58,631 nucleotides of DNA from an uncultured Trueperaceae bacterium. GTDB lineage: Bacteria; Deinococcota; Deinococci; Deinococcales; Trueperaceae. A model generated the notes under the pieces. The model did no database searches. It saw only the letters and a list, made by a program, of their open reading frames with translations, and was not told the origin of the DNA. This document shows positions 1 to 58,631 of this stretch, piece by piece. Position 1 is the stretch's first letter; every line of letters begins with the position of its first letter. A program made the position numbers and the translations under genes. The stretch spans positions 1-58,631 of the forward strand of contig CAJXOA010000012.1 of NCBI GenBank assembly GCA_913057685.1, read 5' to 3'.

Positions 1-1
1 G

Positions 2-85
2 GTCGGGTTCGTTCACGATGGCCTCCCCCTGCGCGGCGTCGAGCACCGCGACGTGGTTCCGACCATCGTAGCCCCCGGCGAGCAC
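2..85 (-). CDS. possible partial CDS running off the left edge
   Basis: Immediately downstream of the biotin ligase stop, on the same strand, the reading frame stays open to the window edge. From a GTG at 85 it reads VLAGGYDGRNHVAVLDAAQG and continues. Third codon positions are strongly G/C, as in real genes here, and the peptide is not arginine-rich like most shadow frames. Only about 28 codons are visible, no clear ribosome binding site sits in front of the GTG, and the opposite strand is also open. The product is not recognised. Confidence 0.25.
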   Translation of the reverse strand, partial: MLAGGYDGRNHVAVLDAAQGEAIVNEPD

Positions 86-130
86 CGGCGTCGCCAGGGA
101 CGGCCCTCCCCGACCCCCGGCAACGGGCGC

Positions 131-1057
131 CTACCCCTCCTCGTCGCGGAGGCGCACCCGCCCGGTCCCGATCGGTGCGTCGTGGCCCGCGACCACGAGA
201 CGCAGGTCCGGCGTGAGGTCCTCCGCCACCCCGACCGCGATCGGCGCGCCCCCCGCCACCGGCCGTACCTCGACCTGCCGCCCCAGGAACGCCGCACGCG
301 CGCGGTAGGCGTCCACCAACGGCGCCGACCCCTCCTGCACCCACACGTCCCGCCACGCCGCCAGGCGCTCCACCACCGCGAACGCCAGGTCGGCGCGCGC
401 CCGCGCGGCGGCGAACACCCCGTCCAGGTCCGCGAGGGCGGCGGCGGGCAGCGCCTCGGGATCGTCCAGCTCGGGGGCGGCCGCGACGTTCACGCCGATC
501 CCGATCCGGACCGACGGCATCGCGTCGCCCTGGACGTCCGCGGCCGCGAGGACGCCGGCGAGTTTGCGCATCGGCGTTCCCACCACCAGGTCGTTCACCC
601 ACTTCGTGCCGGGCGCGACCCGCCCGCCGCTCGCCGCCGCGATCGCCTCCGCCACCGCGACGCTGCCGAGCGCGGCGAGGCCCGCCTGGCGTTCGACGGC
701 CGGACCGCCCACGCGCAGCCGCACCGCCAGCTGCAGGTTCCCGGGCGGGGCGTGCCAGGTGCGGCCGCGCTGCCCGACGAAGGCGCCGCCCAACGCCAGG
801 GTCGCGAGGTCGTCCGGGGCGCCCGCCGCGGCGGCGTCGGCGAGGGCGTGCAGCTGCGGGCGGTGCGCCCCCGCGGTCGCGACCATCGGCCCCGGGAAGC
901 CGCCCGGCCCCTCACCGAGCCAGGCGTCCGCGCGGCCGATCAGCGCCGCGACGGCGGCGGCGTCGGCCGGGGCGAGCGCCGCGGGCGCGTCCCCGCGGGG
1001 CGCGACCGGTGGGGTGAGCGCCGCGAGGGTGGCGGGGGCGTCGGCGAGCACGCGCAT
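131..1057 (-). CDS. birA: biotin--[acetyl-CoA-carboxylase] ligase (BirA catalytic type)
   Basis: 308 residues. It activates biotin with ATP and attaches it to the biotin carboxyl carrier protein of acetyl-CoA carboxylase in the cytoplasm. Seen: the family motif GRTWHAPPGNLQLAVRL (usual form GRGR..W.SP..NL), then KWVNDL (usual KWPNDL) with the adenylate-contacting lysine, and GIGVNV in the central domain, followed by a short C-terminal SH3-like part. There is no N-terminal winged-helix domain, so this is a monofunctional ligase that does not repress a bio operon. The ATG is supported by a TACCCT -10 box 7 bases upstream, which makes the mRNA leaderless. It diverges from the glycoside hydrolase gene, with only 23 bases between the two starts. 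Confidence 0.9.
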   Translation of the reverse strand: MRVLADAPATLAALTPPVAPRGDAPAALAPADAAAVAALIGRADAWLGEGPGGFPGPMVATAGAHRPQLHALADAAAAGAPDDLATLALGGAFVGQRGRTWHAPPGNLQLAVRLRVGGPAVERQAGLAALGSVAVAEAIAAASGGRVAPGTKWVNDLVVGTPMRKLAGVLAAADVQGDAMPSVRIGIGVNVAAAPELDDPEALPAAALADLDGVFAAARARADLAFAVVERLAAWRDVWVQEGSAPLVDAYRARAAFLGRQVEVRPVAGGAPIAVGVAEDLTPDLRLVVAGHDAPIGTGRVRLRDEEG

Positions 1058-1064
1058 GGCCCCA

Positions 1065-1070
1065 AGGGTA
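1065..1070 (-). promoter_or_regulatory. -10 box of birA, leaderless
   Basis: TACCCT on the minus strand ends 7 bases before the birA ATG, the spacing expected if transcription starts at the start codon. It shares its TA dinucleotide with the opposing -10 box of the neighbouring gene. No clear -35 element is visible. Confidence 0.55.
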
Positions 1071-1074
1071 CGCT
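1069..1074 (+). promoter_or_regulatory. -10 box of the glycoside hydrolase gene, leaderless
   Basis: TACGCT lies 6 bases before the GTG at 1081, and no ribosome binding site precedes that codon. It overlaps the birA -10 box by two bases, so polymerase can probably occupy only one of the two promoters at a time. Confidence 0.5.
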
Positions 1075-1080
1075 GACGCC

Positions 1081-2343
1081 GTGACGCAGCGCTTCGTGCA
1101 GGGCGTGAACTACTGGCCCCGCCGCAAGGCGATGGCGTGGTGGAGCGACTTCGACGCCGGCGAGGTCCGCGACGAGTTCGCGCAGATCGCCGACCTCGGG
1201 CTCGAGGTCGTGCGGATCTTTTTGCTGTGGGACGACTGGCAACCCGAACCCGACCGCGTCCCCACCCGCCGCCTGCACGAGCTCGAAGCGACCCTCGACG
1301 CCGCCCACGACGTCGGCCTGCGCCTGAACGTCACGTTCTTCGTCGGCCACATGAGCGGCCCGAACTGGCTGCCCCGCTGGCTCCTCGACGACGCCGCCCC
1401 GCTCCCCTCGCCCCGCCCGCGCGTGAGCGCCGGCCGGCCGGTGACGGCGTCGTACCGCAACCCGTTCCACGACCCCGTCGCCCTCGACGCCGAAGCGACG
1501 CTGCTGCGGACCGTCGCGGGCGCCTTCGCGCAGCACGAGGGGGTGGACGCGTGGAACCTCGGCAACGAACCCGACCTCCTCGCGCGGCCGCGCGACGCGG
1601 CGGCGGGGCGCGCCTGGACCCGGCGCATGGTGGAGGTCGTCCGCGAGGTCGACCCGCACCACCCCGTCACCCTCGGCCTGCACGCCGACAGCCTCCTGGG
1701 CGAGGTCGGGCTCCGCCCGCACGACGTCTTCGCGGAAACCGACCGGGCGGTCATGCACGCCTACCCGATGTACCTGGCGATGGCGCGCGGCCCGCTCGAC
1801 CCCGAACTGGTGCCGTTCACCAACGCCCTGACGCGCGCCCTGACCGGCGGGACGCCGATCTGGATGGAGGAGTGGGGCGGCTGCACCGCCGCACCGGGCG
1901 AGCCGTCGCACGTCGCGACCTTCCCCGGCCCCGACGGGCCGTACACGCAGTTCATGGCGTCGGAGGCCGACCTCGCGGCGTACGTCGAGGCGGTCCTGGC
2001 GAAGCTCGTCGAGGTCGGCGCGCCCGGGTCGCTGCTGTGGAACTACGCCGACTACGACCCCGCGCTCGGCGACCGCCCGCCGCTGGATACGACCGGGCAC
2101 GAACGCACCTTCGGGCTGGTGCGGGCCGACGGGACGCCCAAACCGCACGCCGAGGTCGTGCGGCGCGTCGCCGCCGACCCGCCGGTCGTGCCCGACGCGC
2201 CCCCGCGCGTCGTGGAGCTGGACGTGACGCCGGAGGCGTACCACGAAGCTCCCGCCCGGCACGCCGCGCGGCTCTACCGCCGCTACCTCGAGCGCTACGA
2301 GCCCGGCGGCCTCGAGGCGACCTTCGCGGGCGGGGACGCGTGA
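1081..2343 (+). CDS. glycoside hydrolase of the GH5-like TIM-barrel clan (mannanase/cellulase-like)
   Basis: 420 residues with no signal peptide, so probably intracellular. The clan GH-A pattern is visible: NLGNEPD supplies the acid/base Glu (about residue 163) and IWMEEWG supplies the nucleophile Glu (about residue 264), each at the end of a predicted barrel strand. Aromatic residues such as GVNYWPRR at the N-terminus and LLWNYADYD near residue 320 fit a sugar-binding cleft. The exact family and substrate cannot be told by eye; beta-mannanase- or beta-galactosidase-like retaining enzymes are both possible. The GTG start is chosen because a -10 box lies 6 bases upstream. The downstream epimerase-like gene overlaps the stop (GTGA), suggesting one sugar-processing operon. 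Confidence 0.75.
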   Translation: MTQRFVQGVNYWPRRKAMAWWSDFDAGEVRDEFAQIADLGLEVVRIFLLWDDWQPEPDRVPTRRLHELEATLDAAHDVGLRLNVTFFVGHMSGPNWLPRWLLDDAAPLPSPRPRVSAGRPVTASYRNPFHDPVALDAEATLLRTVAGAFAQHEGVDAWNLGNEPDLLARPRDAAAGRAWTRRMVEVVREVDPHHPVTLGLHADSLLGEVGLRPHDVFAETDRAVMHAYPMYLAMARGPLDPELVPFTNALTRALTGGTPIWMEEWGGCTAAPGEPSHVATFPGPDGPYTQFMASEADLAAYVEAVLAKLVEVGAPGSLLWNYADYDPALGDRPPLDTTGHERTFGLVRADGTPKPHAEVVRRVAADPPVVPDAPPRVVELDVTPEAYHEAPARHAARLYRRYLERYEPGGLEATFAGGDA

Positions 2344-3305
2344 GCGCGCCGCGGCACGTCGTGCTCGGCACCGGCGCGCTCGGTGCGTGGACCGCCCGCG
2401 GACTGCGGGCGAAGGGACACGCCGTCCGGGCGGTGAACCGCAGCGGCGTCCGCCCCCCGCTCCTGCCCGACGACGTCGAGCTCGTCGCGCTCGACGCGCG
2501 CGACGCAGGCGCCCTCACCGACGCAGCGGCGGACGCGCGCACGATCATCGACGCCACCGACGTCCCGGACCGCGCGCGCCCGGCGGACCTCCCCGCGATC
2601 CGCGCGGCCGCCGTCGCCGCGGCGGAGGCGCACGGCGCGACCTACCTCGCCCTCGAGCCGCTGGACCTGTACGACCCCGCACCGCCGGTGAACGAGGAGA
2701 GCCGGGTGGCGCCCGCCGGCCCGCGGGGGGCGCTGCAACGCCGGCTCGCCGACGACCTCGCCGCGGCGCACGACGCCGGCCGCGTCCGCGCGGTCACCCT
2801 CCGCGCGGGCCCGGCGTACGGGCCCGGCGTCGTCGGGTCGCCGTTCGGGGAGCGCTTCGTCGCGGACCTGCTGGCGGGGCGGGCGGTGCGGTGGGTCGGC
2901 GAGCCGGACGTGCCGCAGGCGGCGGCGTACGCGCCGGACGTCGGTCGCGCCGCCGCGGAGCTCGCGACGTACGAGTCGGCGCTCGGGCGGGTCTGGATCG
3001 CGCCGCACGCACCGGCGATCGCGCCCCGCGCCTTCGCCGCCCTCGTCGCCGAGGCGGGCGGGGCGCCGCCGCCGACCGTGCGTCCCCTCGGCCCGTGGGC
3101 GCTGCGCGTCGCCGCGGCGTTCCGCCGCGACGCGCGGGCGCACCTCGAGGACCTCCCGGCGCGCATGCGGCCCTACCACGTCGATGCGCGCCGCATCGAC
3201 GCCGTCTACGCGCTGAAGCCGACGCGCCTCGAGCTCGGGATCGCGGCGACCGTCGCCTGGCTGCGCGACGGCACCCTCGAGGGCGCCGCGCCGTTCCTCC
3301 GCTGA
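2340..3305 (+). CDS. NAD(P)-dependent epimerase/dehydratase family protein
   Basis: 321 residues. It begins with a Rossmann dinucleotide-binding stretch, VLGTGALGAWTARGL, followed by an acidic strand end (VELVALDARDAGAL) and the TIIDATDVPDRA segment typical of extended short-chain dehydrogenases. The canonical YxxxK catalytic pair is not obvious; YLALEPLDLYDP sits where the active-site strand is expected, so catalysis may be atypical. Its GTG overlaps the stop codon of the glycoside hydrolase by 4 bases, so the two are co-translated and probably act on related sugars or nucleotide sugars. It ends 14 bases before the convergent small membrane protein gene. Confidence 0.75.
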   Translation: MSAPRHVVLGTGALGAWTARGLRAKGHAVRAVNRSGVRPPLLPDDVELVALDARDAGALTDAAADARTIIDATDVPDRARPADLPAIRAAAVAAAEAHGATYLALEPLDLYDPAPPVNEESRVAPAGPRGALQRRLADDLAAAHDAGRVRAVTLRAGPAYGPGVVGSPFGERFVADLLAGRAVRWVGEPDVPQAAAYAPDVGRAAAELATYESALGRVWIAPHAPAIAPRAFAALVAEAGGAPPPTVRPLGPWALRVAAAFRRDARAHLEDLPARMRPYHVDARRIDAVYALKPTRLELGIAATVAWLRDGTLEGAAPFLR

Positions 3306-3318
3306 CCCGCGCGGGGGG

Positions 3319-3555
3319 TCAGCGGGCGTCGCCGTCGGACAGGGCGGGCGGTACCTCGCCGCGCGCGCGGGCGGTTTCCCACGCTTCGCGCTCGAGCCGC
3401 CGACCCTCCTCGAGCCCCTGTTCGTAGGCGCGCCCGCGGAGGTACGCCTCGCGTTCGACGTCGGGACCGTCGCCCCGCCGGAGCCCGACGCGGCCCGCGA
3501 GCCGCACCCCGATGAAGACGCCGAGCGCCAGCACGGCGAGCAACCACATCCACAT
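3319..3555 (-). CDS. small single-span membrane protein
   Basis: 78 residues. An N-terminal hydrophobic helix (MWMWLLAVLALGVFIGVRLA, residues 1-20) is followed by a basic patch and a highly charged helix rich in Glu/Arg (residues 32-66), likely a coiled coil on the cytoplasmic side. The start is supported by a TACCCT -10 box 6 bases upstream, the leaderless spacing used elsewhere in this window. The family is not recognised and the function is unknown. It converges on the epimerase gene. Confidence 0.6.
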   Translation of the reverse strand: MWMWLLAVLALGVFIGVRLAGRVGLRRGDGPDVEREAYLRGRAYEQGLEEGRRLEREAWETARARGEVPPALSDGDAR

Positions 3556-3561
3556 GCGGCC

Positions 3562-3567
3562 AGGGTA
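3562..3567 (-). promoter_or_regulatory. -10 box of the small membrane protein gene, leaderless
   Basis: TACCCT on the minus strand with a 6-base spacer to the ATG and no ribosome binding site. It is the same arrangement as at birA. Confidence 0.5.
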
Positions 3568-3772
3568 CCGCGCCGCCCCGTCCCCTGCCGAGGGGCGGGC
3601 CGCCGCACCCCGGGCGGGCGCTGCGCGCCCCGTCCGCCTACGCTTCCCTGGGGCATGACGTCCCCCCGACCCGCGCGGACCTCGCGTCGGTCCGCTCGAC
3701 CGGTCGCTCGGCCGCGCCCGGCCGGCGACCGCCCGGCGGGTCCGCCGACCGGCGCGGAACGCGAAGCGCCCG

Positions 3773-3791
3773 GTGCTATCATCGCTAGCAC
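3773..3791 (+). promoter_or_regulatory. putative operator over the promoter of the toxin-antitoxin pair
   Basis: A perfect 6-base inverted repeat, GTGCTA and TAGCAC separated by 7 bases, overlaps an extended -10 box (TGC then TATCAT at 3777-3782) about 33 bases upstream of the antitoxin start. FitA/VapB-type antitoxins bind such repeats to repress their own operon, so this is the likely autoregulatory site. Confidence 0.55.
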
Positions 3792-3814
3792 ACGCCGTGG
3801 AACGGAGGCGCGCG

Positions 3815-4069
3815 ATGGCGAGCCTGATCATCCGCAACCTCGACGACGCGCTGAAGGTCCGCCTGCGGACCCGCGCGGCGTCGCACGACCGCTCGATGGA
3901 GCAGGAGGCGCGCCTCATCCTGCGCGACGCGCTCGGGCCCGATCCCGAGCCCGCCCGCCTCGGGAGCCGCATCCACGCGCGCTTCCTCGCGGCGGGATCG
4001 GTGGACGTGGATCCGCCCGACCGCAGCGATCCGCCCCGTCGCGGGACGGAGGAGGACGCCGCCTCGTGA
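3815..4069 (+). CDS. FitA/VapB-type ribbon-helix-helix antitoxin
   Basis: 84 residues. The N-terminus MASLIIRNLDDALKVRLRTR forms the beta-strand and first helix of a ribbon-helix-helix DNA-binding fold, and SMEQEARLILRDAL completes it, as in FitA. The C-terminal part, rich in Arg, Asp and Pro, should thread into the toxin's active site and neutralise it. The ATG at 3815 follows a GGAGG-like site (GGAGGCG) at normal spacing; an in-frame upstream GTG at 3773 would lie inside the operator and is rejected. The stop overlaps the toxin's GTG by 4 bases, so the two are translationally coupled. Confidence 0.85.
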   Translation: MASLIIRNLDDALKVRLRTRAASHDRSMEQEARLILRDALGPDPEPARLGSRIHARFLAAGSVDVDPPDRSDPPRRGTEEDAAS

Positions 4070-4497
4070 TCGTCCTCGACACCGAGGTGCTGACCGAACT
4101 CATGCGCGCCGAACCCAACGACGCCGTCGTGCGTTGGCTGGACGCCTACCCGCTGCGCGAGATCGGCACGACCGCCGTCTCGGTCTCCGAGGTCCTCACG
4201 GGACTCGGGACGTTGCCCGAGAGCCAACGCAAACGGGATCTGTTGGCGGCGGCCGGCGACATCTTCGACGACTACTTCGCCGGCCGCATCCACCCGTTCG
4301 GCCCCGCCGAAGCGGTCGAGTACGCCGACGTCGTCGCGCGGCGTGAGCGCCTGGGGCGGCCGATCTCCCGCGCGAACGCGCAGATCGCGGCGATCTGCCG
4401 GACCCGCGGGGGGACCCTCGCGACGCGCGCGCCCGAGGCCTTCGGGGACACCGGCGTCGACGTCGTCGACCCCTGGGAGGCGGACCCCGAAGGCTGA
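4066..4497 (+). CDS. VapC/FitB-type PIN-domain toxin, with altered active site
   Basis: 143 residues, the usual PIN-toxin length. The family cleaves RNA using an acidic cluster that binds Mg/Mn. Seen: the first Asp (VLDTEVL, D5) and the Glu on helix 2 (SVSEVL, E42) are intact. The third acid, normally Asp in the S-ADAQIAAIA motif, is Asn here (SRANAQIAAIC, N104). The usual TRNxxDF near the end has become TRAPEAF, losing both Asn and Asp. Inference: metal binding and nuclease activity are probably weakened or lost. The fold, length and coupling to the antitoxin (GTGA overlap) are otherwise normal. Confidence 0.85.
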   Translation: MIVLDTEVLTELMRAEPNDAVVRWLDAYPLREIGTTAVSVSEVLTGLGTLPESQRKRDLLAAAGDIFDDYFAGRIHPFGPAEAVEYADVVARRERLGRPISRANAQIAAICRTRGGTLATRAPEAFGDTGVDVVDPWEADPEG

Positions 4498-4501
4498 GGC
4501 G

Positions 4502-4529
4502 TTGCGCACGCACCGTTCCGTCGTAAGGT
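4502..4529 (+). promoter_or_regulatory. sigma-70-like promoter of the RCC1 lipoprotein gene
   Basis: TTGCGC at 4502-4507 and TAAGGT at 4524-4529 are separated by 16 bases. They lie just after the toxin stop and about 60 bases before the lipoprotein start. Confidence 0.45.
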
Positions 4530-4590
4530 GCGTGACAGCGTGGCGTCCCCCGATCGACGGAACCCCGATGCGCCCCGCGCTGGAGGTCGC

Positions 4591-6789
4591 ATGCGTTCCC
4601 GTCCCCGCCCCTTCCGCCCCGTGCCGTCCGCGCTCCTCGCCGCCCTCGCCGGCGCCGCCCTCCTCGCCGCGTGCAGCCCCCCGAGCCCGACCGCCCCCAC
4701 CCCCCCGGCGCTCGGCGTCACGGGGATCTCCCCGAGCGAGGCCCGCATCGGAGACGTGCTCCAGGCCCGCGGCACCTTCGCGTCCACCACCGCCGTGCGG
4801 GTGTGCGGCGTCCCCCTCGACGCGCAGACCTTCCCCGCACCCGACGGAACGCGCATCGCGTTCGGCGCCGGCCCCGGCGACGCCCGCTACGAAAGCACCC
4901 GCGGGACGCTGGCGGGCGACGGCGATCCCGAGGGCCCCTGCACCGTCGACGTCGAGCTCCCCGACGGCACCGTGGTGCCCGGGGCGGAGGGCACGACCGT
5001 CACCCTCCTCGCGCCCCCACCGTCCGCACCCCCCACCCCCACGATCCTCGCCGTGTCGCCCGGCGACGCCAGCGTCACGATCCGCTACCGCCTTCCCGCC
5101 GACGCCGACGCCTCGCGCGTCGAGGTGCGCGTCGACGACACCTGGCGCGCCCCCGACGGCGGCACCGCCCCGACCGCGTCCCCGGCCGACGTCCGCATCG
5201 ACGGCCTCCGCAACGGCGTGGAGGTCACCGTCGCCCTGCGCGCGGTGAACGCCGCGGGCCCCGGCGAACCGACGCCCGGCCGCACCGTCGTGCCGCGGAC
5301 GACGCCGCCCGCCCCCACCGACCTCGCGGTGACGGTGCAGGACGGCGCCCTCGACGTCGCCTTCACGCAACCGGGGACCGGCGGCGCCCCGATCACGGGG
5401 TACGAAGTGCGCCTGGACGACGGCGACTGGACCCCCACCGACCCCGGCACCGCCACCCCCCCGCTCCGCATCGACGGGCTCGACAACGACGTGACGTACG
5501 CCCTCCGGCTGCGCGCCGTGAACGCCGCCGGCCCCGGCGCGGCCAGCGCGCCGGTCGAAGGGCGCCCCCGCGCGGTGATCACGGCCCGCCCCGGACGCCT
5601 CGCCGCGGGGACCGCCCACACCCTGGCCCTCGCGACCGCCGCGGGGCCCTCGGACGACTGCTGCCTGTACGCGTGGGGGTCGGGCGTCGGCGGACGCCTC
5701 GGCATCCCCGACGCCGTGCCGACCGGCACCGACGTCCCCACCCCCGTCGCGGCGACCGACGGCACCACCGCCGTCGCCGCCGGCGCCGAGCACACCCTCG
5801 CCCTCCGCGACGGCGCCCTGGTCGCCTGGGGGGCCGGCATCGGTGCGCTCGGGCTCGGTGACCCCGGCGGGCCCGTGACGACGCCCAGCCCCGTCGACCT
5901 GCCGTTCACGCCCCGCGCCGTCGCCGCCGGTCACGGTTTCAGCGTCGTGCTCGGCGCCGACGGTCGCCTCTACACCGCCGGGACGGACGACGCCGGCCAG
6001 CTCGGCAACGGCGACGCGACGTCCTCCACGACCGACACCTTCGCCGCGGTCGGCCCCACCGACTTCGGCGCGAGCGGGACCGTCGCGACGAACCACTGGG
6101 CCGACCACCCCGTCGCCATGGCGATCGACGGCCGGGGGCGCCTGTGGACGTGGGGCGACCCGGCGTACGCGCTGGGTCGGACCGACGCGACGTCGACCTC
6201 GCCCGTCCGCCTCACGAACGCGAACACCGACGGGGCGGCCATCGACGGCGTCGTGTTCCGCGACGTCGACGTCGGCCACCGGCACGCCGTCGCGGCCGAC
6301 GCCCAAGGCCGCCTGTGGACGTGGGGCACGCCGCACGCCGACCACGCCACCGAGGTCCTCGGCCGCTCCGGGCCGCCCGCCGTCCCCCGCCCACTGACGG
6401 CGGCGAACACCGGCGTGGCGGGCCTGCGTGAGGTGCGGTTCGTCGCCGTCGCCGCCGGCGACGGCGTCACGATGGCGGTCGACCGGTTCGGGGACCTGTG
6501 GTCGTGGGGGGCGTACGGCGACCGGTACTCGCTCGGGCGGATCCCCACGGACGACCCGGCGGCGTTCGCCGTCGGCCCCGTCCGCCTCGACGCCGACGTC
6601 GCCGGCGCCGACGTGGCCGACGCGACCTTCGTCGACGTCGCCCTCGGCGTCGACCACGGCCTCGCCCTCGACGCCGACGGCGGCGTCTGGGGGTGGGGGT
6701 TCGACCAGGCCGGCGTCGGCTACCTCGGGACCGGCGGGGGGTTCGGCGCGACGGTGGGGGAGGACGTGCCGGTCCGCCTGACCTTCTAG
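4591..6789 (+). CDS. lipoprotein with FN3-type domains and a seven-bladed RCC1 propeller
   Basis: 732 residues. The N-terminus has a basic stretch, a hydrophobic core and the lipobox LAAC (Cys about residue 29), so it should be lipid-anchored on the outside of a membrane. Next come an IPT/TIG-like segment (GVTGISPSEARIGD), two fibronectin type III-like domains (about residues 145-235 and 240-330, each ending in a VNAAGPG motif), and then seven RCC1 repeats recognisable by H-x-L/A-L...G-x-L/V-W-x-W/A-G (about residues 340-732). Seven repeats make one complete propeller. The ATG at 4591 is chosen because TGGAGG sits just upstream and the lipobox follows; the frame opens earlier. The likely role is binding or adhesion at the cell surface; the ligand is unknown. 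Confidence 0.85.
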   Translation: MRSRPRPFRPVPSALLAALAGAALLAACSPPSPTAPTPPALGVTGISPSEARIGDVLQARGTFASTTAVRVCGVPLDAQTFPAPDGTRIAFGAGPGDARYESTRGTLAGDGDPEGPCTVDVELPDGTVVPGAEGTTVTLLAPPPSAPPTPTILAVSPGDASVTIRYRLPADADASRVEVRVDDTWRAPDGGTAPTASPADVRIDGLRNGVEVTVALRAVNAAGPGEPTPGRTVVPRTTPPAPTDLAVTVQDGALDVAFTQPGTGGAPITGYEVRLDDGDWTPTDPGTATPPLRIDGLDNDVTYALRLRAVNAAGPGAASAPVEGRPRAVITARPGRLAAGTAHTLALATAAGPSDDCCLYAWGSGVGGRLGIPDAVPTGTDVPTPVAATDGTTAVAAGAEHTLALRDGALVAWGAGIGALGLGDPGGPVTTPSPVDLPFTPRAVAAGHGFSVVLGADGRLYTAGTDDAGQLGNGDATSSTTDTFAAVGPTDFGASGTVATNHWADHPVAMAIDGRGRLWTWGDPAYALGRTDATSTSPVRLTNANTDGAAIDGVVFRDVDVGHRHAVAADAQGRLWTWGTPHADHATEVLGRSGPPAVPRPLTAANTGVAGLREVRFVAVAAGDGVTMAVDRFGDLWSWGAYGDRYSLGRIPTDDPAAFAVGPVRLDADVAGADVADATFVDVALGVDHGLALDADGGVWGWGFDQAGVGYLGTGGGFGATVGEDVPVRLTF

Positions 6790-6836
6790 GCGTCGGTCCA
6801 CGACCTCGACCACCGATCTCGGCGGTCGCCGACGCC
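6789..6836 (+). terminator. weak inverted repeat after the RCC1 gene
   Basis: GGCGTCGG and CCGACGCC can pair over a 32-base interval that itself contains a short CCGA/TCGG hairpin. There is no T-run. It is only a candidate terminator. Confidence 0.25.
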
Positions 6837-6891
6837 CCCGCGGACGGCGCGCCCCCACCGCCGGGCACGCCGTCCGAAGCGACACGTTCCC

Positions 6892-6920
6892 TTGCCCACG
6901 CCCCACCGCCTCGGTAGGGT
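6892..6920 (+). promoter_or_regulatory. strong leaderless promoter of the DUF2207-type gene
   Basis: TTGCCC (6892-6897), a 17-base spacer and TAGGGT (6915-6920) are followed after only 6 bases by the ATG. This is the clearest full leaderless promoter in the window. Confidence 0.65.
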
Positions 6921-6926
6921 CGGGGG

Positions 6927-9119
6927 ATGCTCGCAGCGCTCGGGAGGCTCGCCGCAGGCCACCGACGTGCGCCCACGCCGCACCGCACGCCCCGCGCCCG
7001 GATCCTCGTCGCCGCCCTCGCCGTCCTCCTCGCGACCGGGGGTGCGCAGGCGGCCTTCGAGTGGCGCGACGTCCGGCAGGAGGTCCGCATCGAAGCGGAC
7101 GGCGGGATCGTCGTGCGCGACACCCGCACCCTCTGGACCGACGACGACTTCGGGGAGGCGTTCGTCTGCGTCCGCCACGGGCCCGACGTCACGCTCACCC
7201 TCCTCCCCGAGACGGGCGCCGTCGACCCGGGCCCGCGCGTCCGGGGGTTCACGCAACCGTGCGCCAGCGGCGCGAACGGCACCGAGGTGGTCGTCGCGCA
7301 CCCCGACGGGGTCCGGGTCGACACCCGACGGGTGCGCTTCCACTACCGCCTCGACGGCGCCCTACGGGTGCACGACGACGTCGTCCACGCCTACCGCGAG
7401 ATCTACGACCGCGACAACGACCCCATCGCCCTCGGGTACCACCTCACCGTGACCGCGCCGGGGCCGGCGACGCCCCCGTACCGGCTGGACGTGCACCGCT
7501 TCACCACGACCGAGGCCCCCACCGTCGACCGCTCCGCCGACGGCGCGCGGCTCGACGTTCGCCTCGACCGCATCCCGCGCGGAGAGCGCGTCGTCCTGCA
7601 GGCGCTGTTGGACCCCGCGCGCTTCGACCCTTCGGCCGTGCGTGCGAGCGACGGCACCCGCCGCCTCGACGCGTACCGCACCGACGCCCGTCACCGCTCG
7701 AACCTCGGGGCCCCCGACGCACCGACCCTCGACGTCGGCGACGCCGACACCACCTCCGCAGCGGTCGTTCGTGGCCGCACCGACCCCCGCGGCGCGCCGG
7801 TCGCGAGCGTCGTCGCGTACACCGAGCACGGTGACCGCGTGGCGTGCGACGGCGTCGCATCGTTCGACTGCGACCTCGGTCCGGTCGCCCTCGGGACCAC
7901 CCGCGTCCGCGTGATCGCGGCGGCGGCGAACGGCGCGAGCACCGCCGAAGACGTCGTCGTCACGCGCCGCACCCCATGGGACGCCGCGCGACGCCATCCC
8001 GCCGCCGCCGGACCGGTCCTCCTGGCCCTCGCCTGGCTGATCCAGGGGGTGGCGCGCGCGTTCCGGCGGGTGGGGCGGGAACCGCGTAGCACCGAAACGG
8101 CGCCACGCTACACGCCTCCGCGGGAGGCGCCCCCCGGGGAGGTGGCGGCGATGCGCACGCAGTCGCGGCAGGGACTCGCGACCGACGCCATCTTCGCCGC
8201 GACCCTCGTCGATCTCGCGCGGCGGGGCTGGGTGACGTTCGAAGGTCGGGACGATGCCTTCGTCGTCGTTCTCCCCCCACGCACGCCGGCGACCGCTTCG
8301 GCGGACGGCTCCGCACGGGACGACTCCGCGCCGGACGGCTCCGCGCAAGACGGCTCCGCACAGCACGGACCCACACCCGACGGCCCCACGCCCGCCTACG
8401 AGCGCGAGTTGCTGGCGTACCTGTCCGACGCGGCGGAGGCTGACGGTGGGGACGGCCGCCGCGTCGATCGCGAGGGCCTCCAACGCCACGCGTCGGGTCA
8501 CCCCGCCTTCTCCGAGGCGTGGGCGAAACGCGTACGCGACGCGGTGGAGGCGCGGTACGGCGGGCCCCTGACGACCGACGTGAGCCGTGCGGCTGCGCGC
8601 GGGTGGGCGATCGCGGCGGGCCTCACCGCCCTCACGGGGGTCGCCTACGCGCTGGTCGTCGCAGCCGGCGTCGCCGCCGCGGCGTCGGTCGTCGCCGCCG
8701 TCGTTGCCGGCGCCATCGTCCCCGTCGCGCTGGTCGCGCTGCCCGCCTGGCGACCCGACGTCGGGCGCGAGGTCGCGGCGTGGACGGCGTTCCGCCGGAC
8801 GCTCCGCACCCCCGAGCTCCTGCGCGATGCGCCGGACGCCCTCTTCGAACGCTGGGACCACACCCTCGCCTACGCGATCGCCCTGGGGGTCGGCCAACCG
8901 TTCGCGAAGGCGCTCGCGCGGGTGAGCCCCGATCGCGATCTCGACCCCACCGAACTCGCCGCCCGGGCGACCTGGATGGGGAGCGACGTTCAGGGCGCTC
9001 GCGACGTCGCGAGCGTCGCGGCGTCGGCCGCCGCGATGTCGGCCACCCTTTCGAGCGTCGGCGCGACCGCCACCTCGGGCGGCGCCGCCGCCGGAGGCGG
9101 CGGCGCGGGCGGTCGTTGA
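6927..9119 (+). CDS. DUF2207-type membrane protein
   Basis: 730 residues. A signal/anchor segment (about residues 26-41) is followed by a beta-rich extracytoplasmic domain (FEWRDVRQEVRIEADGGIVV and onward) as in DUF2207 proteins. A transmembrane helix lies near residue 355, and the cytoplasmic segment PPGEVAAMRTQ...ATLVDLARRGWVTFEG matches the winged-helix-like part of that family. Two more hydrophobic helices lie near residues 555-610, and the tail is glycine-rich (GGAAAGGGGAGG), also typical. The oddity is a low-complexity insert near residues 455-485 built from DGSAx/DGPT units. The function of the family is unknown. The start is fixed by the leaderless promoter. Confidence 0.75.
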   Translation: MLAALGRLAAGHRRAPTPHRTPRARILVAALAVLLATGGAQAAFEWRDVRQEVRIEADGGIVVRDTRTLWTDDDFGEAFVCVRHGPDVTLTLLPETGAVDPGPRVRGFTQPCASGANGTEVVVAHPDGVRVDTRRVRFHYRLDGALRVHDDVVHAYREIYDRDNDPIALGYHLTVTAPGPATPPYRLDVHRFTTTEAPTVDRSADGARLDVRLDRIPRGERVVLQALLDPARFDPSAVRASDGTRRLDAYRTDARHRSNLGAPDAPTLDVGDADTTSAAVVRGRTDPRGAPVASVVAYTEHGDRVACDGVASFDCDLGPVALGTTRVRVIAAAANGASTAEDVVVTRRTPWDAARRHPAAAGPVLLALAWLIQGVARAFRRVGREPRSTETAPRYTPPREAPPGEVAAMRTQSRQGLATDAIFAATLVDLARRGWVTFEGRDDAFVVVLPPRTPATASADGSARDDSAPDGSAQDGSAQHGPTPDGPTPAYERELLAYLSDAAEADGGDGRRVDREGLQRHASGHPAFSEAWAKRVRDAVEARYGGPLTTDVSRAAARGWAIAAGLTALTGVAYALVVAAGVAAAASVVAAVVAGAIVPVALVALPAWRPDVGREVAAWTAFRRTLRTPELLRDAPDALFERWDHTLAYAIALGVGQPFAKALARVSPDRDLDPTELAARATWMGSDVQGARDVASVAASAAAMSATLSSVGATATSGGAAAGGGGAGGR

Positions 9120-9141
9120 CGCCACCGCGGGGCCGGCGTAG

Positions 9142-12144
<3,003 letters not shown>

Positions 12145-12182
12145 CCCACGCGGCGGGCGGACGCCCGCTCGTCCGCACGACG

Positions 12183-12213
12183 ACGACGCCCGGACCCCAG
12201 GTCCGGGCGTCGT
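12183..12213. terminator. hairpin between convergent katG and 2-hydroxyacid dehydrogenase genes
   Basis: A perfect 13-base-pair stem with a 5-base loop lies 39 bases after katG and 27 bases from the convergent gene's stop. It has no long T-run, but its position suggests a two-way terminator. Confidence 0.65.
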
Positions 12214-12239
12214 TCAGGTCGGGCTCGTCCGTCGTTCGT

Positions 12240-13241
12240 TCAGACCACCATCGCGCGCGTCACGCGGTGCAGCTCCCCACCCCGCCCCTCGAACGCATCG
12301 AGGTTCGCGACGGTGGTCGCCGCGATGTTCGTCAGCGCCTCCTCGGTGAAGAACCCCTGGTGGCCGGTGACGAGGACGTTCGGGAAGGTCTGCAGGCGCG
12401 CGAAGACGTCGTCGCGGATGACGCGGTTGGAGAGGTCCTCGAAGAACAGGTCCCCCTCCTCCTCGTAGACGTCGAGGCCCACCCGCCCGATCCGGCCGTC
12501 CTTGAGGCCCTCGACGACCGCGCGGGTGTCCACCAGCTGCCCGCGGCTGGTGTTGATCAACGTCACGCCCTCCTTCATGCGCCGAATCGCGCCTTCGTCG
12601 ATCAGGTGGTACGTCTCCGGCGTCAGGGGACAGTGCAGCGACACGACGTCGGACGCGGCGAACAGCGCGTCGCGCTCCACGTACGTCGCGATCCCGTCGA
12701 GCTCCGGCGACGGCGTGGGGTCGAGCGCGAGGACCTCGCACCCCAGACCGTGCACCATCCGCGCGAACGCCCGCCCGATCTGGCCCGTGCCGATCACGCC
12801 CACCGTCTTCCCGGCGAGGTCGAAGCCGAGCAACCCCTCGAGCGAGAAGTTGCCCTCCCGCACGCGGTTGTAGGCGCGGTAGATCTTTCGGTTCAACGCC
12901 AACAACAGCGCCAGGGCGTGCTCCGCGACGGCGTGCGGGGAGTAGGCCGGCACCCGCGCGACGTGCAACCCCAGCGCCTCCGCGGCGGCGACGTCGACGT
13001 GGTTGAACCCCGCCGAGCGCAGCGCCACCAGGCGCACGCCGGCGTCCGCCAACCGCTCCAGGACGGCGCGGCTCAGGTCGTCGTTCACGAAGGCGCACAC
13101 CGCGTCGTACCCCTCCGCCAGGCTGGCGGTGGCCGGCACGAGGCGCGCCTCGTGGAAGGTCAGGGCGTGCGCGCTGGCGTTCGCGGCACGGGACAGGAAG
13201 CGTTCGTCGTACGGTTTCGTGCTGAAGACGGCGACCCGCAT
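12240..13241 (-). CDS. ldhA: D-2-hydroxyacid dehydrogenase, D-lactate dehydrogenase type
   Basis: 333 residues. The family reduces pyruvate or other 2-oxoacids to the D-hydroxyacid with NADH. Seen: the family start [16 protein letters not shown], the NAD-binding [12 protein letters not shown], the catalytic Arg in [11 protein letters not shown], the acidic residues in [14 protein letters not shown], and the catalytic His in [12 protein letters not shown]. The last two are characteristic of the D-lactate dehydrogenase subgroup rather than of phosphoglycerate dehydrogenase. The ATG at 13241 is preferred over longer frames because the family begins exactly here and a TACCAT -10 box lies 6 bases upstream (leaderless). 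Confidence 0.88.
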
Positions 13242-13247
13242 GCGCGC

Positions 13248-13253
13248 ATGGTA
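13248..13253 (-). promoter_or_regulatory. -10 box of ldhA, leaderless
   Basis: TACCAT on the minus strand with a 6-base spacer to the ATG. A second -10-like TAGGGT at 13297-13302 faces the other way, toward the HAD-like gene. Confidence 0.5.
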
Positions 13254-13386
13254 CGCGGGGACGACGCGGAGCGTGCAGGCCCGGGCGCCGCCGACGGTAG
13301 GGTACGGACACGCGCCGATCGGCGCCGCACCCCACTCCCCGTGCCCCGCGCCCGCCCCCCCACCCCCCGAAGATTGGAAGGTCCCC

Positions 13387-14031
13387 GTGCCCCACGCGAT
13401 CGTTTTCGGTTCGATCGGCACCCTCGCCGAAACCTCCGAGCTTCAGCGCCACGCCTTCAACGAAGCGTTCCAGGAAGCCGGCCTGCCGTGGCGGTGGGAC
13501 GCGGCCACCTACCGCACCCTTCTGGGGCGCTCGGGGGGTCGGGCGCGCATCGAGGCCTACGCCGCGGAGCGCGGCGAGGCCGTCGACGCGGACGCCCTGC
13601 ACGCCGCCAAGTCGCGGCACTTCCAGCGCGCCCTCGCCGACGCCCGGCTTCCGCTCCGACGCGGCGTGGGGGACCTGCTCACCGCCGCCACCGAGCGCGG
13701 CATGCCGGTCGCCCTCGCGACCAGCACCTCCGCGGCGAACGTCGACGGGATCCTGCGCGCGACCGGATTGGCGCGCGACGCCTTCGCGTCCGTGGTCGAC
13801 CGGTCGATGATCGCCCACGCCAAACCGGCACCCGACGCGTTCCTCGAAGCCCTCCGCCTCCTGGGGGTCCCCTCGGGCGAAGCGGTGGCGATCGAGGACA
13901 ACCCCGACGGCGCGCGGGCGGCGCTGGCGGCGGGCGTGCGGTGCCTCGTCCGGCCGGGCGAGGCCCACGAGGCGACGGCGTTCCCCGATGCGGCGGAGCG
14001 CGTGGAGGACCTCGTCGCGGCCGTCAGCTGA
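13387..14031 (+). CDS. HAD-superfamily protein, beta-phosphoglucomutase/CbbY-like, without the nucleophilic Asp
   Basis: 214 residues with a cap domain after the first strand, as in beta-phosphoglucomutase-like HAD proteins. Motif I, normally FDxDGTL, reads [11 protein letters not shown] here: Gly8 and Ile10 replace both catalytic aspartates. Motif II (LATSTS), the motif III lysine (HAKPAPDAF) and the acidic motif IV (IEDNPDG) remain. Known: the first Asp forms the phospho-enzyme, so ordinary phosphatase or mutase chemistry is not expected. A binding or regulatory role is inferred. The GTG at 13387 follows GGAAGG. The stop overlaps that of the convergent gene by 8 bases. Confidence 0.75.
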
Positions 14032-14629
14032 CGTCGTTCGGGGCGAGCGCTGTCGCCGCGAACCGCCGCCTCTGCAGGTGGATCACCGTGACGTTCAACG
14101 CCACGAAGGCCGCGAGGATGCCCACGACGTAGGCCGCGACCCACGGCCCGAGCGCATCGACGTCCAGGAAGAAGTAGGGGTACGACCCGACCGCGGAGCC
14201 GTACGGAAGGACGAACGCGAGGTACGCGGCCGGCACCCATAGGTACGCCACCGCGTCGCGGTAGGCGTACGCGCGGTCGCGGGCGAGGAGGCCCACGTCC
14301 AACGCCAGGTAGTACGGCAGGGCGTAGTGGAGCACCCAATTCTCCAGGCCACCCGCCGTGAGGTCGCCCACGACGCCGTCGAGGCCGACCAGGAGAAGGA
14401 CGTACACCGCGTGGATGACCGCCGCGACCCCGAACGCGAGTACGAGATGCCGCTCACCGACCCGGCGGGTCGCGACGAGCACGAGGGTGACGGCCACGAC
14501 GAGGCTCCCCGTGTAGGTGAAGTACTGCAGCGTCGCCCCCACCGCGACGCTCAACTCGCGCAGCACGAACGCCGCGACGAGCGCGGCGACGGCAAGACGA
14601 ACGCCGACCACCCAGCGACGCACCGTCAC
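14024..14629 (-). CDS. Pr6Pr-like six-helix membrane protein
   Basis: 201 residues with about six hydrophobic helices (residues 9-29, 37-53, 62-84, 96-114, 125-142, 160-184). The pattern LHYALPYYLALDVGLLARD then VAYLWVPAAYLAFVLPYG matches the Pr6Pr / FAR-17a-like family, whose bacterial function is unknown. The GTG start lies 12 bases after the asnB stop, so it is probably the second gene of an asnB operon. Its stop lies in the palindrome GTCAGCTGAC, which also carries the stop of the convergent HAD-like gene. Confidence 0.7.
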   Translation of the reverse strand: MTVRRWVVGVRLAVAALVAAFVLRELSVAVGATLQYFTYTGSLVVAVTLVLVATRRVGERHLVLAFGVAAVIHAVYVLLLVGLDGVVGDLTAGGLENWVLHYALPYYLALDVGLLARDRAYAYRDAVAYLWVPAAYLAFVLPYGSAVGSYPYFFLDVDALGPWVAAYVVGILAAFVALNVTVIHLQRRRFAATALAPNDVS

Positions 14630-14641
14630 GTACCCCGAACG

Positions 14642-16165
14642 TCAGGGCGCGACGCGCGCATCGCTGTCCCAGGTTCCCGCCGCGGCGACGATGCGGGCGG
14701 GGTCGACGTAGCGCTCGCGCAGCATCGCGGCGTACACCTCCGCCTCGACCTCGCGGTCCACCTCCGCGCGGCCGGTCAGGTCCCGAAGGGCACCCCGGAG
14801 GGCGTCGAGCGTGCCCGAGCCCTCGTCGAACTGCGCCTTCTTGCGCCACACCAGGTCGGCCGGCAGGAGGTCCTCGGTCGCCTTGCGGAGGATCCACTTC
14901 TCGGTCGTCGTCCCGGTGCTTTCGCGCGCATCCGGGTCGGTCCGGCGGAGCTTCAGGCTGGCCGGGATCGATTGCGCGAAGTCGATCAGATCGCGGTCCA
15001 GGAACGGCGTGCGCGCCTCGAGGCTCTCCGCCATCGTGACGCGGTCGACGCGCTGGAGGTTGATGTTGTGCATCGCCCCCAGGCCGCGCGTCAACTCGTC
15101 GGCGAGGGCGCGGGCGTCGTCGACGTAGGCGTGGTGGTAGGCGTACCCCGCGAACAGTTCGTCGGCGCCCTCGCCGGTCAGGACGACCTTCACCGATTCG
15201 CGCGCCAAGCGCGCCGCGAACCACGTCGGCACCGCGGAGCGCACCAGGTCCACGTCGGCGCTTTCGAGGTGGTAGATCACGTGCGGCAGCGCCTCGCGGA
15301 CGTCCTCGGCGGTGAAGACGTGCTCGCGGTGGTCGGAGCCGATGTGCGCCGCGACGGCGCGCGCCGCGCGCAGGTCCGCGCTGCCCTCGAGGCCGACCGA
15401 GAACGTCTTGAGCGGCCCGAGGCCGCGTTCGCGGCGGAGGCGTTGCGCGAGCGCCGCCATGATCGAACTGTCGAGCCCGCCCGAGAGGAAGCTGCCGACC
15501 TCCACGTCGGCGACCATCCACTTCGCGACCGCCGCCTCGAGCACGTAGCGGAGCTCCCGTGCCGTCGCCCCGACGTCCAGGTCGGCCTCCGCGTCCGCCG
15601 CGCCGTGCGGCAGGCGGTACCAGGTGCGGAGCCCGTCGCGGCTGTCCATGAGGCTGCCGGGCGGAATCGCGCGCACGTCGCGCACCTCCAACCCGTCGAA
15701 CGCCTTGAGTTCCGACGCGAAGGCGAGGCCCTCCTCGAGGCGCGCGACGTACAGCGGTTTGATGCCCAGCGGGTCGCGCGCCGCGAGGATGCGGTCCTCG
15801 GTGGCGAGCACGAAGGCGAACATCCCGTCCAGCTTGGCGATCCAGCGCGCGTCGCCGGAGCGCTGCAGGTGCAGGATCGTCTCGGAGTCGCTGGCGGTCG
15901 CGAAGCGCGCGGGGTCGAGGATGGCGCGCAGGTCCTCGTGGTTGTAGATCTCTCCGTTGACGATCAACGCGTCGCCCGCGCCGTGGATCGGTTGCGCGCC
16001 GTCCTCGGGCCCGATGATCGAGAGGCGCGAGTGCGCCATCACGACCGGCGCGCCGTCGAGCGCGACGACGTTCACGTCGTCGGGCCCGCGATGCGTCATG
16101 CGCTGAATCATGCGCTCTGCGAGGTCGGCGTTCCCGACCTTCCACAATCCGACGAAGCCACACAT
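14642..16165 (-). CDS. asnB: asparagine synthetase, glutamine-hydrolysing
   Basis: 507 residues. It makes asparagine from aspartate, glutamine and ATP. Seen: Cys2 directly after the initiator (MCGFVG), which is the glutaminase nucleophile after Met removal; the glutaminase contacts RLSIIGPEDGAQP and NGEIYNHEDLR; and the ATP pyrophosphatase loop SFLSGGLDSSIM near residue 232, followed by GEGADELFAGY. The length matches the AsnB family. GGAAAGGGAA lies upstream of the ATG, so this gene has a normal leader, unlike several neighbours. It diverges from the catabolic operon across a 460-base gap. Confidence 0.95.
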   Translation of the reverse strand: MCGFVGLWKVGNADLAERMIQRMTHRGPDDVNVVALDGAPVVMAHSRLSIIGPEDGAQPIHGAGDALIVNGEIYNHEDLRAILDPARFATASDSETILHLQRSGDARWIAKLDGMFAFVLATEDRILAARDPLGIKPLYVARLEEGLAFASELKAFDGLEVRDVRAIPPGSLMDSRDGLRTWYRLPHGAADAEADLDVGATARELRYVLEAAVAKWMVADVEVGSFLSGGLDSSIMAALAQRLRRERGLGPLKTFSVGLEGSADLRAARAVAAHIGSDHREHVFTAEDVREALPHVIYHLESADVDLVRSAVPTWFAARLARESVKVVLTGEGADELFAGYAYHHAYVDDARALADELTRGLGAMHNINLQRVDRVTMAESLEARTPFLDRDLIDFAQSIPASLKLRRTDPDARESTGTTTEKWILRKATEDLLPADLVWRKKAQFDEGSGTLDALRGALRDLTGRAEVDREVEAEVYAAMLRERYVDPARIVAAAGTWDSDARVAP

Positions 16166-16625
16166 GGCGTTCCCTTTCCCCGCCCCGTCGAACACGGGGC
16201 CCGCGAGCGTCCGGGGCACCGGAGAGACGCATCTCGACCTGCGGTGCCGGGGGGTCGAGCGAACCGTGCGCACCCCGCGAGCGGACGCCCGGATGGCGAA
16301 CGCTGCGAGCGGGGCACGGACGCCCCCGCGTCCCGAACCTCGGAACGGGGGTGAGTGTACACGGTCCGGCGGCGGCGGCGTGTGCCCGCGCCCGGCGCAG
16401 GCACGCAAGTCCATACGTGCCCGCGCATGGCCTTCCACGCACGCGGCGCGCCTCCACCGCCGCCGGCCCCGCCCCACCCCGGGATTGACCCGACCCCGAA
16501 CGCAGTAGTACGTTCGCGTACACGTCCCGGATGTGCGACTCCGTACGTGCTCGCCCACCGGCGGAGCGGATTGGTCCGCGCCCGCCGACGCCCCCGTCGC
16601 TCGCGCGTTCCCGAAAGGACGTCCC
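16166..16625. other. 460-base intergenic region between asnB and the catabolic operon
   Basis: No convincing gene. It must hold the asnB leader and promoter on the left and the operon promoter on the right; small open frames here are arginine/proline-rich shadows. GTGTACAC-like words near 16355 could belong to asnB control. The right part contains the promoter described separately. Confidence 0.5.
16485..16521 (+). promoter_or_regulatory. putative promoter and operator of the catabolic operon
   Basis: TTGACC (16485-16490) is followed after 18 bases by TACGTT (16509-16514). An inverted repeat, GTACG and CGTAC separated by four bases (16508-16521), overlaps this -10 region and could bind a repressor. 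The leader to the first gene is about 105 bases, with GAAAGGA before the ATG. Confidence 0.45.
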
Positions 16626-17843
16626 ATGAAAACGTGGATCCTCGCCCTCGCCACCGCCATCGCGCTCGGTTTGCCGGCCACGGCTGCGGCGCAGTGCGAC
16701 CTCGACAACGACGTGCCGCTCACGATGCTCTCCAACTCGTTCGAAGCGTGGAAGATTATGAGCGACGCGATGACGAGTTGCGGCAACTTCGAGGCGACGC
16801 TCGACGCCGACTACCGCCTCAAGATCAACGACGCGCTCGCCGCCGACCCCGCCGTCTACACGATGGTGGGCGTCTCCAACGCCACCCTGACCCCGCTGCT
16901 CGCCGACGGTTTGGTGCGTCCCCTCGACGACCTCGTCGAGGCCTACGGCCAGGACCTGCTGCCGTCGCAGCTGATCCGCGTCGACGGAGAGGTCGTCGCG
17001 ATCAGCATGATGGTGAACGCCCAGCACCTCATGTACCGCAGCGACGTCCTCGACGTCCTCGGTCTCGAGGTTCCCGAGACGTACCCCGAGGTGCTCACCG
17101 CCGCCGAGGAGATCGCGGAGTCCGGCCTCGTCGACTACCCCCTCGTCGGGACGTTCGGCGCCGGCTGGAACCTCGGCGAGGAGTTCGTCAACATGTACCT
17201 CGGCTACGACACGCCGATGTTCACCGACGACAACCGCCCCAACGTCGCGAACGCCGACGGCGTCGCCGCCCTCGAGATGCTCGCCGCGCTCGGCGAGTAC
17301 ATGGACCCCGAGTACCTCAGCTTCGATTCCACCGCCGCGCAACAGAAGATGCAGCAGGGCCAGGCGGCGATGACGAACCTCTGGGCGACGCGCGCCGCCG
17401 CCATGGACGATCCCGAGGAGTCGGAGGTCGGGGGCCTCGTGGAGTTCGCCGCCGCCCCGGCGGCCTTCGCGGGCGGTGCGCCGGCGACGACGCTGTGGTG
17501 GGACGGCATCTCGATCGCCAGCAACGTCACCGACGCCGAGGCCGAGGCCGCCTTCCAGGTCCTGCTCGAGGGCATCGACCGCGACGTGCTCGCCGAGCAT
17601 CCCGACGCCGCGATCTGGTTGAGCAACCCGCCGATCGCCTCCGACGTCGCCGTCGGTGCACAGGCCTCCGCGGAGGGCGGCGCCCCCGCCTACCCGTCGT
17701 CGAACCTGATCGGCATCATGCACAACGCCGCCGGCGAGTTCATCCCCGCCTACCTCAACGGCGAGACCAGCGCCGAGGAGACGCTCGCGGCCATGGAGGA
17801 CGCCTACCTGGCCACCGCCCGCGAGAACGGTCTGATCGACTGA
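16626..17843 (+). CDS. carbohydrate-type ABC transporter substrate-binding protein
   Basis: 405 residues. A Sec signal peptide (ILALATAIALGLPATAAA, cleavage near residue 22) exports it, and the mature part has the two-lobe layout of CUT1 solute-binding proteins. There is no lipobox; in a diderm it would be free in the periplasm. Trp/Tyr-rich segments such as TLWWDGISIASN fit a sugar or polyol site, but the ligand is not predictable. It is the first gene of the operon with two permeases downstream. A strong hairpin after it probably keeps its transcript more abundant than that of the permeases. Confidence 0.88.
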   Translation: MKTWILALATAIALGLPATAAAQCDLDNDVPLTMLSNSFEAWKIMSDAMTSCGNFEATLDADYRLKINDALAADPAVYTMVGVSNATLTPLLADGLVRPLDDLVEAYGQDLLPSQLIRVDGEVVAISMMVNAQHLMYRSDVLDVLGLEVPETYPEVLTAAEEIAESGLVDYPLVGTFGAGWNLGEEFVNMYLGYDTPMFTDDNRPNVANADGVAALEMLAALGEYMDPEYLSFDSTAAQQKMQQGQAAMTNLWATRAAAMDDPEESEVGGLVEFAAAPAAFAGGAPATTLWWDGISIASNVTDAEAEAAFQVLLEGIDRDVLAEHPDAAIWLSNPPIASDVAVGAQASAEGGAPAYPSSNLIGIMHNAAGEFIPAYLNGETSAEETLAAMEDAYLATARENGLID

Positions 17844-17879
17844 TCGTCCCCCACCACGCCGCCCCCCGGCGGCGCGCCG

Positions 17880-17914
17880 GAGCCGCCGTTCGCCGCAGGT
17901 GCGGACGGCGGCTC
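17880..17914 (+). terminator. hairpin between binding-protein and permease genes
   Basis: A 10-base-pair outer stem with an internal second stem lies 36 bases after the binding-protein stop. With no T-run, it more likely acts as a partial terminator or 3'-end protector, a common device for making the binding protein in excess of the permeases. Confidence 0.55.
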
Positions 17915-17960
17915 GTCGGAAAGGGCCGTACGTGAATCGCCGAAACGACGCGCTCCACGC

Positions 17961-18974
17961 ATGAACCAGCGAACGTTCTGGGCGTTCGTCGGCCCGTCGT
18001 TGTTCATGATGGTCCTGTTCATCGCCGGACCGCTCGTCGGCGTCCTCGTTCAGTCGTTCCAGCAACAACGCGCCGACTTCGAAACGGTGGAGCGCGAGTC
18101 GTGCACGCCGTTCGGGTGCACCACCGAGACGACCGCCGTCCCGGTCACCGACGACGACGGTCGGATCGTGACGCGGACGGTGTGGGTCGGCTGGGACAAC
18201 TACGCCGCCCTCCTCGATCCCGACGCCGTTCGTGCCGCCCTGAACGCCCCGGGGGACGCCCTCCGGCAGCTCGCGCAGATCCGCTTCTGGGACGCCCTTC
18301 GCTTCACGGTGACCTTCGCCCTCGTCACCCTCCCGCTGGTGCTCGTTTTGGGGCTCCTCCTCGCGTTGGCGGTGAACACCCTCACCGACGCTCTCAAGGG
18401 CCCGACGATCTTCGTGACGCTGCTTCCGTTCATCATCACGCCCGTCATCGGCGCGCTCGCCGTGCGGTGGCTGTTCATCGGCGACGGCATCCTCACCGCC
18501 GGCCTCGAGAGGCTCCTCGAGCGGGAGGTCGCGATGTTCGCGCAGGGCTGGACGATCGAACTCATGATGCTCGGCTACCGCGTCTGGCACGTCGTGCCGT
18601 TCGCCTTCGTCATCTTCTACGCCGGCCTGCAGACCGTCGCCGCCGAACGCCTCGAGGCGGCCGGCATCGACGGCGCGACCCGCTGGCAGAAGCTCCGGCA
18701 CGTCATCGTGCCGCACCTCATGCCTCTGATCGTGTTCGTCTCGCTGATCCACCTGATGGACTCGTACCGGGTGTTCGACGAGATCGTCGGGTTCAGCGCC
18801 TCGGGCTACCGGACGAGTCTGCAGTACCTCACCTACGAGTTCCTCGTCCCCGACGAGTCCGGCAACCGCAGCATCGGGCGGGCGTCGGCGTCCGCGGTCC
18901 TGACGATGATCGGGGTCGTGATCCTCCTCGTTCCGTTGCTCCGCAACACGTGGAAGGAGCAGCGGCGCGCATGA
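17961..18974 (+). CDS. ABC transporter permease, CUT1 MalF-like
   Basis: 337 residues. Six main transmembrane helices, the first at residues 8-30. The ATPase-coupling EAA loop is clear: EAAGIDGATRWQKLRHVIVP (about residues 231-250). Between helices 1 and 2 there is an extended external loop of about 55 residues containing two cysteines (ESCTPFGCT) that may form a disulfide. Its stop overlaps the ATG of the next permease (ATGA). It should pair with that protein as the membrane channel of the importer. Confidence 0.92.
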   Translation: MNQRTFWAFVGPSLFMMVLFIAGPLVGVLVQSFQQQRADFETVERESCTPFGCTTETTAVPVTDDDGRIVTRTVWVGWDNYAALLDPDAVRAALNAPGDALRQLAQIRFWDALRFTVTFALVTLPLVLVLGLLLALAVNTLTDALKGPTIFVTLLPFIITPVIGALAVRWLFIGDGILTAGLERLLEREVAMFAQGWTIELMMLGYRVWHVVPFAFVIFYAGLQTVAAERLEAAGIDGATRWQKLRHVIVPHLMPLIVFVSLIHLMDSYRVFDEIVGFSASGYRTSLQYLTYEFLVPDESGNRSIGRASASAVLTMIGVVILLVPLLRNTWKEQRRA

Positions 18975-20101
18975 AGGCCCGCTCGACCCTGCACCGCCTC
19001 CCCGCCGTCTGGCGCACCAGCTCCAGCCTCCTCGTCGCCTTCTGGATCGTCGTGGCGTTGTTCCCCATCGCCTGGCTCGTCGTCATGAGCGTCAAGCTGC
19101 CCATCGACGCCTTCGCCCCCAACGTCCTCGACGTCCTCCGCGGACCCGACACGCGGGCCCGCGTCGGCGGACCGTCGGGGTACGACCTCCTGTTGGCCGG
19201 CGCCTCGCTCGGGCTGGCCGTCACCGTCCACCGTCTGCGGCGCACCCTGTTCGCACCGTTCGCCGACACGGTCGGCGAACTGAACGTCGGCGGGACGATC
19301 CTGAGCTACCTCACGACCGCCCTCACCTTGGGCGTGACGACGCTCGTCCTCACCCCCTGGCTGGGCAGCGCCCTCGAAGCCGCCACCCCCGACGGGCCGC
19401 TGGCCCACCCCCTCCTCGGCGCGACGCTGCAGCACTTTCGGGCGGTCTGGATCGACAACGCCTTCCACGTCCACCTGCGCAACTCGCTGTACGTCACCGG
19501 CGGCGTCGTCACCATCAGCCTCACCATCGGTGCGCTCGCCGGCTACGGGCTGGCCCGCAAGGGCAGCCGGATCGCCTTCTGGATCCTCATCGCCGCCCTC
19601 GTCTTCCGGGCCCTCCCCCACTCGACCCTCGTCACGGGCTACCTCCCACCGTTCATCGAGTTCGGACTGTACGGCCGGCAGATCGCCGTCATCATCGTCC
19701 TGGTCGCGATCAACCAACCGTTCACGATCTGGATGCTGCGCAGCTTCTTCGCGAACGTCCCCGCCACCCTCGACGAAGCCGCCATGGTCGACGGCGCGAC
19801 CCGCCTGCAGGCGTTCTGGCACGTCGTCATGCCCGTGATGTGGCCGGGCGTCATCACCACCGGGCTGTTCTCGTTCATGCTCGCCTACAACGACTACCTC
19901 GTCGCCGCCCTCCTCCTCGACGGGCGCGACCAGACGATGGTGCCGGCGATCATGCAGTACTTCAACCGCGAGACGACGCTCGGCGACCAGCTCGAAGCGA
20001 TCGCGGCGGCCGTCAGCATCACCGGGCCGCTGTTCCTCATCGTCCTCGTCTTCCAACGCCAGATCGTCTCCGGCCTCACGCAGGGGGCCGTGAAAGGATG
20101 A
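18971..20101 (+). CDS. ABC transporter permease, CUT1 MalG-like, with a long insertion
   Basis: 376 residues, about 100 longer than usual MalG-type permeases. After the first helix (residues 19-40) there is an extra section of about 120 residues (LLLAGASLGLAV..., FADTVGELNVGGTILSYLTT...) with two additional hydrophobic stretches before the conserved core begins at VHLRNSLYVTGGVV. The EAA loop is DEAAMVDGATRLQAFWHVVMP. The start is the ATG overlapping the previous stop, and the stop overlaps the next gene's ATG. No ATP-binding subunit is encoded in this operon, so a shared MsmK/UgpC-type ATPase from elsewhere is inferred. Confidence 0.9.
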   Translation: MKARSTLHRLPAVWRTSSSLLVAFWIVVALFPIAWLVVMSVKLPIDAFAPNVLDVLRGPDTRARVGGPSGYDLLLAGASLGLAVTVHRLRRTLFAPFADTVGELNVGGTILSYLTTALTLGVTTLVLTPWLGSALEAATPDGPLAHPLLGATLQHFRAVWIDNAFHVHLRNSLYVTGGVVTISLTIGALAGYGLARKGSRIAFWILIAALVFRALPHSTLVTGYLPPFIEFGLYGRQIAVIIVLVAINQPFTIWMLRSFFANVPATLDEAAMVDGATRLQAFWHVVMPVMWPGVITTGLFSFMLAYNDYLVAALLLDGRDQTMVPAIMQYFNRETTLGDQLEAIAAAVSITGPLFLIVLVFQRQIVSGLTQGAVKG

Positions 20102-21129
20102 GCATGCCCACCCCCGACGACCTGACGCGCGCCAAACGGCGCCTCCACGCCTTCGAGGCCGCCTTCGAGGGCGTCCGGCCGGGCGACCTGAAGACCGTCC
20201 TGGCCGAGCACGTGACCCCCGACTACCGCTGGTACGGCCCCCACCCGTTCCGCGAGACGCTGGACCTCGACGGTGTCGTGGAGGCCTTCTGGACGCCGTT
20301 CCTGCACGCCTTCCGGTTCGCGCAGCGCCGCCCCGCGATCGTGTTCTCCAGCGTCGCGAGCGAAACCCCGAACGAAACGTGGGTCTCGAGCACGGGCCAG
20401 ATCCTCGGGATGTTCGAAGCGCCCTGGCTCGACATCCCCGACACCGGCAAACTGACGTTCGTCTCGTCGTGCGAGTTCCACCGCCTCGAGGGCGACCGCA
20501 TCGCGGAGACGTACCACCTCCTCGACGTGATCGCCGTCATGCAGCAGGCCGGCGTCGACGGGCTTCCCCCGCAGACCGGCAGCCCCATCGCGTTCCTCCC
20601 GCCCCGTACGCAGGACGGGCTGGCGTACGGTCCCCCCGCCGACCCCGACGCGAGCGCCAGCATGCTGGCGCTCATGACGAAACTCGGCGACGACCTCGGC
20701 GCGCACCCGGAGGTCGACATGGACCCCGACGTGCTGCGCGAGGTGTGGCACGAGGACATGCTGTGGTGGGGGCCTGCCGGGATCGGCAGCACCCTGAGCC
20801 TGCAGGGGTTCAAGGACCAACACCAGAAGCCGTACCGCCATTCACTCTACGAGGAGCGCACCTTCACCGGCCACCGCGCCAGCTTCGCCGAGGGCGACTA
20901 CGGCGGCTGGGTGGGCTGGCCCAGCCTGGAGGAGCGCGTCACCCGGGGAGGGTTCCTCGGAATGCCCGCCACGCATACCCTCGCCACCCAGCGGGTCGTC
21001 GACATCTACCGCCGCGAGCGCGGCAAGATGGCGGAGAACTGGGTGTTCATCGACCTGCTCGACTACCTCCGGCAACTCGACGTCGACCCCCTCGCGCGCA
21101 TGCGCGAGATGCAACGCCGCCGCCGCTGA
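20098..21129 (+). CDS. two-domain NTF2/SnoaL-like protein, copy 1
   Basis: 343 residues, no signal peptide. Two SnoaL/NTF2-like cone-shaped domains can be traced (about residues 15-165 and 190-335): each opens with a long helix and has a W-Y/W-G-P motif (YRWYGPHPF and DMLWWGPAGIG). Proteins of this fold are cyclases, isomerases, dehydratases or simple binders, so no reaction can be assigned. ATG at 20098 overlaps the permease stop by 4 bases; the ATG six bases later is an alternative. Its place directly behind the importer suggests it handles the imported compound or its first product. Confidence 0.8.
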   Translation: MSMPTPDDLTRAKRRLHAFEAAFEGVRPGDLKTVLAEHVTPDYRWYGPHPFRETLDLDGVVEAFWTPFLHAFRFAQRRPAIVFSSVASETPNETWVSSTGQILGMFEAPWLDIPDTGKLTFVSSCEFHRLEGDRIAETYHLLDVIAVMQQAGVDGLPPQTGSPIAFLPPRTQDGLAYGPPADPDASASMLALMTKLGDDLGAHPEVDMDPDVLREVWHEDMLWWGPAGIGSTLSLQGFKDQHQKPYRHSLYEERTFTGHRASFAEGDYGGWVGWPSLEERVTRGGFLGMPATHTLATQRVVDIYRRERGKMAENWVFIDLLDYLRQLDVDPLARMREMQRRRR

Positions 21130-21149
21130 CCCCGCGACGAGGAGACCCC

Positions 21150-21755
21150 ATGCCCGACCATCCCGACGCCCCCGCCGTCATTCGCTTCGACCACCTCAAG
21201 GAACGCGGCATCCCGCTGATGTTCATCGACAGCGCCCTCCCGGGGCACCACCGCATGAACTTCGCGCTCATCGGCGACACGGCCAGCGAAAACCCCGCGT
21301 ACGCCCCCGCCGTCACGACCCCCCACAAGTTCCAGCTCGGCATGGCGATGTGCCCCCCCGGTCAGGGCCCCGGCTACCACACGCACGACTACATCGAGGC
21401 GTTCTTCGTCCTGCGCAGCACCTTCCGCTTCCACTACGGCCACGACGAACACGAGCCCAGCGACGCCGTCGACGTCGGGCCGTGGGACCTCATCACCCTC
21501 CCCCCGCGGCTGTGGCGAAGCTTCGAGAACGTCGGCGACGAGGACGGCTGGTTCTTCGCGGTCCTGGAGCCGCACCAGGCGTTCGAGGGCAAGGACCCCT
21601 ACTGGAGCCCGACGGTGCAGCGCGCCGCCGCGGAGGCCGGCTTCGAGGCGGACGCACGCGGCAAGATGGTGCCCCCCGACGACTTCGCCGAGCGCGAAGC
21701 GGAGGCGCGCGCACGGCTCGCCCCCCGCGTCGCGGCTACGACGCCGGAGCGGTAG
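21150..21755 (+). CDS. cupin-domain protein
   Basis: 201 residues. The cupin metal-site motif is present in the form GPGYHTHDYIEAFFVLRSTF: two histidines and a glutamate, followed by the second motif region (DLITLPPRLWRSFENVGDEDGW), in which the usual His is replaced by the Arg/Ser area. It may be a dioxygenase, isomerase or sugar-binding cupin. GAGGAGA precedes the ATG. The next gene begins 2 bases after the stop. Confidence 0.8.
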   Translation: MPDHPDAPAVIRFDHLKERGIPLMFIDSALPGHHRMNFALIGDTASENPAYAPAVTTPHKFQLGMAMCPPGQGPGYHTHDYIEAFFVLRSTFRFHYGHDEHEPSDAVDVGPWDLITLPPRLWRSFENVGDEDGWFFAVLEPHQAFEGKDPYWSPTVQRAAAEAGFEADARGKMVPPDDFAEREAEARARLAPRVAATTPER

Positions 21756-21757
21756 GC

Positions 21758-22783
21758 GTGGCGGAACGACCGCGGTTCCACCCCACCCCCACCGGCGACG
21801 GCCTTCCGGGCTTCGACCCCCGCTACGCCGACCTCGTGGACTACGTCGTCACGATCACCGAGCGGATCTGGGAACGCTCGGACCTGGGGCACATCCACGA
21901 CACGTACGCCCCCGACGTCGTCGTCCACACCGGACTCGGCACCGACCGGGGCGTCGACGGCGTCGTCGCCGGGAGTCTGCATACCCTCGCGACCTTCCCC
22001 GATCGGCGCATGGCGGCCGAGGACGTCATCGCGACCGGCGACGCCGAGCGCGGCTTCCGCTCCGGCCACCTCATCGCCAACACCGCCACCCACGACGGTC
22101 CCGGCCGGTTCGGGCCCCCCACCGGACGATCGGTGCGCTTCTTCGCCATCGCCGAGTGCGTCGCGTCCGAGAACCACATCTACGAGGAGTGGCTGGTGCG
22201 CGACACGCGCGCGATCGCCGAACAGCTCGGCCTCGACCCGCACGTCCTCGCGGCGCAGGCCCACGTCCCCGCCGGGTTCGCGCCCACGCCACCCGGCGCA
22301 GCGCACGCGAGCGACCTCGTCGTCGACGGCGCCGGCGCCGACCACCCCGCCGTGCGGACCGCCCTCCGCCTCCTGCGTGACGCGGTGAACGGCCGCCACC
22401 TCGACCGCATCGCGGAGCTCTACGACGACGCGACCGTCACCTGGGTGCCGGGGCACGCCGAACTGCACGGTGCCGACCCGTTTCGTCGCTACCTCTTGAC
22501 GTTGCTCGCGCCGTTCCCCGACGCCTACCTCGACGCACAACGCGTCGACGTCAACGAACGCGACGGCCTCGCCCGCGTCGCCGTGCGTTGGTACCTGCGC
22601 GGCACGCACCGGCTCGAGGGGCGCTTCGGCCCGCCGACCGGCCGCCCGATCGACGCCCTCGGGATCAGCCACGTCCACGTCCACGAGGGGCGCGTCGTCC
22701 GCCACTACTTCGTGCTCGACGAACTGGCGTTGCTGACGACGCTGCACGGCGCGACCCGCGCCGAGGAGGAGGAGTCCCCATGA
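21758..22783 (+). CDS. two-domain NTF2/SnoaL-like protein, copy 2
   Basis: 341 residues with two SnoaL-like domains (about 20-165 and 195-330). Each contains the motif RFGPPTGR ([11 protein letters not shown] and [11 protein letters not shown]), followed by a strand typical of SnoaL polyketide-cyclase-like proteins, and each has a conserved D-x-V/T-W/H-TG/PG stretch. It is a diverged relative of the first SnoaL protein in this operon but clearly not a recent copy. The GTG start at 21758 sits 2 bases after the cupin stop; the stop overlaps the dehydrogenase ATG. Catalytic role unknown. Confidence 0.8.
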
Positions 22784-24066
22784 GCGTGCGCACCATCAAG
22801 GAAGGCATCGAGCCGGACGTCAAGGCCCGCGCGAGCGCGCAGGTGCGCGACACCGTCCAGACGCTGCTCGAGCGCATCGAGACGGAGGGGGACGCCGTCG
22901 TCCGCGAGCTGTCCGAACGGTTCGACGGCTACGTCCCCGAGCGGTTCCGCCTCGACGAGGACGCCATCCAAGCCGCGATTCAGGCGGTGCCGGAGGCGGA
23001 GCTCGACTCGATCCGCTTCACCATCGACCAGGTGAAGACGTTCGCCGCCGCGCAGCGCGAGGGACTGCGCGACGTCGAGGTCGAGACCCTGCCCGGCGTC
23101 ACGCTCGGACACAAGCACGTCCCGATCGACCGCGTCGGCTGCTACGTCCCCGGGGGCCGCTACCCGATGGTCGCCTCGGCCGTCATGAGCGTCGCGACGG
23201 CGAAGATGGCGGGGGTCCCGCGCGTGATCGCGTGCACCCCACCGAAGGACGGCGCGCCGTACCCGGCGACCGTCGCGACGATGGCGCTCGCCGGTGCCGA
23301 CGAGATCTACGTGCTGGGCGGCGTCCAGGCGGTCGGGGCGATGGCGATCGGCACGGACTCGATCGCGCCGGTCGATTTCATCGTCGGTCCCGGCAACGCC
23401 TTCGTCGCCGAAGCCAAACGGCAGCTGTTCGGTCGGGTCGGCATCGACCTGCTCGCCGGCCCGACCGAGGTCCTCGTCATCGCCGACGACACCGCGGACG
23501 TCGAGATGGTCGCGACCGACCTGCTGGGCCAGGCGGAGCACGGCACCAACTCACCGGCGGTCCTCCTGACCAGCAGCGAACGCCTCGCGCACGACCTCGA
23601 AGGCGAAATCGAGCGGCAGCTCGAGGTACTCGCGACCGCCGAGGTCGCCGGAGAGGCGTGGCGCACCCACGGACGAATCCTGCTGTGCGACACCGAAGCG
23701 GAGCTCCTGGAGGAGGCGAACCGAATCGCCAGCGAGCACGTCGAGGTCCTCACCCGCGACCCGGACGTGTTCCTGAAGGGAATGCGCAACTACGGCGCTC
23801 TGTTCCTGGGGCCGGAGACCAACGTCGCGTACGGCGACAAGGCGATCGGTACGAACCACATCCTGCCGACCGACGGCGCGGCGCGGTACACCGGGGGGCT
23901 GTGGGTCGGCAAGTTCCTCAAGACGATGACGTACCAGCGCTGTACCCCCGAAGCCAGCGTGGAGGTCGGCCGGCACTGCGCCACCGTCTGCGAGGTGGAG
24001 GGGTTCGACGGCCACCGCCGCCAGGCCACCCTACGCGTCGAACGCTACGGCGGCTCGGACGCGTGA
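22780..24066 (+). CDS. histidinol dehydrogenase-family zinc dehydrogenase, catabolic type
   Basis: 428 residues, full HisD length. HisD oxidises an alcohol in two steps to a carboxylate using two NAD. Seen: the nucleotide-binding [11 protein letters not shown], the loop [20 protein letters not shown], zinc-ligand region [13 protein letters not shown], the general-base pair SEHVEV, and GTNHILPT. No other histidine genes are near. The sequence resembles the HisD paralogues used in catabolism, such as HpsN of dihydroxypropanesulfonate degradation. Inference: oxidation of a primary alcohol of the imported substrate to an acid. Overlaps its upstream and downstream neighbours by 4 bases each; GAGGAGGAG precedes the ATG. 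Confidence 0.85.
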
Positions 24067-24803
24067 GCGCCCCCCCGGTCGCCGTGGTGACGGGCGCGAC
24101 GGGGGACGTCGGTCGCGCCACCGCGCACGCCTTCGCCGTGGAGGGCTACCGCGTCGTGGTGGGCTACCGACGGGACGCCACCGCCGCCGCCGACCTGGCG
24201 TCGTCGCTCCCGGGCACGGGCCACGACCCGGTCCACGTCGACGTGACCGACGCCGCGTCGCTCGCCGCTCTGCGTCGGTACGTGGAGGCCCAGGTCGGCG
24301 CGGTGCACGTCCTCGTCAACAACGCCGGCGTCACGCGCTACGTGCCCCACGACGATCTCGACGGGCTGGACGACGCGCTGTTCGACCGCATCTTCGCGAC
24401 GAACGTGCGCGGGGCGTTCGCCACCACGCGGGCGTTGCTGCCCGCGCTGCGCCGCGACGGACCGGGGCTGGTCGTGCACGTCAGCAGCATTGCGGCCCGG
24501 ACGGGGCAGGGCAGCAACGTCGCCTACTGCGCCTCCAAGGCCGCGCTCGACTCGATGACGCGCTCGCTGGCGCGCGCCCTCGCCCCGGACGTGCGCGTCG
24601 TGTCCGTCGCCCCCGGCCTCATCGACGGCCCCTACGCCGACGCCCTCGACCCCGCCTTCGTCGACGCCCACCGGCGCGCGACCCCCCTCGGTCGCCTCGC
24701 GACGTCGGCGGACGTGGCGAGCGCGATCCTGGCGGTCGCCCGCGACCTGACGTTCACGACCGGCGACGTCCTCCCCGTCGACGGGGGCCGCCCGCTCGTA
24801 TGA
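24063..24803 (+). CDS. short-chain dehydrogenase/reductase
   Basis: 246 residues, classical SDR. Seen: cofactor motif [10 protein letters not shown] at the N-terminus, NNAG at about residue 87, catalytic Ser in HVSSIAART, and YCASK with the catalytic Tyr and Lys. The C-terminus [18 protein letters not shown] is typical of FabG-like members. The basic residue after the second strand (VGYRRDA) suggests NADP preference, which is only inference. It probably oxidises or reduces a hydroxyl of a pathway intermediate. GTG start overlaps the HisD-like stop; stop overlaps the hydrolase ATG. Confidence 0.9.
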
Positions 24804-25534
24804 ACACCCGGGACCCGGTCGTGCTGCTGCCCGGCACCCTCTGTACGGAGGTCGTGTTCGCCGCGCAGGCCGACGCCCTCCGCGCCGCCGGCCACGAGGT
24901 GCACGTGATGCCGCTGGGCCCCGAGGCGCACGTGGACGCGCACGCCGCAGCGGTCGTCGCCGCCGCTCCCGAGCGGTTCGCGCTCGCCGGCTTCTCGCAG
25001 GGCGCGATCACGGCGCTCGCGGTGCTGCGTCGTGCACCGGAGCGCGTGACGCGCCTCGCGCTCCTGGCGCTCAACCCCGGCGCAGCGACGGACGCGCAGC
25101 GCGACGTCTGGCGCGCCTGGCGGCAGGACGGCGGGGCGGTCTCGGGACGCCGCGCCGTCGCGGCGCAGTTGCGTGAGAACGTCGCCCCCGAACGGCGCGA
25201 CGACGAACCGCTCGGCGCGACCGTGGTCGCCATGGCGGAGGCGACCGACGGCGCCGCGTTCGCCGGGCAACTCGCGGCGCTCGCCTCGCGCCCCGACGCG
25301 TGGTCGACGCTGGAGGGCGTGGGGGTCCCGTGCGCCCTCGGGGTGGGCGAGGCGGACCCCGTCACCCCGCTCGAGCTGCACGAACGCATCCACGCCGCCC
25401 TCCCGGTCGGCGCGACCCTCACGGTGTTCGAGGGGGCCGGCCACTACGCGCCGCTGGAACGCCCGAGCGCCGTCGCGCGGTGGCTGGTGGACTGGGCGTC
25501 GGGCGCGCCGTCCGGCGGTAGAGTGCCGGTGTGA
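24800..25534 (+). CDS. alpha/beta hydrolase
   Basis: 244 residues. Seen: oxyanion strand VVLLPGTLCTEVVF, nucleophile elbow GFSQGA (Ser about residue 68), acid Asp in GVGEADPVTP and the catalytic His in GAGHYAPLE. This is an intact Ser-Asp-His triad. No signal peptide. In this operon it could open a lactone made by one of the dehydrogenases or split an ester; this is inference from context. Coupled by 4-base overlaps on both sides. Confidence 0.88.
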   Translation: MNTRDPVVLLPGTLCTEVVFAAQADALRAAGHEVHVMPLGPEAHVDAHAAAVVAAAPERFALAGFSQGAITALAVLRRAPERVTRLALLALNPGAATDAQRDVWRAWRQDGGAVSGRRAVAAQLRENVAPERRDDEPLGATVVAMAEATDGAAFAGQLAALASRPDAWSTLEGVGVPCALGVGEADPVTPLELHERIHAALPVGATLTVFEGAGHYAPLERPSAVARWLVDWASGAPSGGRVPV

Positions 25535-26295
25535 AGCGCACGGGATTGAAGGACCGGCTTCGGCGGGGCGACGTCGTCGCCAACGCCTGGCTCACGATTC
25601 CCTCGGCGTTCGCCGCGGAGGTCGCGGCGCACGCCGGTGTGGACGCCGTGACGATCGATCGTCAGCACGCCCCGATCGACGTCGCATCGATGGTCGCCAT
25701 GCTGCAAGCCGTGACGCACGCGCCCGCCGTGCCGCTCGTACGGGTCGGGTCGCACGACCCGGCCGATGCGATGCAGGCGCTGGACGCGGGCGCCATGGGC
25801 GTCATCTGCCCGCTCATCGATACGCCGGAGCAGGCGGAGGCGTTCGTCCGCGCCTGCCGCTACCCCCCGCGCGGGGGCCGCTCCTGGGGCCCGACGCGCG
25901 CGAAGTTCGCGCACGACGGGTACGACCCGGACGTCGCCGACGACGAGGTGCTGACGTTCGCGATGATCGAAACCCCGCGCGGGCTCGAGAACCTCGACGC
26001 GATCGTGCGCACCGAGGGGCTCGACGGCGTGTTCGTCGGCCCCGTGGATCTGAGCCTGAACCTCACCGGACGCCCCGTGGTCGACCTCGAGGCGGGACCG
26101 TTGGTCGACGCCCTTCAGGACGTGATCGGTGCATGCGCGACGCACGGCCGGATCCCCGGCGGGTTCGCCGGATCGGGGGACGACGCCGCGCGCATGCGCG
26201 CCCTTGGGTTCCGCTTCGTCACCGTCGGTGCCGACGCGGCGCATGCGACACGCGGCTTCGAGGCCGCCGTCCGCACGCTGCGAGCGGGCGGGTAG
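25531..26295 (+). CDS. HpcH/HpaI-family aldolase
   Basis: 254 residues. The family splits 2-keto-3-deoxy or 4-hydroxy-2-oxo acids into pyruvate (or a related oxoacid) and an aldehyde, with a divalent metal. Seen: the catalytic His region TIDRQHAPID, the arginine in LVRVGSHDP, the metal ligands Glu in MIETPRGLEN and Asp in FVGPVDLSLNL, and the phosphate-loop-like PRGGRSWGPTRAKF. As the last gene of the operon it fits a terminal retro-aldol step yielding central metabolites. GTG start overlaps the previous stop. No clear terminator follows; the next 200 bases are empty. Confidence 0.88.
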   Translation: MKRTGLKDRLRRGDVVANAWLTIPSAFAAEVAAHAGVDAVTIDRQHAPIDVASMVAMLQAVTHAPAVPLVRVGSHDPADAMQALDAGAMGVICPLIDTPEQAEAFVRACRYPPRGGRSWGPTRAKFAHDGYDPDVADDEVLTFAMIETPRGLENLDAIVRTEGLDGVFVGPVDLSLNLTGRPVVDLEAGPLVDALQDVIGACATHGRIPGGFAGSGDDAARMRALGFRFVTVGADAAHATRGFEAAVRTLRAGG

Positions 26296-26443
26296 GCGCG
26301 TCTCGCACGAGCGCCGCCGCGCCCCGCGCGACGAGCGACGTGACGGCGACGGTCCGGGCGTTCGTGGCTTCGAGGCCGTGAGCAGAGGGAACGGATCGAG
26401 GGGCACGGCAGCGCGACGTGGGCCTCCACGTGTGCAGCACGGC

Positions 26444-26495
26444 GTGACGTCACTTGGCATCATTTGACTTCATCCGCATCGTTCTTCTAGGAGGT
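26444..26495 (+). promoter_or_regulatory. putative control region of the RelBE-like pair
   Basis: The perfect 10-base palindrome GTGACGTCAC (26444-26453) is followed by TTGGCA (26455) and TTGACT (26464-26469), either of which could serve as a -35 box, and by a full AGGAGGT ribosome binding site (26489-26495) 4 bases before the ATG. The -10 element is not clear. The palindrome may be the antitoxin operator. Confidence 0.4.
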
Positions 26496-26499
26496 GCCG

Positions 26500-26721
26500 A
26501 TGCCGCGAATCACAGCTCGCATCAGTGACGACCTGGTCGTAGCGCTCGACGCAGCCGCGGACAAACTCCAGCGTTCGCGCGCAGACGTCGTGCGCCAGGC
26601 GGTCGAGTACTCCTTGGACGACTTCGACGACGTTGCGTTGGCCATGGCGGCCCTCCAAGACCCCGCCGACCCCGTTCTCGACTGGGTCGACGTGCGACGT
26701 GACCTACTCGGTCAAGAGTAA
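26500..26721 (+). CDS. CopG/RelB-like antitoxin
   Basis: 73 residues. MPRITARISDDLVVALDAAA followed by a helix-turn segment (SRADVVRQAVEYSL) is the ribbon-helix-helix DNA-binding part; the acidic C-terminus (DDFDDVALAMAALQDPADPVLDWVDV) should wrap the toxin. A perfect AGGAGGT site precedes the ATG. It overlaps the toxin gene by 23 bases. Third-position GC is visibly lower than in surrounding genes, which suggests acquisition from elsewhere. Confidence 0.85.
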   Translation: MPRITARISDDLVVALDAAADKLQRSRADVVRQAVEYSLDDFDDVALAMAALQDPADPVLDWVDVRRDLLGQE

Positions 26722-26959
26722 GCGCAGCGCCGCAAAGGCTCTGGCCCGCATCGATTCCGTCGACCGTGCGCGGCTGGTGGAGAAGATCGACTCCTTGGCC
26801 GAGCATCCTCACGTTGGATCGGCGCTCAAGGGGGAATGGAATGGGCTTCGTCGCGTACGTGTCGGCACGTACCGAATCGTATTCGAAGTGCGGAACGACG
26901 TCCTCACCGTCCTCGTCGTACGCGTTGGACATCGGCGTGGGATCGACCGAAACGGCTGA
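26699..26959 (+). CDS. RelE/ParE-superfamily toxin
   Basis: 86 residues. The core matches RelE: YSVKSKRSAAKALARID at the start, the helical stretch RLVEKIDSLAEHP, then LKGEWNGLRRVRVGTYRIVF and VLVVRVGHRRGIDR with the conserved Arg and Tyr of the RNase site (RVRVGTYR) and the terminal R of GHRRGIDR. RelE toxins cleave mRNA in the ribosome; ParE relatives hit gyrase. The basic C-terminus favours RelE, with moderate confidence. GTG at 26699 gives the family's normal length. Overlaps the antitoxin by 23 bases. Confidence 0.85.
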   Translation: MTYSVKSKRSAAKALARIDSVDRARLVEKIDSLAEHPHVGSALKGEWNGLRRVRVGTYRIVFEVRNDVLTVLVVRVGHRRGIDRNG

Positions 26960-27247
26960 GCCTTCGGCCGTCGCGATGGGTCCGTGGCACGCACGGACGG
27001 CACGGCCCCAACCGGGCTCGGTGAGCGAATGCTCGACCACGTCGCGGGCCAAGCGCGGACGCCCGGCCCACCATGACGACCGTGACCCCACGTCTCGAGC
27101 GATGCAGGCACGGGTCTGGCTCGCCCCACGAGGGCGTATCGGGAAGGATTTCGGGGGGTCGCACGCGACGCCCCCGCAGTCGGTCACCCCCATCGTGAGG
27201 CGTGGGGTGCCCGACGTCCGTTCACGCGTCGGTCCCGGTGGTGGGGG

Positions 27248-27323
27248 TGGTGGGCCCTACTGGATTCGAACCAGTGACCAAACGATTATGAGTCGCCTGC
27301 TCTCACCACTGAGCTAAGGGCCC
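27248..27323 (-). tRNA. tRNA-Ile2 (anticodon CAU, read as lysidine-AU)
   Basis: A 76-base cloverleaf including an encoded 3' CCA (27248-27250). The acceptor stem is GGGCCC/GGGCCC, the D-arm contains AGCTCAGTGG, the anticodon loop is CTCATAA, and the T-arm contains GGTTCGAATCC. CAU could mean Met, but the body, especially GGCGACTCATAATCG next to GGTC, is nearly that of bacterial minor isoleucine tRNA (E. coli ileX type), which TilS converts to read AUA. About 290 bases on either side hold no gene. Confidence 0.93.
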
Positions 27324-27502
27324 CCATCGCGTGGCGCGCGGACGACCGAGCGCCCCCCAAGGATACGCCGAGTGCTGCGGTCTCCGCACGCGCCGAGCGA
27401 TGATCCCGATCACGTCCGAGTGCAGATGCGTGCACTCATGACATCGAGGACGCGTGTGTCGAGGGGTACGAACGCGGGATACACCACGTCCTCCCACCCG
27501 TG

Positions 27503-27537
27503 CCGTTCCACGTCCGCTCCGGGCGGACGTGGAACGG
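27503..27537. terminator. 15-base-pair perfect hairpin downstream of the large surface protein
   Basis: A perfect 15-base-pair inverted repeat with a 5-base loop lies 78 bases beyond the stop of the leftward surface-protein gene. It has no U-tract on either strand. Its position makes it the likely transcript end for that gene and a barrier before the tRNA. Confidence 0.55.
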
Positions 27538-27564
27538 TCCTCGCTTGCGCCGGGGCAATGCGGT

Positions 27565-27586
27565 CGCGCGCAGCGTGCGCGTTTTT
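27565..27586 (+). terminator. small hairpin followed by five T residues
   Basis: A 5-7 base-pair GC stem followed by TTTTT on the plus strand, a textbook intrinsic terminator shape. No plus-strand gene lies just upstream, so its purpose is unclear; it might stop stray antisense transcription toward the surface-protein gene. Confidence 0.35.
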
Positions 27587-27614
27587 CGCATCGACCCCGG
27601 CCACGAGCCTCCGA

Positions 27615-30600
27615 TCAAAACGGCCAATCGAGCGTGGTCGATACGCGTGCCGCACCATCCGCCGATGCCTCGAGGCGTGTTTCGAGGGTTCCGCGTTCCC
27701 CCTGAACGGAGGCGTGATGGTGAAGTTCGAGGCTGGTCCGCGTGAGCGCTTCGTTCCGGTCGTAGCTCACGGTCACGCCCAGTCCGTCCTCGCCCTTCGT
27801 CGATCGCCGCTCGTAGGTGACGTCGGCGCCGTACCCGCAGACGACGTCCTCACCCCACAAGGCTCCATCGCAACGGACGTGCGGCGCGAGCTCGAAGCGC
27901 TGACGTGGGCCCTCGTCTCGCTCGCCCGCGTTCCCTGCGGACGGCTCGTACACCAGGATCGGTTCGGCGAACCCTCGAAGCAGACTCACGTCGGGAATCT
28001 CGACGGTGCCCGCTTCGTTCCATGGTGTTTGGGTAGCCACGACGTCGGCGTCCGCCGCCATCGCCCGCGAAACGCTCAGCCCAGCACGCGGCGTGAGCGA
28101 CCATCTCCCGACCCGAATCGTGTTCGACGCCGCCACACCCCCGTGGAGACTTGCACTGCCGTGATCGCCGGTCACAGCGACGGGGTCGCCCGATGGCAAG
28201 AACTGGACGTCGAACGTCGTCCGGTGCACACCGGCGAACGCGAAGTAGTCGAGGTGCAGCCCGAGGTCGAACCGGCGCGCTCCGTACACGCCCGCATGCA
28301 CCCCCATGCCGGCCATGGTTCCCTCCGCTCGCTCCGTGACCGCCGATCGCGACGCACGGAGGTCGGCGGCAACGCCCCGAAGTTCGTCCATGCTTGGCCA
28401 GGCCTCCCACCGCACCGTGGCCTCCAGGGTCCGTTGGTGGCCGAAATCGACCAGGTGCGATGCCGAAAACCGACCAGACATGGAGCGCTCGATGCCCGTT
28501 CGACAGTCGTAGTGCACGGCGCTGCCATCCACCTCCGCGCTCCACGGCTCCGAGCCGCCCTCGGCGTATCCGTCCCACCCGACCTCGGGGGAACGCCGAC
28601 ACACGTCGTGGTCGCCGTCCATGGGGGCGTCTCCCTTCGTCACCGCGAGCAGCGTCACGTGCGGCGACCCCCCCTGTTCGCCGGAGACGGTTCCCGGGTG
28701 AACGCCGGCCCGAAGGCGCTCGGGGGCGACGCCGTTCGCAACGAGCGCGCGGAGCACGGTCTCGGCCCGCGACCGCGCCTGCTCGCGCTCGGCCTGGGCG
28801 GCGTCCGCGTCCTGGGTGACGCCGGCCACCTCCACGTCGAGGGCGGGACAGCGAAGCAACGTCTCCGACCACGCCTCGATCGTGGCGTCGGAGGGCGAGG
28901 CGATGGCGTCGGAATCCGGTTGGAACACGACCGGGCGTGCCACGGCCTGCCGCGCCAACGTCGATCGGCAGGCGTGCGATGGGTCGCCGTCCGCGCGATC
29001 GAGCGCTTGACGCGCATCGCGGGCCATGCCGGATAGGAAATCGTTCTGTTGTTCCGTGGCGACGCGGAGACGCTCGTGCAGAAGGTCCGCCAACGGATCT
29101 CGAATCCGGTCGACGAGCGCGTCGCTCACCTCCACCCCGGGAAGGTCGACGTCCAGGGCGTCGTAGCGAGGATCCTCGGACGTCACCGTCGCCGTCGGTT
29201 GGCAGGCGTGCGGACCCTCGGGGGCGCCGTCGCGGACCGCGACGACGTCCACCAGCCGTTCGTCGGCGAACGCGTCCGGCGTGAACACCACCGTGGTGGG
29301 TCGAACGTCGCACTGGTCGTCGCCCGCGAGCGTGATGACCACGTCGTGCGTGGGGACCCCTTCGAGTCGAAGGCCGAGCTGGCCGTGGTCGTCCTGCCCC
29401 TCCATCGCGTGAAGGTCGTGTGGCGTGACGCGCACCCCGGCTGCGTCGTCGTCCCGCACGGTCGCCGTCGCCGACACCGTGGGCGTGATGGGGGTCGTGA
29501 CCCCATCTTCGGTGTAGCGAAGCAGATCCAACACCACGGTCTCATCGCCTTCGATCCGCTCGTCATCCACCACGGGCAGGGAGATCCGGACGCTCGTCTC
29601 TCCTGCCGGCAGCACCACCGTGCCGGTCGCCTCCGCAAGCACGTCCGCCCCAGGCTCGCTGGTGCCACCCAACGCGTACTCGAACACCCGATCGGCGGGG
29701 GCGGGGCCGTCGACCGTCATCTCGAACACCACGTGACCGTCGTCCTCGTCCGGGCTTTCGCGACCGTCTTGCACGACGGTGAGATCGGGAGCGACGTCGG
29801 GCTCGACGTCGGGCTCGTCTGTGTCGCCGTCCTGCACCGTCGCCGTAGCGGTGAGCGGGGGGGCGAAGGGGGTCGTGACCTCGTCTTCGGTATAGCGAAG
29901 CAGGTCCAGGACCACGGTTTCCTCCTCTTCGATCAGCTCGTCGTCCACCACGGGAAGCGAGATCCGGACGCTCGTCTCTCCTGCCGGCAGCACCACCGTG
30001 CCCGTCGCATCCGCGACCAGATCCACCCCGGGCTCACTGGTGCCGCTCAGCGCGTACTCGAACCGCTGATCGGCGGCCGCGGGGTCGTTCGCCGTAATCT
30101 CGAACACCACGTGACCGTCGTCCTCGTCGGGGCTTTCGCGACCGTCTTGCACGACGGTGACGGCGTGGGTGATCTCGCAGTCGGTGAGGGCCACGTTGTT
30201 GCCGAACACGTGCGGGTCGCCGGCTTCGATGACGAACTCGTCGTAGTAGGCGTTGGCGGTGGGCGAGAAGTCCACCAGAACTCCGGTCGTGCCGTCCTCT
30301 TCGGACCCGATGAAGGCGGGGTTGTCCGGAAGCAGGTTCGTCACGTCGAGACTGCCTTCGTTTTCGGCCGTCACGATGGTCGTGCCGGGCGGGGGAACGT
30401 ACTCGACGTCGAACGTATCCTCGATCTGTGCGAACCACTGGAACTCGCCGTCGCTTCCGTCTCGGACGATGCGGATGTCGTTGGCGGTGCCCACGTCGGT
30501 GTTGCTCCCGCCGGAACTGTTCGTGACGACGATCCCGCCACCGGGCACGATCCGGCCGTCGTCCTCGCAGTAGAAGAAGCCTTGCGGGTCGTACTCGGCC

Positions 30601-32537
30601 GGCGCCGGATCGATCGCATCGGGCACGCCGTCGCCATCGCTATCGACGTACCCCGCGTCCGTGGCTTCGCTGCCCGGGAGGACGTCTTCGATCAGGTCTT
30701 GGATGGTGAGGGTGAATCGCGCGGTCACGGGGGTTCCGCTCGGGTCGAGCAGGGGGTCGCCTGCGTCGTCGGTCGCCTGGAACACCGCCTCGTAGACGTT
30801 GTCGGCGTCGGCGTCGGTGGGGGATTCGTAGTCCGGAGGTTCGTTCGAGGCGTCGCCATCGGGGTCGAAGAACACGAGACCCGTCGAGGTGACCTCGAAC
30901 AGGTGCCCGTCGGGGGCGCTGGCATCCGTCCCCGTCACGACCTGCCATCCCCCGATCGGCATGTCGGCGGTGATTTGGCCTGCGTAACTACGTCCCTTCA
31001 CCGGGTCGAACTGGTTGTCCGGATTGAAGGTCGACGCGTCGCCGTTTTCGCGCGTCCCGTCGACGACGACGTAGTTTTCCTCCGGGAGGGTTTGTGCGAA
31101 CTCGGTTCCGACCGTGAGTCGGGTCGGCCCGTCCGGCCCGGTCAGGGTGGGGGCTCTCGGCACCACGTCGACCTGGATGGACGTCGGGGTGGCGTTGCCG
31201 GAGGCGTCCGTGCCGATGACGGTCACGTCGTGCGTGTTGTCGCCGTCGTGGTCTTCGGGGTTGGCGTGACTCCGTTCGGTCTTGAAGCGGAGCTCGCCGG
31301 AGGCGTCGATCTCGAACAGGTCCGCATCGGTGCCCGATAGGCTCCAGGTGACCGGCTCGTCGGCTTGGAACCGGTCGATCGGCTCCGCGCTGTATTCGGT
31401 GTGGGTGTACGTGCCCGCGGCGCCATCCCCCGGCCCATCGGCCGTCACGGTCGGGACGGTCGCGTCGGTGTCGCTGGTCCCCCCCGGAGGGTCCACCACG
31501 ACGGTCGCGGAGACGTCGGTGGTGTTGCCTCCCAGATCGACGGCCTCGACGTGGACCTGGTAGCGGTTGTCGCCGTCGGCGTCGCTCGGCTCGGCGTACG
31601 CGGGTAGGTCGTTGAACCGGAGTGTCCCGTCCTCATCGAGCGTGAACCGGTCGGCGTCGGGGCCGGACAGCGTGAAGCTCTCGAGCGGCTCGTTGGGAGC
31701 GATCGTCATGGCGGCTTGGTCCGTGGCGTGTCCGTCCTGCACCGAGGCGAACATGGCCGAATTCGTGACGGTGCCACCGAAACCGTCCGGGCCGCTCAGG
31801 CGCGGAGGGACGTCGTCCACGACCTCGACCGTGAGGGGGTCGACACCCTCCTCGGGGATGGGAGCCAGGAAGAACGACATCTTCGCACTCCGGGAGCCGT
31901 CGATGTCGTCCATGTAGATGGTGAACCGCTCGACCGTCGGGACGGGACGAAAACTGGCCGCCTCCCTTTTCGGATTTTCGCCCCCGCTGGTGTTGATGAG
32001 GATGTCGCCAACGCCGGGGACGACACGCAACCTGTCCCTCGAATCGGAATTCCAGGAAACGGGAACGCCCGGGTCGAGCGTGAAGATCTCGAGGCCGTCG
32101 GAGTTCGCGGCGATCCGGAGGTCGGTTTCGTCGGTCCACTTGCCGGGGACGCTGGCGATGAACGAATCGCGCGGACCGGAATCGTCCATGTCCTCGATGT
32201 TGTTGAAGTCGATCTGTTGGATGGTGAACCCTTGCGCCGCCAGCGTGAAGTTCCCGGGGGCCGAAAGGTTGACTTGGCCATTGTCACCGTTCAGCGTTGC
32301 GTCACCGCTTACGACGATTTGGTACCCGTTGTCGGCGGTGAGGACCATCTCGTCGCCGTTCATCGTGATCTCGTCGAAGGCCAGTTCGGTGCTTTGGGCG
32401 TTCCCCACGCCGGAGGCGGCCCACCCGAAGAGCAGGAGGCTCGCGGTCAGTACGGTGAGGTGCGGGCCGAACCGTTGCGAGCGTGCGTGGGCCGCTCGGG
32501 TCTCGGACGTCGGACGGTGGGGGGGGAAGATCTTCAT
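27615..32537 (-). CDS. giant surface protein: cadherin-like, Calx-beta, OmpA-like and C-terminal beta-barrel domains
   Basis: 1,640 residues. Order: long signal peptide (hydrophobic residues 27-45, cleavage near 47), a beta-rich N-terminal domain, three cadherin-like repeats (LDEDGTLRF, IDASGELRF and VTSTGLVFF cores, each with an A/P-DADGDN calcium-type motif), a thrombospondin type 3-like DSDGDGVPDAID (about 633), two nearly identical Calx-beta domains (about 793-1045), an OmpA-like domain (VVFQPDSDAIASPS to VLRALVANGV, about 1200-1287), and a C-terminal barrel (from about 1353) ending in Phe. This implies outer-membrane insertion and a calcium-stabilised extracellular stalk. The ATG at 32537 is chosen over a frame open to 32684 because GGAGCG precedes it and the signal peptide follows. 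Likely an adhesin; the partner is unknown. Confidence 0.85.
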   Translation of the reverse strand: MKIFPPHRPTSETRAAHARSQRFGPHLTVLTASLLLFGWAASGVGNAQSTELAFDEITMNGDEMVLTADNGYQIVVSGDATLNGDNGQVNLSAPGNFTLAAQGFTIQQIDFNNIEDMDDSGPRDSFIASVPGKWTDETDLRIAANSDGLEIFTLDPGVPVSWNSDSRDRLRVVPGVGDILINTSGGENPKREAASFRPVPTVERFTIYMDDIDGSRSAKMSFFLAPIPEEGVDPLTVEVVDDVPPRLSGPDGFGGTVTNSAMFASVQDGHATDQAAMTIAPNEPLESFTLSGPDADRFTLDEDGTLRFNDLPAYAEPSDADGDNRYQVHVEAVDLGGNTTDVSATVVVDPPGGTSDTDATVPTVTADGPGDGAAGTYTHTEYSAEPIDRFQADEPVTWSLSGTDADLFEIDASGELRFKTERSHANPEDHDGDNTHDVTVIGTDASGNATPTSIQVDVVPRAPTLTGPDGPTRLTVGTEFAQTLPEENYVVVDGTRENGDASTFNPDNQFDPVKGRSYAGQITADMPIGGWQVVTGTDASAPDGHLFEVTSTGLVFFDPDGDASNEPPDYESPTDADADNVYEAVFQATDDAGDPLLDPSGTPVTARFTLTIQDLIEDVLPGSEATDAGYVDSDGDGVPDAIDPAPAEYDPQGFFYCEDDGRIVPGGGIVVTNSSGGSNTDVGTANDIRIVRDGSDGEFQWFAQIEDTFDVEYVPPPGTTIVTAENEGSLDVTNLLPDNPAFIGSEEDGTTGVLVDFSPTANAYYDEFVIEAGDPHVFGNNVALTDCEITHAVTVVQDGRESPDEDDGHVVFEITANDPAAADQRFEYALSGTSEPGVDLVADATGTVVLPAGETSVRISLPVVDDELIEEEETVVLDLLRYTEDEVTTPFAPPLTATATVQDGDTDEPDVEPDVAPDLTVVQDGRESPDEDDGHVVFEMTVDGPAPADRVFEYALGGTSEPGADVLAEATGTVVLPAGETSVRISLPVVDDERIEGDETVVLDLLRYTEDGVTTPITPTVSATATVRDDDAAGVRVTPHDLHAMEGQDDHGQLGLRLEGVPTHDVVITLAGDDQCDVRPTTVVFTPDAFADERLVDVVAVRDGAPEGPHACQPTATVTSEDPRYDALDVDLPGVEVSDALVDRIRDPLADLLHERLRVATEQQNDFLSGMARDARQALDRADGDPSHACRSTLARQAVARPVVFQPDSDAIASPSDATIEAWSETLLRCPALDVEVAGVTQDADAAQAEREQARSRAETVLRALVANGVAPERLRAGVHPGTVSGEQGGSPHVTLLAVTKGDAPMDGDHDVCRRSPEVGWDGYAEGGSEPWSAEVDGSAVHYDCRTGIERSMSGRFSASHLVDFGHQRTLEATVRWEAWPSMDELRGVAADLRASRSAVTERAEGTMAGMGVHAGVYGARRFDLGLHLDYFAFAGVHRTTFDVQFLPSGDPVAVTGDHGSASLHGGVAASNTIRVGRWSLTPRAGLSVSRAMAADADVVATQTPWNEAGTVEIPDVSLLRGFAEPILVYEPSAGNAGERDEGPRQRFELAPHVRCDGALWGEDVVCGYGADVTYERRSTKGEDGLGVTVSYDRNEALTRTSLELHHHASVQGERGTLETRLEASADGAARVSTTLDWPF
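29405..30160 (-). repeat. tandem 378-base duplication encoding two Calx-beta domains
   Basis: Two in-frame units 378 bases (126 codons) apart. For example, the segment starting at 29581 recurs at 29959, and the segment at 29721 recurs at 30099, with only scattered base differences. Each unit encodes VVQDGRESPDEDDGHVVFE and the Calx-beta core. The similarity at DNA level indicates a recent or gene-converted duplication. Confidence 0.85.
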
Positions 32538-33364
32538 GGCTCGCTCCAATGGCCGTTCGGCGTAGGGTGGTCGTACACGCGACGTGCAGGTAGGCGTTTG
32601 GTCGTACCCGGAGGTCCGGTTCCGACGGTCGCGATCGAGGTGGGTGTGGAGACCGTCCGGCCGGTCTGGAGCCGCTTGGCGCATGCCGGTGCGTCGCGAA
32701 CGTTCACGGTGCAGGGTTCGCCCGAGGCCGGCGGGGGCATGCCCGCGCGACGGAGTTGCGCGCGGCGTGGGAGCGATCGTCGATCGCGCCGGTGCGCGGA
32801 GCCTCCCCGCACCGGCGGTTTCAACCTCTCACCGCGTCCCCGGGTGCGGTCCAGTGGCCGGCGACGTCGTGCGGCACCGCCGCGGTCGACGTGGCTGCGG
32901 TGGCCTGGCGGGGAATCGCCGTGCCCTCGGACCGGAGCCTCGTCACGGCCGGATGGGTACGTACGAAAGCGTCGAGGTTCGGAACCGTCACCGACGGCGA
33001 CGCGACGCGCCTCGGCGTGCGCGACGTGAATGAATCGTGGGACGTGGGACGGCGCGGCGCCTGCATGACGGCGGACGGTAACAAGGTTGTGTAATACATG
33101 GCAAGTATCTGTAAGGGCTATTTCGTGTCGTGTGCCGCGTGTGTCCACGTCATCGCGGGGTTCACGTGACGCGCCCGTCGTCGGGGTGGCCCTCGTCGCG
33201 TTCGAGCCCAACCCCACACCGGTGCGTCGGCCCCTCCCACCCCCGAACCCCACGGTGCGGCGTGAAGCGCGCTCCACCGGCACGGACCCGCGCGCGCCGA
33301 GCCGGTGGGCATCCGCACCCGATTCCTGGGCGGTCGTCGTGCACGCTGGGGGTGGAGGCGACCC
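32538..33364. other. 827-base region without a convincing gene
   Basis: Open frames here (for example 32584-33033 plus, 32821-33099 minus) are arginine-rich or lack a ribosome binding site and resemble no family. The first part should be the promoter and leader of the surface-protein gene. Positions 33076-33125 are unusually A/T-rich for this genome (GTAACAAGGTTGTGTAATAC and on), with -10-like words on both strands, and are the most likely promoter area for one or both flanking genes. Confidence 0.5.
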
Positions 33365-34564
33365 ATGCAATCCCCCCCGACCCCCACCCTCGACGTCCCC
33401 ATCCGCAGCACCCTCGAAGCGTGGCTCGACGACGTGCGCGCACGCCCCACCCCCACCGTCACCCTGTACCTCGACGTCCACGCCGGGGAGGACCCCCGCG
33501 CCCCCGCGCAACGCGCCGATGCGGCGTTGCGGGCGACCGACTTGGTGCGTGAGGAACGCGAGGCGGTCCTCCGGCACCTGAACGAGGTCCTGCGCGACGC
33601 GTCGGAGGGCCACCTGGCGTACGCCACCGGGCCCGGCTCCGCCGCGTCCGGCGACGTGGACCCCGCCTGGGCGTTCGTGCGGGCCGCCCCACCGCTGCCC
33701 GGCGGCGCGGTGGAGGCCGCCGTGCGGCACGGCCGGCCGTGGACCGCCCCGATCGAGCTCCTCCTCGCGACGCAGGCACCGGTCGTCGCGACGTACGCCG
33801 ACGCGAAGCGCGCCCGGCTGTTCGTCGCCGACCTCGGGGAGGTCGTCGAAGCCGCCAGCTACGTGCACGCCCTCGACCCGACCGGCTGGCGGCGGTACGC
33901 CGAGCACGCCACCGGCATGCCGGGCCGGCCCGCGCGCGGCGGGAGCGGGTCCGACGCCTTCGCGGCGCGCACCGCGGCGTGGACCGCCGACTTCGTGCGC
34001 GACGTCGTCGCGCAGGTCGACGCCGCCCTGCGGACGCGGCCCGGAGCGCGGCTGGCGCTGGTGGGGGACGCGCCCCGCGTCGCGCAGCTCGAGGAGGCGC
34101 TGCCGCCGCAGGCGCGCAGGGCGGTGCTGCTGCGCGGCACCGCGCCGGCCGATCCCGACCTTCCGCCCAGCACCTGGGAGGCGCCGCTGTTGGCGCGCAT
34201 CGCCGACGCCCGGCGGCGGGAGGACGACGCCCTCGTCCAGCGCTTGGCGGCGGACGGCGTCGTGGGGGTCGGGCCGGTCCTGCACGCCCTCGTCGACCAG
34301 GAGCTCGCCGTCGTGGCGGTCCCCGCGCACGTCGACGTCGACGTCGTGCACTGCCTGGACGACGGGTGGCTCGCCGAGGACGAGCTGGCCGCCCGGCGGG
34401 TGTGCCCCGACGGGCCCGTGGAGTGGGCGCCCCTGAAGACGTTCCTGCTGGACGCCGCGAAGCGCGGCCGCGCCGACGTGCGGGTCGTGGGCGGCGACGC
34501 GGGCCGCCGCTTGGCGGACGCCGCCGGCGCGGTCGCCGGGTTGCCCCGCAGCCACGCCGGATGA
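33365..34564 (+). CDS. bacterial aeRF1-type protein (baeRF/Vms1-like family)
   Basis: 399 residues. The fold resembles eukaryotic/archaeal release factor 1: N-terminal VTLYLDVHAGEDPRAP, a middle segment ATYADAKRARLFVADLGEVV that is characteristic of bacterial aeRF1-like proteins, GARLALVGDAPRVAQLEEAL in the central domain, and a C-terminal L7Ae/pelota-like domain ending in VRVVGGDAGRRLADAAGAVA. Related proteins release or cut peptidyl-tRNA on stalled ribosomes; the role of this bacterial branch is not established. GGAGGCG precedes the ATG. The phosphoribosyltransferase gene follows after 31 bases. Confidence 0.7.
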   Translation: MQSPPTPTLDVPIRSTLEAWLDDVRARPTPTVTLYLDVHAGEDPRAPAQRADAALRATDLVREEREAVLRHLNEVLRDASEGHLAYATGPGSAASGDVDPAWAFVRAAPPLPGGAVEAAVRHGRPWTAPIELLLATQAPVVATYADAKRARLFVADLGEVVEAASYVHALDPTGWRRYAEHATGMPGRPARGGSGSDAFAARTAAWTADFVRDVVAQVDAALRTRPGARLALVGDAPRVAQLEEALPPQARRAVLLRGTAPADPDLPPSTWEAPLLARIADARRREDDALVQRLAADGVVGVGPVLHALVDQELAVVAVPAHVDVDVVHCLDDGWLAEDELAARRVCPDGPVEWAPLKTFLLDAAKRGRADVRVVGGDAGRRLADAAGAVAGLPRSHAG

Positions 34565-34595
34565 CGGTCCCGCGCGCCGAGGAGGACGTCGCGCC

Positions 34596-35249
34596 GTGAC
34601 GTTCGACGACCGCTCCCACGCCGGCGACCTCCTCGCCGACGCGGTCCGGGAGCGGCTCGGGCCGGCGCAGGCGGGCGAACGCCGGGTCGTGCTGGGCCTC
34701 CCGCGCGGCGGGGTGCCCGTCGCCGCGCGCGTCGCGGAGGCGCTTCGCGCCCCCCTCGACGTGCTGGTGGTGCGCAAGCTCGGAGCGCCCGGGCACGAGG
34801 AGTACGCCATCGGGGCGATCGCCAGCGGCGGGGCGAAGACCCTCGACGCCGGCGCGGTCGCACGCCTCGGCATCGACGACGCCACCCTCGCCGACCTCGA
34901 GGCCCGCGAGCGCGCGGAGCTCGCGGCGCGCGAGCGTCGCTTCGGCCGCGACGGCGACCGCCCCGAGGTGGAGGGGGCCACGGTGGTCGTCGTCGACGAC
35001 GGCGTCGCGACGGGCTCGACGGTGCGGGCCGCGCTGGCCGCGCTGCGGCAGCGGCGCCCGGCGCGGGTGGTCGTCGCGGTCCCCCTCGCGCCGGCCGACA
35101 CCCTGGCGCGGCTCCGCCGCGAGGCGGACGACGTGGTGTGCCTCGACGTGCCCGAGCCGTTCTACGCCGTCGGGCAGGGGTACGCGTCGTTCGAGCAGGT
35201 GTCGGACGACGAGGTCGCGCGCATCCTCGCCGCCGCCCGGAGGCGGTAG
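34596..35249 (+). CDS. predicted phosphoribosyltransferase (COG1926 type)
   Basis: 217 residues. The PRPP-binding loop is VVVVDDGVATGSTVRAAL, with two acidic residues before the Gly/Thr turn. The N-terminal VVLGLPRGGVPVAARVAEAL and the stretch VVRKLGAPGHEEYAIGAIASGG are the hallmarks of the COG1926 family, whose base substrate is unknown. The GTG start lies 31 bases after the aeRF1-type gene, with GAGGAGG nearby, so the two form an operon. This pairing recurs in bacteria to my knowledge, often beside stress genes. Confidence 0.85.
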   Translation: MTFDDRSHAGDLLADAVRERLGPAQAGERRVVLGLPRGGVPVAARVAEALRAPLDVLVVRKLGAPGHEEYAIGAIASGGAKTLDAGAVARLGIDDATLADLEARERAELAARERRFGRDGDRPEVEGATVVVVDDGVATGSTVRAALAALRQRRPARVVVAVPLAPADTLARLRREADDVVCLDVPEPFYAVGQGYASFEQVSDDEVARILAAARRR

Positions 35250-35302
35250 GGCGACGCGAACGCCCGCGTCCATGGGCGTCGGGGCCGCCGCGCGCCACGG
35301 TG

Positions 35303-35308
35303 TAGAAT
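35303..35308 (+). promoter_or_regulatory. -10 box upstream of greA
   Basis: TGTAGAAT gives an extended -10 (TAGAAT) about 68 bases before the greA ATG. It probably drives greA and the three envelope genes behind it. Confidence 0.4.
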
Positions 35309-35375
35309 CGCGCCTTGGGACGGCCGCCACGCCTCCGTGCGGAGGTGGATCGCGGGCCCGGTCCCGGGAGGTTCC

Positions 35376-35855
35376 ATGGCGAATCGTGAACCGGTGTACC
35401 TGACGCCCACGGGCTTGGCGAAGATCGAGGAGGAGTTGCGCTACCTCAAGGAGGAGCGCCGCGAGGAGATCAGCGCCTACATGGGCTCCGCCATCGCGGA
35501 CGGCGACCTGCGCGAAAGCGCGGCGTACGACGAGGCCCGCATGCTGCAGAGCGAGAACGAGGCGCGCATCGCCGACCTCGAGGAGTTGCTGCACCGCGCC
35601 GAGGTCGTCGACGCCGAGGAGGGCGACGCCGCCACCGCCCGGCTCGGGGCGACCCTGACCCTGGTCGACGACGGCGGGCACGAGGTGGAACTGGCGCTCG
35701 TCGGGACGCACGAAGCGGACGTCCTCGAGGGCAAGATCAGCGACGAGTCGCCGCTCGGCCAGTCGTTGGTCGGCAAGCGCGCCGGCGACGACGTCGAGTT
35801 GGCGTTGGCGGGCGACGCGACGACGTACCACGTACGAAGCGTCCGCTTCGAGTGA
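35376..35855 (+). CDS. greA: transcription elongation factor GreA
   Basis: 159 residues, normal GreA length. It rescues backtracked RNA polymerase by stimulating transcript cleavage. Seen: N-terminal coiled coil (residues 10-75) with the tip motif GDLRESAAYDEAR carrying the essential Asp and Glu (usual GDLSENAEYHAAK), and a C-terminal FKBP-like domain with ISDESPLGQSLVGKRAGDDVEL. The two tip acids fit GreA rather than the Thermus inhibitor Gfh1. GGGAGG precedes the ATG. The stop overlaps the next gene's GTG by 4 bases. Confidence 0.93.
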   Translation: MANREPVYLTPTGLAKIEEELRYLKEERREEISAYMGSAIADGDLRESAAYDEARMLQSENEARIADLEELLHRAEVVDAEEGDAATARLGATLTLVDDGGHEVELALVGTHEADVLEGKISDESPLGQSLVGKRAGDDVELALAGDATTYHVRSVRFE

Positions 35856-36439
35856 CCCCCCTCGCCCGCTGGGCGGTGGTGGGGTTCGCGGCGGTCGTGG
35901 CGCTCCTGCTCGCCTTGGCGCTCGCCCCCCAGGAGGCGGTCGTGGAGGTCGGGGACGAGGTGCACCTGAGCGGCGTGACGGTCGCGCTGTACCCGGCGGC
36001 CGATCCGGACGCGCGCTGGCGCTTCGAGGCGCCGGACGTGACGTACGACCCGGGCAGCCGCGAGACGACGTTGCGGCGGATCGAGGACGGAGCGCGGCGG
36101 GTCGGGAGTCGGACCGACTTCACGCTGACGAGCGACGAAATGACGATCCAACGCGACGACGACCTGCGCGGCGAGCGCATGGACGTCCACCTGATCGAGG
36201 ACGACCTCGACGTCGCCATGCGCGGCGCGGACCGCCGGCAGGTGGTCGTCGATCACGCCGAGGGCGTGTTCGAGGTGCCGCGCATCCGCATCTTCGGCGA
36301 GGACTTCGGCGAAAGCCGCTACGAGGAGATGCGCGTCACGTTCGACTTCACCTCGTTCGAGGCAGGCGGCCCCGACACCATCGGCTACAGTGAACTCGAA
36401 CTCGAGGAACGCTCCCCGGCGTCCGGAGGCTCCCCATGA
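35852..36439 (+). CDS. LptC-like membrane-anchored protein
   Basis: 195 residues. One N-terminal membrane anchor (VVGFAAVVALLLALALA) and a beta-strand-rich remainder beginning VEVGDEVHLSGVTVAL, with VTYDPGSRETTLRRIEDG and FTLTSDEMTIQRDDDLRGER resembling the repeated beta-jellyroll turns of LptC/OstA proteins. In diderms LptC passes lipopolysaccharide from the inner-membrane exporter to LptA. The call rests on topology plus the two OstA-like genes behind it, with which it overlaps by 4 bases. The lipid moved in this lineage is uncertain. Confidence 0.6.
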   Translation: MTPLARWAVVGFAAVVALLLALALAPQEAVVEVGDEVHLSGVTVALYPAADPDARWRFEAPDVTYDPGSRETTLRRIEDGARRVGSRTDFTLTSDEMTIQRDDDLRGERMDVHLIEDDLDVAMRGADRRQVVVDHAEGVFEVPRIRIFGEDFGESRYEEMRVTFDFTSFEAGGPDTIGYSELELEERSPASGGSP

Positions 36440-37437
36440 AGCACGCGTCCCCCCACCGTTCCCTCCCCCTCGCGCGCGCGGCCCTGGCTGCGTTCGCCCT
36501 CGCCGCGGCGTCCGCCGTCGGCGGGATCGCCGCCGCGCAGGGGGGGTCCCCGACCGACGCCGACCTCGAGCGGCGCGTCATCACGATCGACGGCTCGGGC
36601 GGCACGCAGAGCGGGAACCTGCGCTACGGCCCGCTGCGCTACGAGCACCCCGACCCGTTCGGCGTGACCGCGACGGTGTCGACCCTGACGATCCTCGGGC
36701 CGACCGCGATCCTGGCCGGCCCGGAGGACGAGGAGGTGCTGCTGTCGCGCGCGAAGGGGCGGCGCACCGCGACGTTCGGCGGGGGCGTGCGGGTGCTGCG
36801 CGACCGGCTGGAGGCGGACGGGCCCGGGCTCGTGTACGAGGAGGCGACCGGCTTGGGCGTGCTGGACGGCGGGAGCACCGTCACGATCGCGCCGGAGCGC
36901 GAGGGGGACGACGTCACGACCATCACCGCCGACGCCGTCGAGTTCGACGTCGATACCGACCGCAGCGTCAACCGCGGGAACGTCGAGCTCGTCACCGGCG
37001 AGCAACGCGCGGAGAGCGACGAGTTGCGCTACGACGAATCGACCGACCTCGCCGGCCTGGTGTGCATCGAGGCGCAGTGCACGATCACCCGCGCGCAGGA
37101 GGACGGCGAACTCGTCATCACCGCCGACGACATTCGCGTCCTGACGCAGGACGAACGCCTGTGGGCGCGGGGGAACGTCCGGGTCGTCGACGGCGACCTC
37201 GTCACGACCGGGGACGAGGTCGTCTACGACGACACCGAGAAGCTGGCGGAGGTGACCGGGTCGCCGGCCGTGTCGGTGAACGAGGCGGACGGCGTGACGC
37301 TGGAGAGCGACCGCATCCTGCAGGACGTCGAGTTCGACTTCGTCGAGGCGATCGACGCGAGCCGGGCCAGCGACGTCGACCTGACCGCGTTCCTGTTCGA
37401 CGAGGAGCGCGACGGGGACGGTTCGCCGGCGCCGTGA
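36436..37437 (+). CDS. LptA/OstA-like periplasmic protein, copy 1
   Basis: 333 residues. A Sec signal peptide (ALAAFALAAASAVGGIAAAQ, cleavage near residue 33). The mature protein has OstA-type repeats: ADAVEFDVDTDRSVNRGNV, SDELRYDESTDLAGL, and ADDIRVLTQDERLWARGNV with VVTTGDEVVYDD-like continuation. Such repeats build the beta-jellyroll that bridges periplasmic lipid transport. It is longer than E. coli LptA (185). The start ATG overlaps the LptC-like stop; the stop overlaps the next GTG. Acts presumably between inner and outer membrane. Confidence 0.7.
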   Translation: MKHASPHRSLPLARAALAAFALAAASAVGGIAAAQGGSPTDADLERRVITIDGSGGTQSGNLRYGPLRYEHPDPFGVTATVSTLTILGPTAILAGPEDEEVLLSRAKGRRTATFGGGVRVLRDRLEADGPGLVYEEATGLGVLDGGSTVTIAPEREGDDVTTITADAVEFDVDTDRSVNRGNVELVTGEQRAESDELRYDESTDLAGLVCIEAQCTITRAQEDGELVITADDIRVLTQDERLWARGNVRVVDGDLVTTGDEVVYDDTEKLAEVTGSPAVSVNEADGVTLESDRILQDVEFDFVEAIDASRASDVDLTAFLFDEERDGDGSPAP

Positions 37438-38279
37438 ACGCGGCGCCGCCCCGCGCCGCGGGGCGGCGCGCGACGGTGGCCGCCGTGCTGGCGTTCGTCG
37501 CGATGATGGCGGGGGCGGCGGCGGCGCAGACGGCGACGCGGCTGCAGTTGGAGCGCAGCGACGCCGACATCGAGTTGGTGAACGCCGGGCGCGCCGACGA
37601 GGGCGCCCGGTCGATCCTGCGGCTGCCCGGGTGCGAACCGACGCCGGACGACCGCGCGACGTTCTTCTACGCGCCGGGGGGCGGCGTCACCGCCCGCATC
37701 GTCCAGGAGGAGGGGGAACCGGCGGTCGTCGCCGCGCCGCTGATGATCGTCCGGCAACCGCCGGCCGTCGAGGGGGCGGACGGCCCGTCGGACGCCGAGA
37801 CGCTGGAGGCGATCGACGCGACGACCGGGTTCGGGCGTCCGCCCTGCCCCGAGGGGCTCGAGCGGGCCGAGGCGCCGGAGGTGGAGCTGGTGCAGGGCCG
37901 CACCCGGGTGGTGGGGCGCGACTTCTTCCTCGACCGCGGCGCGGACGTCGCCACGATGGCCGGCCCGGTGCGGCTGGTGCGCACGCCCGCCAGCGGGGGG
38001 GACGTCGTGCGCGCCGACGCCGAGGCGCTGCGCTACGACCTCGACGGGGGCCGTTCGACGTTGACGGGGGGCGTGCGGGTCGAGGCGGGCGACCGCATCA
38101 GCGAGGCGGACACCCTGGCGCTGGACGAGGGCGCGGGGGTGGCGATCCTGAGCGGCGATCCGGCGGTGAGTCGCGCCGGCGACGACGAGGTGCGGGGGCG
38201 CAGGCTGCGCTACGACCTGGAGACGAACGACGTCGTGATCGAGGGGAACGTCGAGGGGACGTTCGAGCTGGGCGAGTAG
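37434..38279 (+). CDS. LptA/OstA-like periplasmic protein, copy 2
   Basis: 281 residues. Signal peptide VAAVLAFVAMMAGAAAAQ (cleavage near residue 32). The C-terminal half (about 180-281) shows OstA repeats: RADAEALRYDLDGGRSTLTG, ISEADTLALDEGAGVAILSG and VRGRRLRYDLETNDVVIEGN. The N-terminal half has two cysteines (LPGCEP and RPPCPEG) that might form a disulfide. Last gene of the greA operon; it ends 4 bases before the convergent Hsp20 gene. It may be a second bridge component or a specialised partner of copy 1. Confidence 0.65.
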   Translation: MNAAPPRAAGRRATVAAVLAFVAMMAGAAAAQTATRLQLERSDADIELVNAGRADEGARSILRLPGCEPTPDDRATFFYAPGGGVTARIVQEEGEPAVVAAPLMIVRQPPAVEGADGPSDAETLEAIDATTGFGRPPCPEGLERAEAPEVELVQGRTRVVGRDFFLDRGADVATMAGPVRLVRTPASGGDVVRADAEALRYDLDGGRSTLTGGVRVEAGDRISEADTLALDEGAGVAILSGDPAVSRAGDDEVRGRRLRYDLETNDVVIEGNVEGTFELGE

Positions 38280-38283
38280 GGCG

Positions 38284-38700
38284 TCAGCCGGCGTCGGGCG
38301 GGTCGGCCTCCGCCGCGCGATCGACCTTGGGGAGGTGCAGCACCAGCACCCCGCCGGCCAGGCGCGCCTGCGTCGCTTCGGGATCGACGTCGCCGGGCAG
38401 CGTGACGGTGCGCTGGAACGGGCCGCGCGGTCGTTCGCCGAACACCAACGCTCCGTCCGCCTCGCGTTCGCGGACGCCGGCCACGATGACCTCCGCGCCC
38501 TGCACGGCGATCTCGAGGTTCTCCTGGGTGACGCCGGGCACGTCGACGAGCAGGTGGTAGGCGTCACCCGCGTCGCGCAACTCCGCGCGCGGCAGGACGG
38601 CGTCGTCGCCCTCGCGGTGTTCGACGAGGCGCTGGATCGAGTCGCGGACGGCGAGCAACTCCTGGAGGTCGCTGGCGGTGCCGTACGTGTCGAGCTCCAT
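38284..38700 (-). CDS. small heat shock protein, Hsp20 family
   Basis: 138 residues. An alpha-crystallin domain spans about residues 40-128: PRAELRDAGDAYHLLVDVPG, VTQENLEIAVQGAEVIVAG, GPFQRTVTLPGDVDPE and the closing ARLAGGVLVLHLPK with the conserved G-V-L. It binds unfolding proteins to keep them from aggregating, without ATP. ATG at 38700 has a TATCGT -10 box 7 bases upstream and no ribosome binding site, so it is probably leaderless. Diverges from miaA with 48 bases between starts. Confidence 0.92.
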   Translation of the reverse strand: MELDTYGTASDLQELLAVRDSIQRLVEHREGDDAVLPRAELRDAGDAYHLLVDVPGVTQENLEIAVQGAEVIVAGVREREADGALVFGERPRGPFQRTVTLPGDVDPEATQARLAGGVLVLHLPKVDRAAEADPPDAG

Positions 38701-38707
38701 GCACCCA

Positions 38708-38713
38708 ACGATA
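38708..38713 (-). promoter_or_regulatory. -10 box of the Hsp20 gene, leaderless
   Basis: TATCGT, preceded by TGC as an extended -10, with a 7-base spacer to the ATG. Confidence 0.5.
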
Positions 38714-38736
38714 GCACCGGGGGGCACGGCGGCTGC

Positions 38737-38742
38737 TACCGT
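38737..38742 (+). promoter_or_regulatory. -10 box of miaA, leaderless
   Basis: TACCGT, preceded by TGC, with a 6-base spacer to the GTG at 38749 and no ribosome binding site. It faces the Hsp20 promoter across 23 bases. Confidence 0.5.
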
Positions 38743-38748
38743 CGTACG

Positions 38749-39657
38749 GTGAGCGCGCGCCGCCCGACCGCCTACCTGCTGGGCGCCCCGACCGCGTCGG
38801 GGAAGAGCGCCGTCGCGCTCCGCCTCGCCGAACGCCACGGCCTGGAGATCGTCGTCGCCGACGCCATGCAGGTGTACCGCGGGCTCGACGTCGGGACGGC
38901 GAAGCCCACGCCCGACGACCGGGCGCGCGTCCCCCACCACGGGCTGGACCGGGTGCCGCCCGACGCGCCGTACGACGTCGCGGCGTGGGTCGAGCACGCC
39001 GAAACCGCGGTGCTCGACGCCGCGGAGCGCGGCGTCGCGAGCCTCGTGGTCGGCGGGACGGGGTTCTACCTGCACGCCCTCGCCGAGGGCCTCCCGACCA
39101 CGCCCCCCACCGATGCAGGCGCGCAGGCGCCGTGGTGGGAGCGACTGGAGGCGGAGGGCGTCGACGCGCTCGTGGAGGTCTTGCGCGCCGTCGCGCCGGA
39201 GGACGCCGCGCGGGCGCAACGCAACCCGCGGCGGGTCGTGCGGGCGCTCGAGGTGTGGTCGCGGACCGGCCGGCCGCCGTCGGCGTTCCCGCGGCGCACG
39301 CCGCGCGTGGCGGTCGACCGCACCTGGTTGCGGCCCAGCATGGCGGCGCTGGAGCCGCGCATCGAGGCGCGGGCGCGGGCGATGCTCGCGGCGGGGTGGC
39401 CGGCGGAGGCGGCGGCGTTGAGCGACGCGGCGCTCGCGACGGCGTCGCAGGCGATCGGCTACCGCGAGGCGGCGGCGTTGGCGCGCGGGGAGCGAGGCGA
39501 AGCGGAGGTGCTGGAGGCGATCGTGCGGGCGACCCGCCGGTACGCGCGGCGGCAACGCACCTGGTTCGCGAAGCACGCGGCGGAGCGCAGGTTCGCGGCG
39601 CTCGCCGCCGACGTCGAAGACGAGCTCGACGCCTGGGTGGGGGCGGCGGCGCCCTGA
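38749..39657 (+). CDS. miaA: tRNA dimethylallyltransferase
   Basis: 302 residues. It adds a dimethylallyl group to A37 of tRNAs that read UNN codons. Seen: P-loop LGAPTASGKSAVALRLAE, the DMAPP/active-site segment ADAMQVYRGLDVGTAKPT (the usual Ser before Met is Ala), HHGLDRVPPDAPYDV, GGTGFYLHALAEGL, QRNPRRVVRALE, QAIGYREA and RYARRQRTWF. GTG start is supported by the -10 box 6 bases upstream. Converges on dnaJ with a 22-base gap. Confidence 0.95.
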   Translation: MSARRPTAYLLGAPTASGKSAVALRLAERHGLEIVVADAMQVYRGLDVGTAKPTPDDRARVPHHGLDRVPPDAPYDVAAWVEHAETAVLDAAERGVASLVVGGTGFYLHALAEGLPTTPPTDAGAQAPWWERLEAEGVDALVEVLRAVAPEDAARAQRNPRRVVRALEVWSRTGRPPSAFPRRTPRVAVDRTWLRPSMAALEPRIEARARAMLAAGWPAEAAALSDAALATASQAIGYREAAALARGERGEAEVLEAIVRATRRYARRQRTWFAKHAAERRFAALAADVEDELDAWVGAAAP

Positions 39658-39679
39658 CGGGCGGCGGACGGGGTCGGGC

Positions 39680-40822
39680 TCAGTCGCTCGCGTCGCCGTC
39701 GCGCGAGCGGCGGCCGGCGAACACGCCCTTGAGGCGGTCGAGGAGCGAGTGCGTCTCGCGGACCTCCTCGCCGACCTCGTCGGCGTACGCCTCGAGGTGC
39801 TCGCGCGCGGCGGGGGTGAGGTGCTGCGGGATGACGACCTGGACGGTGACGATCTCGTCGCCGAACCCGCCGCGCCGGAGGCGCGGCATGCCCTTGCCGC
39901 GGAGCCGGACCTCGGTGCCGGGTTGCGTGCCGGCGGGGATCTCGAGGGTGTCGACGCCGTCGAGGGTGGGGACCTCGACCGTCACGCCGAGCGCCGCCTG
40001 GGCGGGGCCGACCTGCAGGGCGTAGCGGAGGTCGTCGCCGTCGCGGGTGAAGTGCTCGTGGGGGGCGAGCTCGATGTAGACGTACAGGTCGCCGTCCGGC
40101 CCGCCGTCGACGCCGGCGCTGCCCTCGCCGGGGATGCGGAGGCGGTAGCCGCCGTCGATGCCGACGGGCAGCGTCACCTGGACGGTGTCGCGCGAGAGGG
40201 TGCGGCCCCGCCCCGAACAGGCGCTGCAGGGGTGGGTGACGACCTGGCCCTCGCCCTGGCAGCGGGGGCAGGCCTGCGTCGTCATCATGGTGCCGAGCAG
40301 CGACTGCACTTGGCTGCGGACCTGCCCGGCCCCGCCGCAGGTGGGGCAGGTCTCCTTGCCGTCCGTGCCGGGCTCGACGCGCTCGCCGTGACAGACCTCG
40401 CAGGCGGCCATGCGTTCGAGGTCGACGTCGACCGTGGCGCCGTCGCGGGCCTGTTCGAGGGTCACCTCGAGGCGCGCTTCGAGGTCCTCGCCCGGCCGGC
40501 CGCGTTGCGGGCGTCCGCCGCCGGCGAACCCCCCGCCGAACACCGAGTTGAAGATGTCGAAGATGTCGCCGCCGCCGCCGGCCCCCCCGAACGGCATGCC
40601 GCCGGGTTCGGCGGTGCCGAAGCGGTCGTAGTTCGCGCGTTTCTCTGCGTCGGAGAGGACGGCGTACGCCTCGTTCAGGCTCTTGAACGTCTCCTCCGCG
40701 TCGGGGTCGCCGGGGTTGCGGTCGGGGTGGTACTTCAGCGCGAGCTTGCGGTAGGCCGCCTTGATGGCCTTGGTGTCCGCGTCGCGGGCCACGCCGAGGA
40801 GTTCGTAGTAGTCGGTCGGCAT
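39680..40822 (-). CDS. dnaJ: chaperone DnaJ
   Basis: 380 residues with all type I DnaJ parts: J domain with HPD ([10 protein letters not shown]), Gly/Phe-rich linker (about 75-110), four zinc-finger CxxCxG-type repeats (CEVCHG, CPTCGG, CPRCQG, CSACSG at about 140-210) and two C-terminal client-binding domains. It hands clients to DnaK and stimulates its ATPase. No dnaK or grpE lies beside it. A TATGCT -10 box lies 9 bases before the ATG, leaving at most a few untranslated bases. Confidence 0.95.
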
Positions 40823-40968
40823 CGGCCGGCGAGCATACCCGTTCCCCCCGGCGGCCCGTGTCGGGTCGGCCGACGCGGGGCGGCCTCGCGGACGGCGGTC
40901 CCGCGCGGCGTGGTGGGGCATACTGGCGGTATGGAGGACGAGCCCCCGGATCGGGCGGCGCACGCCGC

Positions 40969-42339
40969 GTGACGTTCGCGTTGGCCATCATCGCCGCGTT
41001 GATCGTTGCGAACGGGGTGCTCGCGATGAGCGAGATGGCGTTGGCGGCGTCGCGGCGGAGCCGCCTGGCCCAGCGCGCCGACGAGGGGGATGCGGGGGCG
41101 CGCGTCGCGCTGGCGTTGTTCGACGAACCGAACCGCTTCCTCTCCACGGTGCAGATCGGCATCAGTTTGGTCGGCGTGCTGTCCGGTGCGTTCGGGGGGC
41201 GGGCGTTGGCGGCGCCGTTGGCGCGGGCGATCGAGGGGTGGGGGGTCGCCGCGACGGTGGCGGACCCGCTGGCGTTCGCGCTGGTGGTGGGGGGGATCAC
41301 GTTCGCGTCGTTGGTCGTCGGCGAGCTCGTTCCCAAGCGGGTGGCGTTGGCGGCGCCCGAGGGGGTCTCGCGGGTCGTCGCGCGGCCGATGCGGACGCTG
41401 TCGCGCCTCGCGGCGCCGGTGGTGGCGTTGTTGTCGTGGACGACGAACGCGGTGCTGGCGCCGTTCGGGGTGGGGGAGCGCCGGGGGGGCGAGCCGTCGG
41501 AGGAGGAGATCAGCGGGATGCTGCAGCAGAGCCACCGCGTGGGGCACATCGGGGGGGCCGAGGTCGAGATGATCGAGAACGTCTTCGACATGGGCGACCG
41601 GCGCGTTCGGTCGTTGCTGACGCCGCGCCGCGACGTCAACTGGATCGATGCCGACGCGCCGTGGGAGGACGTGCGCGACGCCCTGCTCGAGGCCAGCCAC
41701 GCCCGCCTTCCGGTGGCGCGGGGGGAGTTGGATGCGTTGATCGGGGTGGTGAAGGTCCACCAGATCCTCGACCGCCTGTTGGTGGGGGAGGCGGTCGACG
41801 TCGCGGCGTTGGCGGAGCCGGCGTTGGAGGTGCCCGAGAGCCTGGATGCGCTGTCGTTGCTCGAGCGCTTCCGCGAGGAGGGCACGCGCTTCGCGGTGGT
41901 GCTGGACGAGTACGGCGGGGTGGAGGGGATCGTGACGGCGGGGGACGTGTTGACGGCGTTGCTCGGGGAGTTGGCGGGGGGGACGAGCGAGGACGCGCCG
42001 GACGTCACGCGTTTGGGGGAGGACGCCTACGAGCTGGACGGAACGCTGTACGTCGAGGAGCTCAAGGACCTGTTGGCGATTCCGGCGTTGCCGCGCGAGG
42101 AGGACCGCGACTACCGGACGCTCGGGGGGTTGGTCACGACCTTGGCCGGCCGGGTGGCGGCGGTGGGGGACGTCGTGACCGCGTCGGGGTGGCGGTTCGA
42201 GGTGGTGGCGGTGGACGGCCCGCGGGTCGACCGGGTGCACGTCCGGCGGGCGGACCCCGAGCCCGACGCGGCGACGGGCGATACGGCGGGCGATGCGGCG
42301 GACCCGGACGGCCCGGCGGGGGAGGCGGACGGGGGTTAG
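40969..42339 (+). CDS. HlyC/CorC-type membrane protein with DUF21, CBS pair and C-terminal domain
   Basis: 456 residues. DUF21/CNNM transmembrane domain (about 1-165, with [17 protein letters not shown] and [18 protein letters not shown] signatures), a CBS pair (about 200-320, including [19 protein letters not shown] and [20 protein letters not shown]) and the CorC/HlyC transporter-associated domain (to about 425), then a disordered acidic tail. The family is linked to magnesium or cobalt efflux; older haemolysin labels are doubtful. The GTG at 40969 has only a weak site. An ATG at 40931 just after a CATACT word could start a 13-codon leader whose TGA overlaps this GTG. Confidence 0.9.
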
Positions 42340-43181
42340 GCGGCCGCGCCGTCGCGACGGCGCAGCAGGTAGCGGCCGTGCACGAACCGCTCGGCGCGGT
42401 AGCCGCGGGCGAGGTACGCCTCGAACGTCGCGCGGGTGGCCTGCCGCCAGGCGGCGGCGACCTCGGGGCGTTCGTGCAGGTCGCGCGCGAAGGCGAGGGG
42501 GGCGGCGACGGCGACGACGTCGGCGTCGAGGGCGAGGCGTGGCGCGGTGGGGGCGTCGTCGCCGTCGCGGCCGAGCGCCTCGGCGGCGTCGGCTTCGGCG
42601 GCCTCGGGATCGGCGGGGGCGGCGCCGCCGGCGCGGGCGAGGACGCGTTCGGCGCCGAGGTCCCAGCGCGCCAGGAGGCGGTCGCTGGCGAGGGAGCCGG
42701 CGAGGACCCCACCGATGCGGCCGTAGAAGTCGCGTTCGTACGCGACGCCGACCGCGCCGAGCGCTTCGAGGTTGAGGCGGGCGGCGTGGGCGTGGAGGGG
42801 ATCGAAGGTCCAGCGGATCCAGGGGAGGTCGCGCTCGAGCGCCCAGCGGCGTTGGTACCACTTCAGGGCGCGGCCGAGGCCGGCGCGGCGGACCTCGGGG
42901 AGGACGCCCATGAGGTGGCTGTGCAGGCCGAGGGGGTCGGTGGGGGTGGGGCGCGCCAGGAAGCCGGCGAGGAAGCCGACGAGGCGGCCCTGGTGGAAGG
43001 CGCCGGCGACGAAGCCGCCGGCGTGTTGGGTGGCGCGGAGGTGGGAGGCGGGGACGAGTTCGCGGTCGTCGACCTGCCAGACGACCTTCATGACCGCCTC
43101 GCAGGCGTGGAACTCCTCGATCGCGTCGAGGGAGCGCACCTCGTACGGGCCGGGGCCGGTCGTCGCGTCGGGAGGGGCCAT
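42336..43181 (-). CDS. GNAT-family acetyltransferase, COG3375 type
   Basis: 281 residues. Seen: VVWQVDDRELVPASHLRATQ, GGFVAGAFHQGRLVGFLAGF, HSHLMGVLPEVRRAGLGRAL (acetyl-CoA loop), KWYQRRWALERDLPWIRWTF, then DPLHAHAARLNLEALGAVG and YGRIGGVLAGSLASDRLLARW. These are the signatures of COG3375, whose substrate is unknown. The ATG at 43181 is chosen because a TAGCGT -10 box lies 5 bases upstream; the frame extends to 43223 with no better start. Its stop TAA overlaps the stop of the convergent CorC-type gene within TTAG. Confidence 0.85.
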   Translation of the reverse strand: MAPPDATTGPGPYEVRSLDAIEEFHACEAVMKVVWQVDDRELVPASHLRATQHAGGFVAGAFHQGRLVGFLAGFLARPTPTDPLGLHSHLMGVLPEVRRAGLGRALKWYQRRWALERDLPWIRWTFDPLHAHAARLNLEALGAVGVAYERDFYGRIGGVLAGSLASDRLLARWDLGAERVLARAGGAAPADPEAAEADAAEALGRDGDDAPTAPRLALDADVVAVAAPLAFARDLHERPEVAAAWRQATRATFEAYLARGYRAERFVHGRYLLRRRDGAAA

Positions 43182-43186
43182 GGCGA

Positions 43187-43192
43187 ACGCTA
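43187..43192 (-). promoter_or_regulatory. -10 box of the acetyltransferase gene, leaderless
   Basis: TAGCGT preceded by TGG, 5 bases before the ATG; no ribosome binding site is visible. Confidence 0.45.
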
Positions 43193-43315
43193 CCAGGTGG
43201 CCCCCCACCGTGAGGCTGAACAAGGTTTGTACAACCTTCGTCTCGGTACGGTTCTATTCACGGCGCAGAGGCGCCGCCCGTCCCGACCCTGGATCCCAGG
43301 AGAGAAGGAGCCCGC

Positions 43316-43837
43316 ATGAAGCACCTGCTGACCACCACCCTGATTGCCGCCCTCGCCGCCTTCGGAGCCGCGTTCGCCGACGGCCACGGCGACATGCCCG
43401 GCACCGTCGTCGACGTCGCCCTCGAGAACGAAGGGTTCGAGACCCTCGTCGCCGCCGTCACCGAAGCGGAGCTCGTCGAGACGCTGTCCGGCGAAGGCCC
43501 GTTCACGGTCTTCGCGCCGACCGACGACGCGTTCGCCGCCGCCCTGGAGGCGCTCGACCTGACCGCCGAGGAGCTCCTCGCGAGCGACGACCTCGGTGCG
43601 ATCCTGACCTACCACGTCGTGCCCGGCAAACTGATGGCGGAGGACGTCCTGGCCGCCGTCGAGGGCGGCTACGGCAGCGCCGCGGTCGAGACCGTGAACG
43701 GCGCGGAGATCGAGGTCACCGTCGAGGACGGCATGGTCATGCTGAACGGCGCCGCGACCGTCGCGGTCACCGACCTCGAAGCGGGCAACGGCGTCGTGCA
43801 CGTCATCGACGCGGTCATCCTCCCGCCGAGCGAGTAA
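43316..43837 (+). CDS. secreted fasciclin (FAS1)-domain protein
   Basis: 173 residues. Signal peptide LLTTTLIAALAAFGAAFA (cleavage near residue 21), then one FAS1 domain: GFETLVAAVTEAELVETLSG, the H1 motif GPFTVFAPTDDAFAA, LTYHVVPGKLMAED, and the closing NGVVHVIDAVILPP. FAS1 domains mediate adhesion or matrix binding. The ATG follows GAAGGAG. Upstream (43219-43238) is a near-palindrome around TTTGTACAACC that may be a control site. A strong hairpin follows the gene, so it is probably monocistronic. Confidence 0.93.
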   Translation: MKHLLTTTLIAALAAFGAAFADGHGDMPGTVVDVALENEGFETLVAAVTEAELVETLSGEGPFTVFAPTDDAFAAALEALDLTAEELLASDDLGAILTYHVVPGKLMAEDVLAAVEGGYGSAAVETVNGAEIEVTVEDGMVMLNGAATVAVTDLEAGNGVVHVIDAVILPPSE

Positions 43838-43873
43838 CCCCGTCCCCCGCGCCGTTCGGCGCGCCGGAACGAT

Positions 43874-43903
43874 GCGACGCCCCGTCCGAGGACGGGGCGT
43901 CGC
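43874..43903 (+). terminator. hairpin terminator after the fasciclin gene
   Basis: A perfect 13-base-pair stem with a CGAG tetraloop lies 36 bases after the stop and before the convergent SMR gene. GC-rich and without a T-run, as seems usual in this genome; it could serve both genes. Confidence 0.65.
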
Positions 43904-43933
43904 GCCGTTGGGCCCCGCGGGGGGCGGGCGGGG

Positions 43934-44278
43934 TCAGTGGGTCGCCGCGCCGGAGAGGAGGTTGATCACCAGCACCCCGGCGAGGATCAGCGCGATGCCG
44001 ACGATCGCCGGCGCGTCGAGGGTCTGGCGGAAGACGAGGACGCCAGTGAGCGTCACCAGCACGATGCCGAGGCCGGCCCAGATCGCGTAGGCGATCCCGA
44101 GCGGGACCGCGCGCAGGGCGAGGGAGAGCAGGTAGAACGCGCCGACGTACCCCGCGACGGTCGCGACCGAGGCGAGGGGGCGGGTGAACTGCTGCGAGGC
44201 TTGCAGCATCGAGGTGGCGAACACCTCGAGGGCGATGGACGTCACGAGCCACAGGTAGGCGAGGGACGGTGGGGCCAT
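43934..44278 (-). CDS. small multidrug resistance (SMR) efflux protein, EmrE type
   Basis: 114 residues, four transmembrane helices. The essential membrane Glu is present (VTSIALEVFATSMLQAS, Glu14 region). GIAYAIWAGLGIVLVTLTGV and DAPAIVGIALILAGVLVINL closely match EmrE, so exchange of protons for quaternary ammonium or other cationic compounds is likely; the guanidinium-exporter branch fits less well. ATG follows AAAGGA. Lies between the fasciclin gene and a Fur-family regulator gene; the 174-base gap holds a hairpin. Confidence 0.92.
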   Translation of the reverse strand: MAPPSLAYLWLVTSIALEVFATSMLQASQQFTRPLASVATVAGYVGAFYLLSLALRAVPLGIAYAIWAGLGIVLVTLTGVLVFRQTLDAPAIVGIALILAGVLVINLLSGAATH

Positions 44279-44390
44279 GGTGCGGGTCCTTTCTCGCGTC
44301 CCCCAGGGACGCCGGGCCGCCTCGGGGCGGTCCGCCGCGCGCAGGCTACCCCCGGCCCTCGGCGGCGGGCCGGGCGGGAGCGACATGCGG

Positions 44391-44416
44391 CGCGCCCCGC
44401 CGGAGGGCGGGGCGCG
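44391..44416 (-). terminator. hairpin downstream of the Fur-family gene
   Basis: An 11-base-pair GC stem with a GGAG-type loop, 37 bases after the Fur-family stop. It probably ends that transcript and separates it from the SMR gene. Confidence 0.55.
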
Positions 44417-44452
44417 GTCGTTCGCGTCGTGCGTTCGGTGCGGGGAGGGCGG

Positions 44453-44923
44453 TCAGTCGCCGCCGTCGTCGGCCGACGCCGGAGCGCGGCCGCGCAGGTG
44501 CACCTTCGGCTCCTCGAGCTCCCAGCCGGTGGCCGCCTCGACGGTGCGCTTGAGGAACGTCCCGAGCGGCACGCCGTCGACGGTGGGGGCGGGGACGTCG
44601 ACGACCTCGCCGGTGTCCTTGTCGATCAGGTGGTAGTGCGGGGAGACGTTGCTGTCGTAGAGCTTCTGGCCCTGCTTGCCCTGGAACTCGCGGACGACGC
44701 CGGCGTCGCTGAGCACGTTCAGGTTCAGGTAGACGGTCGACAGGCTCAACGCCGTGCCGCGTGCCTGCAGCTCCTGGTGGAGGTCCTCGGCGCTGACGTG
44801 GCGGTCCTCCTCGCGGAAGAACGACACGATCGCCGCGCGGGGCCGGCTGTAGCGGAGCCCATGCTGGCGTAGGTGAGTCCGGACGTCGTCCGGGGCCGCG
44901 CCTTCGTCGTGTCCGTGCGCCAT
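44453..44923 (-). CDS. Fur-family metal- or peroxide-responsive regulator
   Basis: 156 residues. Winged-helix DNA-binding domain (about 12-85: LRQHGLRYSRPRAAIVSFF, VSAEDLHQELQARG, LSLSTVYLNLNVLSDAGVV), then the metal-site strand NVSPHYHLIDKDTGEVVDV with the conserved His-x-His. The CxxC zinc pair that usually follows (H.C..CG) is replaced by D-K-D-T, and no other CxxC pair is present, so the structural zinc site is absent. It is therefore a Fur/PerR-like protein of an unusual type. GAGGAGGT precedes the ATG; frames opening earlier lack support. Confidence 0.88.
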   Translation of the reverse strand: MAHGHDEGAAPDDVRTHLRQHGLRYSRPRAAIVSFFREEDRHVSAEDLHQELQARGTALSLSTVYLNLNVLSDAGVVREFQGKQGQKLYDSNVSPHYHLIDKDTGEVVDVPAPTVDGVPLGTFLKRTVEAATGWELEEPKVHLRGRAPASADDGGD

Positions 44924-44999
44924 GGCACCTCCTCGGCTGCAAAAGGTAGCACGCGCCCACGGCCCCCCCACGTATCCGGGGACGCGTGCCGGACGCGGG

Positions 45000-45977
45000 T
45001 CAGAGCAGGTCGGCGACCGCCTCGCGCTCCTCGAGCAACTCCGCCTCGCTGGCCTTCATCCGCGCCGCGACGTCGTCGCTCACCTCCAGCCCCTGCACGA
45101 CCTCGATGCGGCCGTCCGTGACGGTCACCGGGAAGGAGTAGACGATGCCCTCCGCGACGCCGTAGTCGCCGCGGCTGGGGATCGCCATGCTGGTCCAGTC
45201 CCCCTCCGGCGTGCCGTGGATCCAATCGCGCACGTGGTCGATCGCCGCGGCGGCGGCGGACGCCGCGCTCGACGCGCCGCGCGCCTCGATGATCGCCGCG
45301 CCGCGCTTCTGCACCGTGGGGACGAACACGTCGCGCGCCCACGCGGCGTCGACCCGCTGCGTCGCGGGCGCGCCGGCGACGGTCGCGTGCTCGAGGTCGG
45401 GCACCTGCGTGCTCGAGTGGTTGCCCCAGATGATCATCCGGCGCACGTCGGCGACCGCGGCGCCCGCCTGCTGCGCCACCTGGCTGAGCGCCCGGTTGTG
45501 GTCCAACCGGGTCATCGCGGTGAAGTTCTCCGGCGGCAGGCTGGGGGCGTTGCGCATGGCGATCAACGCGTTCGTGTTCGCGGGGTTGCCGACCACGAGG
45601 ACCTTGACGTCGCGCGAGGCGACCTCGTCGAGGGCGGCGCCCTGGGCGGTGAAGATCGCCCCGTTCGCCTCCAGCAGGTCGCTGCGCTCCATGCCGGGCC
45701 CGCGCGGGCGGCTCCCGACCAGCAGCGCCACGTCGGCGCCGGCGAACGCCTCGCGGGGGTCGCTGCTCGCGCTCACGCTGCTCAGCAGCGGGAAGGCGCC
45801 GTCGGCGAGCTCCATCTTCACGCCCTCGACCGCGTCCATCGCGCCGGGGATCTCGAGGAGTTGCAGCGCCACCGGCTGGTCGGGGCCGGCGAGGTCGCCG
45901 GCGGCGATCCGGAAGAGCAGGGCGTAGCCGATCTGGCCGGCCGCACCGGTCACTGCGACGCGCATCGGTTCCTTCAT
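45000..45977 (-). CDS. mdh: malate dehydrogenase
   Basis: 325 residues. It interconverts malate and oxaloacetate with NAD in the TCA cycle. Seen: [19 protein letters not shown] (cofactor), the substrate arginines in [43 protein letters not shown] with catalytic Asp/Arg, and catalytic His in [13 protein letters not shown]. This is the cytosolic-type MDH also found in Thermus. AGGAGGCGAC directly precedes the ATG at 45977. Single gene between parS/parB and fur. Confidence 0.96.
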
Positions 45978-46103
45978 GTCGCCTCCTGGGGTCCGCGCGG
46001 GGCGGACGGGGGGATTCGGGGGTCGCGCACGCGCGGCGTGCACGGCCTTCGGGCCGGCGCAGCGTACCACCCGGCGACCCCCCGCCGGCGTGCCGGCGGC
46101 GGG

Positions 46104-46119
46104 TGTTTCACGTGAAACA
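46104..46119. other. parS: parS site 1 (centromere)
   Basis: Exact match to the parS consensus TGTTTCACGTGAAACA, a 16-base palindrome, 9 bases downstream of parB and upstream of mdh. ParB loads here and spreads, and ParA then segregates the origin region. Confidence 0.97.
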
Positions 46120-46128
46120 CGCGGCGGG

Positions 46129-46947
46129 TCAGGCCTGGTAGCCGAGGCGTTCGAGCAGGTGCTCGAGTTCGTCGCGGGAGCGGAAGTGCAGCTCGATGCG
46201 GCCCTTGCGCCCGCCCTGCACCTTCACCTTCGTGCCGAGGTGGCGGGCCAGGTCCTCCTCGAGCGCCGCGTAGCGGCCGTCCGACGCCGATCGCGTCGAC
46301 GGCTCCGCCGGCGCGCGCAACGCCTCCGCCTGACGGACGTTCAGCCCCCGGCGCAGGATCTGCTCGAGCGCCCAGCCGCGCTGCGCCTCCGGCTGCGCGA
46401 GGATCGCGCGGGCGTGCCCCGCGGAGATCCGCCCCGCGTCGAGCGCCGCGCGCGCCGCCTCGGGGAGCGCCAGCAGCCGCAGGGCGTTGGCGACCGCGCT
46501 GCGGCTCTTCCCCACGGCCTCGGCGACCGCGGCCTGGTCCATCCCGAACGCCTGCAGGCGCTCGTACGCCTGCGCCTCCTCGAGCGGGCTCAGGTCCTCG
46601 CGCTGCAGGTTCTCGGTGATCGCCACCTCGAGGGTCGTGCGGTCGTCGAGCTCGCGCACGACCACCGGTACCGACGTCAGCCCCGCCCGCGTCGCGGCGC
46701 GGTAGCGCCGTTCCCCGGCCACGATCTCGTAGCCGTCCTCGACCGGACGGACCAACAGCGGTTGCAGCACGCCCTGCGCGGCAACCGACGCGGCGAGCTC
46801 CGCGACGGCCGCCTCGTCGAGGCGGGCCCGCGGCTGGTACGGCGACGGCGTCAGCCGCTCGAGCGGCACCTGCTTCGCGCCGCCCTCCTCGCCCTTGGGC
46901 AGCAGCGCGTCGAGGCCCCGCCCCAACCCCCTAGCCTTGGCGGACAC
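46129..46947 (-). CDS. parB: chromosome partitioning protein ParB
   Basis: 272 residues. Seen: N-terminal ParA-activating segment ([16 protein letters not shown]), CTP-binding boxes [18 protein letters not shown] and [32 protein letters not shown], a helix-turn-helix (about 120-165, [20 protein letters not shown]) that reads parS, and a C-terminal dimer domain. GTG start lies inside the end of parA (17-base overlap). A parS site follows directly downstream. Confidence 0.97.
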
Positions 46948-47692
46948 GGCGGGTCACCTCCTCGGCGAGGGCGCGGTACGCCGCCGCGCCCTGCGATTCG
47001 GGGGCGTAGGCGAAGATCGGCGCGCCGTAGGAGGGCGCCTCCGCCAGCCGGACGTTGCGGGGAATCGTGATGTCGAAGACCTCGTCGCCGAAATGCTGCC
47101 GCACGTTCTCCTCCACTTGGCCGGACAGGCGCGTCCGGGCGTCGACCATCGTGAGCAGGATGCCGAGGATGCGCAGCTCCGGCTGGAGCGAACCCTGCAC
47201 CCGCCGCACCGTCTCCATCATCGCCGCGATCCCCTCGAGCGCGTAGTACTCCGCCTGCAGCGGCACGATCAGCGCGTCGCTCGCCACGAGCGCGTTGAGG
47301 GTCAACGCGCCGATCGACGGCGGCGCGTCGACGACCACGAAGTCGTAGGTGGGCCGCACCGCCAGGAGCACCTTGGCGAGCCGCCCCAGGTCCTCGCTCT
47401 CGGTGTCGAGCTCCACCGCCGCCCCCGCCAGGTCCGGGGCGGCCGGCAGGACCCACAGGTCGCCGTCCCCCTCCGCCTTCACCGCCGCGCGCCGCGCCGA
47501 GATCCGGCCGACGAGGACGTCGTAGACGTGGTGGTCCGGGTCCTCGATGCCGACGCCCGACGTGGCGTTCGCCTGGGGGTCGAGGTCGACCAACAACACC
47601 CGGCGGCGCTCGGCGAGCGCCGCGGCGAGGTTCACCGCGGTCGTGGTCTTGCCCACGCCCCCTTTTTGGTTGGTCACGCCTAGGACGGGCAC
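46931..47692 (-). CDS. parA: chromosome partitioning ATPase ParA
   Basis: 253 residues. Deviant Walker A motif [17 protein letters not shown] with the signature lysine, Walker A' [15 protein letters not shown], and Walker [21 protein letters not shown]. It binds DNA nonspecifically as an ATP dimer and moves ParB-parS complexes. GTG start lies one base from the rsmG stop, so rsmG-parA-parB form one operon with mnmG. Confidence 0.97.
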
Positions 47693-48282
47693 GTCAGCCT
47701 CCGCCTCCCCGCACGCGCACGGCCCGGAGGATACCACGCGCCGGGAGCGGCCTCTCCGCCACCCCCTCGACGACCGCGCCCCCCTCCGCCGCGACCGCGG
47801 CGAGCGCGGCGACCTCGTCGCCGCCGTCGTCGCCCTTGCGCGCCAGCAGCACCGCATCCGGCGCCAACCGGTGGCGGACCAGGGCGTAGACGTCGGCGAA
47901 CGGCGCGACCGCCTGGGCGGTGACGAGGTCGACCGGTGGGCCCGCCGTCCGGCGCACGTCGGTGGGGACGACCTCGGCGTCGTCGGCGCCGACCGCCGCG
48001 AGGGCGAGGCGGAGGAACGTCGCCCGCTTCGCCCGCCGCTCGACCAGCTCGATCGGCAGCCCCTCGAACGACGCGGCGAGCACGACCCCCGGAAGGCCGA
48101 CGCCCGACCCGAGATCGAGCGCCCGGGTCGGGGCGGGGTCGAGGGCGTCGACGACGTCGGCGTAGGCCTCCGCGTCGGCCAGGTGGCGGCCCAGGTCGGC
48201 CACGCCCGCCGGGGACATCAGGTCCAGGGTGGCGTGGTAGCGCTCGATCTGCGCGCGGTACCGCGCGAGCGCGGCCGCGACG

Positions 48283-50106
<1,824 letters not shown>

Positions 50107-50234
50107 GCGGCGTCCCCTTCCTGCGCGACTGGATCGCGCGGCGCGGAGTATAGCGCGCCCCCGGCGGCGCCCGCCGCCGGACGGGCGACGCCGGCCCCCC
50201 GCCGGGGGCCGGCCGGAGGGCCGGGCCGATTTGC

Positions 50235-50240
50235 TAGAGT
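50235..50240 (+). promoter_or_regulatory. extended -10 box of dnaA
   Basis: TGC followed by TAGAGT, 53 bases before the dnaA ATG. No convincing -35 box. The gap between mnmG and dnaA (50107-50293) is otherwise GC-rich with a long CCGGCCCCCGGC-type inverted repeat near 50190-50215. Confidence 0.45.
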
Positions 50241-50293
50241 GCTCGTCCACCCGCGCCACGAGCGGACGTTCGTCGCGCGGCGAGGCCACCGCC

Positions 50294-51643
50294 ATGACCC
50301 AAGAGCACGCGATCTGGGACGACATTCTCGAGTACGTGCAGGGGGAGATCCCCAGCGTGGAGTTCCGCACCTGGTTCCAGCAGGTGCGGCCGCTCGGCGT
50401 GGAGAACGGCGCGTACATGATCGGGGTGCCGCACTCCTTCGCCCGCGACTGGCTCAAGACGCACTACACCCCGGTCCTCGAGACCGCGCTGCGCGACCTG
50501 GGCGCCCCCTCGCCCCGCGTCGGCTTCCAGGTGGTGGGCTTCGCGAAGAACGAACAGCCCGACATCTTCGCCGGCGGCGACGCGGCCCCGGCGGACGCCG
50601 CCGCGGCGCCGGCCCCGGCGAAACCGCGGGTGGCGCTCAACCCGAAGTACGTCTTCAGCAACTTCGTGGTGGGGCCGAACAACAACCTCGCGCACGCCGC
50701 CGCGCTCGCCACCGCGGAGTCGCCGGGAGAGGCGTACAACCCGTTGTTCCTGTACGGCGAGGCGGGCCTCGGCAAGACGCACCTCATGCACGCCGTCGGG
50801 CACGCCGTGCAGGGGCGCTACGACGGCCTCGAGGTGGCGTACGTCACGACCGAGTCGTTCACGAACGACCTGATCACCGCGATCCGCGAGGACCGCATGG
50901 TCGCCTTCCGCGATCGCTACCGCTCGATCGACATCCTCCTCGTCGACGACGTCCAGTTCATCGCCGGCAAGGAGCGGACGCAGGAGGAGTTCTTCCACAC
51001 CTTCAACGCGCTGTACGAGTCCGGCAAGCAGCTGATCGTCAGCTCCGACCGACCGCCGAAGGACATCCCCACGCTGGAGAACCGCCTGCGGAGCCGCTTC
51101 GAGTGGGGCCTCATCACCGACATCCAGGCTCCCGACCTCGAGACGCGCATCGCGATCCTGAAGATGAACGCGGAGTACCGCGGCGTGAAGGTGCCCGACG
51201 AGGTCGTCGACTTCATCGCGCGCCACGCGATCAGCAACATCCGCGAGCTCGAGGGCGCACTCGTGCGCGTCATCGTCTACGCCAGCATGAACGGCGTCGC
51301 GATGTCGCGCGAGGTCGCCGCCGAGGCGCTGTCCGACGTCTTCGAGGCGAGCGACCCGACGCCGACCATGAAGGACGTCCTCCGCCTCACCGCCGAACGG
51401 TTCGGGGTGGAGGTCGCCGACCTCACCGGCAAGGGCCGCCGCCAGGAGTTGGTGACCCCGCGGCAGGTCGCGATGTACCTCATCCGCGAGCACACGCAGC
51501 ACTCGCTCCCGGAGATCGGGGCGTTCTTCGGGGGACGGGACCACTCCACCGTCCTCTACGCGGTCAAGAAGGTGCAGGACCGCCTCGACGCCGAACCGGA
51601 CCTACGCAAGGCCACCGACGACGTCCGCGCGAAGCTGGTCTGA
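50294..51643 (+). CDS. dnaA: chromosomal replication initiator DnaA
   Basis: 449 residues. Four domains: N-terminal DnaB/partner domain (1-80), a short Ala/Pro linker (98-112), AAA+ core with Walker [16 protein letters not shown] and Walker [21 protein letters not shown], and DNA-binding domain IV with [20 protein letters not shown] and the signature [15 protein letters not shown]. It melts oriC, which lies directly downstream. ATG at 50294; GAGGCCACC provides a weak ribosome site. Confidence 0.98.
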
Positions 51644-52370
51644 AGGGTCGGCGGCGCGCCGCTCCCCGGTCTCGCCCACGTCCCGCCCACGTCTCCGCCC
51701 ACGTCTCGTCCGTGTCCTACGGACGTCCCGCCCACGCGTTCTCCACAGCAGGTAACGGGTTCTCCACAGTCGCCGTCCGCCGATCGGGCCGCGCGGTGCG
51801 CGATGCCGCGCGGCACGGCGTTCGTGGGGCCGACGGCCCGGTTCCGACCTTTCGACGCGTCGCCACCACTTCCGGAATCTACGTCCCTCACGGCGTTCCC
51901 GCCCGCCCTGTGGAACGACCTGTGGAGGAGCTGTGGAGAAGGTGTGGAGGTGCCTGTCGACATCGCGGCGGGTCGAGGGGGTGTGAATTCGTGTGCACAA
52001 CTCCGGCGGTTGTCCACAGCGTCGCGCCGGTTCTCCTCACCGCTCTCCCCAAGCCGTCTGCCGCCCTCGACGGCCTCATGTGGGATTTTCCACACGGTCC
52101 ACAGGCCCTACGACGGTAGAGAGATTCTCTTCGTTCGAAAAAGGGTCCCGCCGAACCCCTCGCCCGACCCAGGGTCGGACCCCAGGGCCTGCACCCGACC
52201 TGGGACAGGACCGGAAACCACGTGCGCGGGCACAAGCGCGCGAACGAGGGTTCATCGATCCATTCCCCCGACGGTCATCCCGGATCGCTCGCGCCACCCA
52301 CCGTGGCCGACCCGAAGGACCCCCGCGATGCGATACGATTCGGCAACCTAATGTACGGGGAGACGTCCAC
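51644..52370. other. oriC: replication origin (oriC) with DnaA boxes
   Basis: 727 bases between dnaA and dnaN. DnaA-box-like nonamers: TTCTCCACA at 51739 and 51760; CGTTCCACA, TCCTCCACA, TTCTCCACA and ACCTCCACA on the minus strand at 51909, 51921, 51932 and 51943 (spacings 11-12); TTGTCCACA at 52010; TTTTCCACA at 52086; CGGTCCACA at 52095. Left of them are four CGCCCACG words (51673, 51684, 51696, 51729). The most A/T-rich part (about 52114-52146, with GAGATTCTCTTCGTTCG) is a likely unwinding element. Divergent gene orientation on the two sides fits bidirectional replication. Confidence 0.92.
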
Positions 52371-53459
52371 ATGAACGTCCAAGTCGCCACCAAACGCCTC
52401 GCCGATGCGTTGAACCACGTCGAACGCATCGTGCCGACCCGCAACGCCACGCCGGGCACGAACCTGCTGCGCATCGACCTCACGCCCGAATCTCTGGTGT
52501 TGAGCGGAACGAACCTCGACCTCGACGTCGAGGCGACCCTCCCCGCCGACGTCCGCGGCGAGGGCACCTACGCCCTCCCGGCGCACGTCTTCGCGCAGGT
52601 CGTCCGCGCGGTCCCCGGCGACGAGGTCACCCTGGAGGCCACCGACGGCGAACTGTCGGTCACCAGCGGAGACTTCGCGACGCGCCTCCAGCTCGTCGAT
52701 CCCGACAACGCCCCCCGCCCCACCTTCCCCGACGTCTACGCCGGCACCCTCCCCGCCAAGGCGTTCGCGACCGCCCTCGGGCGCGTCCGCTACGCCGCCG
52801 CCGTCGCCGAGTACCAGGCGATCTTCCGCGGCGTGAAGATGGAGCTCGGGGACGCCACGGTCCGCGCCATCGCCACCGACGGCTTCCGCCTCGCCTACGC
52901 CGACGTCCCCGAATCGAGCGGGCTCGAGGGCGAACCGATCGTGCCGGCCCGCAGCGTCGACGAACTCGTGAAGGTCCTGGGCGACGGCGACGTCGACATC
53001 GCCGTCGACGACGGCCAGTTCGCGATCCGAACCGATTCGGTCCGCATGAGCGCGAAACTCATGGAAGGCACCTTCCCCGACTACAAGCGCGTCATTCCCG
53101 ACGCCTTCCCGATCACCCTCACCCTCGAGGCGTCCGCCCTGCGCGACGCGGTCCACCGCGTCGCGGTGATGGCGGACAAGACCGCCAACAACCGCGTCGA
53201 CCTGTTCGTCAAGGACGGCACCCTGCAGATCACCGCCGAGGGCGCCTACGGCCGCGCCCAGGAGGCGCTCGCCGTCGAACAGACCGGCAGCGACCCGGAG
53301 ATGGCGCTCGCCTACAACGCCAAGTACCTCACCGACGCCCTCGCGCCCCTCGACGGGGCGCTCCGCCTGGACCTGTCCGGCGCCACCAGCCCCAGCGTCC
53401 TGAGCGACCCGAGCGACGCGACGTACCTGGCGATGGTCGTCCCCCTGCGCACCGGCTGA
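52371..53459 (+). CDS. dnaN: DNA polymerase III beta sliding clamp
   Basis: 362 residues, normal length. Three similar clamp domains can be followed: MNVQVATKRLADALNHVERI, YAAAVAEYQAIFRGVKMELG with ATDGFRLAYADVP, and the C-terminal end SDPSDATYLAMVVPLRTG, which carries the family's MP(M/V/L)R-like terminus. It tethers the replicative polymerase. GGGGAGA precedes the ATG. Its leader overlaps the right edge of oriC. Confidence 0.97.
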   Translation: MNVQVATKRLADALNHVERIVPTRNATPGTNLLRIDLTPESLVLSGTNLDLDVEATLPADVRGEGTYALPAHVFAQVVRAVPGDEVTLEATDGELSVTSGDFATRLQLVDPDNAPRPTFPDVYAGTLPAKAFATALGRVRYAAAVAEYQAIFRGVKMELGDATVRAIATDGFRLAYADVPESSGLEGEPIVPARSVDELVKVLGDGDVDIAVDDGQFAIRTDSVRMSAKLMEGTFPDYKRVIPDAFPITLTLEASALRDAVHRVAVMADKTANNRVDLFVKDGTLQITAEGAYGRAQEALAVEQTGSDPEMALAYNAKYLTDALAPLDGALRLDLSGATSPSVLSDPSDATYLAMVVPLRTG

Positions 53460-53502
53460 CCCCAGCCGGCCCGTATGTCGGTCCCTCCGCCCGACGCGGC
53501 GG

Positions 53503-53508
53503 TAGGAT
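53503..53508 (+). promoter_or_regulatory. -10 box upstream of eno
   Basis: TAGGAT preceded by GG, about 131 bases before the eno ATG. It indicates a leadered transcript for the eno-pyk operon. Confidence 0.4.
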
Positions 53509-53510
53509 GA

Positions 53511-56338
<2,828 letters not shown>

Positions 56339-56379
56339 GTCGTTCCCTCCGGCCGACGGCCCGAGGGACCCACGAACAC

Positions 56380-56420
56380 GGCGCGCGGACCGACCGGCCG
56401 AAGGCCGGGGTCCGCGCGCC
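56380..56420. terminator. bidirectional hairpin between pyk and rplI
   Basis: An 11-base-pair outer stem plus a 6-base-pair inner stem closed by a GAA loop, placed 41 bases after pyk and 21 bases after the convergent rplI. Confidence 0.7.
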
Positions 56421-56441
56421 GCGCGGGGCGAGAAGCGACGT

Positions 56442-56888
56442 TCAGGCGTCCGCGACGACCACGACCTTGAGGTCGATGTCGACCTCGGGGTGCGGCCGGT
56501 AGGGCACCTCGTACTCGCCGACCGTCTTGATCGGCTCCACGAGCTCGATCTTGCGGCGATCGACCTCGACGTCGTACGCCGTCTTCAGCGCGTCGGCGAT
56601 GTCCTTGTTGCCGACCGAGCCGTAGATGCGTTCCTCGCCGGCCTTGACGCGGATCTCGACCGCGGCGTCGACCAGCATCTCCTTCAGGCGCTCGGCGTCC
56701 GCCTTGCGTTCCGCCAGTTGGCGGGCGCGCTGCGCCAGCCGCGCCTGGAGCTCCGCGCGGTTCGAGTTCGTCGCGGGCAACGCCAGGCCCTGCGGCACCA
56801 GCCAGTTGCGGGCGTAGCCGGGCTTGACGGTGACGACGTCCCCGGCCTCGCCGAGGTTCGTCACCGGCTCCAGCAGGATCACGTTCAC
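56442..56888 (-). CDS. rplI: 50S ribosomal protein L9
   Basis: 148 residues. N-terminal rRNA-binding domain with the L9 signature GEAGDVVTVKPGYARNWLVP, the long central helix (about 40-75, NRAELQARLAQRARQLAERK), and the C-terminal domain (GSVGNKDIADALKTAYDVEV, RRKIELVEPIKTVGEYEVPY). GTG start overlaps the rpsR stop by 4 bases. Last gene of the rpsF-ssb-rpsR-rplI operon. Confidence 0.97.
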   Translation of the reverse strand: MNVILLEPVTNLGEAGDVVTVKPGYARNWLVPQGLALPATNSNRAELQARLAQRARQLAERKADAERLKEMLVDAAVEIRVKAGEERIYGSVGNKDIADALKTAYDVEVDRRKIELVEPIKTVGEYEVPYRPHPEVDIDLKVVVVADA

Positions 56889-57160
56889 TTGCGCACCAAC
56901 TTCTCGCTGATCGGCACCAACGCCAGCATGCGGGCGCGCTTCACCGTCGTCGCCAGGCGACGCTGGTGCTTCGCGCACACGCCCGTCCGCCGGCGCGGCA
57001 GGATCTTGGCGGTATCGCTGATGAATCGCTTGACCATCCGCGTGTCGTGGTACGCGGTGATCTCGAGCTCACCCGTGCAGAACGGGCATACCTTGGGTCT
57101 GCGGCCGCGGCGGCCGCCTCCGCGGCCGCGGCGGGAGCCGCCTCTCGCTTCGCGTGGCAT
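56885..57160 (-). CDS. rpsR: 30S ribosomal protein S18
   Basis: 91 residues. Basic Gly/Arg-rich N-terminus, then KVCPFCTGELEITAYHDTRM and the core FISDTAKILPRRRTGVCAKH followed by QRRLATTVKRARMLALVP. The CxxC and C-x-x-H residues keep the zinc-binding form of S18. S18 pairs with S6 in the 30S platform. ATG overlaps the ssb stop by one base (ATGA). Confidence 0.97.
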   Translation of the reverse strand: MPREARGGSRRGRGGGRRGRRPKVCPFCTGELEITAYHDTRMVKRFISDTAKILPRRRTGVCAKHQRRLATTVKRARMLALVPISEKLVRK

Positions 57161-58014
57161 CAGAAGGGCAAATCCTCCTCAGGTGGAAATTCGTCGTCGA
57201 TGTCGAGCCGGCCACCCTCATTCGCCTGGGCGCCGCGGGCGTCGCCCCCCGAGTCGGGGGTCGGCGACGGTCCGCGGCGGGTCCCGGATCCACCACCTCC
57301 GGGACCGCGGGTGAGGAACTCCACGCGCGACCCTTCGATCCGCGTCGTGAAGCGCCGGTTTCCGTCACGGTCCGTCCACGAGTCGTTCACCAGGCGGCCC
57401 ACCGCGTACACGGGAGCCCCCTTGGCGAGGTCGGCACACCCCTCGGCGAGTTCGCGCCAGACGTTGACGTCCACGTAGTGGGTCCGTTCCTGGTCTTCGC
57501 CTTTGCGGTCGCGGTAGCGCTCGTTGACCGCCACGCTGAATCGCGTGACCGCCGCGCCCGAGGGCGTGTAGCGCAACTCCGCGTCGCGGGTGAGGTTGCC
57601 GATGATCGAGACCTCGTTGAGGGCGTCGCGCAGGCGCTGTTGGCCGCGGGCGTCGGAGACGGTCGTCTCCCCCCGCCGCGGGCCGAACGTCAGCCCCTCC
57701 ACGCGCGTCGCCACGACGTCGAGCGCCGAGCGTTTCTGGCCCTCCTGGCTCTCCCAGGAGCGGTAGTCCAGCCGGCCCTCGACGAACACGGGGTCGCCTG
57801 CGTGAAGTTGATCGGCGAGCATCTCGGCCTGGTTCCCGAACACCGTCGCCCGGTGGTACCAGGCCAACTCGCGTTCCTTGCCGTCGTCGCCGATCACGTG
57901 GTCGTTGCCGGCCAGGTTCAGCTCGAGGATCGCCAACCCACCCGGGGTGTAGCGCATCTCCGGCTCCTGCACCAGCGTTCCGGCCATCATCACGTGGTTC
58001 AGTCCTCGTGCCAT
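57160..58014 (-). CDS. ssb: single-stranded DNA-binding protein with two OB folds
   Basis: 284 residues, about 100 longer than most bacterial SSBs. Two OB folds: residues about 1-112 (LNHVMMAGTLVQEPEMRYTP ... VFVEGRLDYRSWESQEG) and about 128-235 (LNEVSIIGNLTRDAELRYTP ... YAVGRLVNDSWTDRDGNRR). It is therefore expected to work as a dimer instead of a tetramer, as in Deinococcus and Thermus. A flexible Gly/Ser/Pro linker leads to the acidic partner-binding tip DDEFPPEEDLPF. In the standard place between rpsF and rpsR. Confidence 0.97.
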   Translation of the reverse strand: MARGLNHVMMAGTLVQEPEMRYTPGGLAILELNLAGNDHVIGDDGKERELAWYHRATVFGNQAEMLADQLHAGDPVFVEGRLDYRSWESQEGQKRSALDVVATRVEGLTFGPRRGETTVSDARGQQRLRDALNEVSIIGNLTRDAELRYTPSGAAVTRFSVAVNERYRDRKGEDQERTHYVDVNVWRELAEGCADLAKGAPVYAVGRLVNDSWTDRDGNRRFTTRIEGSRVEFLTRGPGGGGSGTRRGPSPTPDSGGDARGAQANEGGRLDIDDEFPPEEDLPF

Positions 58015-58078
58015 GGTCTCCTCGTTCGAACCGTTCGTTCGAGGCGTCGGCGGCCTCCGCCGACGCGTCCGAATCGCC

Positions 58079-58432
58079 TCAGTCGGCCGCGGTGGCGGCT
58101 TCGCTCGGCGTCTCGGTCTTCTTCAGCGTGCGCCATTCGGGGCGGTCGCGGACGACCAGGACCCGCATGACGTTGTCGCGCTGCCGGAGCGACCCCTCGA
58201 TGCTCTTGGGGGTCTCCAGCGGGAGCGACACCTTGTAGATCAGGTAGTACCCCTCGTTGAGTTTCCGGATCGGGTAGGCCAGCCGCTGCGTGCCCCACTC
58301 GTCCAACTCCACGACCTCACCCTCCGCCTTGTCGAGCTGGGCTTGGATCGCGTCCTTCTCCGTCTGAAGCTGCGCGTCGGACAGCCCCGGCGTCAGGATC
58401 ACGTTGAGGTCGTACTTCGCGGTCTTCGTCAT
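58079..58432 (-). CDS. rpsF: 30S ribosomal protein S6
   Basis: 117 residues. Seen: YDLNVILTPGLSDAQLQTEK, the central WGTQRLAYPIRKLNEGYYLI and MRVLVVRDRPEW. It forms the S6-S18 heterodimer. GGGAGGTGA just upstream of the ATG is a strong ribosome binding site. First gene of the operon; the following ssb starts 64 bases later. Confidence 0.97.
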   Translation of the reverse strand: MTKTAKYDLNVILTPGLSDAQLQTEKDAIQAQLDKAEGEVVELDEWGTQRLAYPIRKLNEGYYLIYKVSLPLETPKSIEGSLRQRDNVMRVLVVRDRPEWRTLKKTETPSEAATAAD

Positions 58433-58631
58433 GTCTCACCTCCCTTCGGTGCTGCGTCGCCCGTCCCGGCGTGCCGGGGCACGACGGACATCGCCGTCAG
58501 GGACGTCGTTCCCTGGCGGGGGCGGCCGCGCGGACGCGGCAAGTGCGCACCCTACCACGAAACCCGCGTCCAGGACACGCCTTCCCCGCCCACGCGCGGG
58601 GGCGGGAGGCTCGTCCGCCACCGCGCCGCCC
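58433..58631 (-). promoter_or_regulatory. promoter and structured leader of the rpsF operon
   Basis: On the minus strand TAGGGT (complement of 58549-58554), preceded by TGG, is a likely extended -10 box, giving a leader of about 110 bases. The leader can fold a small hairpin at 58498-58515 and a compact structure at about 58456-58485 with a CCCGG/CCGGG stem inside a GTCG/CGAC stem. Many bacteria regulate this operon through an S6-S18-binding leader RNA; this one is only a candidate. No gene is seen to the window edge. Confidence 0.4.

Follow-up and report, generated by a model that had tools for sequence, protein, structure and literature searches.

The window analyzed here, a whole stretch of 58,631 nucleotides, encodes a putative 1640-residue adhesin in which an OmpA-like domain lies between a conserved pre-barrel helix and a C-terminal autotransporter-type beta-barrel. 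We propose, with a probability of about 0.6, that this protein is a monomeric autotransporter-type adhesin whose OmpA domain sits in the periplasm at the turn from the helix to barrel strand 1, and that the domain binds the cell wall in relatives of the adhesin, the wall binding having been lost or changed in the window protein. The adhesin is an unusual variant of the known autotransporter-type adhesins and not a new kind of wall anchor.

Table 1. Positions in the window of the adhesin gene, the parts of its product and the surrounding islet.
Feature	Position	Strand	Basis
Whole adhesin gene, 1640 aa	27615..32537	-	Open reading frame; orthologue starts in G004 and G001
Signal peptide, about residues 1-48	32394..32537	-	Sequence reading; same layout in both orthologues
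N-terminal domain, residues 49-250, genus-specific, possible tip	31788..32393	-	Identity among orthologues; no Pfam family
Ig/cadherin-like region, residues 251-629, acidic motifs	30651..31787	-	Weak Pfam Ig-like matches only
TSP3-like motif and YDPQGFFYCEDDGRI module, residues 630-800	30138..30650	-	Conservation; no Pfam family
Calx-beta-like domains, residues 801-1137	29127..30137	-	Pfam just under cut-off; weak matches to solved structures
Pre-barrel helix region, residues 1138-1189	28971..29126	-	AlphaFold2; kept in relatives with and without OmpA
OmpA-like insertion, residues 1190-1305, Cys1190 and Cys1230	28623..28970	-	Pfam core 1205-1276; alignment; AlphaFold2; homologue profile
Gln1242 at peptidoglycan-binding Asp position (A. 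baumannii OmpA D271)	28812..28814	-	15-protein alignment; PMC6572160
Arg1257 at position of A. baumannii OmpA R286, retained	28767..28769	-	15-protein alignment
C-terminal autotransporter-type beta-barrel region, residues 1306-1640, terminal Phe	27618..28622	-	PF03797, AlphaFold2, Foldseek
tRNA-Met flanking islet	27248..27323	-	Locus comparison
5.9-kb islet, adhesin its only apparent gene	27373..33294	.	Missing in sister genome G003

The open reading frame is intact from an ATG at 32537 to a stop codon at 27615-27617, and the orthologues in G004 and G001, both genomes of the same genus, have a start codon at the equivalent place. The same chain in two further genomes also rules out a fusion artefact of a single assembly. 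By reading of the sequence, the protein begins with a Sec-type signal peptide, in which a long N-region leads into a hydrophobic core ending GNAQS. The original prediction of one chain carrying a surface-type passenger, an OmpA domain and a barrel ending in Phe was borne out by Pfam (PF00691 and PF03797) and by AlphaFold2, and the structure prediction that it had suggested as a check supports a helix, an OmpA fold and a barrel in the C-terminal part. This model of residues 1138-1640, built with 14 relatives, has a mean pLDDT of 78.9 and a pTM of 0.74. It places a 45-residue helix (residues 1140-1184; model residues 3-47) ahead of the OmpA part (model residues 50-162), where strands and helices alternate, mostly at pLDDT 74-89; from there strands follow one another without a break as far as the C-terminus, at pLDDT 80-96 in most blocks, and the last residue is Phe. 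PF00691 matches residues 1205-1276 with 30.2 bits against a cut-off of 27.2. Likewise, a profile of five homologues matched 70 PDB sequences at E<=0.001; all 60 matches listed align over the OmpA part, and the structures matched are those of OmpA, Pal and MotB. A chance OmpA match is ruled out by this homologue profile and the predicted fold. The domain is the single OmpA domain of the genome.

The barrel is a single chain of about 300 residues, C-terminal to the passenger. PF03797 (Autotransporter) matches residues 1395-1492 with 27.4 bits against a cut-off of 26; the match is partial, covering 98 of the 255 profile positions (positions 50-147), and the same family matches 8 of 15 members of the adhesin family at E<=0.01. 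PF03895 (YadA-anchor) gave no match up to E=1 in the adhesin. Foldseek retrieved many outer-membrane barrels, with CdiB at the top and the autotransporter translocators NalP, BrkA, Hbp, EspP and EstA following, at modest TM-scores of at most about 0.5. The secondary structure of the AlphaFold2 model gives approximately 14-16 barrel strands. Classical autotransporter barrels have 12 strands, and CdiB is a 16-stranded two-partner-secretion barrel; the modelled strand count and CdiB as the best structural match leave strict membership of the type Va class open to doubt. The barrel region contains the cysteines Cys1313/1345 and Cys1556/1567, and the helix and barrel with their conserved Cys pairs are homologous to a family in Rhodobacterales, with approximately 27-32% identity over the barrel and E values down to 1e-31.

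How widely is this arrangement distributed? Two further members of the genus encode orthologues of the C-terminal third (64% and 58% identity); the other 56 genomes sampled from the family and order have none. Full-length matches to the helix, OmpA domain and barrel were found in 3 of 111 Deinococcota genomes, all of one genus (3 of its 5 genomes), against 9 of 393 Rhodobacterales genomes, which hold 10 such proteins in the profile search. One more is encoded in another pseudomonadote (398 Pseudomonadota genomes were sampled) and one more on a Roseivivax plasmid, so that 12 intact examples are known to us in marine proteobacteria outside Deinococcota, in Rhodobacterales and one other pseudomonadote. 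The suggestion of a Deinococcota peculiarity did not survive this search for the same domain order, and a system spanning the phylum is ruled out by the confinement to one genus. Few genomes of the order encode any OmpA domain (9 of 111), and neither Thermus composti nor Deinobacterium chartae, the two Deinococcota controls, is among the matching control genomes. No relatives of the adhesin were found on the viral contigs searched. In one copy (G307:C11:21177-22621; L077 and L095) the helix-OmpA and barrel pieces overlap in different frames, and this copy is either frameshifted or misassembled.

Outside the phylum the barrel occurs in Rhodobacterales, plasmids included, in two arrangements. 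In Phaeobacter, Tropicibacter, Leisingera, Mameliella and others the helix and barrel are present without an OmpA domain. In Roseivivax, an uncultured alphaproteobacterium (L032) and others, OmpA lies between them; the OmpA part of the L032 model is poorly predicted, and this model was used for the helix and barrel only. The OmpA-less relatives match the helix-OmpA-barrel profile as two pieces, model positions 2-45 and approximately 172-503, leaving the OmpA stretch unmatched. Because the two pieces flank the OmpA stretch, the OmpA domain reads from these sequences as a clean insertion into a standing helix-barrel framework, or as one lost from it, and the barrel tree does not settle which. 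In that tree the OmpA label is clustered (4 changes against a shuffled mean of 12.1), and the window genus is without firm placement. The OmpA-less relatives on Tropicibacter, Parasedimentitalea and Leisingera plasmids (L018, L019 and L021) adjoin gsp type II secretion genes and an A24 prepilin peptidase gene. The window genome itself has two more distant barrel paralogues without OmpA, L042 (G000:C30:25154-25705) and L044 (G000:C59:547-1095), and a relative in G004 (L005) carries a long TSP3-like stalk.

Does the OmpA domain of the adhesin bind the wall? In A. baumannii OmpA, Asp271 and Arg286 are needed for diaminopimelate binding (PMC6572160). We aligned 15 proteins, the 12 proteobacterial insertions and the 3 proteins of the window genus. 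HTD...R...NRRVE/D, including the binding Asp and Arg, is kept in every one of the proteobacterial insertions. The three window-genus proteins lack the Asp, which is replaced by Gln in the window protein and by Asn or Ser in the orthologues; the NRRVEF motif is absent from all three as well, and the Arg is kept. Since the binding Asp and NRRVEF are kept in the relatives and missing in the window genus, wall anchoring is likely in the former and doubtful for the window protein. The predicted fibre anchored to both the outer membrane and the cell wall is thus, with the binding Asp lost, the weakest part of the original prediction for this organism. The domain may bind some ligand, Arg1257 being retained. 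Its dN/dS values are 0.58 and 0.35, those of the barrel somewhat lower (0.31 and 0.28); the window-genus OmpA domain is constrained by purifying selection and not in free decay.

The cell wall of the host lineage bears on the same site. The MurE of the window genome reads EDAR at the position at which diaminopimelate-adding enzymes carry DNPR. The wall of Thermus contains L-ornithine instead of diaminopimelate (PMC10836841), and attempts at identifying a peptidoglycan in Truepera failed (PMC3072082). The wall of the window lineage is probably without diaminopimelate. The genome also encodes, on another contig, an SLH protein (L131), its sole SLH match, which resembles SlpA/OmpM, the SLH-type proteins linking the outer membrane and wall in Deinococcota (PMC9388160).

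Upstream of the helix, the prediction had listed cadherin-like, TSP3 and Calx-beta domains in addition to the OmpA domain and barrel, which both stand. The passenger is long and rich in beta structure. Two Calx-beta stretches, in tandem, fall just under the Pfam cut-off (24.8 bits against 27); NCX Calx-beta domains of known structure match weakly, which supports the assignment. The cadherin and TSP3 families gave no Pfam match up to E=1 in the adhesin, and the Ig-like matches are weak; these two entries of the list come down to isolated acidic motifs, DADGDN near residue 320 and DSDGDGVPD near residue 632. The N-terminal domain, 75% identical in both orthologues, has no counterpart in the relatives compared. 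The best conserved stretch of the protein is not the barrel: the TSP3-like/YDPQGFFYCEDDGRI module (from about residue 630 or 645 to 800) shows 86-87% identity within the genus and 39-59% to Rhodobacterales, against the 27-32% given above for the barrel. Across phyla, the YDPQG(Y/F)FYCEDDGRI/TSP3-like module (window 30138-30650; L017, L018, L022-L031 and others) is more conserved than the barrel that accompanies it. Among the loci read, the DPQG(Y/F)FYC module was found in OmpA-less Rhodobacterales and in the window genus, and in none of the OmpA-bearing relatives outside the genus, for several of which the locus covers only 500 residues upstream, where a more distant module could be missed. 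Within the sample, two features that elsewhere occur separately come together in the window genus.

The adhesin gene lies on an islet next to tRNA-Met. In the sister genome G003 the tRNA directly abuts the baeRF gene, an empty site, and in G004 the gene order is the same as in the window. The 7-base sequence CGCCGAG is present at both ends of the islet segment in the window, and the G+C content of the adhesin gene is 67.8%, compared with 73.3% for the rest of the window. The empty site, the low G+C content and the distribution of relatives suggest an acquired islet; a loss in G003 would look alike. From the distribution and the islet, not from the tree, we infer a gain from Rhodobacterales. 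The neighbours identified around the adhesin encode an HpcH/HpaI aldolase, ParE, baeRF, a PRTase and GreA, and are not secretion genes; the ParE-type toxin gene (window 26633-26959, plus strand) lies between the aldolase gene and tRNA-Met. In G003 a tyrosine-recombinase-like integrase gene (L143, 9482-10402, minus strand) borders this tRNA-Met on the side away from the islet site, so the tRNA appears to be a site of integration within the genus.

What is the likely topology of the chain? In classical autotransporters the helix in the barrel lumen leads to the periplasmic side, where the chain turns back as strand 1. By analogy, the OmpA domain of the adhesin, inserted at this turn, would be periplasmic. 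An OmpA domain on the passenger side of an autotransporter-type barrel had appeared paradoxical; the paradox is gone on alignment with the relatives, because the domain lies after the conserved helix, at the turn that is periplasmic in classical autotransporters. We propose that the passenger (residues ~49-1137) is exported and projects outward, and that the 45-residue helix occupies or threads the barrel lumen, while the OmpA-derived domain would form an insertion at the turn to the first barrel strand and hang into the periplasm. The OmpA domain of the Rhodobacterales relatives is canonical and would hold the fibre to the wall by binding peptidoglycan; that of the window genus would most likely be a periplasmic cap, a spacer or a site of protein contact, its hold on the wall having been lost or altered. 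An external position, in which the domain would leave the cell as the end of the passenger and serve as the base of a stalk or as a fold of autochaperone type, seems quite improbable. The domain does precede the barrel in the sequence as other passenger domains do, Cys1190 and Cys1230 could give it a stable fold, and losing wall-binding residues would be harmless there; however, it comes after and not before the conserved pre-barrel helix, and the intact wall-binding residues of the 12 proteobacterial insertions, which fit a periplasmic place, make sense only in the periplasm.

A periplasmic OmpA domain could still anchor the window protein to the wall, perhaps after re-specialisation for a wall that lacks diaminopimelate. 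The OmpA fold in the AlphaFold2 model, the retained Arg1257 and purifying selection agree with this, and given the ornithine-containing wall of Thermus and the EDAR of the genome's own MurE, a changed pocket could be adaptive. We consider it unlikely, however: the Asp of an OmpA domain should contact an amino group and the Arg a carboxylate, the latter absent in ornithine, and losing the Asp yet keeping the Arg is the opposite of what a simple adaptation to ornithine would give; NRRVEF is gone too, and the attempts on the wall type of Truepera failed. We regard as very improbable a barrel that is an anchor only and not a self-export pore, the passenger leaving by another system (e.g., type II secretion) or the N-terminus staying periplasmic, as reported for truncated FapF (PMC9581022). 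CdiB as the first Foldseek match and the gsp genes beside the OmpA-less relatives of Tropicibacter, Parasedimentitalea and Leisingera would suit such a barrel, but there are no secretion genes among the neighbours identified around the window gene, and PF03797 scores over its cut-off. We thus favour the self-exporting adhesin with a periplasmic OmpA insertion. Relatives with and without the insertion, and with intact or altered residues, form a natural set for testing what a surface fibre owes to its anchoring in the wall, and the Deinococcota case would show the fate of a diaminopimelate-binding domain where the wall is probably without that amino acid.

Finally, how does the adhesin compare with known systems? 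A new topology had been proposed: in the literature covered, which leaves out most subscription journals, we found no description of a wall-binding domain placed between helix and barrel, but the same order recurs in the 12 proteobacterial proteins. Several systems join an outer-membrane barrel to a wall-binding domain. The SlpA/OmpM connectors of Deinococcota (PMC9388160) do so with an N-terminal SLH domain and have no surface passenger, whereas the adhesin has no SLH domain and the SLH protein of the genome is separate. Inverse autotransporters (intimin, invasin and YeeJ) carry a LysM domain ahead of the barrel, which in YeeJ binds the wall (PMC5595812). Like the adhesin, those with LysM have a single chain that unites a surface adhesin, a barrel and a wall-binding domain in the periplasm; their order, however, is LysM, barrel, passenger, while the barrel of the adhesin is C-terminal, placing it outside this class, and one of its binding residues is lost. 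Trimeric autotransporters may have extra C-terminal SLH (Veillonella) or OmpA (Streptobacillus) domains after the barrel (PMC7549365). They too combine adhesin, barrel and wall-binding domain, PF00691 included, but are trimeric, whereas the domain of the adhesin precedes a monomer-type barrel that PF03895 does not match. If the insertion is periplasmic, wall-anchored adhesins are built in at least three ways, with LysM before the barrel, with SLH or OmpA after it, or with OmpA between helix and barrel. Tentatively, and at somewhat less than even odds, we suggest that an OmpA domain spliced between lumen helix and strand 1 is this third way of joining fibre, barrel and wall-binding domain, the chain leading from outside the cell down its own barrel as far as the wall, and from there returning into the barrel, and that one Deinococcota genus has kept this mainly proteobacterial device in a new periplasmic role after its grip on diaminopimelate was lost. 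With classical type Va autotransporters (PF03797) the adhesin shares the signal peptide, N-terminal passenger, helix and C-terminal barrel with an aromatic end residue; it differs in the OmpA domain between helix and barrel, in a barrel likely of more than 12 strands and in a partial, marginal Pfam match. The Rhodobacterales helix-barrel adhesins (e.g., Roseivivax WP_152453397.1 and Phaeobacter UWS81762.1), annotated as 'Ig-like domain-containing protein' or 'OmpA family protein', match the window adhesin in helix and barrel, some of them with OmpA between the two, and their OmpA-less clade has the TSP3-like/DPQG(Y/F)FYC/Calx-beta module in common with the window adhesin. In comparison to this family, the window OmpA domain is without the binding Asp, and the pairing of the DPQG-FYC module with OmpA is, among the relatives sampled, confined to the window genus.
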